A stretch of 64,000 bases of DNA. It comes from Mesoplasma melaleucae (GTDB taxonomy: Bacteria; Bacillota_I; Bacilli_A; Mycoplasmatales; Mycoplasmataceae). A program made the translations under genes and the position numbers. The notes under the pieces are model-generated. The model ran no database searches, had not been told where the DNA came from, and saw nothing but the letters and a program-made list of their open reading frames with translations. Location of the stretch: the NCBI RefSeq assembly GCF_002804105.1, contig NZ_CP024964.1, positions 496,001 through 560,000 of the forward strand. The letters are read 5' to 3'. This document shows positions 1 to 64,000 of this stretch, piece after piece (position 1 is the first letter of the stretch; the number at the start of each line of letters is the position of its first letter).

Positions 1-1655
<1,655 letters not shown>

Positions 1656-1673
1656 TTTCTAATCTCCTTTTAA

Positions 1674-1707
1674 AAATAAAAATCGCCCCTATAACAAGGA
1701 GCGATTT
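1674..1707 (-). terminator. T-box regulated intrinsic terminator
   Basis: AAATCGCTCC, a short loop and GGGGCGATTT form a strong hairpin followed by a T-rich tract. The 5' arm directly follows the T-box sequence, so terminator and antiterminator are mutually exclusive. Confidence 0.9.
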
Positions 1708-1895
1708 ACCGCGGTACCATCCTAATTGATAAATTAAAACTTAATTTATTATCTTTAAGGTTTTAACGGTGCCACCGCAAAATTCTACTCAATATATATT
1801 TTTCTTTTTTGTTGAAAAAAGTGATATTTTTTAACAATTATTACTAGTTTGCACCAACCACTAGCTCTCTTAGAATAATTAATTTAAAAAACTTG
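1674..1895 (-). promoter_or_regulatory. T-box riboswitch leader of ileS
   Basis: On the minus strand the leader holds the AGAGAGC element followed by GGTTGGTGCAAAC, a specifier region, and the 14-base T-box AGGATGGTACCGCG at 1710-1723. The last element carries the TGGN sequence that pairs with the tRNA acceptor end. Here N is T, which suits the A73 discriminator of tRNA-Ile. The most likely specifier is ATC (1823-1825), followed by ACT as is usual, which agrees with the downstream ileS. Uncharged tRNA-Ile should stabilise the antiterminator and allow reading into ileS. Class and target are clear; the exact specifier codon is inferred from the motif order. Confidence 0.9.
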
Positions 1896-1923
1896 TCTTT
1901 TAGTTTTATAATAATATTTTATC

Positions 1924-2907
1924 TTATTTTTCTTTAATTTGATGTTTTTTTACAAAATCTGTTGTTCTTAAAATATAGTCATCTGTAAATTTAATGATTG
2001 ATTTAGTATGATTAATTCCTGTATCATAAATGATCAATTCATTTACATTAGATTCTTCGATATTGTTTTTAACATCTTGCATTTTAAAACTATCTAAAAA
2101 GTTTGTTACTCGATCAAAGCGATTATGAATATACATAATAGGTATGTATTTATGTTTAGCTTCAATTAAATTAATAAAATCAAGATCAATTAAATCCACA
2201 CCATATTCATTTTTATAAATTCTTAACATATCTTCTAGTACTAAATTAACATAGTTTTTAAAAATCTTTGGTGCATTGATTGCAACCATTCTTCTTAGTA
2301 ATTTTGAAACAGACATGTAAGCTGAATCTGCGATTGCTCATTTAATATTATTTTCCTTTACGAATTTTTCTTTTGTTAATGCCAAATAATTAATTGTGAA
2401 ACCACCCATGCTTGTTCCAACCAAACCAATTTCTTCTGGCTTATAGTTTTGAGTAACTCAAGAAATCATTGTCATCAAATCTCATTTTTCTTTGTATCCT
2501 CAAGTAACAACATCTTTATCACTTGAACCATGATTTCTAAAATCAAAAGTAAGAATGTTATATCCTAATGAACGATAATGTCATGTTAAATATAAAACAT
2601 TAAATCTGCTTGAATTAAAACCATGAACACCAATAACTCATTTGTTGCTTGGTTTTGGATGTATTCATACACTACCTACCAATTTAAACCCATCTTTTGA
2701 TAATGTTGTAAAGTTAGCTGTTGGGTTTTTGTATTCTTTTATTTTTAGTTTCTTATTTGAATTACGGTTTGTTGCGTTAAGGTTATTAATAGTTTTAACA
2801 AAGTTAATTTTTAAACTAGCAGCTTCTTCACGCTGTCTAATAGTTTTAGAAAAACTTGAGTTTCACATTTGAATCATCTTATGCGCTAAAGTTGAATATT
2901 CTGACAT
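1924..2907 (-). CDS. Alpha/beta hydrolase (serine hydrolase), substrate unknown
   Basis: A 327-residue protein with the alpha/beta hydrolase layout. HGFNSS (about residues 95-100) forms the oxyanion side, and FDFRNHGSSD follows. The nucleophile elbow is GTSMGG with Ser166. A late NRFDRV supplies the likely acid, and GINHTKS the likely catalytic His. There is no signal peptide or clear membrane segment, so it is probably cytoplasmic. An AGGAAGAGG stretch precedes the ATG at 2907. It lies between sepF and the ileS T-box leader. The family is common in mollicutes as lipase- or esterase-like hydrolases; the substrate cannot be read from sequence. Confidence 0.85.
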
Positions 2908-2959
2908 AATAACCTCTTCCTATTAATAATATTTTACTATAACCCACATATAAAAATGA

Positions 2960-2986
2960 AATAAAAAATAAGCAATGCTTATTTTC
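2960..2986 (-). terminator. Intrinsic terminator at end of division cluster
   Basis: AAAATAAGC/GCTTATTTT hairpin with a three-base loop, overlapping the sepF stop codon and followed on the minus strand by T-rich sequence. It closes the mraZ-rsmH-ftsA-ftsZ-sepF unit. The symmetry also lets it work for the opposite strand. Confidence 0.7.
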
Positions 2987-3377
2987 TAATTATTATTTTG
3001 TAAATATTACCTTCGATTTTTTTGTAAATACCATCGTTGATATAAATAACCCCTGAAATGAAATCAATAATTCTTCTTTTTTCTGGTTTATCTAATTCTG
3101 AAATATCAATTAAAACAACTTTATTAATTTTTAATTCATCAGCAATTTTAGCTGCATCTGAGAATGAAACTGGTTTAATAATTTCAGTTCTTTTTGATGG
3201 AATATCTTGATTGATTGTATTTAATTCACTTTCTTTTGCATATTCAACTTCTTCTGATTGATTTACTTGAACATCTTCGTCATATAAATTATATCCGTTT
3301 ATGTCGTTTAAAGCTTGATCTGATTCCCCTGCGATTCTTTTAGCTTTAATTTTATCTAGTAGTTCTTTAATTTTCAT
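2979..3377 (-). CDS. sepF: Cell division protein SepF
   Basis: A 132-residue protein. The first 70 or so residues are a charged, variable linker. Residues about 68-132 match the SepF fold, starting with PVSFSDAAKIADEL and continuing through RRIIDFISGVIYINDGIYKKI. SepF polymerises, binds the FtsZ C-terminal tail and anchors the Z-ring to the membrane through a short N-terminal helix. AGGAG precedes the start, and the gene follows ftsZ by only a dozen bases, so they are co-transcribed. Its presence together with FtsA in a bacterium without a wall is notable. Confidence 0.9.
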   Translation of the reverse strand: MKIKELLDKIKAKRIAGESDQALNDINGYNLYDEDVQVNQSEEVEYAKESELNTINQDIPSKRTEIIKPVSFSDAAKIADELKINKVVLIDISELDKPEKRRIIDFISGVIYINDGIYKKIEGNIYKIIIRK

Positions 3378-3389
3378 ATTTTTCTCCTA

Positions 3390-4583
3390 CTACTTTAAGA
3401 ATGTAGGGAAATCGTCTTCAGTTTCGTTTGAATAAGCTAATTCAGTATTACTATTTGCTGAATGCATTGTTTGATGAGCATGTAGTACATCTTCTTCAAA
3501 TGAAGTTTGAACTTTTGCTTCTTCTTCAACATGAGCAGCTTTGTAAAGACTTGAACTTCTTAAATTTGCGAAAGTTGACCTTGCATTAGTTTTTGTTCCA
3601 ACACTTGCTGTTGATTTCATCATTTCTTCATCAAATCCTGTTGCAATAACTGTTACAACTAATTCATCTTTTTCAGTTAATTCTTTATTAATAGCAACTC
3701 CAAAAACAATATTAACCTCTGGATTATCGATTGCTTGGTTAACAACATCAACAACATCATAAGCATCGTTTAATGAAATTCCTTCTCCACCAGTAACATT
3801 AACAATAACATCTTTAGCTCCAATAATTGAAGCTTCAAGTAAAGTTGAAGAAATAGCATCGTTAGCTGCTAAGTTTGCTTTGTCTGGTCCTGTTCCTAAT
3901 CCAATTCCAAATAATGCATTTCCTTTTTTAGACATAACTGTTTTTACATCAGCAAAGTCTAAGTTTATTAAAGCAGGTACTGCAATTAAATCTGTAATTG
4001 TTTGAACTCCTTGTTTTAAGATAGCATCAGCTTCACCAAATGCTTCTTGAATAGGTTTTGCTCCAATGAATTCTAATAAACGATCATTTGAAATAACAAT
4101 TGTTGAATCAACATATTTTTTCAATTCAATGATTCCTTCTTCAGCAAAAGTGTTTCTGTATTTTCCTTCAAATCTAAATGGTTTAGTAACAATAGCAATA
4201 ACTAATGCTCCAGTTTCTTGAGCAATTCTTGCGATAACTGGTGCAGCACCTGTACCAGTTCCTCCACCCATTCCAGCTGTAACGAAGATTAAGTCAGTTC
4301 CTTCTAAAGCAGCTCTTAATTCATTTTCTGATTCTAAAGCTGCAGTTTTACCAACTTCAGGATTTGCTCCAGCTCCTAATCCTTTAGTTGATTTTTCTCC
4401 TAAAATGATTTTATTTGAAACTTTTGACCCTGCTAAAACTTGTGCATCTGTATTTGCTATATAGAAATCAACACCGTGTGCTCCTTGTTCAAACATTCTT
4501 GACACAGCATTGTTTCCTCCACCACCAACTCCAATAACTTTAATCTTGGCTTTTTGGCTAAATTCTTGTGTATTAATGCTCAT
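3390..4583 (-). CDS. ftsZ: Cell division GTPase FtsZ
   Basis: A tubulin-like GTPase of 397 residues that forms the Z-ring. The N-terminal GVGGGGNNAV (about 18-27) and the tubulin signature GGGTGTG (106-112) bind GTP. The NLDFADVKTVM block forms the catalytic T7 loop region. The C-terminal linker ends in DDFPTFLK, which fits the conserved tail peptide bound by FtsA and SepF. Both partners are encoded on either side. AGGAG lies before the ATG at 4583. The sequence is complete and intact. Confidence 0.98.
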   Translation of the reverse strand: MSINTQEFSQKAKIKVIGVGGGGNNAVSRMFEQGAHGVDFYIANTDAQVLAGSKVSNKIILGEKSTKGLGAGANPEVGKTAALESENELRAALEGTDLIFVTAGMGGGTGTGAAPVIARIAQETGALVIAIVTKPFRFEGKYRNTFAEEGIIELKKYVDSTIVISNDRLLEFIGAKPIQEAFGEADAILKQGVQTITDLIAVPALINLDFADVKTVMSKKGNALFGIGLGTGPDKANLAANDAISSTLLEASIIGAKDVIVNVTGGEGISLNDAYDVVDVVNQAIDNPEVNIVFGVAINKELTEKDELVVTVIATGFDEEMMKSTASVGTKTNARSTFANLRSSSLYKAAHVEEEAKVQTSFEEDVLHAHQTMHSANSNTELAYSNETEDDFPTFLK

Positions 4584-4600
4584 TTTTAGTTCTCCTTTTT

Positions 4601-5908
4601 CTAAGCTTCTACTTTATCTATTAGTATACCATCATTTTTTAAATATAGATGGCTACTTGCTTTATTTTGACCAATCACATCATCTGAAAAGCTAAATTGA
4701 TAATTAACTGGTTTATTTTGAATATTTCTTTGAATATTTTTAATATCGGCTGTAATAACTCTGTTAACAAATTTGCTGATCAATCCATAACTTTCAAAGT
4801 GCTCAGCATTTTTTAAAGCTCCAATAATTTTTGTTTTATTAAAGTAATCTGATGATGATTTATTACTTGTAAGTAATGATAATCCATTTGGGATTTCTTG
4901 TATTAGACCAAAGTTAAATACAGGTGTTACATAAAAGTCAATTTTATTTTTTGTAACAAACTCTTCTTTAATTTCTTTATATGAATTTTTAACTGCTTTT
5001 TTAACTATTGTTTGAATTTGTTCACCAGTTAAAGCTTTTGATCCTAATGAATTGCTAAATTTTAAAAATACTGATTTTAAAATATTTTCTGATTCAAAAT
5101 TAATATTATTGTATAGGTAATTTTGGCTCATTTCTGTACTTAAATTAAATTCATTTGATAGTTTTTCAATAATATAGTTCATTCCATGTGGAATTGAAGC
5201 ATACTCAACAAAAGCTCCATTTTTAAATAGTCCAGCTTCTACTTTATCTTCTTTTCAATCTACAACTACAATATCATTTTCTTCTTTTCCAGCTCTTTCA
5301 ATTGAATTGAATAAAGCTTCTAAATTAGTCAAATACTTAACAATATTTTCACCAGTTTTTTCAACTACCATTTTATGTGATTCATAAACTTTCTTATATA
5401 TTGATTTAACTGATGCAATAATTTCAATGTCTTTTCCTCCAACTAAGAAATTTTCATCTTCTTGTTTTACACCATCAATTTTAACTTGTAACATTTCTAC
5501 TTCTAAATGGTAAGCACTATTTTCTAATTGTTCTTTTTTAGTAAATTTTTTAAGATAATCTTGAATTAATTCTTTATTTGCTAATATTGGATTTTCACTA
5601 GTTGGTATTTGAATTTTTTTTGTAGCATAACTATAAGTTGCACTTGGTACAACCATAAAAATTTGATTTTCATCAAATCCTGATTCATTTTTTCTAATTG
5701 TTTTAAGAATATTTGCTAATTCTCTTTTTAATTCAACAGCAGAACTTTGCTTAACAACACCATTATCGCTTAAGAAAGAGGTATTTGGTTTAGCTTCAAT
5801 TTCGTGCTCGAAGATCGAAATAATTTGTTTATTTAATATTCTGTAAGCATTAATTTTTACTTTATTTTTTTTGATTTCTATTGTTGTTAATGTTTTATTG
5901 TTTTTCAT
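4601..5908 (-). CDS. ftsA: Cell division protein FtsA (actin-like)
   Basis: A 435-residue protein read through one TGA(Trp) at 5255-5257, where DIVVVDW continues into KVEAGLFKNGAFVEYASI. That block is the phosphate-2/actin-fold core typical of FtsA. FtsA normally tethers FtsZ to the membrane by a C-terminal amphipathic helix. The C-terminus here is polar and short, so the helix is not obvious. The N-terminal part (ITTIEIKKNKVKINAYRI type) diverges strongly from walled bacteria. An AGAGG site precedes the ATG at 5908. The gene sits between rsmH and ftsZ with short gaps, which supports the call as much as the sequence does. Confidence 0.85.
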
Positions 5909-5920
5909 AACTTATACCTC

Positions 5921-6847
5921 TTATTTTTTCTCAATTACTCATAGTTTTGCACTATGACTTCTGTTGTTATTTTCTACTTCTGTTTCTGTAGGTTTTAATG
6001 GTTTTTTAAACAATAATTTAAATTCTTTTGATGATTCAATTTCAAAAGGTATATTACTTAAATAAAATTGTTGTTCATCAAGAGTATATTTTTTAAATAT
6101 ACTCTTAACTACTTTTTCTTCTAGAGAATGGAATGTAATAACCACTACTCTTCCTTTTGGATTTAATAAATGTATGCTTTGTTCTAATGAACTTTCAAGT
6201 GCTTCCATTTCATTGTTAACTTTAATTCTTAAAGCTTGAAATATTTTTTTAGCTGGGTGTTTTTGTTGTTTTAAGATTTTAGCTGGAAGTGATTTTTTAA
6301 TCACTGCAACTAATTCAAATGTTGTGTTAATTGGTCTTGAACTAATAATGTTCTTAGCAATTGATCTAGCGAACTTTTCATCTCCATAATTTCATAAGAT
6401 TTGTTCTAACTCTTCTTGCGAATAATCATTTACAATTTTGTAAGCAGTTAAACTATTGTTTGTTCTATCCATTCGCATATCTAAAGGACCATCATATCTA
6501 TAACTAAATCCTCTTTCAGCCACATCAAACTGTGGTGAGGAAACTCCTAAATCATAAAGTATACCGTCTACTTTAAAAATCCCTTGCATAGCAAGCATTG
6601 CAGAAATGTTAATAAAATTACCTTCTAGTATTTTAAAATTACTTCCGATTTGCTTTAATTTTTCAGTTCCTTCTAAAATAGCTGTTTCATCTTGATCAAT
6701 TGAGAATAATTTACCATTTTTCAATTTCCTTAATATTAGACTAGAATGTCCAGCTCTACCAAGCGTGCAATCAACGTAAATACCATTTTCTTTAATATTT
6801 AAGTATTTGATTGACTCGTTTAATAATACTGGTATATGTTTTTCCAT
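5921..6847 (-). CDS. rsmH: 16S rRNA (cytosine-1402-N4)-methyltransferase
   Basis: A 308-residue SAM-dependent methyltransferase that modifies C1402 of 16S rRNA. Visible motifs are HIPVLLNESIKYL at the N-terminus, the SAM-binding DCTLGRAGHS, LYDLGVSSPQ, RGFSYRYDGPLDMRMD and VVVITFHSLEEKVVK, all RsmH hallmarks. Reading two TGA codons as Trp joins the two halves and moves the stop to TAA at 5921. The start ATG overlaps the mraZ stop by one base (TAATG), so the two are translationally coupled. Confidence 0.96.
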
Positions 6848-7287
6848 TATTTATTTAAACCTTGATAAATTGTTTCAGCAATCTCTTCCATTTTGTCGCT
6901 GTTTTGATTTTGGTAATCATCATATGATTTTTGATCTCAGATTTCAACTCTGTCACCCATTCCAAGAATGTAAACGCTTTTTTCAATATTTGCTAGTTTC
7001 AATAAATTGTTAGGAATCTTAATTCTTCCAATCTTATCGATTTCTACTTCATGAGTGTTAGCAATTATTTCACGAGTTAACATCCTTGTTTCTTTATTAA
7101 AAGAAGAAAAATTTAAAATTTGTGAACTTCATTTTTCAAATTGCTCTTCTGTTCTCATTTCAAGGCTTCCTTCGAACCCTTTAGAAACATAAACCGTTGA
7201 ATTTAAAATCTTATTTCTCATTTTTGAAGGAATAGTAAATCTTTGCTTATCATCCAAGTTATGATCATATGTTCCAAAGAATAGCAT
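6847..7287 (-). CDS. mraZ: Transcriptional regulator MraZ
   Basis: A 146-residue protein with two AbrB-like SpoVT halves. The first begins FFGTYDHNLDDKQRFTIPSKMR. The second contains THEVEIDKIGRIKIPNNLL, with the DxxGRxxIP signature. MraZ binds repeats in its own promoter and represses the division cluster. It is the first gene of the mraZ-rsmH-ftsA-ftsZ-sepF unit. An in-frame ATG lies 15 bases further upstream (7302), behind GTGGGAAG. The later start is preceded by GGGGG at better spacing, so 7287 is preferred, but the choice is open. Confidence 0.93.
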
Positions 7288-7323
7288 ACCATTTTCCCCC
7301 ATTTCTTCCCACTTTATAAATAT

Positions 7324-7352
7324 ATATTACTATATTTAAATTATTTTGTTAA
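7324..7352 (-). promoter_or_regulatory. Promoter of the division cluster
   Basis: On the minus strand TTAACA (7347-7352), a 17-base spacer and TAATAT (7324-7329) form a good sigma-70 type promoter just upstream of mraZ. Confidence 0.65.
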
Positions 7353-7392
7353 GTTTTTTTTAATAAAAAATATTAATTTTAGCTAAAAAAGA

Positions 7393-7422
7393 CACAAAAA
7401 AAGATGAGGCAAACCTCATCTT
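7393..7422 (-). terminator. Intrinsic terminator after rpmF
   Basis: AAGATGAGG, loop TTTG, CCTCATCTT hairpin followed by seven T on the minus strand. It ends the pheS-pheT-yceD-rpmF transcript and separates it from the mraZ promoter. Confidence 0.9.
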
Positions 7423-7439
7423 GTTATTATTAATAAAAA

Positions 7440-7619
7440 TTAATCTTGAACAGATTTAACTTCTTTTCCTTTATAGAATCCGCATTCTCTACAAACTCTG
7501 TGTGGTTTAATCATTGACCCACAGTTTTCGCATGAAACTAAATTAGAAGCTACTAAAGCTAAATGACTTCTTCTTTTATTTTTAGCAGATTTACTTGTCT
7601 TTCTAAATGGTACAGCCAT
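7440..7619 (-). CDS. rpmF: 50S ribosomal protein L32
   Basis: A 59-residue basic protein beginning [19 protein letters not shown], the L32 N-terminus. It carries a four-cysteine zinc ribbon made of CENC and CREC, so this is the zinc-binding form. It lies downstream of the DUF177/YceD gene, the usual partner of rpmF in many bacteria, and just before a strong terminator. Too short for simple ORF filters but unmistakable. Confidence 0.97.
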
Positions 7620-7641
7620 CTTAAAACCCCCTTAATATTTT

Positions 7642-8136
7642 TTATTTTTTCTTGAACTCATTCAATTTAGCTCATCTTGAATCTATTTTGTTTTGTTCAT
7701 TCTGATCAAACTCTTCTTCAGACATAATTGTCCAACCAAAACCAGTCTTTTTTATTATATCACTATTATTTGATAAATTAAAAGGTAAATTTATATTTAT
7801 TTGCTCAATAACATAGTTTTGAATTTCAAATTCTTCACCTACTATAATGTTTGCTTGATCATTTATTGAATCAGAAAATGAATACTCATCATTTCAATCA
7901 ATTAAGCTAGAATATTCAAACTCTTCACCTGTTCTTGCGTCAATTGCGTCTAAAGTAAAATTAATTACCCCATTAACACTGACTGTTTCAATTGAATCAA
8001 TTCAATCAACATCAATATCATAATCTAAATATTTAACTTTTTTTACTAGCACATTGTTTAGCTTGATTGTTTCTAAATCTGATACAATTTCTGCTAATTC
8101 ATTATGTGTATTTTTTTCTAAATATTGTCTATTCAT
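7642..8136 (-). CDS. YceD family protein (DUF177)
   Basis: A 164-residue acidic protein. The central part (IETVSVNGVINFTLDAIDAR, about residues 49-68) and a late LPFNLSNNS stretch fit the DUF177/YceD family, whose genes almost always precede rpmF. The family is linked to 23S rRNA accumulation in other organisms; the function here is inferred from that. TGA is read as Trp at several places. The start at 8136 is separated from the pheT stop by a single base, so its ribosome site lies inside pheT. Confidence 0.8.
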
Positions 8137-8137
8137 A

Positions 8138-10519
8138 TTATCTAACTTTAATTTTTAATTCTTTAAGATTATTTAAAACTGTTTTAAAGTCATCATTAAT
8201 TTCTTTTTCAGTTAATTGATGTTCTAAACTATTAAATGTTAACTTAATTGTTAATGATGAAGTATTTTCTTTTTTCATGTGTTCATCAGCATACTTATCA
8301 ATTACTTTATAATTTGTTAAATAATTTAAATCTTTTAATATAGTTTCAACAATTGTATCAAATGCAATATCATTGCTTAATTCAAATGAAATATCTCTTG
8401 TTGAGTTTTGGAACTTAGATAATTCGTTAGTTACATGAACTTTATCTGCAATTTCTAATAGTAAGTTTAAGTTAATTTCACAAATAAAAGTTGAATTAAT
8501 TTTATTTGCTGATTCATATCCTGGATTTAATTTATAGATAATTCCTAATTTTTTATTTTTATATTTAACAACAGCATTAATGTATGGATGAATTTCATTA
8601 ATTACATTTTCATCAACTTCAAAAGTTAGATGTGTTAAATTAACTTTGTATAAATCTAAAACACTCATTAAAATAGAACTAATATAAGCATAGTTAGCTT
8701 TAATGTGTACTTGATTTAAACTATCAGAAATAGCTTCACCAGAAATAGCAAAACATAAGTTTGATTGTCTAAATCCATTTAGTGCAAATATATCTGCCAT
8801 TTCAAAGAACTTAACTGATTTGTTACCATTATTAGCATTAAATATAATTGCTTCAATCATTGATTTAGATAAGTTATTTCTAAATGTTTCACGTTGAGAT
8901 GATAATGGACTCATTAACACAACAGGATCTTTAACTTTAAATAAGTTTCAAGTTTTATTTGATTCTTTATCAGTTAGTGAATATGTTTTAATATTATTAA
9001 ATCCTAAACCAACTAAGTAATCACTTAATTTATCTCTTAATTTCTTATCTAAATTTTTTGTTTTCTTGAAACTTACATATTCTAATGGTTGTTCAATAAT
9101 ATTGTCATAACCATATAATCTTGCAATTTCTTCACATAAATCATTTTTACCATATAAGTCAGTTCTATTTTTATCAACTGTAAATGTTAATTCTGATTTT
9201 TTAACTGAAATGCTAATGTCTAATGTTCTAAATAAACCTATGATTTCATCAATTGTAATTTCAATTCCTAAAATATCTTTAATTTTTTCTAATGTTATTG
9301 AATACACATTGTCATAATTTTGCTTTTGTACTGTTGTAACAATTTTTTGAACGTTTTCAATCATTTTGTATTCATTTAAGATTTTGATTAATTCTTCAAT
9401 TCCTTGATCATAAAGATTTGGATTTAATGGTTTAGCATATCTTTGTGTGTCAACTGTACTAATATTTAAATTTTTTTGTTGTGTACGCATTGCAATTTGA
9501 TCAAGATTTAACATAACAACTAACATTGTATTTGTATTCTCTGTTACTTTAAATTTGCCTTCAGTTTTTAAACCTAAAATATTAACAATATCTTTATTTG
9601 ATTTTAAAACAATTAATTCTTTTTTATCGATAACTTGTTTTGTTAAAGTTAATTCACCATATACTTTTTCAGCATCAATTAAAATAAATGGTTGACCTGA
9701 AATTAAAGTAGCCATACTTGCTATATCTTCAAATTTATTTTCAGAAGATTTAATATTTGAATGTTTTAATCAAACATCATGTGATGAATCAAATGGTTTA
9801 TTGGTATTTTTTAATCCAATAAATGTTTGAGAAACAGTATTAACTTCTTTTTCAACTTTTTTATTTAATTCAATATTTATTGATTGAGTTGGTTTTTCAA
9901 ATTTAATTTTTAAATCTGTTTTATTAATTTTTAGATCAAAGTAATTAGCAATTTCTTTAACTAATTGTTTTGCTGCTAATGCATCACTTCGGTTTAAAGT
10001 TAAATCAACTTCAAATATATAGTCATCGTAGTTTAAAACTTCACTAATGTCTTTTCCAACCATTTCATCAATGTTTTTGTAAATTGAATTAATGTAGTAA
10101 AGTTCTACTTGTTCTGCTTCAGTAAGTACAGAATTTGATAATCCAATTTCGTTTAATCCACAAAACATTCCTTCAGAAACCATACCAAGAATTTCTCTAT
10201 TATCTAATTCTAATCCGTTAGCTAATTTAGCTCCTGGTAAAGCTAGAATTCCATATTTATCATCTTCAACATTTCTAGCAGTAGATAAAATTGTTACGTA
10301 TTTATTATTACCAATACGTGTTTTAGTTTTCTTTAATTTAGTTCCTTCAATCACTTCTGATTCTTCTATATATGCAATTACTAATTTAGTATTTAATTTT
10401 GAATAATCGATTTCTTGTTCTACTTCAAATCCTAATGAATTTAAGCAAACTGAAATTTGTTCATTTGAAATGTTTGATAGGTCTAAATATTTTTCTAATC
10501 ATTTTCTTGTAATAATCAT
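8138..10519 (-). CDS. pheT: Phenylalanyl-tRNA synthetase beta subunit
   Basis: A 793-residue protein that joins three open stretches through TGA(Trp) codons. The N-terminus MIITRKWLEKYLDLS is typical. An EMAP-like tRNA-binding region follows, then the GMVSEGMFCGLNEIG block and the DLTLNRSDALAAKQL motif. The B5-type segment shows NRTDLYGKNDLCEEIARLYGYDNI. The C-terminal ferredoxin-like anticodon-binding domain contains FQNSTRDISFELSND. It forms the alpha2-beta2 enzyme with the pheS product encoded 7 bases upstream. Full length and intact. Confidence 0.96.
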
Positions 10520-10526
10520 ATTCTAC

Positions 10527-11579
10527 CTACTCCCCATAAAATTTAAATTGTTCTAAGAATTTAACATTATTTTCATATAAGTTTCTAATATTTGAAATTC
10601 CGAATTTTAACATTGCAATTCTTTCAATTCCTGCTCCGAATGCTAGTGCAGTATTTTTTTCTGGATCCATACCATTTAATAACATAACTTGTTCATTAAT
10701 AATTCCTGATCCTAAGATTTCAATTCATCCTGAATATTTACAAATTGAACATCCTTTTCCAGCACATTTAAAACAGCTGATGTCAACTTCTACACTTGGT
10801 TCAGTGAATGGAAATAAACTTGGTCTTAATCTAATGTTTACTTCTTCACCAAATAATCTTTTACACATGTATTTTAAAACTCATTTTAAGTTAGCAAAAG
10901 TAATTTTTTTACCAATACATAATAAATCTAATTGCATAAATTGATGTGAATGAGTTGCGTCATCATCATCTCTACGATAAACATTTCCGATTGCAACACA
11001 AGCATAGTTACCTTCAAAGTTTTTATCTTCAGCCATTTGAGTTAAAACTCTAGCTGTCATATGTGTACAGTGAGTACTTAAAACTGTTTCTTCATCAATA
11101 TAGAAAGTATCTTGCATGTCTCTTGCAGGGTGTCCTACTGGTAAGTTTAATTTTTGAAAGCAATATTCATCACTTTCAACATCATTACCATTTAAAACAT
11201 CAAAACCAATTTCAGTAAAGATTTGAGTAATTTCTTCAACCACAATATTTAGTGGATGTTTAGTTCCAAACTTTGCAATTGTTCCTGTTAACGAAACATC
11301 AATTTTTTCACTTTCCAATTTTTTATCAAGTTCTGCTTTTTTAACTCTATTGACAAATTCATCAATTGTTGTTGTAATGAATTCTCTTAACTCATGACTT
11401 GCTATCCCAATTGCTTGTTTATTTTTTGCATCAGATTTTTTTAAAGATTTTAAAATCTCGCTTAATTCTGATTCTTTACCTAATAAAGATTTTTTTAGTG
11501 TTTCTGCATCAGCTATTGTTTTAACTTTATTTAAGTCTGTTACAAATTTTTGCTTAATCTTATTAATTTTATTTATCAT
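10527..11579 (-). CDS. pheS: Phenylalanyl-tRNA synthetase alpha subunit
   Basis: A 350-residue catalytic subunit. The N-terminal coiled coil (first 90 residues) binds tRNA. Class II motif 2 appears around [10 protein letters not shown] and [20 protein letters not shown], and motif 3 near the C-terminus as [16 protein letters not shown] (seen as its reverse complement near 10600-10640). The start overlaps the end of the upstream unknown gene by 7 bases. No T-box was found upstream, unlike ileS. Confidence 0.96.
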
Positions 11580-12214
11580 AAAAGCTCCTTTTGATATTTT
11601 AATAAAGCTGCCTGTTTCAGTTCAACTAACTTTATTTCGTTTTCTTTTATATTTTCATCATATGCTTGAACAATAATTCCAATTACAGAATTATTAGGTT
11701 CTTCTTTTAATAATGTTTTTAACTTTTTATATAAAAATTTTTGGTAATTATTTTTATATTTCTGAATTTCTAAATTAAAGTATAGATGGCTATCATAATG
11801 TTTATTATTTAACTTTTTAATTTCTATTTCTTCATTTCAATAAATCATTTGTTCAATCAAAATATCATTTATAAAAACTTTTATTGAACTATACATGAAT
11901 ACTAAAAATTCTTCATATATATTGTAAATTATTTTATCATTATTAGTTTGAATTAGATAATCTCAAATGCTTTGATCTACTTCTTTATTAAAAATTCTGA
12001 TCTGATCAATTGTTTCATTAAAGTATGAAATAGTTTTTTTATTAAAATCTTTTTTATATTTCATATTTAGATATTTAATAAATCTAGGTTTTGAAATAAT
12101 TTCAGACAGATTAGTAAATTCTCAAGAAAAATTAATATCAAAAACTTTTGTTGTTTGTTCTTTTTTAATTCTTGTATCTTGAAAATGATTAATTATTGCT
12201 TGTTTTACTTTCAT
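11573..12214 (-). CDS. Hypothetical protein upstream of pheS
   Basis: A 213-residue protein with no recognised motif. It is rich in Lys, Ile, Asn and aromatic residues, has no signal peptide or membrane segment, and looks mostly helical, with a charged C-terminal helix ending [14 protein letters not shown]. Five or more Trp positions are TGA codons. AGGAG precedes the ATG at 12214. Its stop lies 7 bases inside pheS, so it is co-translated with pheST. Intact, function unknown; it could be a lineage-specific gene of mollicutes. Confidence 0.65.
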
Positions 12215-12221
12215 ATTACTC

Positions 12222-15200
12222 CTAAGCTAAACTCGTAATTTGAGTTAAAGGATTTCTTTTTACTTGTTTGTTTGATGCATATCATCCAAATAATAAGACA
12301 ATTGTCATAACAGCTAAAGTAATTAGAATTGTTTTTAAATCAACCGACATAAAGATGTAAACACTGAATTTATTTGCAACCCAAGCTAATAAGACTTTTC
12401 AGAATATGACTGAGAAAACATATGCAAAAACAAATGATATAACTGTACCCATTACATAACTTCCCATTACGATTCAATTAATTTCTTTGTCTTTGTATCC
12501 TAATGCTTGTAAAGTTAAAATAATAATTTTTGCTTCTTCAACAATAATTCCAATAATTACAACTAGAATAATTGCTAATAATAAAGTTGTTAACAATACA
12601 AAAATCAACATAATTTCGTTAACAATTTTTGTTACTTTATTTATCACAAAATTATTTACAATAAATGATAGTGAAAGTCCTTCTCGACTCAATCCAATAA
12701 AGTAAGGATTAATTGACATTTTTAAATTTGTTTCAATTGTTTGATTACTTGTATTAGTAAAACTAAAGATTAGTCTTAATATGTCTAACATAATTGGTTT
12801 ATCTTCATCAATAATAATGCTAAAGTTTTTTTCAAGTACTTTTAAAGTAGTAAATATTTTAAATAAGTCATTTGTTTTAGTGTTTAAATACAACATTTTA
12901 TTTTTTGAATATAAATTTGAATAAAACACTTTATCTTTAAGTTGATCTGAATAGTATTTATCTTTAAATTCCTTATTATTAATTCAAATTGTATCAACTG
13001 CAAGTTTAACGCTTTCTGCTTTATTAATTCCAACAACTCTAATTTTTACTGGTCGAGGATTAGATGTATAAGTTTCAAATTCAATAATATCATTTATTTT
13101 GTACCCTTTATTTCTAGAGATGCTATAAGGTAGGATTGCATTCATGATATCTGTTCCGGCATTTTCTTGTGCAGAGTTTTTAAATCTATTCATTTGATCA
13201 GTACTTACTTCTTCAAAATTGAAAGCTTCTTGAAAATTACCAAATTCATTTGTATCAGTATTAACTAATCTAGCACTCACTTCAAGATTATCATATTCAC
13301 CTGGTTGAGTTAGTGAAACTGTATCAAACAGTACTTCATTTTCTTTATCATACATAATTGTATTGATATTCATCATATAATCTAGTTCATCATAGTTAGC
13401 AAAATCCATTAATTGAACTGTGTTAAAAATATTTGAAGCTGTTGTTGAGATTGAACTAAAGTTAGCACTAATTAAAAGTGAAAGTTGTTGTTGAATAATT
13501 GGTTCAAAAATTTCACCAATTTGAGTTAACAATCAATTATCATTTAAATTTCTTTGTTTTATATCAAAAATATTAACTTTATTTATTAATTCATCATTAT
13601 CTAATTTTTTATATGCATTATTAATTCAAGCATCATTTGTTTTTAAATTTGCAAAATCTTCAAATTTTATTATTTCATTTGGTTTTCCAATAATTTCAGG
13701 AAGTACAGAGATTGTTAAGTTTATTTGTGCTAATTTAACTGCGTAAATATATGACATATCTTTTGCAAACATATTTTTTACTTTATCTGATGTCATATTT
13801 GAAAGAGTGAAATCAGTTATTCTTTTTGCTTTTGATAATGGTTCAAGTTTTTCTGATGTTTTACCTGTTGTTTTAACATCATTTAAAGCTTTAGTATAAT
13901 TTGCGTCAATTGACAATAAATTATATGACATTATAGTGCTAATAAAACTTGAGATTGATTCGTTTTCTGGAGTTAAATCTACTGTTTTAACTCCTAACAT
14001 TTTGTTTAAAGTAAAGAACATTTCACTTTTTGGTAATAAGAAGTTTACTTTATCATTTTTGTTTAATGAAATGAAATAATTATTAGTCATTTGAATAACA
14101 GTATCAATTCTATATCTATAATCATTTTCAAACTCTTTTTCAAGTAAGTATTCATTAGTATTTTTATATCCTGAATAATCTTTATATTGCGCGCTTGTTT
14201 GATCATCTAAATATTTGTACTCATATTTATTTGAATTTGATTTAATATCTAATTCAGGATTTGATTTACTTCATTGATACATATGATCAATCTTTTCGTT
14301 ATAAACTGAAAATGTTTGATTTAAAACTTTAGTCATTAAAGTTTGTGCTCCAAACAATAATATGTAAGTGAATGATGCACATGCAAATAGAATTTGAACT
14401 GTGTAGAATTTACCTTTTGATGTTTTAACAAAAGATCTTCTTAATCTTCAAGTGAAAAATCTTTGACCTGAAAATATCTTTTTAAATATCAATTTTTTTC
14501 TAACTCTTACTTTTGTTCTTCTTGCATTAGACATTAATGAAAGCACTGGTTCTTTAATATACAATATTGTAGTTAAATAACTTATTAACAAGAATAAACT
14601 TGGAACAATAATAAATAATGAGAATAAGAACAATGAACTAGCATAAATACTATTAAAATTAATAGTTACTGTATTTTCAAAGGCTTGTACTGCAAATAGT
14701 TGAATTGGAATAGATATAAAATAACCTATGATTAAACTTACCAAGAAAAGAATTCCTGTTTTAACCGAAAAGATTCAACTTAATTCTTTTGTTGTATAAC
14801 CAAATGATTTAAAGATTCCTAATTGTTTTCTTGTTTCATTCATTTCTTTTTTCAGTTGGAAATTAATAAATAAGAATGAAAGAGCTAGAATAATTGATCC
14901 TAAAACAATGTTAATGATAATTCTAATTTTTAAATTATCTAATGAATCAGAAATGTTTGTACCTGATCATGAAATAAGTGATGTTTCTAAATTTGAAAAT
15001 ATCTTAACATCTTTTTCTTCACCTTTAATAGTAAATAAGTTATATGGTTTTCCAGTAACTCCATTATTATTTTTAATTTTTAATTCTAAATTGTAACTAG
15101 CTTCTGTTGTTAAAAAGTTTCAAGAATATTCTCTAAACTTGTTAATAAATTTTTGATTAAAATAAATAAATCCATAATTTTTCATTGTTTGTGAAAAACC

Positions 15201-16469
15201 TGAAAAATTTGATCCTGGTACAAAATCATCAAATATTTGACCAACACCAGCAACTTTTACTTTAAATGAATCTTGATTAAAAAATGATTCACTAGGAAAT
15301 AAATTACTTGATTCAAATAATTTTGTTATTAAAATGTTTGAACTTTTACTAATCGGGATTTGTATTTCATCACCTAGTTTTAAATTATTCTTGTGAGCAA
15401 ATGCTGATGAGATAACTACTTCAGGAACTTCATTATTTTTTCATTCTTTAGACTTAACTGAATTCTTATATTTATTATCAAAAATAAGATTGTTAAATGC
15501 TTGTTCTGAAATTGTTTTAACTTCAAAAGTTTGTGTTTTAGCTAATGGGTTAGCACTTGAACTTTTAAAAACAAAATTTTTGTTTACATTAATTGAGTAA
15601 TCACTTGCTTTATTTTGATTAATAACTTGATCAAACAATAAAAGTCTTTCATCATGTTGATATTCATTTTTAGAAAGCAATCTTGAATATTCATCGTTGT
15701 ACATTACATAACTTGATACTTTTATAGTTATTGGATTTCATTTTTCTAAAGATTTTTCATAAATCGAAATTATAAATTTTTTCAATGATTCAATATCATT
15801 TATTTCAGGCATAGGTGATGGAATAACCATTTCAAGACCATTTGATTGTGCAAAATTAATAACTTTGTATATTGTTGATGCTGCAATAGACATTATTTTT
15901 GAAGTAATTGGAGTTGAATCATCAGTTGCTAGATATTCTTCAAATTCATATAAACCTAATTTAATTGATTTTTCTACATGATATAAAAAAACTTGCTTAG
16001 GGCTAAGTTTTGGAAATTTGTCTTTTAATGTTGTATTAATTTCAATAACTTTTGTATTAGCACCATTTCTATATTCACTAATTTCATAATTTATTGTATT
16101 TGTTAATTTATTTTTTAAATCAGCATTTAAATCGTTTCAATCTATTTTGCCATCCACTGTTTCGTAACTTGAAGAATTAGAATAAATCAATGAATCAATA
16201 TATTGCACAAATGCTTCGTCTAAATAGTTTTTACTATATGAAAGAACAAAATCTTGACTATATTCTAAATCTTTTTTTGATGACGAAAAAATAGAATCAT
16301 ACTTAACATTTTGCCTTTGAGCAGATTGCATTTTTGTATAAATTTGTAATGGAGTTGCAAGCATTCCTATTACTGAAGCAGCTAGAGTAACAATGAAAAT
16401 AATCATGAACAATGTAGATAATCAGTTTTTAAAAAAAGTTTTTAAATAACTCTTCATTATCTTGTTCAT
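12222..16469 (-). CDS. Very large FtsX-like ABC transporter permease
   Basis: One 1415-residue reading frame, open throughout only when TGA is Trp. A first membrane segment lies at about residues 15-40 (LFMIIFIVTLAASVIGML). A long extracytoplasmic region of some 480 residues follows, then a membrane cluster around residues 500-690 containing MVSLIIGYFISIPIQLF. A second large outside domain and a C-terminal three-helix FtsX core (about 1180-1400, with LIFVLLTTLLLAIILVVIIGI) complete the protein. This is the layout of large mollicute MacB/FtsX-type permeases. No matching ATPase gene lies next to it. The ATG at 16469 has GGTGAG upstream; ATGs at 16457 and 16489 are in frame. Confidence 0.85.
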
Positions 16470-16517
16470 TTTACTCACCAAACCTCTCATATTTTATATA
16501 TATTTTAACACTTTAAA

Positions 16518-16546
16518 TATAAAAAAAGAATCCTTACGGATTCTTT
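16518..16546 (-). terminator. rRNA operon terminator
   Basis: AAAGAATCC, loop GTAA, GGATTCTTT followed by seven T on the minus strand, directly after the 5S gene. Confidence 0.92.
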
Positions 16547-16551
16547 AATAA

Positions 16552-16658
16552 ACTGGCAGTGTTCTATTTTCTCGCAAGGCAATATTTTCGACGCTGTAGA
16601 GCTTAACTTCTGTGTTCGGTATGGGAACAGGTGTGACCTCTACGCTATGACCACCAGA
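16552..16658 (-). rRNA. rrf: 5S ribosomal RNA
   Basis: Begins TCTGGTGGTCATAGCG and ends with the complementary CACTGCCAG, closing helix I. The conserved CCCATACCGAACAC loop is present. About 107 bases; third gene of the operon. Confidence 0.95.
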
Positions 16659-16729
16659 TCATTTTTATAAATTGTTCTCTGAAAACTGGATACTAGATGT
16701 TATGCATATTCAATTGCTTCTTTTTTCTA
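16659..16729 (-). other. 23S-5S spacer with 3' arm of 23S processing stalk
   Basis: Positions 16671-16699 hold CATCTAGTATCCAGTTTTCA-type sequence (minus strand) that is the near-perfect complement of the segment at 19732-19760 upstream of 23S. Paired across the 23S gene they form the long stem expected to be cut by RNase III. No tRNA gene is present. Confidence 0.75.
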
Positions 16730-19652
<2,923 letters not shown>

Positions 19653-19845
19653 AATTGATAATTGATTCAGTAAAATTATTTTTATGTTTTGTTAAAAATT
19701 GTTGATTTATTTAATCTTTTACAATGCTTTTCATCTAATATTCAGTTTTCAAAGAACAATTCTCTTTCAGAGTATTATATTTAAATAATCCCTGAAAACT
19801 AAATAGAACATATAATAGTCAATCTATTTTGTTTTTATCTCCATA
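19653..19845 (-). other. 16S-23S internal spacer without tRNA
   Basis: A spacer of about 190 bases containing two processing arms. The segment at 19787-19812 pairs with 21459-21484 to form the 16S stalk, and the segment at 19732-19760 pairs with 16671-16699 to form the 23S stalk. Both contain TTTTCA or TGAAAACT cores. No cloverleaf was found. Confidence 0.75.
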
Positions 19846-21371
<1,526 letters not shown>

Positions 21372-21506
21372 AATTATTGTTTTGATTCTGACTATTATAT
21401 TTTTTTTGTATATTAAATCTGTACTCAATTTGAAATTGTTACAGGATTGTACAATTGTTGTTCTATTTAGTTTTCAAAGATCATTTTCCCAATCAGAGAC
21501 TTTTTA
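21372..21506 (-). other. rRNA leader with 5' arm of 16S processing stalk
   Basis: Between the promoter and 16S. Positions 21459-21484 (minus strand GATCTTTGAAAACTAAATAG and following bases) are complementary to 19787-19812 behind 16S. The rest shows no gene. Confidence 0.7.
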
Positions 21507-21536
21507 ATAATAGCACATATAATATTTAAGTTGCAA
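21507..21536 (-). promoter_or_regulatory. rRNA operon promoter
   Basis: Minus strand TTGCAA (21531-21536), an 18-base spacer ending TGTGC, and TATTAT (21507-21512). The TG before the -10 box adds an extended -10 character. AT-rich sequence upstream (21537-21630) carries no gene and could act as an UP element. Confidence 0.75.
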
Positions 21537-21631
21537 CATAAAAATAAAAAAATTCCAAAAAAACAAAAAATTTTTTAAAAAAGCTGATTTAGCAATTTAA
21601 AAAATTAATGACTATCTGTGTATTTTAACAA

Positions 21632-22864
21632 TTATTTTTTCATTTCTTCATATAGTGATCAAAGTTTTCTTTCATAAGAAGAACTTGTTTTTGGTTTAAA
21701 ATATTTAATATTTTTAATTTCATCAGGTAAATATTGTTGTGCAACTCATCCTTTTTCTTCAAGGTGAGGATATAAATAATTAACTCCTCTATTTAATTTA
21801 ACAGCTGACTTATAGTGATTTTCTTTTAAATGAGATGGCACATCATAAACCATTCCATTTTTAACGTCCTCAAATGCTTTTTGACTTGCTGTTAGTGCTG
21901 AGTTTGATTTTTGACTTAATGCCATTTCAATAATAACTAAACATAATGGAATAATTCCTTCTGGCATTCCGATTTGTCTAAATGCTTCACAAGCTTGTAA
22001 TACTCTTGGTGGTAAACTTGGATTTGCTAAACCTATATCTTCATATGCCATAATAATCATTCTACGCATTAAAGTTTCATAATCACCAATTGATAATAAT
22101 CGGCTAAAGTAATGTAAACTTGCATCAACATCACTACCTCTGACAGATTTTTGTAATGCTGATTTTAAATCATGAAAGTCATCACCAGTACTTCCACTTG
22201 GGTTTTTACCTTGTGAAATAACTTTTGAAATTAAATCCATTGTGATTTCTTCGCCTTTATATAAATTATTAAATAGTTCAATATTATTTAAAAGACTTCT
22301 AATATCACCACTATTTAATTCACATAAATATTTAAGTGATTCAGGTTTAATATTAATATCAACTTTGTTGTCTTTAATTAATTGGTTAACATAATCAAAA
22401 GCATCATCATGATTAACACGTTTTAATTCTAAACTAGTAGCTCTACTTCTGATCGCTGGATTAATTGTGAAAAATGGGTTTTCTGTTGTTGTTGCAAATA
22501 AGTAAATATTTCCACTTTCCATAAAGTTTAATAAGATATCTTGTTTATCTCTGTTAAGTCTATGTATTTCATCAATAATTAAAATAAATCTATCTTTGCT
22601 CATTGCTTTATCAATAATTTTTGTTAAATTTTCTTTTTTATCATAGCTTGCATTAAAAAGATCATATTCAGTATTTAGATCATTTGCTAATGCCATTGCA
22701 AAAGAAGTTTTACCAACTCCACTTGGCCCATAAAAAATTAAAGAACGACAAAAGTTATTATTAATCATTCTTTTAATTAAACCATCATCTTGCAATAAGT
22801 TTTTTTGCCCAATAATTTCTGAAGTTGATTTGGGTCTTAATAAATAAGCTAATGGTGTATTCAT
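21632..22864 (-). CDS. rarA: Replication-associated recombination AAA+ ATPase RarA
   Basis: A 410-residue clamp-loader-like ATPase acting at stalled replication forks. The N-terminus PLAYLLRPKSTSEIIGQ is typical of RarA/MgsA. Walker A is GPSGVGKT (about 46-53), Walker B is FILIIDEIHR, and sensor 1 lies in LFATTTENP. The C-terminal tetramer domain contains GSDVDASLHYFSRLL and EDIGLANPSLPPRVL. A TGA(Trp) at 21746 extends the frame to the TAA at 21632. With ruvAB broken elsewhere in this window, RarA may carry more of the fork-repair load; that is inference. Confidence 0.95.
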
Positions 22865-22878
22865 AATATCTCCTTTAA

Positions 22879-22907
22879 TAAAAAATAACTAGTGTGTAAC
22901 TAGTTAT
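22879..22907 (-). terminator. Intrinsic terminator after lon
   Basis: ATAACTAGT, short loop, ACTAGTTAT hairpin followed by six T on the minus strand, between the lon stop and the rarA ribosome site. Confidence 0.85.
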
Positions 22908-22917
22908 AATTTTACTA

Positions 22918-25281
22918 TTATTTTGTGCTAAAAACTATGTCAAATACTTCTTGATATTTTTCAGTTGAAATAATTTTTAATTTTGCCTTTACTTCATCAG
23001 GTACTTCATCTAAATCTCTTTCATTTTTCTTTGGAATAATAATTGTTTTTAATCCACTTCTTGAAGCAGAAATTGATTTTTCTCTTAATCCACCAATTGG
23101 TAATACATTACCTCTTAATGTAATTTCACCAGTCATTCCAATTTCTTTTGAAACAGCTTTTTCTGAAAGTGCTGAAATTAAAGCAGTAGTAATTGTGATA
23201 CCAGCACTTGGTCCATCTTTTGGAACAGCTCCTTCAGGAACGTGCATGTGAATATCATTTTCTTCAAATACTTTTTTATCTACTCCAAATTTTTCAAAGT
23301 TTGATTTTACATACGTTAAAGCAATTGTTGCAGATTCTTTCATCACTTCACCAAGTTTACCAGTTAAGATTAAGTTTCCTTTTCCAGGATATAAACTTAC
23401 TTCAATTGGTAAGATATCTCCACCAAATTGTGTATATGCTAATCCTGTAACAACACCAACTTGAGATGCTTCTTGTTTTTCAGTGTGATCAAATATTCTT
23501 TTTCCAAGCAATTCATTTACTTGTTTTTCATCAATCACAATATTTTGAATTTCACTGTTTAAATTTTTAACAATATATTTTCTAATAATTGAATTAATGT
23601 GTCTTTCTAATTGACGAACTCCAGCTTCTCTTGTGTAGTATTTAATAATTTCATTAATTGCGCCTTCATTGAATTTAATTTCATCAGAAGTCAATTCATG
23701 TTGTTCAATTGATTTTGGAATTAAATAGTCTTGTGCTATTTTAACTTTTTCAATTTCTGTATAACTTGATAAATTAATAATTTCCATACGGTCATATAAT
23801 GCTTCTGGAATATCTTCAGGATAGTTAGCAGTAGCAATAAACATAACTTGACTTAAATCATATGGTTCTTCAATGTAGTGATCAGAAAATTCTTTGTTTT
23901 GTTCAGGGTCTAACACCTCTAACATTGCACTTGCAGGATCACCTCTATGATCTGATGCCATTTTATCAATTTCATCAAGCAAGAATAATGGGTTTTTTAC
24001 TTTTGCTCTTTTCATTGTTTGAATAATTCTTCCTGGCATTGAACCAACATAAGTTTTTCTATGTCCACGAATTTCTGATTCATCTTTAACTCCACCTAAA
24101 CTTACTTTAACAAAGTTTTTTCCAACAGCTTCAGCAATTGATTTTGCTAAACTTGTTTTCCCAACTCCTGGTGGACCAACTAAAGTAATAATTGGAGCTT
24201 TTAAAGATTTAGTTTTTGTTTTTACAGCTAAATATTCGATAATTCTTTCTTTAACTTTTTTCATTCCGTAATGATGTTTGTCTAAAATTTCTTTTGCATA
24301 TTTTAAATCTGTTAAATCTTCAGTTTCTTCTCATCATGGAATACTCATGATTCAATCAATGTAATTTTTTTCTGTATTTCATTCTGGAGTTCCTGATTGT
24401 AATGCTTCAACTCTTTTAATAGATGCTAAAATTTTTCGTTTAACTTCTTCTGGAAATGGTTCTTTTGATAAACGTTCTTTATATTTATCTAATGAATTAT
24501 CATCTCCGCCTTCTTCATCTTCAAGCTCATCTTTAATAATTCGCATTTTTTCTCTTAGATAATATTCTTTTTGTTGTTTATCCATTTTTTCTTTTAATTT
24601 TTGGTTTAAATCTTGTTCAATTTGATTTTTTTGTTTTGCTGCATCAATTGTTTCAACATTATTTATAAAGTATTCTTCTTTTGAAAAAATTAGTTTTTCA
24701 ATAATTGCTCATCTTCTTTTTAATGAAGGTGAAGTAATGTAATCTGGATTAGATAGTATTTTTGAAGGAGCTAATTTAAACATAATTGAATCAAACACTA
24801 GACTTAAATTGTCTGTTTTACCAGCAATTAATTGACTAACATATTTTGTTAATATATTTGATTTAGTTTTAACAATTTCAGATAGTCTATCAGCTAATTC
24901 TTTAATTTCTTCATCTGAAAAATCATTAATTGATTCAATTAATTCAACTTCTGCATATGGTATTTCATCTTCATTTTCAAAAAAATTAAGAACTTTAATT
25001 CTTTGAATTGGATTTGTACTTATTGTTAGCGAATCATCTTTTCATTCTTTAATAACTTCAAAATCAATTAAGATCCCAAAATCATGTAAATCACCAAAAC
25101 TTGGCTCTTCTATTGTTGGATCAATTTGCGTAATAGCAATCATTTGGTTACTAGAATTTTTGATTGCGTAGTTAACACTTTTTAACGTATTTTTTCTTCC
25201 AACTTCTAAATTTTCTTTAATTCCAGGAACAATAAAAGTTCCTCTAATTTGGAAAATAGGTAATTTTATTTTTTTACTCAT
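22918..25281 (-). CDS. lon: ATP-dependent protease Lon
   Basis: A 787-residue cytosolic AAA+ serine protease, read through TGA(Trp) codons. The N-terminal LON substrate-binding domain starts KIKLPIFQIRGTFIVPG. A coiled linker follows (DKQQKEYYLREKMRIIKDEL), then Walker A GPPGVGKTS (about 368-376) and Walker B PLFLLDEIDK. The proteolytic dyad is Ser692 in PKDGPSAG and Lys735 in GGLREK, with the same 43-residue spacing as in E. coli. A CIRCE operator lies in its promoter. In several mollicutes Lon is one of few cytosolic proteases. Confidence 0.97.
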
Positions 25282-25301
25282 TTTATAACCTCCTATGTGG
25301 T

Positions 25302-25350
25302 TAAGTATATATTATCATATTCATTAGCAATTACAAGCATAGAGTGCTAA
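25302..25350 (-). promoter_or_regulatory. CIRCE operator and promoter of lon
   Basis: On the minus strand TTAGCACTC, nine bases, AATTGCTAA (25324-25350) matches the HrcA-binding CIRCE consensus with two mismatches in the second half. The downstream half overlaps a promoter: TTGTAA, 16 bases, TAATAT. HrcA bound here would block RNA polymerase, placing lon in the heat-shock regulon. Confidence 0.88.
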
Positions 25351-25351
25351 A

Positions 25352-25377
25352 AATAAAAAAACCTTTGTCAGGTTTCT
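25352..25377 (-). terminator. Intrinsic terminator after tig
   Basis: AAACCTGACAAAGGTTT hairpin followed by T-rich sequence on the minus strand, between tig and the lon CIRCE. Confidence 0.8.
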
Positions 25378-25389
25378 CTATTTTTTTAA

Positions 25390-26670
25390 TTATCCATTAT
25401 TAGAATATAAGAAGTCAACCAATAGATCATTGATTATTTCTGATTTTAACATTTCTGGATTAACCATTGTTTTAATTTGTTCAGCTGGAATTCCAAATTG
25501 AGCTGCTAAGTTTTCAAATTTTGCATTAATTGCATCTTCTGTAACTTCAAATTTTTCCTTACTTCTAATTTCTGTTGTAACTAGGTATCTTTTTAATTTA
25601 TTTTTAGCATCAGCTAATAATTCAGATTTAATTTGTTCATCATTTAGACCTGTTACTTTTTTGTATTTTTTAATATCTAAACCTTGTTGTTTGATTTGAG
25701 CTTCAAATTCTTTTCTTAAATCTGCTGCTTGATTTTCAATTGCTGATTTTGGTAATTCGATTGTTGAATTTTTGATAATTTCTAAAATCAACTCGTTTAC
25801 AAATTCATTTTTAGCATTTTGTGTTTTTTGAGTTAAAACGTCTTCTTTAACTTTTGCTTCGAATTGTGCATAAGTTTGAACGTTTGGTAAATTTAAATCT
25901 TTTACAAGTTCATCATCTTTTTTAGGTAATTCTCTTGATTTGATTTCAATAATATTTAATTCAAATGTTGCTGGTTTGTTTGCTAATTCAGGTGAGTAAT
26001 TTTCAGGGAAAGTTACATCAATTTTAGCTTCACCTAATCCTAATCCGATCATTGAATCTTCAAATCCTAGAATAAATTGGTTTGAACCGATTATTAATTT
26101 ATGCCCTTTAGCTTCTCCACCTTTGAAAGCTTCTCCATCCATAAATCCTTTAAAGTCAAATGTAACAACATCTCCACTTTCAACTTTTGCACCAGCTGCT
26201 TTTGGTTTTTCCATAATGAATTGTTCACAGTATTGATTAATCACTGCTTCAACTTCTTCATTTGTAACTTCAATAGCTTCTTTTTTAACTGTTTTGATGT
26301 TTTTGTAATCACCTAATTTAATTTCAGGTTTTAAATCAAATAAGAATTCTAATACTAATTCTTTTTCACTTACTTTTGCTGGAACTGGTTCTGGTGAATT
26401 CATTGGTTCAATTTTTACATCTTGTGATCTTGCAAAATCAAATGCAGGTGAAACCATCATTCTGTAAGCTTCATTATAAATTTTTGAAGGTGTTACATAT
26501 TTTTTAGCTTGACTAGCTGGAATTTTTCCTTTTCTGAATCCTGGAACTTCTAAGTTAGTCATCACTCTATTTTTTGCTTTTTTTAAAGTTTCAGTTCATT
26601 CTGCTCCATCAATAGTAACAATTCATTTACCTTGACCTTGTTCAATAATTTTTAATTCTGTGAATTTCAT
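25390..26670 (-). CDS. tig: Trigger factor, ribosome-associated chaperone and PPIase
   Basis: A 426-residue protein. The N-terminal ribosome-binding domain carries the signature NLEVPGFRKGKIP near residue 40. The FKBP-type domain shows GDVVTFDFKGFMDGEAFKGG and FILGFEDSMIGLGLGE. The C-terminal chaperone arms (EQIKTMVNPEMLKSEIINDLL) are complete. Two TGA(Trp) codons near the N-terminus hide the true start, which is the ATG at 26670. It is the last gene of the efp-hypothetical-tig unit and is followed by a terminator. Confidence 0.96.
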
Positions 26671-26691
26671 TTTTAATCCTCGTTCTATTTT

Positions 26692-26991
26692 CTATCTCTT
26701 ATAAGCAACAGCAATATTTTTAGGTTTGATGCTTAAAGTTTTTACAATTATTTCTTCTACTGTTTTATTAATTTGAGTTTCGTCTAATAATTCTGTTTTA
26801 TCTTTTAAATCAATTTTAATTAAAACGTAAAGTAAGTTATCCTGGTATAAGTCAGTTAGTACTTCAATGTTTCCTACGTTTTTCAAATCTGAGTTTGAAC
26901 GCATTAGAATTGTATTTTGAATTAACTTATTTAAAGCATTAATTTCAATTTCTAATGCTCCACGATTATTTCTTTCTATTGAAATATACAT
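26692..26991 (-). CDS. Small conserved protein between efp and tig
   Basis: 99 residues, starting MYISIERNNRGALEIEINAL and ending PKNIAVAYKR. The alternating pattern (two short strands, helix, two strands, amphipathic helix) resembles small Asp23/Gls24-like alkaline-shock folds, but no decisive motif is present, so this is only a suggestion. It contains no Trp. AGAGG precedes the start and it lies within 25 bases of efp and of tig, so all three are likely one transcript. Confidence 0.6.
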   Translation of the reverse strand: MYISIERNNRGALEIEINALNKLIQNTILMRSNSDLKNVGNIEVLTDLYQDNLLYVLIKIDLKDKTELLDETQINKTVEEIIVKTLSIKPKNIAVAYKR

Positions 26992-27015
26992 ATTCTTACA
27001 CCTCTTTATTTCTTA

Positions 27016-27573
27016 TTATTGAGCTCTACCGCTATATTTACCATCTGTTGTTGAGATGATAACTCTTGTTCCGACATTAACAAATAATGGAACCATAATT
27101 TCTAATCCTGTTTCTACAACTGCTTTTTTTAATGCTCCACTTGTTGTGTCACCTTTAACAGCTGCTTCTGCTTCAGTTACTTCTAATTCAACTTTATCTG
27201 GTAAAGAAATTCCTAAAACTTCTCCATCATATTCAGTCATTTTAATCATTAATCCATCTGTTAAAAATTTGCTTTCTCATTCTAATCTTGTCATTGGAAT
27301 TTGAATTTGTTCGTAAGTGTCTGTATTCATTAAGAATGCATCTGTACCATCCTTGTATAAGTATTGCATATCTTTTCTTTCAATCATTGCTTTTTCAACT
27401 TTTTCTCCACCAGTGAAAGTAATCTCAACTCTAGCACCAGTTCTTAAGTTTTTAGCCTTAACACTAACTTTCCCTTGTTGTCTTCCTGTTTTTGAGAAAG
27501 ATTGCTCGATAACAACAAATAAATTACCTTCGTATATAAATGTTGTTCCAGGACGCAAATCATTTACTGACAT
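27016..27573 (-). CDS. efp: Translation elongation factor P
   Basis: A 185-residue three-domain protein that relieves ribosome stalling at proline runs. The N-terminal KOW-like domain reads SVNDLRPGTTFIYEGNLFVV. The C-terminal OB domain ends with GLEIMVPLFVNVGTRVIIST. The modified loop reads SKTGRQQGK, so Arg31 occupies the position of the modified Lys34 of E. coli EF-P. The ATG at 27573 is preceded by AGAAGG. First gene of a unit with the small protein and tig. Confidence 0.96.
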
Positions 27574-27632
27574 TTGTTTTCCTTCTTTCTTTTAAATGTT
27601 TAATTTAATCATAGTAAATTATAGCATTTTAC

Positions 27633-28154
27633 CTAAAAGTTTGAAAGTTTTTCGCTTAGTTTTGTTTTAGTTAAAGTAAAATAAATAACTTCAAATGCGA
27701 TAATTGAAATACTTCATTGAATTGCATCAACAATTGCTTCTTTAATTACTAAACCATTTCTAGCTGAAATATCTTGATTATTTCAAACAACATAATATAA
27801 AAATTGAATATATAAAAATACTAAACTTGAGGCGATAATCATTGCTAAATGCTTGGTGAAAATTTTTGATCCATATCTCATTAACAGAAACATTAAGATA
27901 TTAATTAAAATCGTAAGTCACATTGTTATGATTGAATTTAAAACAAGATCCATTATTGCACCATATACAATTCCACACAATAACATTCCATAACCTGGAA
28001 CAAAATAACAAAATACCAAATATAATCCAGTTGTGATTTGAAAAGCAGAATCACCAATTTTAACAAACATCGTAACTATTGATATTGTTACTAATAATGC
28101 GGTTAACAAACCGATTAAACAAATATACTTAATTGATCATCTTTGCTTATTCAA
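27633..28154 (-). CDS. Probable ECF transporter substrate-binding (S) component
   Basis: A 173-residue integral membrane protein with five or six hydrophobic segments. The segment around LYLVFCYFVPGYGMLLCGIVYGAIMDL resembles the vitamin-ECF S-component pattern (a helix pair with a central proline/glycine turn). The best start is TTG at 28154, preceded by AGGCGA, 8 bases inside the end of fmt; no ATG fits. The coupling to fmt makes a folate or pterin substrate conceivable, but nothing in the sequence proves the substrate. No energising A or T subunits lie in this window. Confidence 0.55.
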
Positions 28155-29091
28155 AATAATCGCCTACTTTTAAATCTGATAGACTATGTAATTTATATGA
28201 ACTTGCTTCTATCATTTTTTTACCTGGTTTTTGAATTAATAATATTTCAATTTGTTTATCTTTTGTTTGTACAATAATCCCATTCTGATTAATATCAATA
28301 ATTGTTCCTGGTGCTTTAGTTAAATCGCTTGAATCTAAAACTTTAACTTTTTGAATTTTGTATCTTTCTTCACCTTTAAATGTGTGAGCAATTGGTCATG
28401 GTGACAAACTGCGAACATGATTTCAGATATTTATTGCAGAATCATTTCAATTAATTCTTTCTTCTTCTGTTGTAATGTTTTTTGAAAAAGTTACCTTGTC
28501 TTCATCTTGAGCAATTGGTACTAATTCATTATTGTAAATTTTTATTAAGTTTTCTTTAATCATTTTTTTCCCAAGAATTGCTAACTTTTCAAACATACTA
28601 CCAGTATCATCATGATCTTCAATTGCAATTGACTCTTGAATGTAATAATCTCCTGCATCCATTTTTTTAACCATTTTCATAATTGAGATACCTGTTTTTG
28701 AATCTCCATTTTTAATTGCATATTGAATTGGAGCTCCTCCACGATATTTAGGTAATAAACTTCCATGAATGTTAATTGAATCAATCTTTGGTAATTCTAA
28801 AATTTTTGTTGGAACAAATTGTCCATAAGCACAAGTCACAATAAAATCGCATTTGATTTGTGCAATTTGTTCATACGCTTCTGAAATTTTAATTGGTTGA
28901 ATAATATTTAAATTATTTTGTATTGCAACTTCTTTAACAGGAGTTGTTTTTAGTTCTTTTTTTCTACCAACTGGTCGATCAGATTGAGATATAACAAGTA
29001 CTATTTCAACATTACTCATCTCAGTTAATGCAGTTAAGATATCTGCACCAATTTGTGGAGTGCCACAAAATATCACTTTAATTTTATCCAT
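28147..29091 (-). CDS. fmt: Methionyl-tRNA formyltransferase
   Basis: A 314-residue enzyme that formylates initiator Met-tRNA using 10-formyl-tetrahydrofolate. The N-terminal Rossmann domain opens IKVIFCGTPQIGADIL. The catalytic region has NIHGSLLPKYRGGAPIQYAI with the Asn-His pair, and TGISIMKMVKKMDAGDYY. The C-terminal OB domain contains HVRSLSPWPIAHT. A TGA(Trp) at 28447 links the two. It overlaps the upstream nuclease gene and the downstream membrane gene by 8 bases each. Confidence 0.96.
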
Positions 29092-31207
29092 TGTACGCCT
29101 CCACTAATTCTTTTACTTTTTTCAAGATAACAACCATTGCTAAAGTATCTCGATCACAATATTTAAGCATTCCTTCTTGAACTTTTAAATCTCATGCTGA
29201 TTTTGGAATTCTTCCATCAACAAATTTTCTAAATATCTCACTAGCCTTATCACCTTTATTAATAACTAAATCATTATATGAAAAACTAGGATCTAAGCTT
29301 GGTTGAGTTTTTTTAATTGAATAACTTCCTTTAAAGTTAGGATGATAAATTAAAAATGGTGGTCTTCCTGTTCCTTTTGTATCACTATTGAAAAAGTCCA
29401 TTAAATCTATAGTGTTTTGAATGATGTAAGCCAGTGGCTTTGCATATTTAGGAAACATCATAGCAAGTTTTCTTAATACACCTTGTTCAAAACTTTTATT
29501 ATATGCAACATAAACTCCAGGTCCATGTTTAAAACAATCTTTAATAAAATTCTCAATAAATTTAATTCTTGGATCAGTGTCTTGTTCATTGCTTAAGAAA
29601 CTATGATGATGCATTGTTTCAGGTTTATTGTAATCGTATTTATCATCAACAATAACATCTATTGAATATTGGAATGGAGTTTGATAATAAGTATTAACTA
29701 AATTAAATCTTGGAATTGCTCATTTTGATGTTTCAAAATCATACATATAAATTGGATAATCTTTGTACTTACTTAATAGTTCATTTATTCATTTCATATT
29801 GTCAAAATCAATGATTCTTCATTTTGATTCATCTTCAGGATATTGTTTTTTAAGACTATAGACTTCAAACATTCTTTTAGCTCTTTGATTTTTTTCAAAG
29901 AATGATTCACCTTTATTATTAAGTACAATGCTTGGTTCAAATAAACTTTCATAATCTTTAAAATATGGAGATTTTGAATTACGAATAACATGTGATTTAT
30001 AAGCACGTTTAAATTTACCTATAGTTCAGAATCCAGGTTCATTTTTATCAAATCAATCCATTACATGAAAACAATTATCATAATCAATGTGATTAAAACC
30101 ATGGTCTCAATTACCTGCTCGATCTTTATTGTAGTTTAATAAACATTTTTTGTTATCTAAAAATTCAGGCACTTCATTGTTAATTGGTTTTATACTTAAA
30201 TATTCTGATAATGTCATAAAGATTTGATCTAAATCAAATTCTTCTCTAAATGTTTTTAAATCTTCTTTTAAAGTTGGGCGAGTTACTTTAGTCCCATAAG
30301 TTAAATAATCTAAATCAACTAGTGCTTTTAAATCTACTTCAACTGGTTGATTATCGTATTCAACTTCAAAATCACTATTTACAAAATCTTTAATATCTTC
30401 ATATTTTATTTTTCCTAATTTATTAATAAATATTTTTGCTTGATCACCAAATGATTTTTCTTCAATTACTAAATCAGAGTTCACAACATAATCTGAATTT
30501 ATTTTTGCAATACAAATATCATCAACAATAAAACCACATTTTTCTAATACATATACTTGGTACATCAAGTCAAAAAAGTGTTCAGCTTTAACTTTTGATG
30601 TTGCTTTTGCTTCAATAATCTCAACATGTTTATCAGGTTTAATTTTCAACACATCACATCTTATTCTAATTTTTTCATCATCAAAACTAAATGCTGCTTC
30701 ATAAATATATTCATAGTTATCTTCTTCAAGTAATTTTTTAGTTTTAATTTCAGCATCTGTAAATTTTAATTCATCTAAGTTAGCTGTAAATTTTTTATTA
30801 GCTCTTTTATCATTATCAATAATGTTTTTCATGTCAAAGAATTCTCTAACTTTTTCTCCAAAAGCATTACCATCTTCAATTGTTTCTCCAGCAAATAATT
30901 CAAGGTCAAAACCAGTTTCAAAATCTCAAGCGGCATTTCATTTTTTTAGAAATTCTTCTTTGTCTTTTTGATTAAGTGAATCAATATTTAAATATGCAGC
31001 AAAAATATCAATTGATTCAGCTGATTCTGAAAATTCATTTTCATCATCAAATTCAGAATCACCATCAATTTCAATCAATCTTTCTTTTTTTCACTTAACT
31101 GCATTTGCAAAGTTTTCTTTAGTATCTCAAATTCATGCTTTTTTGATACATTCTTTCATTGCTAATTTAAATGTTTCTTTATTTACCTTAGTTGCTAGTT
31201 TACTCAT
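29084..31207 (-). CDS. DUF2779 protein with RecB-like and DEDD exonuclease folds
   Basis: A 707-residue soluble protein. An N-terminal acidic region precedes a PD-(D/E)xK-like core: YEAAF (Glu about 170), IRCDVL (Asp about 185) and EIIEAKAT (Glu199, Lys201), followed by a helix with a conserved Tyr as in RecB/Cas4 nucleases. The C-terminal half has an RNase H-fold DEDDy exonuclease pattern: MYDFETS (Asp490, Glu492), YNKSFEQGVL, TIDLMDFF (Asp about 601) and YCDRD (Tyr683, Asp687). The second half is the DUF2779 region. It heads an overlapping DUF2779-fmt-ECF unit. The family name is recognised; the dual nuclease reading is inference from motifs. Confidence 0.8.
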
Positions 31208-31287
31208 AGATAATTTCCCCAATTTATTATTCTTATTTTATATTTTACTAAATAAGTGATTATTTGTTTTCTTATTTTGCTAATAAT

Positions 31288-31323
31288 AAAAGAAAAAGAC
31301 ATAACTTTTGAAAGATACGTCTT
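31288..31323 (-). terminator. Intrinsic terminator after ABC exporter
   Basis: AAGACGTA, loop, TATGTCTT hairpin followed by TTTCTTTT on the minus strand. Confidence 0.65.
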
Positions 31324-31337
31324 ATATTTTTATGCTT

Positions 31338-33278
31338 TTAGTCCATTAACCCTGCTTTGTACAGATTTTGGAAATGTCCTTTTTTATTTTTTAATTCATC
31401 AAATGTTCCTGTTTGAACAATCCCTGCACCATCTTTTCCTAAAACAATAATATGATCAGCATTTTTAATTGTTGATAAACGGTGTGCGATTGAAACAGTT
31501 GTTCTTCCAACCATTAATACTTCTAATTTTTCTTGAATTTCTTTTTCAACAATATTGTCTAATGCACTTGTTGCTTCATCCAATATTAATAATTGAGGAT
31601 CTTTTAAGAACATTCTTGCAATAATTAAACGTTGCTTTTGTCCACCAGATAACATAAACCCTCTTTCACCAAGAATTGTTTTATATCCTTCAGGTCAAGT
31701 TTTAATTAATTCATCAAGTTCAGCTTTTTTACATGCTTCAATTACTTCTTCATCAGTTGCATTAAATCTTCCATATTTAACGTTTTCAAAAACGTCACCA
31801 TAAAGAATTTGTGGATCTTGTTCTACATAACCAATGTGTTCTAAATAACTAGATAAGTTTACATCTTTTAGATTTTGTTTATTATTAATAATAATTTCTC
31901 CTTCAGTTGGGTCGTAGAATCTTAATAATAATCTTGAGATTGTTGATTTACCTGAACCAGTTTCACCAACAAAGGCATATGATTTACCTTTTTCAAAAAC
32001 AAAATCAAATTTAGGTAATATTTGTTTTGATGGTTTTTCAGGATATGCAAAACTTACACCTTTAAAGATAATATCTCCTTTAATTGATTTTACTTTTTCA
32101 CCATCATTATAATGTGGATTCATAATTGATGTTGCTTTAATAGTTCCTTCAATACGTTGTGATGAAACACTTGCTTGCGCAATACCAACAGTTGACATTA
32201 CAACTTGGAACAATGGTCCAACCATTATTCCTTGTGCTAAAGTGAATGAAGCAAAAGTTCCCATAAAGAATGCCGTACTTACTGTTGGATCAGCATTTGC
32301 ATATTTAAGCATTGCAACAGCAATTGAAACAAATTGAATAAAACTTATTCCTGAAAATAAGATTGTTACCATTAATGCTTGTACTTTGGCTAATTTTGTT
32401 GATTCAACATAATATTCTCGATGTAATTCATGGAAATGATTAGTTTCATAATTTTCAGTCCCAGATGCTTTAATTAACCTTACAGTTGAAATTCTGTCTG
32501 TAACATTACCGTTAATATCAGTAATAACTTCACGTACTTTTGTAATATGTTTTTTTGTAAATCCAAATGAAATCATCATTAATAATAAAACTACAAAAAA
32601 CATCCCTAAAACAGATGCTGCTAAAGTTGCTTCAAAAACAAACATCATAGTTGAAGCACCAATAATTGTTAAAAATGCGCTTAATAAAGTAACAGGTACT
32701 TGTGCAGATTGATCCCCAACAATTTGTGTGTCAGAAATAACTTTAGTAATTAGTTCTCCAATTTTTTTATCTGAATAATATGATATATCTTGACGTACTA
32801 ATGCTTCTAATGATTTATTTCTTAAATCGATTTCTATTCTTTTTGAAAGCAATACTGAAAAGTATTGTGTTAAAAATGAAATCACAGCACTAAATAAAAC
32901 AACTCCTAAAGCAATATACAATGATACTTGTCATGATAAACCTCAGTAATCAGGATTTGGTTGGTCTGGATTTAAAGTATTAGAAATATCCATTGTCATT
33001 TGTCTAGTTAAAAGTGGAATAACAACTGAACAAAGAACTGAAAAGATTGCTAGTATTACAATAATTGTTGCTAATCTTCATTCCTTTTTAAAATACTTTG
33101 CAATCATTGTGAAGAAACTTCCACGAGTTTTTGCTCAAGCTTTATCTTTTTCAATAATCTTATTATGCTCATGTTCAAAATCTTCTTGACCAATTTGCTT
33201 ATTTTTTAATTTCAGTTTTAAATTTTTAACTTCTTTAATATACTCATCATTTAAAATTTTATACTGTTTATTTTGCAT
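31338..33278 (-). CDS. ABC-type multidrug/lipid exporter half-transporter
   Basis: A 646-residue protein with one transmembrane domain of six helices (about residues 60-370) and one ATPase domain. The latter shows GETGSGKST (Walker A), a VEQDP Q-loop, LSGGQKQR (signature) and [13 protein letters not shown] (Walker B and D-loop), then SIAHRLST. The intracellular loop contains [14 protein letters not shown], shared with the two exporters at 51.6-55.3 kb, so the three are paralogues. As a single half-size gene it would act as a homodimer. Substrate unknown. TGA(Trp) codons are read through. Confidence 0.92.
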
Positions 33279-33297
33279 AATATTTCCTTTCATTTAT

Positions 33298-33326
33298 TTA
33301 TAAAAAATGACTTATCAAAAGTCATT
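33298..33326 (-). terminator. Intrinsic terminator
   Basis: AATGACTT, loop TTGAT, AAGTCATT hairpin followed by six T on the minus strand. It ends the mnmA-membrane protein unit just upstream of the ABC exporter ribosome site. Confidence 0.85.
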
Positions 33327-33364
33327 ACATTATTATATCACTATTAACTAAATAGTACTAATTC

Positions 33365-33982
33365 CTAGTTTCTTTCTTTACTACGAATAGGAACAAATTT
33401 TTCTCTTTGTTCAGTAGGTTTTTGGATCACTGGATTTTTTTTATTTTCTTTAGCATCAGAACGAATTTTTTTAATTTCTTCTTTTTCAATTTTAGCTAAT
33501 TCTTTTTCTTTAATACGGTCAGATTTTTTAAGTGCTTTTCTTTCTTCTTTTGTTAATTTAATTTCTTTTTGTCCAATAGCAATTCTTTGTTCAGTTTCAC
33601 TTAGATCTAAAATTTTATTAACAACTCACTTAGTAGCATAATTCTTTTTATCAATTTTTGTTGTAATTCCTTCAACTTCATAAGCTCTTCTTTCAACTGA
33701 CTTTTGAGTTTTAGGTTCAATCAATTCAACAATAACGTCAAACACGTCACGATATTTATACTCAGGTCCTTTTCTTGAATAAACCTTTTCAAATTCTACT
33801 CTAATGTTTTTTCTGTTATCTGTTTTTGCTAAAAATGATTTAATTTCATTTCTAACCGCTTTATATCTTTGTTCTTTTTCTTTTTTTGCTGCTTTTTTAC
33901 CTGTTATTGTTGTAATTATTACAAAACCTACTACAACGATTAACATTACTAAAAGAATTATTAGTCCTGCACTACCACCCAT
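33365..33982 (-). CDS. Membrane-anchored hypothetical protein with charged tail
   Basis: A 205-residue protein. One N-terminal membrane helix (about residues 5-27, GLIILLVMLIVVVGFVIITT) is followed by a basic stop-transfer stretch, an alpha/beta middle part (VEFEKVYSRKGPEYKYRD to YEVEGITTKID) and a highly charged Lys/Glu-rich helical C-terminus. This predicts a single-pass protein facing the cytoplasm. A TGA(Trp) at 33626 is read through. It follows mnmA by about 55 bases. The family is not recognised. Confidence 0.65.
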
Positions 33983-34038
33983 AAAATATCATTCCTTCTT
34001 TTCTAATTCTTATATAATTATAAATTATTTTTTTGAAA

Positions 34039-35172
<1,134 letters not shown>

Positions 35173-35178
35173 TTACAC

Positions 35179-35200
35179 AAAAAAATACCCAATTGAGTAA
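35179..35200 (-). terminator. Possible terminator downstream of the dead permease
   Basis: TACTC, AATT, GGGTA hairpin with one mismatch followed by seven T on the minus strand. The stem is short, so the call is moderate. Confidence 0.5.
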
Positions 35201-35232
35201 TTTAATTTTAACATATTTTTGTTTAATTCAAA

Positions 35233-36561
35233 CTATTGTATGAATGCAAATGCTACAAAGTATAATAAGAATAAAACTGATAAACAATAAACTGCTGGGT
35301 GAACCTTTTTAGCTTTTTCAGTACAGATCATCATAAATGAATATCTAATAAACGCCATAGCTACGCCATTTGCAATTTCGTATGTTGCAATCATAAATAG
35401 AATACATAAGAAAGTTGGCCTAAGAATCCTGGTTTTTCTCATTCAATATGTGCTGTTTTTTTAATCATCATAATTCCAATATAAATACATACTGCACTTG
35501 TTATAGGTTGAGGAATCAATTTAAAAATTGGGAATAAAAAAATGCAAACAAGAATAAGATTCCATTAATTATGGCTGCTAAACCTGTTTTTGCCCCTTGT
35601 TCAATTCCTGCTGCTGATTCTGCAAAAACTCCTAAAGGTGTTGTTCCAGTTACAGAAGCCATCATTGTTCCAACTGAATCAATTACTAATGCTTTTTGAC
35701 TTATTTCTTTGTGCTAATTTGTTTTTTGATCTAACTGATGAGTAAATGCTGCCATTGTCCCAGTTGCATCAAAGAAGTTAATTAACATAACAATAAAGAT
35801 TGAAATATATGTTACTGGTGAAGTTCAAATTTTTGAATTTCCAAATGCTTTAAAAGTTGAAGTTCAGTTTCATGCAAATCCTTTAAAGTCATAATTTCAA
35901 CCTTCTCATTTTCTTAAATCAGCTGAATCTAATAATTTTATTGCTGTAGAATCGCTTGGCAAAGTTGATGCAAAAATAATTGCAATAACTGACACTGCTA
36001 AAATAGCAATACCAACTGCTTCAGGAATTTTTTTAAATACTAAAAATAAAATTAATAATAATCTAATTGAACCTAAAATGATAGGTAAGTAATTTTCTTT
36101 TAAAACTGCCACAAAAGCAATTTGGATTTCACCTTCTTGTTTTAATCATCCCATACTTAAAATTCCAACGTATGCGATAAATAATCCAATTGCTAAAATA
36201 ATACCTTTTGGAATTGATTTAATAATAAATGATCTTATTGGAATTAAAAATACGGTTACAAAAACAATTGAAGAAAGCATTGTTACAATGATTGCACCTT
36301 CAAATCCTAAAGGACCCCTATGTTAAAAGCAACTAAAGCATTCATTTCCATTGATGTTGACATTACAACAGGAATATTAGCAAATAATCCCATAATAATA
36401 CAACAAATACCTGATACTAATGCTGTTGCAAAGAATATCCCAAAGTAATTCATATTACCTGACCCAGTGATTGAAGTTGCTCCAGAAACTAGTCCTGGGT
36501 TAACTGTAAGAATATACATTAATGAAAGGAAAATTGTAATTCTTCCAATATTTTTTTTCAT
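35233..36561 (-). pseudogene. NCS2-type purine (guanine/hypoxanthine) permease, disrupted
   Basis: The intact ancestor would be about 450-470 residues, an AzgA/PbuG-like purine permease: MYILTVNPGLVSG near the N-terminus, GILSMGWL, NFFDATGTMAAF, TGTTPLGVFAESAAGIEQGAKTG, and a final hydrophobic segment. At least four lesions are visible: a frameshift at a G run near 36307, an in-frame TAG near 35715 (QKTN stop HKEI), a one-base loss in a T run near 35548, and another shift near 35430. N-terminal coding similarity continues upstream to about 36636 without a start codon. A purine riboswitch and terminator precede it. Confidence 0.85.
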
Positions 36562-36780
36562 GTTTCCACCTAAATTATCAAACTTAAAGTACTTTTCAAT
36601 TGAGCGGATAGCTTTATTGTTGCTTAAGACAAAAGCTTACTTATTTCTCTAAGAGGTTTGCTCAGGAGTTTATTTATAAATAATTCTAACTCATTTTCAA
36701 TCTAATCTTATTTATACTTTTATTATCCATTTTGCCTATTCTTTCTATGTATAAAATTCAATGAATAACTCAGCAAAGAC
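36562..36780 (-). other. Leader between riboswitch terminator and dead permease
   Basis: No intact gene. The last 75 bases before the ATG at 36561 still encode NNKAIRSIEKYFKFDNLGG in frame, matching the expected permease N-terminus, but an in-frame TAA sits before any start codon. The remainder is AT-rich and without further structure that can be named. Confidence 0.5.
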
Positions 36781-36827
36781 AAAAAAAATGGTTATTCACA
36801 ATATGCAAAATGCATACAGTGAAAACC
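36781..36827 (-). terminator. Expression-platform terminator of purine riboswitch
   Basis: Minus strand GGTTTTCACTGTATGCA, a small loop, and TGCATATTGTGAATAACC form a long imperfect hairpin followed by eight T. It lies directly after the aptamer, where a riboswitch-controlled terminator is expected. Confidence 0.75.
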
Positions 36828-36829
36828 TT

Positions 36830-36897
36830 AAAACTCATAATCTAACATTTGTGTTAGGTAGAGACTGCTTCCCGATATAAAGGATTATATAAGTTTT
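36830..36897 (-). promoter_or_regulatory. Purine-class riboswitch aptamer
   Basis: Minus strand ACTTATATAATCC opens P1, a P2 loop ATATCGG follows, then the J2/3 core GTCTCTACC, P3 CTAACA/TGTTAG, and J3/1 GATTATGAG closing P1. The overall pattern and the downstream NCS2 permease make the class secure. The specificity base is U (position 36840), as in adenine-binding members. L3 is only CAAA, three bases shorter than the usual loop that kisses L2, so folding may be impaired. Confidence 0.85.
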
Positions 36898-36948
36898 CAT
36901 ATTCATTTTATACTCTTCAATTTTATATAAAATAAATTAAATTTTTAA

Positions 36949-36985
36949 ATAAAAAAACCAACCTTAAATAATAAAGCTGGTTTTA
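36949..36985 (-). terminator. Intrinsic terminator after dnaJ
   Basis: AAACCAGC, AT-rich loop, GGTTGGTTT hairpin followed by seven T on the minus strand. It overlaps the dnaJ stop codon and ends the hrcA-grpE-dnaK-dnaJ unit. Confidence 0.75.
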
Positions 36986-38104
36986 TTCAATAATATTTTT
37001 AGGCTCGTAACTTGAAAGCTCTTCTAAATTTTTTAAGACTTTTTTCTCTTCTTTTGAAAGTGATGAAGGAACTGAAATATTAATTCTAATTAATAGATCT
37101 CCACGTCTATCAGATGTTTGATTTTTAAATAGACCTTTGTCATGAACTTTAATTAATTGTCCTGAGTAAATACCTTTTGGCATTTTTAATTTTACTGGCC
37201 CATCTAAAGTTTTTATAATTACATCATTTCCTAAAATTGCATCAAGATATGAAACATTATAATTCATAATAATATCTTTTGATTTTGGGTTTAATTCAAA
37301 GACATCACTTTTTACAACTTTAATAGTAATGTATAAATCTCCTGGTCTTCCACCTTCTAATGAAGCATGGCCTTGTCCTTCCATAACAACTTGTTGACCT
37401 GGGAATAATCCTTTTGGTAATGGTATTTCAATTTCTTCTTTTTTAGATTGAACACCTTTACCATTACAAGTTTTACATCTATTTTTAATTTCTTTACCTA
37501 TTCCGTTACATCTATCACAAGTTATTTGATTTTGTACTTGAAAAGGACCCATTTGTTTATTAACAATAATTTGTCCAGCTCCATTACATTTTGTACAAAT
37601 ATGAACATCATTCGAATTTTCAGCACCAACTCCATTACAAGTCTGACATTGTCTAATTAAATTTAAAACTGTTTTTTTACTTACTCCAAATATTAATTCT
37701 CTATAAGTTAAAGTTATTTCTAAACCAACGTCTTGACCTTTTTGAGGTCCTCTTCTTGATGAGTGACCTCTTCTACCACCAAACAAGTCTGAGAAAATGT
37801 CACCAAAGTCCATTCCTCCACCCATATTGGAGAAGAAGTCTTCAAAGCCTCCAAAACCTGAACCACCAAATCCAGAACTACCATCAAAAGCAGCATGACC
37901 AAATTGATCATATTTAGTTCTTTTATCAGCATCAAGTAAAACGCTTGCAGCTTCATTTACTTCTTTAAACTTTTCTTCAGCACCACTTTCCTTATTTACA
38001 TCAGGGTGATACTTTTTAGCAAGTTTTCGATAAGCACTTTTAATTTCTTGTTCAGTTGCTGTTTTAGAAACTCCTAAAATTTTATAATAATCTCTTTTTG
38101 CCAT
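36983..38104 (-). CDS. dnaJ: Chaperone DnaJ (Hsp40)
   Basis: A 373-residue co-chaperone that stimulates DnaK ATPase. The J-domain carries HPD in YHPDVNKES (about residues 33-35). A Gly/Phe-rich linker follows ([19 protein letters not shown]). Four zinc-finger repeats are present: [24 protein letters not shown] and CKTCNGKG. Two C-terminal substrate-binding domains are intact. It is the last gene of the heat-shock operon. Confidence 0.97.
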
Positions 38105-38121
38105 GTTCTTTTTCCTTTAAA

Positions 38122-38148
38122 AAATAAAACTAACAATTGTTAGTTTTT
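38122..38148 (-). terminator. Hairpin between dnaK and dnaJ
   Basis: AAAACTAACAATTGTTAGTTTT, a near-perfect palindrome followed by ATTTTTT on the minus strand. It may attenuate reading into dnaJ or stabilise the dnaK message. Confidence 0.5.
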
Positions 38149-38152
38149 TATA

Positions 38153-39958
<1,806 letters not shown>

Positions 39959-39961
39959 TTA

Positions 39962-40504
39962 CTATTTTGCTACTTTAACAATTGCGTGAATTAACACTCG
40001 ATCGTGAATCATATATCCATCTGAAATAACAGATACAATTTTATTTGATTCCATACCACTATTTTCTAGTGATTCGTTTGCTTCATGAAAATTTGAATCA
40101 AATTCATCCCCCGCTTTAACACCCATTGCTTTAATTCCATTGTTTTCAAATGCACTATCAATTTGATTAATAATCATTTTAAATCCCATTAAATAGTTTT
40201 GCAAATCTGGATTATCAGTTGGTGTATCCACTACTTTTTTTAATAAATCAATTGGTTTAATTAATTCTTCTGCCAAATTAGTTGAGCCGTATTTTCTTAT
40301 CAATGCTTCTTGCTCATTTCGTTTTTTAGTAAGATTTGCAATATCTGCATTTCTTAATCCCTTTTGAAACTCTATTTCATTTTGTAGTTCGTGAATTATT
40401 TTTTTATAATCTTTTTTATCTTTTTTTACTTCTTCAACTTTTTCGCTTTGTTTCTCTTCAGTGTTCAAAGTTTCTTCTTTATTTAAATCTTTTTCTTTAT
40501 TCAT
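39962..40504 (-). CDS. grpE: Nucleotide exchange factor GrpE
   Basis: A 180-residue protein. A charged N-terminal coil (EEKQSEKVEEVKKDKKDYKK) leads into the long dimer helix. The beta domain has GIKAMGVKAGDEFDSNFHEAN and ends DRVLIHAIVKVAK, matching the GrpE signature. The ATG at 40504 is preferred because GGAG lies 12 bases upstream; the alternative at 40516 has no room for a ribosome site. Its start overlaps the hrcA stop by 8 bases. Confidence 0.94.
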   Translation of the reverse strand: MNKEKDLNKEETLNTEEKQSEKVEEVKKDKKDYKKIIHELQNEIEFQKGLRNADIANLTKKRNEQEALIRKYGSTNLAEELIKPIDLLKKVVDTPTDNPDLQNYLMGFKMIINQIDSAFENNGIKAMGVKAGDEFDSNFHEANESLENSGMESNKIVSVISDGYMIHDRVLIHAIVKVAK

Positions 40505-41525
40505 TTTTATGATCATCTCCGTTTATTATTTCTACAATCAAGTTAATTAATTGGTTTGCTTGAGAATAATCAACTCTCTTAGGTCCCACAAGTGTTAACA
40601 TTGTAGAACCTTGTTCAGTTTTAATTGCAGTTTTAACTATTGAAATATCGCTTAAATCCTTAGATATTTCTTCACCTATTTTTGTACTAATTTGAATCAT
40701 GCGTTGATTTGAACTATAGCTTACATCAAATCAGTCAAATGGTGACATATTTTCCATAATATTAATAACTTTTTTTAATTTTTCTGTGTCATTAAATTCT
40801 GGATTCTCTAACATATTTTTTATTCCAACAATTTCTTTTTTAGCTTCTTTTGTTTGTAAAATATTTGCTACAAAAGTTTCTAAAATTAAATCATAGTTCT
40901 TTACTGTCTTTTCTAAATTAGGTTTTATCAATAATATATTTTTTTCAATTTCTTTCATTGGTGTATCAATTAAACAATCTGAAAATATTTTAATTGAGAT
41001 TGATAAATCTGATAATGAAATATCTTTTAAATTAAATAATTGATTTTGCATCTCACCATTTGAAAGAATAAAAATTACTGAAGCCATAGTTTCTGATAAT
41101 GGAATTAAATCTATTTTTTTCACCATTAACTCACTATTTACATTTTGTTTTGTAACAATTGCAGTCATCTTAGTCATTTCACTAATTATTTGACTTGCTT
41201 GTTCTAAAACATTTTCAATTTTTGTTCCACGTTGAAATAAAATTGCTTTTAATTTCTGTTTTAAACTGTCATTATAATCATCAATTTCCATTAAGTGATC
41301 AACATAATATCTGTATCCCTTTGTTGAAGGAACTCGTCCAGATGATGTGTGTTGTTTTTCTAAATAATTCATTTCTTCAAGTGTTGCAGAATCATTTCTG
41401 ATTGTTGCACTTGAAACTTGAATATATAGTAGTTCTTGAATTCTTTTTGAACTAACGGCTTGATTAGTTTTAATATATTCTGAAACTATTACTTTTAAAA
41501 TTTTAGCTTGTCTTTCGCTTAGCAT
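40497..41525 (-). CDS. hrcA: Heat-inducible transcription repressor HrcA
   Basis: A 342-residue repressor binding CIRCE operators. The N-terminal winged helix reads LSERQAKILKVIVSEYIKTNQAVSSKRI, with VSSATIRNDSATLEEMNYLEKQHTSSGRVPSTKGYRYYVDHL, the HrcA hallmark. A dimer/GAF-like domain follows, ending with LTLVGPKRVDYSQANQLINLIVE. One TGA(Trp) joins the two open stretches. It carries a CIRCE in its own leader and two further CIRCE sites lie in this window, so it is autoregulated and controls lon and clpB. Confidence 0.96.
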
Positions 41526-41544
41526 TTGATCACCTGTATTTATT

Positions 41545-41571
41545 TTAGCACTCTATGAGTTAGATTGCTAC
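41545..41571 (-). promoter_or_regulatory. CIRCE operator of hrcA-grpE-dnaK-dnaJ
   Basis: Plus-strand reading TTAGCACTC, nine bases, GATTGCTAC. The first half is identical to the consensus and the second has three changes. A TAAAAT -10-like box overlaps its downstream edge on the minus strand. It lies 20 bases before the hrcA ATG. Confidence 0.9.
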
Positions 41572-41579
41572 TTATTTTT

Positions 41580-43715
41580 TTAATTTCTAACTTTTGATAA
41601 AAGAAAGTTATTATCTTCAACAGTAATTATGTATCGAATGTTTTCTTCAACGTTTCCAGCTATTATTTTTTGTGCTAATAATGTTTCAATGTTTTTTTCA
41701 ATATATCTTTTAATTGGTCTTGCACCAAATTGTGAATCATATCCTTCATCAATAATTTTATTTTTTGCTTTTAGATCAAATGTTAAGAAGAAGTTTTTAT
41801 AATTTTCTAATCTTGCTGATAGAGTGTTTAATTCTTTATCAACAATTTCAGCAATATTTTCTTTTGACAATTGATTAAAGATAACTACATTATCAATTCT
41901 ATTTAAAAATTCAGGTCTAAAATGTTTTAATAGTTCGGCGTTAATTGCAACTTTATCTGCTTCTAAAGTTGAACCATTTTTTAGAATATATTCACTTCCT
42001 AAATTAGAAGTTAAAATTATGATTGTGTTTTTAAAGTCAACAACTTTACCTAATGAATCTGTAATTCTTCCTTCATCTAATACTTGTAATAAAATATTAA
42101 ATACATCTGGATGAGCCTTTTCAATTTCATCAAACAATACAATTGAATATGGATTTCTTCTAACTGCTTCAGTTAATCTTCCACCTTCTTCATATCCAAC
42201 ATAACCTGGTGGAGAACCTATTAGTTTTGAAACACTATGTTTTTCCATGTATTCACTCATATCAATTCTGACCATTTTTTTGCTTGAGTTAAATAAAATA
42301 TCTGCAAGGCTTATAGCAACTTCAGTTTTACCAACTCCTGTAGGACCTAAGAATAAGAATGAACCAATTGGTTTATTTGGATCTTTAATTCCACTTCTGC
42401 TTCTTAAAATTGCTTGTGATACAACTTTAATTGCTTCGTTTTGACCTTTAACTCTTTGTTCAAGTGTTGTTTCTAATTCTAATAATTTAACTTTTTCTGA
42501 TTCAACTAAGCGATCAACTGGAATACCAGTTCATTTTGCTACAATTTCAGCAACATCTTTTTCATTTACTTCTTCACTAACTAAAGTTTCACGTGTGTCT
42601 TTTTCAGCTTCAATCAATTGTTTTTCTAAAGTTGGTAATAATGAATATTGAATTTCTCCTGCTCGTTTATAGTTACCTTCATTTTGTGCAACTTCTAATT
42701 CTGTTCTTAAACTTTCAATTGTTGTTTTAAAACCATTGATTTTTTCAAGTTGAGCTTTTTGTTCATTTCATTCACTTTCTAATTTTTCTTGTTCTTGTTT
42801 AGTTTTTTCTAATTCTTTTAAAGCTTCTGTTAAACGTTCTTTTGATTTGTCATCTTTTTCTTTTGAAAGTGCACTTTTTTCAATTTCAAGTTGAATAACT
42901 TTTCTGTTAACTTGATCTAATTCTGTTGGTACACTTGCTAATTCAGTTTTAATAGTTGAAGATGCTTCATCAATTAAATCAATTGCTTTATCTGGTAAAA
43001 ATCTATCTGTTATATATCTATTTGATAAATTTGCAGCGCTTACAATTGCATTATCATGAATTCTAACACCATGATAAGTTTCGAATCTTTCTTTTAATCC
43101 TCTTAGAATTGAAATAGTTTGATCAACTGTTGGTTCTTCAACCATCACTCTTTGAAATCTTCTTTCAAGCGCTGAATCTTTTTCAATATATTCACGATAT
43201 TCTTTTAAAGTTGTAGCACCAATTGCTTTTAACTCACCTCTTGCAAGTGCTGGTTTTAGTAAGTTGGAAACATCCATTCCACCTCCACCACCAGTTTTAC
43301 CAGCACCAACAATTAAGTGTAATTCATCAATAAATAAAATGATTTCGCCTTCTGATTTTTTGATTTCGTTTACAATAGCTTTAACTCTTGCTTCATAATC
43401 TCCAAGATACATAGCTCCAGCCATTAAACTACCCATATCTAATTCTAAAATTCTTTTGCCTTTTAAGATTGAAGGAACATCACCTTTGATAATTCTTTGA
43501 GCTAATCCTTCAACAACAGCTGTTTTACCAACTCCTGGTTCTCCAATTAACACAGGATTATTTTTTGTTTTTCTAGAAAGAATTCTAATCACTCTTAAAA
43601 TTTCTTCTTCACGTCCAATAATTGGATCTATTTTTCCATCTTTTGCTGTTTGGGTTAAGTCACGAGTATATTTTTCTAATGCATTTGTTTCTTCGCCTTT
43701 TTGTTGAAATTCCAT
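41580..43715 (-). CDS. clpB: Disaggregase ClpB lacking the N-terminal domain
   Basis: A 711-residue Hsp100 ATPase. The protein starts [20 protein letters not shown], straight at the first AAA+ module, so the usual N-terminal Clp_N repeats are absent, as in other small mollicute ClpB proteins. AAA1 has GEPGVGKTA (Walker A). A long coiled-coil M-domain (about 280-410) identifies ClpB. AAA2 has GPTGVGKTE-type sequence near 42340 and the block [22 protein letters not shown]. The ATG at 43715 follows AAGGAGG at ideal spacing. Confidence 0.95.
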
Positions 43716-43751
43716 AATAATTTCCTCCTTATATAAAACCATTTTCACTGG

Positions 43752-43803
43752 TTTGCAATTATATTAATACATAATTTTAGCAAAGTCAATAGGAGACTGC
43801 TAA
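43752..43803 (-). promoter_or_regulatory. CIRCE operator and promoter of clpB
   Basis: Minus strand TTAGCAGTC, nine bases, CTTTGCTAA at 43777-43803 matches CIRCE with a few changes. A good promoter overlaps it: TTGACT, 17 bases, TAATAT. The -35 box lies inside the operator, so HrcA binding would exclude polymerase. Confidence 0.87.
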
Positions 43804-43830
43804 TTATCAGTCAATATAAAAAAGAAGTCA

Positions 43831-44697
43831 CTAAACAGCAACTTCTCCTGTAATTTTTGCATGACTTTGATAATCTTGAATTTCAATATCTTCAAATTTA
43901 ATATCAAAAATTGATTTATCTGTATTAATTTTAATTTTACATAATGGTAAAGGTTCTCTTTTTAATTGTTCATTAATTTGATTTAAGTGATTTAGATAAA
44001 TATGTGCATCTCCAATTGTATGTACAAAGTATCTAGCTTTTAAACCACACTCTTTTGCAATTAATTCCATTAATAGTGCATATGATGCAATATTGAAAGG
44101 TACTCCTAAGAATACATCACCACTTCTTTGGTATAACTGCAAGTCTAATCATCCGTCTTTTGAAACATAAACTTGTCAGAATGAATGACATGGTGGTAAT
44201 AACATATTATCAACTTCTGCTGGATTTCAAGCTGATACAATGTGTCTTCTTGAATATGGATTTGTTTTAATATCATTAATTAATTTAACAAATTGATCAA
44301 CTCCACCAAAATCTCTTCATTGTTTTCCATAAACAGGTCCAAGATCTCCTCATTTAGCACAAAATGCATCATCTGTTTTTAGTCTTTCAACAAACTCTTG
44401 TAATGTTTCATTATTAAATTTTTGTGACTTTTTAAAATTATCATAAGGTCATTCATTTCAAATTTTTACATTGTTATTAACTAAGTATTTAATATTAGTG
44501 TCACCTTTAATGAATCAAAGCATTTCATGAAAAATGGCTTTATAGAATACTTTTTTAGTTGTTAATAGTGGAAAGCCTTTGCGCAGATCATATCTTTTTT
44601 GTACACCAAACTTAGATATTGTTCCTGTGTTTGTTCTATCGTCTCGTTTTTCTCCATCTTTTAAAATCTCATTAACTAATTCAATGTACTGTTTCAT
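43831..44697 (-). CDS. thyA: Thymidylate synthase
   Basis: A 288-residue enzyme that makes dTMP from dUMP with methylene-tetrahydrofolate. The N-terminus reads [13 protein letters not shown] with [13 protein letters not shown]. The catalytic Cys lies in [14 protein letters not shown]. The folate and nucleotide sites include [21 protein letters not shown] and [15 protein letters not shown] codons fall on conserved Trp. AGGAG precedes the start. It ends just before the clpB CIRCE region. Confidence 0.97.
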
Positions 44698-44723
44698 AAA
44701 TTTCTCCTTATTTCAATGTAAAG

Positions 44724-44751
44724 ATTATATTTCAAAATTTGTACATTTGCA
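44724..44751 (-). promoter_or_regulatory. Probable thyA promoter
   Basis: Minus strand TATAAT at 44724-44729 with a weak -35 (TGCAAA) 16 bases upstream, 25 bases before the thyA ATG. Confidence 0.5.
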
Positions 44752-44754
44752 TTT

Positions 44755-45701
44755 TTAAATGCGTTGATTTTTATTTTTTTCTAAATATTGTTCACCCTTA
44801 GTTGTAATTTGTCTTTCTCTTCCAGTTTTAATGACAAAGCGCACCTTTAAAAAGATTGGTTGCATATTATTTAAAATTGTTTGATTTGGTACATTAATCA
44901 TTTGAGCTAAACTATCTAAACTTAAAACATTATTTTCTAATAATACTTTCAAATATTGAAAGTCTTTTTCATTTAGCCCATATTCATATAAACCCATTTC
45001 TTTAAAAACTCACAATAAATTTTTTGACGATAGGTTTTTAAATTTTTCAGTAATTAAAAAATCATAAATTCTTTTAACTAAATTAATTGCAACCTTTGGG
45101 ACTAATCTTGAATATTTAGCAATTAATCTAGCATCCTCAGTTTCAATTGTTTGATTTAGTTTATTAAAAGAATTAATAATAATTTTTGTTAAATCTTCAT
45201 GATTATATACTTCCAATTCAAATTGAATCGGAAATCTGTTTAAAAATGGAAATGGCAAGCGATTAATTTCTGTTGTAGCTGTGATGATTGTAAAATTAGG
45301 TAATTTAATATTTACAATTTTTGAATTATATTCTTTACCAATAATAATGCTTAGTTTGTTTTCTTCTAACACTGAATAAAGAATTTCCATTACTTCTTTG
45401 CGATCAAATGAATTTCATCAATAAATTGTATTTGCTTTTCTTTAATACTTGTTGAAATTGAAATTAAATCACTTGGTTTTTGTAAACTTGGTCCATTTAT
45501 AATATGAATTTTAGTTTTCAATTCTTTACTTAATAAATAAGCTAAGCTTGTTTTCCCCATTCCACTAGGTCCTGAAAAAATAATTGGATCTAATACTTTA
45601 TCTTGTTTAATTGCTGATTCAATACAAATTTTTAAATTTTTTATAACCTTTGTTTGACCAATATATTCACTTCATTTATTAGGTCTAAACTCATTACTCA
45701 T
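44755..45701 (-). pseudogene. ruvB: Holliday junction helicase RuvB, frameshifted
   Basis: The N-terminal third reads normally: EFRPNKWSEYIGQTKVIKN, Walker A GPSGMGKTS and Walker B QFIDEIH. Directly after IDEIH the frame runs into TAA at 45390-45392. The rest continues in another frame as DRKEVMEILYSVLEEN, FTIITATTEINRLPFPFLNRFPIQFE and the winged-helix C-terminus, ending RQITTKGEQYLEKN. A small deletion (two or five bases) at about 45395-45415 explains it. With the shift repaired the protein would be about 315 residues. The fragments are otherwise well conserved, so the break is recent or a sequence error. Confidence 0.8.
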
Positions 45702-46258
45702 AACCAATGTTTTCCATTACTATTTTGGTAATTTCATCAACAAATAAAGCATTATCAACTTTTGCAATATTGCGCATAATTGTTTTATAAGAAAAACCAA
45801 GTTTTACTAATGAAGTAATAATGTTTTCTTTTTTCTGAGTGATTTTGTTTTTAAAGAAATGCTTTTGTAATTCTTCAATGATTAATTTTGTTTTGTATGC
45901 TCCAATACCTTTAAGTTTAGCTAATTTTTCAACATCATAATCTTTAATCATTGTAATAAACTTATCAAATGAAAAATTATTTAATAAGTAAATGATGTTT
46001 TTAACCCAATTGTTTTAATCTTCACTAGTTGTTTAAATAAATTTCTTTCATCTATTGATCTAAAAGCTACTTTAACTTTTTTAAATTCAGTTGTATCATC
46101 AGCAATAAATAATTTAATATCTGTTTCATTTAAAAAATTATCTTTAGTTAAATAACAAAAGTATTCTCATTTGTTTTGATATTCAACATACAAATAATTA
46201 ATTAATATTTATAAAGTTTTTGTTTAAAACCATTTTGCGCAGCAATTAAAATAACTCT
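45694..46258 (-). pseudogene. ruvA: Holliday junction protein RuvA, disrupted and shortened
   Basis: The C-terminal 85 residues are intact: VEKLAKLKGIGAYKTKLIIEEL is the helix-hairpin-helix that binds DNA, followed by domain III with TSLVKLGFSYKTIMRNI. Upstream, EYFCYLTKDNFLNETDIKLF and FRSIDERNLFKQLVKIKTIGLKT are recognisable. A one-base loss near 45995 shifts the frame and a stop follows. The N-terminal domain is cut down by a deletion and interrupted by a TAA near 46200. The stop of this gene lies 4 bases before the ruvB start, the usual ruvAB order. Confidence 0.75.
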
Positions 46259-46261
46259 AAT

Positions 46262-47697
46262 CATAATGTATAAATAACATACATCACTTCTACTGGTACA
46301 TTACGTTTAATTTCTCAATTTGTATGATCAGTTTCATCATATGGTGACACTTTAACGTTTGAATTACTTCCTAAAAAGAATTGATTAGCTGCCACAATAT
46401 TTGCTAGTGCATCATTTTGATAATCAACACCAAAAAACATTAAGTTAAAATGGTTTAGTGTTTATTCAATTTTTAAGTGCTTGTTGTTTGTTAAGTTCAT
46501 CAATATCATAACTAATCACTTCTTTATTAGATTTAACAGGACTAATTTCATAAGAATTAAATAATGATTACATTAACACATGTGTAAATAAATATTCAGC
46601 AGAAGTATAAAGTGATTTAATAACTTCATAACGTTCACGATCAGCTGGAGTTGATGGATTATTTGGAGTATATCCAACACGCAACTCTTTGTAATAAACT
46701 AACTTATCAGCATTATGTAACACAAAATTAAATAATGAATCTTCATTATGTGTAATTCCATACTTAGCTACTTTTTGAATATTTTCATTAAATAGGACAT
46801 GTGATTCTGATGTTTCATAAATATCATCTCAAGTTAATCAATCAACATCTTGATAAATAAATTCAATTTGCTCTGAGACTTTGCGAAATAATTCAGTTCT
46901 AACTCAATGTCAGTTGTCATTCAATATTTATAACTAGATACTACTAAATCACTAAAATGCCTTTCCACATTGTTTTGTAAATCTGTTTGCATTTGGGTTA
47001 GTACTTCATCTGCTTAAATTTGTTTATTTAGCTTATTTGCATAAATTATTTTTAACGCATATAAATTAGCATCTCGTAATTTATTGTTGAATGGTGAACT
47101 AAGCTTAATCAAAATTGGTGAAACAACAAAACTAATCATTAACAACATTGATAATAAAACACATGAAATTAAAATTAATGTATCTTTAAAAACTAATTAA
47201 ACAATCATTCCAATGACCATTACAATTAAAATTCAAATGGCATATAATCCATATGCTGAAATATATAAGCGATAAACTAAAAGATCATTTGGATTAGTTA
47301 ACTTAAAACCAACAAAGAATAACATTGAAATTATCATATTAATTAAAAAAGCACTAAACATTAAACAAATAATTGATAAAATTCTCATTCATTACATTAG
47401 ATTAATTAAATAACCATTTTTAATTTCTAATTTAAATTACTTGCTAATGCAAAATACTAATACTGAAATAAATACAACTAATTAGTAATACAACTGAATT
47501 AATAATAATAAATAAATTAACTAAAACATACTTCATATCAACTGAATAAGCATGTGAAATTAACACAATCAAACTAATCGTGTTTAAAATTATTCTCACT
47601 ACAATATTAATTGTTCAAATACTAATATTAGTCTTTTGACTTTTAAAATAATTGACTGATTCTTCAATAATTTATTTACTTGATGTTCTTTTTTCAT
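46262..47697 (-). pseudogene. ABC transporter permease, heavily degraded
   Basis: Starts at an ATG that overlaps the stop of the ATPase gene (TAATG), reading KKEHQVNKLLKNQSIILKV, then breaks at TAG within about 35 residues. Hydrophobic stretches in shifting frames (LLISCIYFSISIL, FLINMIISMLFFVGF, YRLYISAYGLYAIWILIVM, then LSMLLMISFVVSPILIKL) mark six or so former membrane helices. A soluble C-terminal part reads LVYYKELRVGYTPNNPST. At least ten stops or shifts are visible. Partner of the ATPase and secreted protein genes upstream. Confidence 0.65.
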
Positions 47698-48429
47698 TAC
47701 GCACTCTCCAATACTTTGTTAGTTACAGATTCATTTTTTGTATGAGTTTTAAAGATTGTTTTAATATCATGTTTTTTGTCGTATTTTTAATTGTATCTAA
47801 TTGTGCTTGAATCTAAAATAACAATATGATCAATTACTGGTTCTACTTCTTGAATTAAGTGCGTAATGAAGACAAAGATGAAATCTTTAGTCATACTTTT
47901 TTTAATAAAATCAAGAATTAAATCTTTATTTTTAATATCTAAATTAGCTGTTGGTTCATCAAAGAAAACATATTGTGGTTTAATTAAAAACATAATAAAT
48001 AGCGATAGTAATTTCTTTTGTGCTGCTGAAATATTTTTAATTAAAGTATTTTTAAGTATTTTTAATTTTTGTAATATCTAAGATTGGTTTAAACTTATCG
48101 ATTGTTTCTTTGATTATTGCTTTTTTAACATGATGAACATTAGCATTAAGTTCAATAAATGTTTTAACAGTGATTGAACGTGGTAGTTCATTATTCTCAA
48201 CAAAAAAATATCAATTTTTGAAATCAATATTTTCTTGTGCTATTTTATCTAATAAAATTGCTCCCGAATTAGCTTTTAATTTGTTAAAGATAATTTTTGT
48301 TAAGATTGTTTTATCAGCTCCATTATTGCCAAACATTCCATAACACTTGCTTTTTTGTAACTTAAACGATACTTCTTTTAATACTTATTGATCGTTAAAA
48401 GTCTTTTTTATATTTTTTATTTCTATCAT
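47697..48429 (-). pseudogene. ABC transporter ATP-binding protein, degraded
   Basis: Starts MIEIKNIKKTFNDQ, then a TAA replaces a codon before VLKEVSFKLQKSKCYGMFG. Walker A is ruined (GNNGADKT instead of GxxGxGKT/S). VFFDEPTANLD keeps Walker B and the D-loop, and the H-loop is seen in FVFITHLI. Further stops lie near 48050, where a 10-base tandem duplication (agtattttta twice) is visible, and at 47787. Beyond 47787 the original frame runs on to TAATG overlapping the permease start. About 240 residues when intact. Confidence 0.8.
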
Positions 48430-48447
48430 TTTAACTATAAATATAAC

Positions 48448-49561
48448 TTACTGTTGTTGTTCGTGCCATGTATGTGTTTAAAAAGAATGATGGTAATGAA
48501 ATTGAATTGGTTATATTTCTCCCTCCAAATTGATTTACATATTCAAATAATGTGTTGATCCATTAAAGTAAGTATTAACTTCTCTTCCAACATTAAGACC
48601 AGATAAAATTAACTCTGAATCAATTTTAATTAAAGAATTTGGGAATCAGAATACATTAATCATTAAAATGTATGTTTGTTTTCCTACTACTTTAGTCCCA
48701 GTAAAAAATTGATGTGTTAAAGTACCTAAACCAAATGAACTATTAACATTTTTAAGTTTGTAATCAATTTTATCAATTCCTGAAACAGAACTTTTTGGTT
48801 GAATTCAAAAATCAGAAAAACTTGATGCTGTATCTACTTTAAACTCATTTTAATTAGTTTCTAAAAATGTATAAGTATAATGTTTTACTTGTGCTAATGA
48901 AGCATGATTTACAACACTTCCTCATGCTCAATGGTATCAAACACCAATATGTAATTTGATTGTTAAATTATTCCCATTTCATTGTTTATATAAAACAACT
49001 CTAGCTCGTTCATTTGATGAATGAGAAGGATCTGTTTTTTCAATAATTTTTTCGCTATTGTTATAACCTTTTAAAATGTAACTATGTGCTCATGACTGAT
49101 ATTCTGCTTCTTTACCTTTTTTATTAGTTACCATCTCAACTATTTCAGAAATTGAACATGTAATCAAAAATTACATTAATAACTCCATACTTTTTTAGAA
49201 ATTCTGATTTACTGCTTGCATAATTTGTCGTATTAATTGTAATGCAATGTACTAAATGTTCATATCATCTATCTTTAATACCTTTTTCAATTCTTCAATC
49301 AATTGAATTGGGTCTACTTGGTAATTTTTTATCATTTGTTGAATCTAAAAAACACGATAATCACTACCATAATTTTCTTCCCTAAAAAAGTTCATTAACT
49401 TTTGTGTTATTGCTGTTCTTGCCATCAAAATTAAAATTTTTATATACTTCAGTTGCTTTCAAATTGCTCTTATGTGAATAAGCATAATTAACAGCAGTAC
49501 TACTTGTAACAATTACGCTTAAAGATAATAGTAATCCTGATAATAAATTTTTAATTTTCAT
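48448..49561 (-). pseudogene. Secreted protein with signal peptide, degraded
   Basis: Starts MKIKNLLSGLLLSLSVIVTSSTAVNYA with a good signal peptide and likely cleavage after a small residue; there is no lipobox. The rest, about 340 residues, is broken by several stops and shifts. A readable stretch is ERARVVLYKQWNGNNLTIK and HIGVWYHWAWGSVVNHASLAQVKHY. It heads a three-gene unit with an ABC ATPase and permease, an arrangement known for exported peptides and bacteriocin-like proteins, but no family can be named. RBS-like AGGG lies before the ATG. Confidence 0.6.
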
Positions 49562-49664
49562 AATTTTACCCTGCCTTAATTTCATTATGTTTTTTAATTT
49601 TTGAATTGTCAAACAAGTATTGTGGTAGCGATATGAATAATGAAAAAGTTAAATCAATACTATA

Positions 49665-49700
49665 GTATTAATAAAAAAACCATTTCAAAGTGAAACGGCT
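49665..49700 (-). terminator. Intrinsic terminator after repeat lipoprotein
   Basis: AAGCCGTTTCA, loop CTT, TGAAATGGTTTT hairpin followed by T-rich sequence on the minus strand, upstream of the secreted protein gene. Confidence 0.8.
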
Positions 49701-49740
49701 TGTTTATAAATAAAATATTCTATTGTTTACAATAATTATT

Positions 49741-51480
49741 AATACCCTATTTGGATATAACCTGTTAATTTTTTATCATTAATTAATTTGTATCCTGCTT
49801 TTGTTAATAATGTAAACGTATATTCATATCTTTTTGCGCCAGATTGAACATTTTCTATTTTAGTTATATTATTTTTTTCTTTTAAACTAACTTTATTTTT
49901 TTAATCTTTTCCTTCTAAGATACTAACAATATCTTTTTTATCATCTTCTCATTTCATGTAGTATAGATACTTTTTTGCAATAAGTTTTTCAATACTAGAG
50001 TAAATTGTGGCTACATTTGCTTCTTGTTTATTTACAAGTAGTTTAACATCTATTTTACCTGTTAAAGCTTTGTCTAACGCATATTTGTCTTTTGCATTAA
50101 GTGTAATAGAAAAATAAATGTCTTCTTTTGTTTAACCAACTGTTGGTCCAAATTTAGGATTATATTCTGCTGTTTCAATATTAAAAGATTTAGTATTTAC
50201 TTCTTTAAGTTTTTCAACCGCATCTTCAATTAAATTAATTTCTATTAATCTTAATCTTTTTATTTGGTTATCTAGTTTTGTTTTTGTTACAACTGTGTCA
50301 GTGTCAGGTTTTTCAACTTCTTTACAAAAATCATGTCAACTTTTCCTGTATAAATTGTTGATTTTTCTTTTGGTTCAACTGTAACATTATAATGTAGTTG
50401 TTTCTAATCAGAAATATAATGTTTGTTTAGTAATAGTTAATTTGATTTTATCACCATTTAATTCTTTATTAGCACTTAATAAAGCAGCTTTTACAGTAGC
50501 TTCTTTTTCATCATCTAACTTACCTAAATCTAAATTAGTGATAATTGCAGATAAATCATCAGCGACAAATTCTTCAGTATAGAATATTACATCACTAACT
50601 TTACCTTTGTAAATAGTTGAACTTTCTTTTGGTTCAACAGTCACAGTATAATTAGTTTTCTCTAAATCAAAAGCACTCACATCTTTTTTAATTGATAATT
50701 TAATTTCATCACCATTTAATTTTTTATTTGCTTTTAATAAAGCAGCTTTAACAGTATCTTCATTTGCGTTGTCTAACTTACCTGAATCTAAATTAGTGAT
50801 AATTGCAGATAAATAATCAGCTAAATTTGTTTCAGTATAGAAAGTTATATCACTAACTTCTCCTGTATAAATTGTTCATCCTTATTTTGCTACAACTACA
50901 ACATTATAATTTTTAGTTTCTTTTGCAAATGTGCCTGTTGCTTCTGAAATTGTTAATTTAATTTCATTATTATATAAACCTGGATTAGCATTTGCTAGTG
51001 CTGCTCTCACAGTTGCTCAGTTGCTTTATCTAATTTACCTAAATTTGTTTTAGTAATAACTGTTAATAAATTATCAGCAACAAATGTTTCAGTATAGAAT
51101 GTTACATCAGTAACTTTTCCTGTATAAACTTTTGAATTTTCTTTTGGTTCAACAGTCACAGTGTAATTTGTTGTTTCAGTTGCAAAAATTTCTGTTGCTT
51201 TTGAAATAGTTATTTTAATTTCACCGACATTTAATTTTGTATTAAATTTAATTAAAGTTTCCTTAACACTTTGTTAGTTTGCTACATTTAACTTATTTAA
51301 TTTTTTGTTTTTAATTATGTGAACTAAATTTACTTTTTACTGTTTTTTGGAACCTTGCTACATGAAATAGCAACTGTTGTAGCTAGTTTTGGTGTTAATG
51401 CAGAGGCACCTAAAAGAGGTAACAATTTTTTAATTAATTTTGCCTTTCCTTTTACTTTTCCCGCCCTACCAACCTTAAAA
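49741..51480 (-). pseudogene. Tandem-repeat surface lipoprotein, degraded
   Basis: The N-terminus reads LIKKLLPLLGASALTPKLATTV and AISCSK, a prolipoprotein signal with a lipobox-like AISC, but the start codon is gone. The body is built of repeats of about 86 residues, each with a VTVEPKESSTIYKGKVSDVIFY-like strand segment, DLSAIITNLDLGKLD and VKAALLSANKELNGDKIKLTI. One repeat (50408-50680) is still open; others contain TAA or TAG. A unique C-terminal part ends TLLTKAGYKLINDKKLTGYIQIGY. It was probably a membrane-anchored surface antigen. Confidence 0.75.
50320..51340 (-). repeat. Four tandem repeats of about 258 bases
   Basis: The block that reads GTATAGAAxxTTACATCA in plus orientation, followed by AACTTTxCCTGTATAAA, recurs near 50322, 50577, 50835 and 51094, with spacings of 255, 258 and 259. 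Repeats diverge by point changes and in-frame stops. Confidence 0.8.
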
Positions 51481-51568
51481 TTAATGAACCTTTTCCCAGT
51501 TTCAAGTTTAGTCTAAAAAAAAACTTTTTAGTTGAAATACAATTGAAAGTTTAATGTGATATGACAGC

Positions 51569-51599
51569 ATAAAAAAATCACTTATAGTTGAATGATTTT
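51569..51599 (-). terminator. Intrinsic terminator after the ABC exporter pair
   Basis: AAAATCA, twelve-base loop, TGATTTT followed by seven T on the minus strand, just behind the stop of the second exporter. Confidence 0.65.
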
Positions 51600-51611
51600 A
51601 TTTTTTGCTTA

Positions 51612-53432
51612 TTAATGTTCGATTTTTCCGGCTTCGTATAGGTTCTTGAAGTGTCCTTCTTTTTGTGTTAATTCTTTAAAAGTTCCTTCTTGAATGATCC
51701 CAGCACCATTACCACCAAGCACTACAATGTGATCAACACTTTTAATTGTAGATAACTTATGTGCAATAGTAACACTAGTTCTACCCTTCATTAATTGATT
51801 CAATTTATTTTGGATTTCTTTTTCTACAATATTATCTAAAGCTGATGTTGCTTCATCTAAAATTAATAACTCTGGATTTTTTAAAATTATTCTAGCAACA
51901 ACTAGTCTTTGTTTTTGTCCACCAGATAACATAAATCCACGTTCACCAAGTACTGTTTGATAACCTTCTGGTCAACTCATTACTAATGCATGAAGTTCTG
52001 CTTTTTTACATGCTTCAATTGCATCATCATCTGTTGCATCAAATTTACCATATTTAATATTTTCTAAAACTGTACCAAATAAGATTTGTGGTTCTTGTTC
52101 AACATATCCAACATGTTTTAAATAACTTGATAAATTTAACGCTTTTAAATCATCTTTTCCATTAATTAAAACTTGACCTTCAGTTGGATCATAGAATCTT
52201 AATAACAATTTAGCAATTGTTGATTTACCACTACCAGTTTCACCAACAAAGGCATATGATTTACCATATTCTAAAGTAAAGTTAAATTTTGGTAAGATTA
52301 AGTTTTCTGGTTTTTCTGGGTATCTAAAGTTAATATCTTTAAATACAATATCTCCTTTTAAATCAGTTACTTCTTTTCCTTCATGATAATGGAAATCTAA
52401 AATTGATTCTGCGTTAAGTGTTCTTAAAATTCTTGAAGATGAAACTCCAGCCATTGCTGCTGCTCCTGAAATCATAAATAATGTTATAATTGGCCCTGTT
52501 AACATTCCTTGTGCCATTACAAAGGCTGGGAATATTTGGAAGAATGCTTCCATTCTTGATGTATCAGTAGTTCCACCAAAAAAGACTGCAGCAAATACAG
52601 GTGCAGTGAATAATAATAAGAAGTCTCCAACAAAAACGATCATTGAGAATAAACTCATTCATTTTCCAATTAATTTACCTTCATTATAATAATCAACGTG
52701 TTTGTCTTTAAAGTGTTGTGTTTCATAGTCTTCTGTTCCAGAAGATTTAATTAATCTAACTGAAATAACACGATCAATAACATTACCATTAGTTTTTTCT
52801 AAAGTTAATCTTACTCTTTCTCATTTTTTTACTAAAACATTATAGCAAACAACAAAGGCAGTTAAAATTAATAAGAAAATAACAGCACCAACCAATGCAA
52901 TTCTTCATTCAAGAATAAAAGTTAATGCTAATCCAATTAATGCTTGTAAAAATGCACTAGCTATATTCAAGGGAATATCAACTGCTGAGTTACCAACAAT
53001 TTGTGCATCAGATATTACATTAGTTAATAATTCTCCAATTTTTTTATCTGAATAATAAGGAATATCTTGTCTAATTAATTTTTCTAAAATTTCATTTCTT
53101 AAATGAGTTTCAATTCGTTTTGCAAATGTATTTGATCATCAGTTAAATAAGAATGAATTAAATAAGTTAAGGAATAATAAAACAGCTGAAATAATAATTA
53201 ATTGCGTTGTATCTAATCCTCAATAACTTACTAATCAAAAACCATCAGTTGAAGTATTACCAATTAATGATAAGTTAATTTGATTTGTTAATAAAGGAGC
53301 TAAAAATAACATTAAAGCTCAAAAAAGAAAGTTAGGAATTACTCATCAGTTCTTTTTAAAATCTTGCTTATAGTATTTAAAGAATATATAAATAAATGCT
53401 TGATTATTTGAAATTTCTTTTTTCTTTTTCAT
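51612..53432 (-). CDS. ABC exporter half-transporter, second of a tandem pair
   Basis: A 606-residue protein with an N-terminal six-helix domain and a C-terminal ATPase domain: [48 protein letters not shown]. The intracellular loop reads [19 protein letters not shown]. It follows its partner gene by 9 bases, so the two are co-transcribed and probably form a heterodimer. AGGAGG precedes the ATG at 53432. Intact apart from TGA(Trp), in contrast to its neighbours. Substrate unknown; lipid, drug or peptide export are all possible. Confidence 0.9.
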
Positions 53433-53441
53433 AATTCCTCC

Positions 53442-55280
53442 TTAAATATTTTGTTTTTCTTCTAATAAACCTGCTTCATATAAGTTTTTAAAGTGACCTT
53501 CAATTTTAACTAGTTCTTTAAAAGTACCTTGTTGTACAACACCTTTGGCATTACCACCAAGCACAATAATATGATCAACGTTTTTAATTGTTGAAAGTCT
53601 ATGTGCAATTGTAAAGCTTGTTCTGCCTTTCATCAACTCATTTAGTTTTGCTTGAATTTCTTTTTCCACAATATTATCTAAAGCACTTGTAGCTTCATCT
53701 AAGATTAAAATTTGTGGATCTTTTAAAATCATTCTAGCAATAACTAATCTTTGTTTTTGTCCACCAGATAACATAAATCCTCGTTCACCAAGAATTGTAT
53801 TATAATCTTCTGGTCATGACATAATTAGTTTATGAATTTCAGCTTTTTTACATGCTTCAATCACTTGTTCATTACTTGCTTCAAATCTACCATACTTAAC
53901 GTTTTCAAACACATCCCCAAATAAAATTTGTGGTTCTTGTTCTACATATCCAATATGTCTTAAATAACTTGATAAATTTAAATCTTTTAAATTTTGATCT
54001 TTATTAATAATGATTTCTCCATTGCTTGGATCATAAAATCTTAATAATAAACGTGCAATTGTTGATTTACCACTTCCAGTTTCACCAACAAAGGCATATG
54101 ACTTACCTTCTTCAAATGTAAAGTTAAATTTAGGTAAGATTAATTTTTCTAATTTTTCAGGATATCTAAATTCAATATCTTTAAATACAATATCCCCTTT
54201 AATATCATTAACAATAATTCCATCAGTATAATGTGGATTTAATCTTGATTCATCATTTAGTAATTCTGAAACGTGTGTACTTGCTACTCCAGACATTGCC
54301 AATGAGAATGTAATTCCCTTTAAACTATTATAAGTTGCGATTAAACTTGCTTGGTTAATCATATAAGCTGGGAATACAACAGCAAAGAATAATGCTGATG
54401 CATATTGATCTCCTTGAATTGAATAAATTATCCCTGCAATAATTGGAATCGCAAATTGTAAGATCATTGATCCAGCATAAACTGTAGTCATTAAGAATGA
54501 TAAGTTTAAAATTGCTGGTTTATGTGCTTTAAAGTTAATTTCTTGTTGATTTTCTAAAAAAGCTTTTTCATAATCTTCTGTTCCAGTTGATTTAATTAAT
54601 CTAATTGTTCCAACTCTATCTGTTACATTACCATTAACTTCTTCATAAACATCTCTAACAACAGCATATTTTTGTACTGTTTTAACATAGAATACAAAGT
54701 ATAAAATTAATAATGCAAAGTAGATAATTGATCCAAAGATTGCAATTTTTCAAGCAAGAATGAATGTCATAGTAAATGCTACAAGAAATTGTGAAAGTGA
54801 AATTCCAATATTAGTTGGAATTCTCACAGCTCCATCACCTAAGTTTTGGGTATCAGCTACAACACTAGTAAGAATTTGTCCGATTTTTTTATCTGAATAG
54901 TATGAAATATCTTGTCTTACTAATTTTTCAAGAATTTTATTTCTTAAATCTACTTCAATTCTTCTTCCTAGAATTCATGAGAAGTAGTTAAATACAAATG
55001 TTCCAAGTGCATCTAATAAGATCATTGATACAGCAACAATAATAATTGTTGTTGAACTTCATCCTCATCATAAAGTAGCTTCATCTGAATTTATTACTCC
55101 ATTTTCGCTTTTAATTGCTAATACTATTTGTTGTGTTAAAAGAGGTATTGTGGCTCTAGTCAAACAAAAAGATAAAATAGTAACAGTTAAAATTAAAGTG
55201 ATTCATCAATATTTAACATAATATCTTGAAATGATTCTAAAGAATTCAGCATTTCTGGATACATCTTTTTTTGTTTTCAT
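53442..55280 (-). CDS. ABC exporter half-transporter, first of a tandem pair
   Basis: A 612-residue protein. Membrane helices span about residues 25-330. The intracellular loop is [19 protein letters not shown]. The ATPase domain shows [40 protein letters not shown] and TIAHRLST. All catalytic residues are present in both partners, so a heterodimer would have two working ATP sites. Closely related to the product of 31338-33278. The ATG at 55280 is preceded by GAGGGAAAT. Intact. Confidence 0.9.
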
Positions 55281-55377
55281 ATTTCCCTCTTTTTCTAATA
55301 ATTTTACAATATATAAATAATATCATTAACTTTAAAAATTTAATAGAACAAAATCTAATTTTAAAATAAAAATAAGT

Positions 55378-55402
55378 TAATAAAAATGCCGAAGCATTTT
55401 TA
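55378..55402. terminator. Bidirectional hairpin terminator
   Basis: AAAAATGC, loop CGAA, GCATTTTT, flanked by T-rich sequence on both strands, between the dead RpiR gene and the ABC exporter pair. The rest of 55281-55405 holds no gene. Confidence 0.75.
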
Positions 55403-55405
55403 TTT

Positions 55406-56153
55406 TTATAAATTTGATAATATTTTTGTAAATAAATAATTTAATACAATTGATCTAATTGATAAGTAAATTTCCATATTTGTTTCTTGATGTAACACTA
55501 TTAAATTATCATTATCAATAAATTTATGAGTTTACGATGTTGATGTTACTACAAATATATTTCTTTTGCTTTTGAATGCTTGGTTATATAAACTAATCAG
55601 ATTTTGATTATCTAAGCATGAAGCAAAGAATAAGCATAAATAATTTGTTTCACTTTTATCAATTCAAATATCATGTAAGCGTCTTTGATTATTAAAACAA
55701 GATTCAATATTCATAAATTGTAGTTTACTAGCAAACAGTTCTACATTTTTATTTTGTTCATATGAAGAAAATATATAAACTTTACTTGCAGTTTTAATGG
55801 ATTCATCAATTTATTAATTTGTAAATCTTGTGAATCAATTTAATCTAAGTATTTGTTAATTAAATTTCTTATATTAGTTTTTTGATTTTTATTTTTAGTT
55901 TTTGATTTTTCGAATGGCTTATATAACTCTTGTTCAACTTTTATTCTGACAATAATTTTTCTAAAACCTTCATATCCATACTTTTTTGAAAAAGCTGTTT
56001 AGTCAGATTCAGATATAAAACATACTTCAGAACATTCTTTACTTGTTGGAATAATTCCTTTATCTAAACAATCAATTAAATATTTAGCAATCATTTTATT
56101 AGATGTTGTTTCATTGCTCTCATATATTGATTTAAGTTCTCTCTTATACTTTT
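55406..56153 (-). pseudogene. MurR/RpiR family sugar regulator, degraded
   Basis: The N-terminal helix-turn-helix is recognisable: NKMIAKYLIDCLDKGIIPTS, ECSEVCFISESD, then an in-frame TAA and TAFSKKYGYEGFRKI, the usual end of the RpiR HTH. The SIS sugar-phosphate domain is suggested by LDNQNLISLYNQAFKSKRNIFVV and IDNDNLIVLHQETNMEIYLSIRSIVLN. At least three stops interrupt it. RpiR proteins often control phospho-sugar genes, and a dead PTS gene and 6-phospho-beta-glucosidase lie 2.5 kb away. Confidence 0.7.
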
Positions 56154-56493
56154 AAACATTTTTTAACTCTAAAGTACTTCTTAAAAATATTAAATACTTA
56201 TAACTATTTTTTATATATACAAAAGTTAGTGCATTTTTTTATATAAAAATATTGTAGAAAAGGCAAATAAGATTGTGATATTTTGGATTAGCGTTTTTTA
56301 AATATCACAATACCTCACAGATAGTTAGATTAACCTAATTTCATTTAAGTATGAGATCAAAGCTTCTGGATTATTAAAAAGTTATGATTTAGTATATTAC
56401 TAAATTAGTCTTTTCTACTTATGATTGTAATACAAATAAGAGCTGCAGTTGCAGCTTTTTCTGTTATTTCATTAATTATTATAGATCATTTAG
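56154..56493. other. Gene-free stretch with two hairpins
   Basis: No protein of note on either strand. An inverted repeat TTGTGATATT/AATATCACAA spans 56273-56309 with a GC-poor loop of about 18 bases. AGCTGCA, GT, TGCAGCT followed by TTTTT at 56441-56463 has the shape of a plus-strand terminator, but no plus-strand gene remains upstream of it. Confidence 0.5.
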
Positions 56494-57206
56494 TTAAACT
56501 CAATTATTTGATAATTCTATTTTATTATTGCTTATACATAAATAAACGTTTTCTAAGTTAATGTTGTTTATATCACAAGCTTTCTTCATTAAAGATATAT
56601 TAGTTTTTTCATTAATTTCTTTTCTTGTTGCTCCACCTAAGTCAAAAAGAAAAATTGTGTTTGTATTTATTAATGATATTTTTTTGCTAAAAATGTCAAT
56701 TTGTTCTTTACTTAATAATTCTTTATATTGATTTTCTGAATTTTTGTTTACGTTGCTTTTTTTATCTAATTCGTCATATTGTACTTTAAATAATAAAGAA
56801 CAGCATTTTATTTCTAATTTTTTAGTATTTTCAAATTCTATTAAAAAAAATTAGGTGTTTTACATTTAAAAATTTTTAAAATTTTATAGCCTTCATAATA
56901 TTTTGGCATAATATGTTGAATATAATCTCTTAAAATATAAATTTGTTTTTCAAAATTTTTTAATGAATGTTCATGATTTTTGAAGCAAAATTCTCTTTGT
57001 TCAATATTATCTGAACAACAAATAAAATTACCTAAATAAGCATGAATGTCCATATCTTCGCTTTTTGAAAAAATTATGCCATAAATATCTTGACTTCTAT
57101 CTAATGTCGTATTATTTTTATCATAAATCAATACAGGACATTTTTCAGATTGCTTATTTAAATTTTCAATGAATTCTTTATTTATTTTATTTTTTATTTC
57201 TGTCAT
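56494..57206 (-). pseudogene. Gene split by a T8 run, partner of DUF2130
   Basis: The first part (56841-57206) encodes 121 residues, starting TEIKNKINKEFIENLNKQSE and ending CKTPNFF at TAA. The next 115 residues continue without any other lesion in the adjacent frame (LIEFENTKKLEIKCCSLLFK, FLFDLGGATRKEINEKTNI, NNKIELSNNWV, stop at 56494). The junction is a run of eight T. One extra T gives a single 237-residue protein. Its ATG follows the DUF2130 stop with no gap. Family unknown; mixed alpha/beta, several Cys, no membrane segment. It may be a recent pseudogene, a phase-variable gene or a sequencing error. Confidence 0.65.
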
Positions 57207-58511
57207 TTATTCTCCTTCTACAACCATTTCACCCAGTATTTTAGCAAGTCCCTTTTGAACTTTATTAAAGAACTGTTGGTTGATTACATTAATTGATTTT
57301 TTAATTCTTGATGAATTACGTTCTAAACTATCTGCAACTTTATCAAGATCTTCTAATTCCTTTTGCATTTTTTTATAAGCAATTGGAAATTGTGTAGTTC
57401 AATATTCATTCAATTCTTCTTTTTGTTTTTCTAATTCCTTCAATAATTCATTATTTGAATTATTTGTAAACGCTTTAGCTTTTTGATTATATTCAAATTC
57501 AAATTCCACTAATCTTCTTACAATTTGGCCAACAAATATAAAACTTTCTGAATCAGTAATTCATATATTTTCATATTCATCACTTCTAATAAATGGTAAT
57601 CCTGGATGCTTATCATTAAAGCTTGTTGCAATTAAAACTCCATATTTAGTTTTGTTATTTGCTACATCAGTTGAAAGTTTTGAAACTCATGCATTACTTC
57701 ATTCAGCATTTTTTACTTCATAAACAATTTTTCCAATTTCTTCTTTTTTATGATTTTTAATTATTTGCAAATAATCCGCTTTTCTTTCACCAGTAGTAAT
57801 TTTTTCAATTCCATCAAATAATGAGAATGCCTTAACTAAATCTTCATAAACTTCATGTTCAAAGTTTTCACCTTTACGTTTTGAGTTAATAATTTTGAAT
57901 TCACGGTTAGCTAAATTTAATTCAGCAATTCGCTTTTCATAATCTAGCTCTTTTGTCTTAAATTGTAATTCTTTATTATTATTCAAATTTTCAATTTCAA
58001 TTTTTTTCTTGTTTAATTCAAGTTTTAAATTATTGATTTCTTGATTAAAATAATTAGTTAAAACTTCTTTATTTTTTTCAACTTCAAGATTTAATTTTTC
58101 AGCTAATAATTTAATTTCAATTTCTTTATTAGACAACTTAATTTTTAAATCATTTTCAATATCATTAAATGTTTTTGATAAATCATTTTTTTCTTTATCA
58201 ATTTCTAATGCTTTTTGTTCATTTAATTTATTAATTAAATTATCTTTTTGACTTAATGAAATATTTAATACTTCAATCTCCTTGTTAAATTGATTAATCA
58301 TTTCTTGTTTAACAAGATTGATTTCAGTTGCTTGTTTTTCATTTAGTTGTTCAACTATTTCATTTCTTACCTGATTTCTAATTTTAATTTCTTGTTTTTG
58401 TTTTAATTCATTCAAATAATTTTCAACTAAAGTTCAGTTCGAATCATGATTTTTAAATGAGTCTTTAGTAATTTTTTGTCCACAATTTGGACAACTAAAA
58501 ATAATATCCAT
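57207..58511 (-). CDS. DUF2130 coiled-coil protein with nuclease-like C-terminal domain
   Basis: A 434-residue protein. A Zn-ribbon-like start, MDIIFSCPNCGQKITKDSFKNH, is followed by a long coiled coil (about residues 40-210, heptads rich in Leu, Lys, Glu and Asn). A folded domain then contains KGENFEHEVYEDLVKAF, ERKADYLQII (Asp about 246) and KIVYEVKNAEWSN (Glu265, Lys267), which fits a PD-(D/E)xK nuclease core, then KYGVLIATSFND. A second coil closes the protein. The layout matches DUF2130. Intact, upstream of the split gene in one unit. Role unknown; defence or DNA repair is speculative. Confidence 0.85.
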
Positions 58512-58702
58512 ACGAATATTCCTTTCTTTTTATGCAAATTTTAGTTATTTGAGAAATTAGAATAAACACTTGCTGTCACTCTTGTTCACTTTCTGTTAAT
58601 CTAAGGTTACTAACCTACTATTATTATACTCTTATTAGCTATTAAAAGATATACCTAGAACCAAAAAAATTTCACATTTTCATGCAGAATTTTTAAAGTA
58701 AT
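58512..58702 (-). promoter_or_regulatory. Upstream region of DUF2130 with small palindrome
   Basis: Minus strand GAGTATAATAAT holds a good -10 box (TATAAT) near 58630, and GGTTAGTAACC at about 58606-58616 is an 11-base palindrome just downstream, where an operator could sit. No clear -35 box. No gene in this interval. Confidence 0.4.
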
Positions 58703-60141
<1,439 letters not shown>

Positions 60142-60145
60142 GTTT

Positions 60146-60924
60146 AACATCTTTTAACATTCATTTTTTGTTTAATTTGTGATATATAACTATATTCATC
60201 AAACAAAATGTTATTTGTTCTTTCCTTAAAATATTTAACTTTTGAAAATACAAATGTCATTACCGATGATATTGAAAAACCTAAAGCAACACTTAATATA
60301 CCTCAAACAATTGATCCGTCAGCTCATTATCAACATTGATACCTTCTAGAGCTTTTGATGCGAAACCAATAATTCGAAGAATTCCAAATGGTGCTGCGTT
60401 TGTTCAAACACCAGCTGATGTATAAAGTAAAGAACCAAAATAAGCCCCAATTGCTGATCAATTAATAGATATAAATATTTAAGTGAAATTGAATAAATTG
60501 CTGGTTCTGTTACTTCTGCAAAAAATGCTGATATTCCATTTAAATACGCAGTATTTTTAACTTCTTTACAATGTTTGTTAATATATCCAAATGTTAAACA
60601 TCCAACAGGTAAACAAATATTTGAAATAATTAACAATGTCATTATAAATCTTTCGTTAAATTTCATAATATCTTGCATTAAGATTGGTCTAATTGTTCTG
60701 TGTAAGCCAAACACAACCATTGGTGCATAAAACATTTCAATTAATGGTGTAAAGATATATTTTGTTAAATGATGTGTCATTAAGAAGTTAAATCCAATTG
60801 ACATATAGTTTTTAATGATTAGACCAGCAGGAGCAATTGTAAAAATTGTTATAATAACTGTTCCTGCGGTCATAACCATTGGTTGAATAAGCAATCTAGC
60901 ACTGCCTAGTTTTATTTTGTTCAA
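60146..60924 (-). pseudogene. PTS sugar permease IIC domain, truncated
   Basis: A stretch of about 190 residues still reads: GTVIITIFTIAPAGLI, FYAPMVVFGLHRTIRPILMQD, CLPVGCLTFGYINKHCKEVKNTAYLNGISAFFAEVTEPAIYSISLKYLY. These match the beta-glucoside/trehalose-type IIC, including the TEPAIY motif. The frame then breaks near 60470, and the C-terminal part reads on in another frame as YFGSLLYTSAGVWTNAAPFGILRI. The IIB domain and N-terminal helices are missing. The upstream end abuts an unrelated membrane protein fragment. Confidence 0.75.
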
Positions 60925-61506
60925 TTAATTTAATTAAATTATTAACAATTTTAATAATTATTTTTTTAGATTGTTCTGGATGCATTTCTGTTAATTTAAT
61001 AATTAAATAACTCTTTGTTACTTGATCATAACTAGTTTTTTTAATTAACTTATCTTCGATAATGATTTTCTTATTAATTAGTATTATGCTTTGATGTTCA
61101 TCATATGGTTTGAATGTATAATTTGCTTCAATATTTTCAAGTTCTTCTTTTTCTTGTTCTAAGAAAAATAGAATAAACGTTAATACTACTAACAAAAGAA
61201 TTGTAAATACATATACTCAGTTAATTAAAGCATCAAAGAAAATTGGTACTAAGAAACTATTTTCACTATATAAAACTGATTGAACCATTGAATAAAACCA
61301 ATTTACCCAATAAAAAAGTTTTTAAGATTTACAAATCAGTTATCTACCACATAAGATTCTAAAACAATACCAATCTTGGCTTTTCATTCATCATTTCCAA
61401 TGTAAATATTATTTAGAATTTTAAAAATGATCATTAACGTTGTTGAAAGTAAAATTAATAATAAGATAATTGATAATTTAAATTTGTCATTTTTGACTAT
61501 CTTCAT
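60900..61506 (-). pseudogene. Two-helix membrane protein fragment joined to the PTS remnant
   Basis: Starts MKIVKNDKFKLSIILLLILLSTTLMIIFKIL with one membrane helix and breaks at a TAA near 61316. It goes on with FLVPIFFDALINWVYVFTILLLVVLTFILFF, a second helix. A cytoplasmic part follows (YTFKPYDEHQSIILINKKII and EMHPEQSKKIIIKIVNNLIK). At 60900-60924 it runs into the IIC sequence in a different frame, so a deletion probably joined two genes. The family is not recognised. Confidence 0.5.
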
Positions 61507-61509
61507 AAA

Positions 61510-64000
61510 TTATTCCTTATCTTTCTTTTTAATACCAATAAATACAGTAGCAACAGAAATTGCAACAATATTAATTCCAGCTAAAACTCATAATGAAACT
61601 TTCATAACTTTGTTTTGTTTTTTACCAACAAATGATTTATTACCATTAGAATTTGGATCGACTTTAAAAGTTAAAGTTACACTTCCTGTATAAATTTCAC
61701 TTGAATTGTTTGGTTCAATTATCACTTGTGCTTCTTCTTCAATAAATACAACATTAATATCAAATTGTGCTCAACTCACATCTAAATTTTTTGTTTTGAT
61801 TAAGTTTATTAAGTCTACTACATTAAATTGATTTTTAGCGACTGTATCAGTTGAGACATTAATAATGTTTTTCACATCTCTTGTAGCAACTATTTTAACT
61901 TTAATTGAACCATTATATAAACCATCATCTTGTTTATCTTCAATAAATAAACAATCTTTTAATGAATCTAAAGAAATATTTACTTCATGTCAGTAAAATA
62001 CCAATTGACCATACTGACATATAATGTTCTAGTTAATGCATCAATATCTTCTTTATCTTCTTCTCTGATTAACACACCTTTAGCAAACTTTTTTGATAAT
62101 TTACTAAATCATATTCAATAAAATAGCTTCCTTCAATGGCTCCTGAATAAACTTCTGAATGTTCATTAGCAACCACTTCAAAGTTATATCGATCAACTAA
62201 TTTAATATGTAATTCATCAAAACATACATTTTCACTTTCATGATTATTTTGAGTTTTTGTCATTAAGACATCTTTTAAACTAGTTAGCATTTTAGCTTCA
62301 GTATCTTTATCAATATCTAAAACATCAATACGACCTAAATCAATTGGATCAAGAATAACTTTAGTTAATTCTTTTAGTTTAATTTGAACAGGAACTTCAA
62401 TATGTTGTTCTTCTTCAGATCTTGTTTTAATATATGTAAAGCCAACTTTTAAATTATTTACAGCAGTAATTTTGCCAATCCCAATATCTGGTTCGTGAAC
62501 TGTTGGAGAAGTTGTTACTTCAAATGAAATATCTTTGATATTAATTTCTATTCAACCCTTCTTGTCTTGTAAGTATTCAAAAATATCTTCAGTTTTAGTA
62601 TCTTCATAGAAGATAAAAGTTTTTTGTTCAGGTGGTTCACCTGTCATATATACAAATAAATCATCTTCTGCAAGATTACGAATTTTAGGAATTTGAATTA
62701 CAACTTCAACACTTAAATACTCTGAGTTTTTATTACCTTTAAGTGTAATAATTCCAAATTCATCAACTTTTGAAATTTTAATATCAATTGATAGATCAGT
62801 TTCATTAACTGAACCTAAACCTAAAATTAAGTTTAAGCGATCAATGATTTGATTTTCATCAATTAGGTTTGATACTTTACTAATATTGAATTTACTTAAA
62901 TCATATTTCAACTTATTTATTTAAATGGTATTAGCATCACTTACTTTAGTTGAGCTTGGACTTTCTTTTACACCAATATAACCATCAACTCCAACTTTTG
63001 CTGGATTTTTTCTTTCAATATTAATATCATCATTTCAACTCTAGTCTTGTTACTTGTTTTTGCAATGATTACATTAATTAAATTAATAATTTCATCATCA
63101 GTTGATTCATTAGTTAATTCTTCATCTTCAAAATCTAAATCTTTTAAACTAATCGCTCCACTTGCTGGTAAAACAATTGTTTGTTCACCAGTTAAATGTG
63201 TAGCTCCACTGGTTGCTTTAACAATCGCTACTCCATTTTTATCTGCTATGGTTTTGTAATTGAGATATCTGTTTGGTTAGTAATTTTATCAAGTGAAAGT
63301 AAACTATTATTTTTTTCTGATTGTTGATAAATTTCATTAACAATAATGTTTTTAAAATATTCGTCATCTTCATTACCAGTAATTATTAATGTTGGGAATC
63401 TTGTTTTTGCGATATCATAAACTAAATGTGGGATTTCAATTGTTTGTTCATTCATCACTAATCTTGAATTATTTTCAGCTGAAATTTCAATTTTACCTGA
63501 TTCATCATAACTAGCTTTTTAAATTTCAATATGAATATCATTACTTTTAATTTTAGCTCATGTTACTTCTTTTAATGCATCTAAAATTTCAATATCTTTA
63601 ATATCATTTGAAATATTAATAATATCTTTAATTGCATTCTTATCATTTGCTAAATCAATTTTGGCATTATTAGTAGGTCTTAATCTAACAATTGAAGTAA
63701 TAACATTATTTGGTTGTTTTTCTTCATCAAAGAATTGTACATATAAGTCATATCTTTTATTTGCATCTTCATCAGGAATTTGAATTTCTAATATTGATTC
63801 TTTTTATCATCTTTGTTATAAACAACGCCATTTTCAATTGGTGTTTCTGTATCTTGTTCTGTTAATAATACTTTTGTAATATATGAATTAGCTGATAGTG
63901 TTAAATTTGGTTTTGACTGATTTTGGTTATATCATACAAATACTTCACCATTAGGTCCGATATTTCAATCTAATGCATTTGCACCAAGTAAATTAGAAGA
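61510..64000 (-). pseudogene. Large membrane-anchored surface protein, degraded, start beyond window
   Basis: At least 830 residues in several frames. The C-terminus is intact: NGNKSFVGKKQNKVMKVSLW, then a membrane helix (VLAGINIVAISVATVFIGI) and KKKDKE. The outside part consists of beta-rich domains with recurring IxxIxxxxDVLDIDKDTEAKM-like helices and YxGxV strands (VIIEPNNSSEIYTGSV near 61700, NEHSEVYSGAIEGS near 62140). Stops or shifts occur near 63800, 63520, 63240, 63040, 62920, 62060 and 61995. The YxGxV element is also found in the repeat lipoprotein at 49.7-51.5 kb. Confidence 0.7.

Follow-up and report, generated by a model that had tools for sequence, protein, structure and literature searches.

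The window analysed here is a stretch of 64,000 nucleotides (positions 496001-560000 of the 845295-base genome of Mesoplasma melaleucae, read with translation table 4). It carries a gene for a DUF2130 protein, followed on the same strand by an orphan gene whose reading frame is broken at a run of eight T (Table 1). The genome of Entomoplasma (Mesoplasma) melaleucae, of 845 kb, contains 57 pseudogenes (PMC6117150). A sequence-only reading of the window had described the DUF2130 gene as intact amid such pseudogenes, and this is borne out. All 434 codons are open, and residues 186-422 match the Pfam family PF09903 (E 9e-49; 166.5 bits against a gathering cut-off of 26.7 bits). Decayed genes lie nearby, one each for a beta-glucosidase, a component of a PTS and a regulator of RpiR type. 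The decay of these three genes is multi-site (58700-60150, 60346-60924 and 55400-56200); M. grammopterae (L063) has all three intact, and M. florum (L062) has them partly intact.

The ATG of the orphan gene (57204-57206) abuts the DUF2130 TAA with zero gap. The claim that this gene is broken only once, at the eight T, with the remainder of its 237 residues open, likewise agrees with the analysis. Each half is open and coding-like in its own frame, scoring 0.15 and 0.18 bits per codon as against -0.28 to -0.56 in the other frames, and the chance of a 117-codon open frame is P ~4e-4. Both halves score lower than the native genes, which lie at 0.24-0.76 bits per codon. Since the two halves score alike, and in their own frames only, the break should be recent or tolerated. 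No other ORF of the window contains a T8 on its coding strand. Three further runs of 8 bases do lie within ORFs, all of them open, so runs of that length are tolerated. A search of 60 close relatives, 395 class genomes, phages, plasmids, viral contigs, Pfam, NCBIfam, PHROGs and PADLOC gave nothing reliable as a relative of the orphan.

Table 1. Features of the DUF2130 locus, in window positions; the occupant is the gene in the slot behind DUF2130
Feature	Position	Strand	Remarks
Hairpin terminator	56438..56459		Homologous to that directly after the DUF2130 stop in G002 and to that after the occupant in G006
Slot occupant, orphan gene of ~237 codons over two frames	56494..57206	-	Starts at the DUF2130 stop
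Occupant, second open part, -1 frame	56494..56850	-	Stop at 56494-56496
Occupant, first open part, 121 codons	56841..57206	-	TAA directly after T8
T8 run, coding strand	56843..56850	-	U UUU UUU, then UAA
RDYIQH, HEPN-type RDx3H motif, residues 93-98 of the orphan	56913..56930	-	Before the break; common to the G003, G006 and G282 proteins; a lead only
DUF2130 protein, 434 aa (table 4)	57207..58511	-	CxxC Zn-ribbon-like N-terminal start, long coiled coil, PD-(D/E)XK-like domain; the conserved gene that hosts the slot
AAGGAG, Shine-Dalgarno-like site	57212..57217	-	Within the final codons of DUF2130, shortly before the occupant ATG
Nuclease-like motif Asp246 ... Glu265-x-Lys267	57711..57776	-	Invariant across 26 relatives

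DUF2130 as the conserved gene of the locus

The DUF2130 protein had been called nuclease-like, and the part of this proposal that concerns the motif stands. Asp246, Glu265 and Lys267, together with Glu218, are invariant in 26 diverse sequences. D246, E265 and K267 correspond to the pattern of the PD-(D/E)XK superfamily, namely an acidic residue followed by E-x-K on a core sheet. The likeness to restriction enzymes of the AspBHI/MspJI type extends to the strands predicted around the motif and to the top PDB fold matches. The part that concerns the fold is less secure: restriction endonucleases come first among the matches to the predicted domain, but these are weak (best E 6e-3, TM <=0.2). A PDB fold search with the domain returned zero matches at E 0.001 or better, and a long coiled coil before the domain further sets DUF2130 apart from these enzymes. 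The protein is a putative nuclease; no published function for DUF2130 appears in the literature searched.

DUF2130 is syntenic in 7/7 members of the genus and present in 40 of the 60 relatives, and it is vertically inherited in the mollicutes studied, which are insect- and plant-associated. In three members of another family of the order (L132, L135 and L144), DUF2130 is followed by an overlapping DUF2779-type protein, a pairing that is stable and not exchanged.

Gene exchange at the DUF2130 stop codon

It is evident from comparison of the relatives that the gene starting at the DUF2130 stop differs in nearly every species. Sister genomes are 98% and 96% identical in DNA up to this point, and the identity ends within 5-15 bases of that stop. 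In the sister pair G003 and G004, where both flanks are comparable, DUF2130 is 99% identical and the DNA is 98% identical up to 5-8 nt before the stop. From there the two genomes carry unrelated genes (295 and 283 codons), and 98% identity is back at +870/+894, the end of those genes. Likewise, G016 and G033 share 96% identity across 4.65 kb, ending 15 bases before the DUF2130 stop, after which one genome continues with an AbiU/AIPR gene and the other with that of an HNH protein. In G014, G021 and G032, DUF2130 is homologous and the far flank is homologous from ~+2240, and three different genes lie between; the first place is held by a DUF4145 protein, an RloC/PrrC-like ATPase and an AbiH-like protein, respectively. 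Within DUF2130 itself, variation with the occupant is confined to the last few codons. Different content between homologous flanks, by which defence hotspots are recognised, is thus found at the DUF2130 slot.

The site is empty in G002, where the DUF2130 stop codon leads straight into a hairpin terminator. In G000 and G006 a terminator homologous to it stands after the occupant, which places the occupant inside the DUF2130 transcription unit. By sequence comparison, the space between the DUF2130 stop and the terminator is an exchange slot that takes complete cargo genes or small systems, presumably cotranscribed with DUF2130 and often translationally coupled to it. The exchange of cargo probably proceeds by homologous recombination through the conserved flanks. 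Given that the gene behind DUF2130 is exchanged from species to species, and that the partner in the window has no relative in 395 class genomes, the earlier notion of a conserved pair or two-gene module is unsupported. The pairing of DUF2130 with the orphan is a single state of such a slot rather than a switchable module.

Some downstream neighbours of DUF2130 are ordinary, such as a nitroreductase, an RNA methyltransferase and a P-type ATPase, and about half of 38 DUF2130 loci have no same-strand gene within 80 nt downstream. A Shine-Dalgarno site in the DUF2130 tail was considered as a general mark of occupied slots and given up, the difference being not significant (6/16 vs 6/22). In G002, a 121-aa ORF ends 2 nt upstream of the DUF2130 start (L059:7512-7877), so a second, upstream slot may exist.

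The frame break at the T8 run

The occupant in the window would have been thrown out of frame by a single indel at T8 of recent date. An ordinary slippage mutation in a gene en route to loss is the most likely cause. The sequence-only reading had taken the break as slipped-strand phase variation, with changes in run length toggling the partner within a population. A lone break at the window's only coding-strand T8 within an ORF, in a gene otherwise open and coding-like, would agree with such a switch, as would the A8/A9 or T8 runs in other slot genes. However, T8 is short, and in a synonymous-shuffle test that covered the slot genes, with the interrupted window gene left out of the set, T8 runs were at or below expectation (4 observed vs 5.35 expected) and there was no T9. 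Per kb, A8 and T8 runs are more frequent in slot genes than in neighbour genes, yet not more so than in the slot genes' own synonymous shuffles, the neighbours being depleted. The excess over control genes stems from selection against runs in the controls and from higher AT content. The homopolymers of slot genes read as those of AT-rich, recently acquired genes rather than as selected switches. With the orphan, moreover, having no relative in which run length could be compared, phase variation is very unlikely.

The gene might also remain in use through read-through, whereby transcriptional slippage at T8 or -1 ribosomal frameshifting on U UUU UUU would yield 121-residue and full-length products. 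Such slippage, transcriptional or translational, is possible because U UUU UUU precedes UAA and the -1 frame is open. The continuing frame is exactly -1, the slippery heptamer adjoins the stop, and there is a precedent in tssM of Citrobacter rodentium, which is rescued via an A11 tract (PMC4256274). T8 is, however, shorter than that tract, and the arrangement is kept in no relative. The downstream RNA structure is unremarkable (z -0.95), and a recoding structure after T8 was dismissed on this count; read-through is on the whole unlikely. A sequencing error in a gene that is really intact could be suspected as well, given that homopolymers are typical error sites and that the gene bears no other damage. 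Yet the M. melaleucae genome comes from Illumina reads of ~880x (PMC6117150), which seldom misread an 8-base run, and the decay in nearby genes is genuine and multi-site, which leaves an error highly improbable. An ordinary slippage mutation is the cause preferred here. As a separate observation, the native genes of these AT-rich genomes (L057-L064, L097-L149) are strongly depleted in coding-strand T runs of at least 7 relative to synonymous shuffles, and the slot genes are not.

Slot occupants and a probable defence-gene hotspot

The defence setting proposed for the locus gains support from what stands right behind DUF2130 in the relatives, where homologues of Hachiman, AbiU/AIPR, CBASS-type HNH and other defence genes are found. 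Searches with PADLOC and Pfam profiles identified HamB (E 3e-48) and PDC-S06/AAA_13 (E 3e-198) directly behind DUF2130. Other occupants are AbiU/AIPR (E 1e-36), a CBASS-type HNH effector (E 5e-14), a KAP NTPase and a Schlafen-type/Nhi-like helicase. In the slots of G023 and G282, HamB is accompanied by a HamA-like protein that has a DxnExK motif; the HamA assignment was made by eye. At L158 and L162, a macro/PARG protein and an AAA ATPase come after DUF2130. Across 43 genomes, 2/4 HamB matches and 1/2 AAA_13 matches lie behind DUF2130, these families having been chosen after being seen. Against local controls the contrast is softer: PADLOC matches at 1e-5 were obtained for 6/19 slot genes as against ~7-10/82 local control genes, the latter count being an estimate among the matches listed (Fisher 0.015-0.05). 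Membership of the AbiH family was rejected for the G032 and G410 occupants; their resemblance lies in motifs read by eye and the AbiH profile misses both, so they are named AbiH-like only. Since many occupants are known or candidate anti-phage genes, the slot would, judging by homology, work as a small defence-gene hotspot.

The present cargo of the window, the orphan of ~237 codons, may be a HEPN-type RNase, which is a fair guess from the motif and no more. The motif agrees with the HEPN pattern R[N/D/H]x3-5H, and RDx3H occurs in 0/215 control proteins, the motif having been chosen after being seen. The occupants of G003 and G006 are 43% identical and both contain RDx3H. A third member of their family, in G282, keeps it as RDLLAH and lies ~4.5 kb from a HamA/HamB pair, of which HamB is identified by its profile match and HamA by where it stands. 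Profile comparison of the orphan with this family gave a local alignment around the RDx3H stretch only, and the orphan has no match in Pfam. A single-sequence model of the HEPN-like occupant of M. grammopterae, at pLDDT 38, was too poor to use. As the orphan is without a database match, its putative defence role rests on its position and on a six-residue motif. The G282 island (L215:4881-12845) comprises the HEPN-like gene and the Hachiman-like pair, and a second HamB of that genome stands behind DUF2130 (L147).

Comparable arrangements are known. In the core defence hotspots cDHS1 and cDHS2 of Pseudomonas aeruginosa (PMC10250203) and in the P2/P4 hotspots (PMC9122126), as in the DUF2130 slot, the flanks are fixed, immune systems vary by strain and many occupants are of unknown kind. 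Those hotspots are, however, multi-gene and range from several to hundreds of kb, whereas the DUF2130 slot mostly takes one gene, in the same transcription unit as DUF2130. What the slot adds to the known hotspots is a position bounded by the stop codon of a nuclease-like gene and by that gene's terminator. The likeness to Hachiman (HamA/HamB) consists in the HamB-type helicase and the DxnExK HamA-like protein directly behind DUF2130 in G023 and G282; Hachiman, though, has its own nuclease, DUF2130 is an additional gene upstream, and other genes fill most slots. The modular operons of Lamassu and CBASS likewise join a conserved core protein to an exchangeable effector, and DUF2130 weakly matches LmuB (E 2e-6, coiled coil), but it is neither an SMC ATPase nor a nucleotide cyclase.

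Other readings of the locus have to be weighed against this background. DUF2130 and the slot gene could function together as a single immune module, in which effectors are exchanged beside a conserved nuclease or sensor, much as in Lamassu or CBASS. Occupant start codons that touch or overlap the DUF2130 stop at many loci, the invariant nuclease motif and the effector-like nature of many occupants would all suit such a module. Several occupants are, however, complete systems known to work alone (the Hachiman pair, AbiU, RloC/PrrC-like), and an occupant is absent from many DUF2130 loci, which makes the module possible yet rather unlikely. A bolder idea would have mollicutes and other bacteria share an undescribed modular immune system, with DUF2130 as its conserved nuclease or sensor. 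The effector of this system would be swapped behind the DUF2130 stop codon as one cotranscribed cassette, and the orphan would be a new HEPN-like effector of low output, or of output switchable via T8; this is quite improbable. Alternatively, neighbours may differ merely through high genome decay and gene turnover, the place behind DUF2130 being nothing special. The richness of this zone of the window in pseudogenes would fit, and tight spacing behind DUF2130 is just mildly enriched (13/38 vs 34/197, P 0.018). Yet in three genera the breakpoints fall at the stop of DUF2130, and homologous flanks persist around different occupants; turnover of this kind is distinctly unlikely as the explanation. 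Overall, the locus is probably an exchange slot and defence-gene hotspot inside the DUF2130 operon, which in the window holds a frame-broken, possibly HEPN-like cargo.

A one-gene slot with fixed flanks would allow candidate defence genes, the Mesoplasma orphans included, to be read directly from genomes whose immunity is poorly known, and it makes the role of DUF2130 testable. That the breakpoints lie at the stop codon points to a simple way in which recombination could swap immunity genes in minimal genomes. The DUF2130 slot could hence be considered a lead toward new defence genes, the broken gene of the window being its current occupant in one species. Beyond the mollicute genomes, Lactococcus lactis plasmid p275D (L209:5001-8871) carries, one after another, restriction-modification genes, DUF2130 and an ATPase of the TrlF family.
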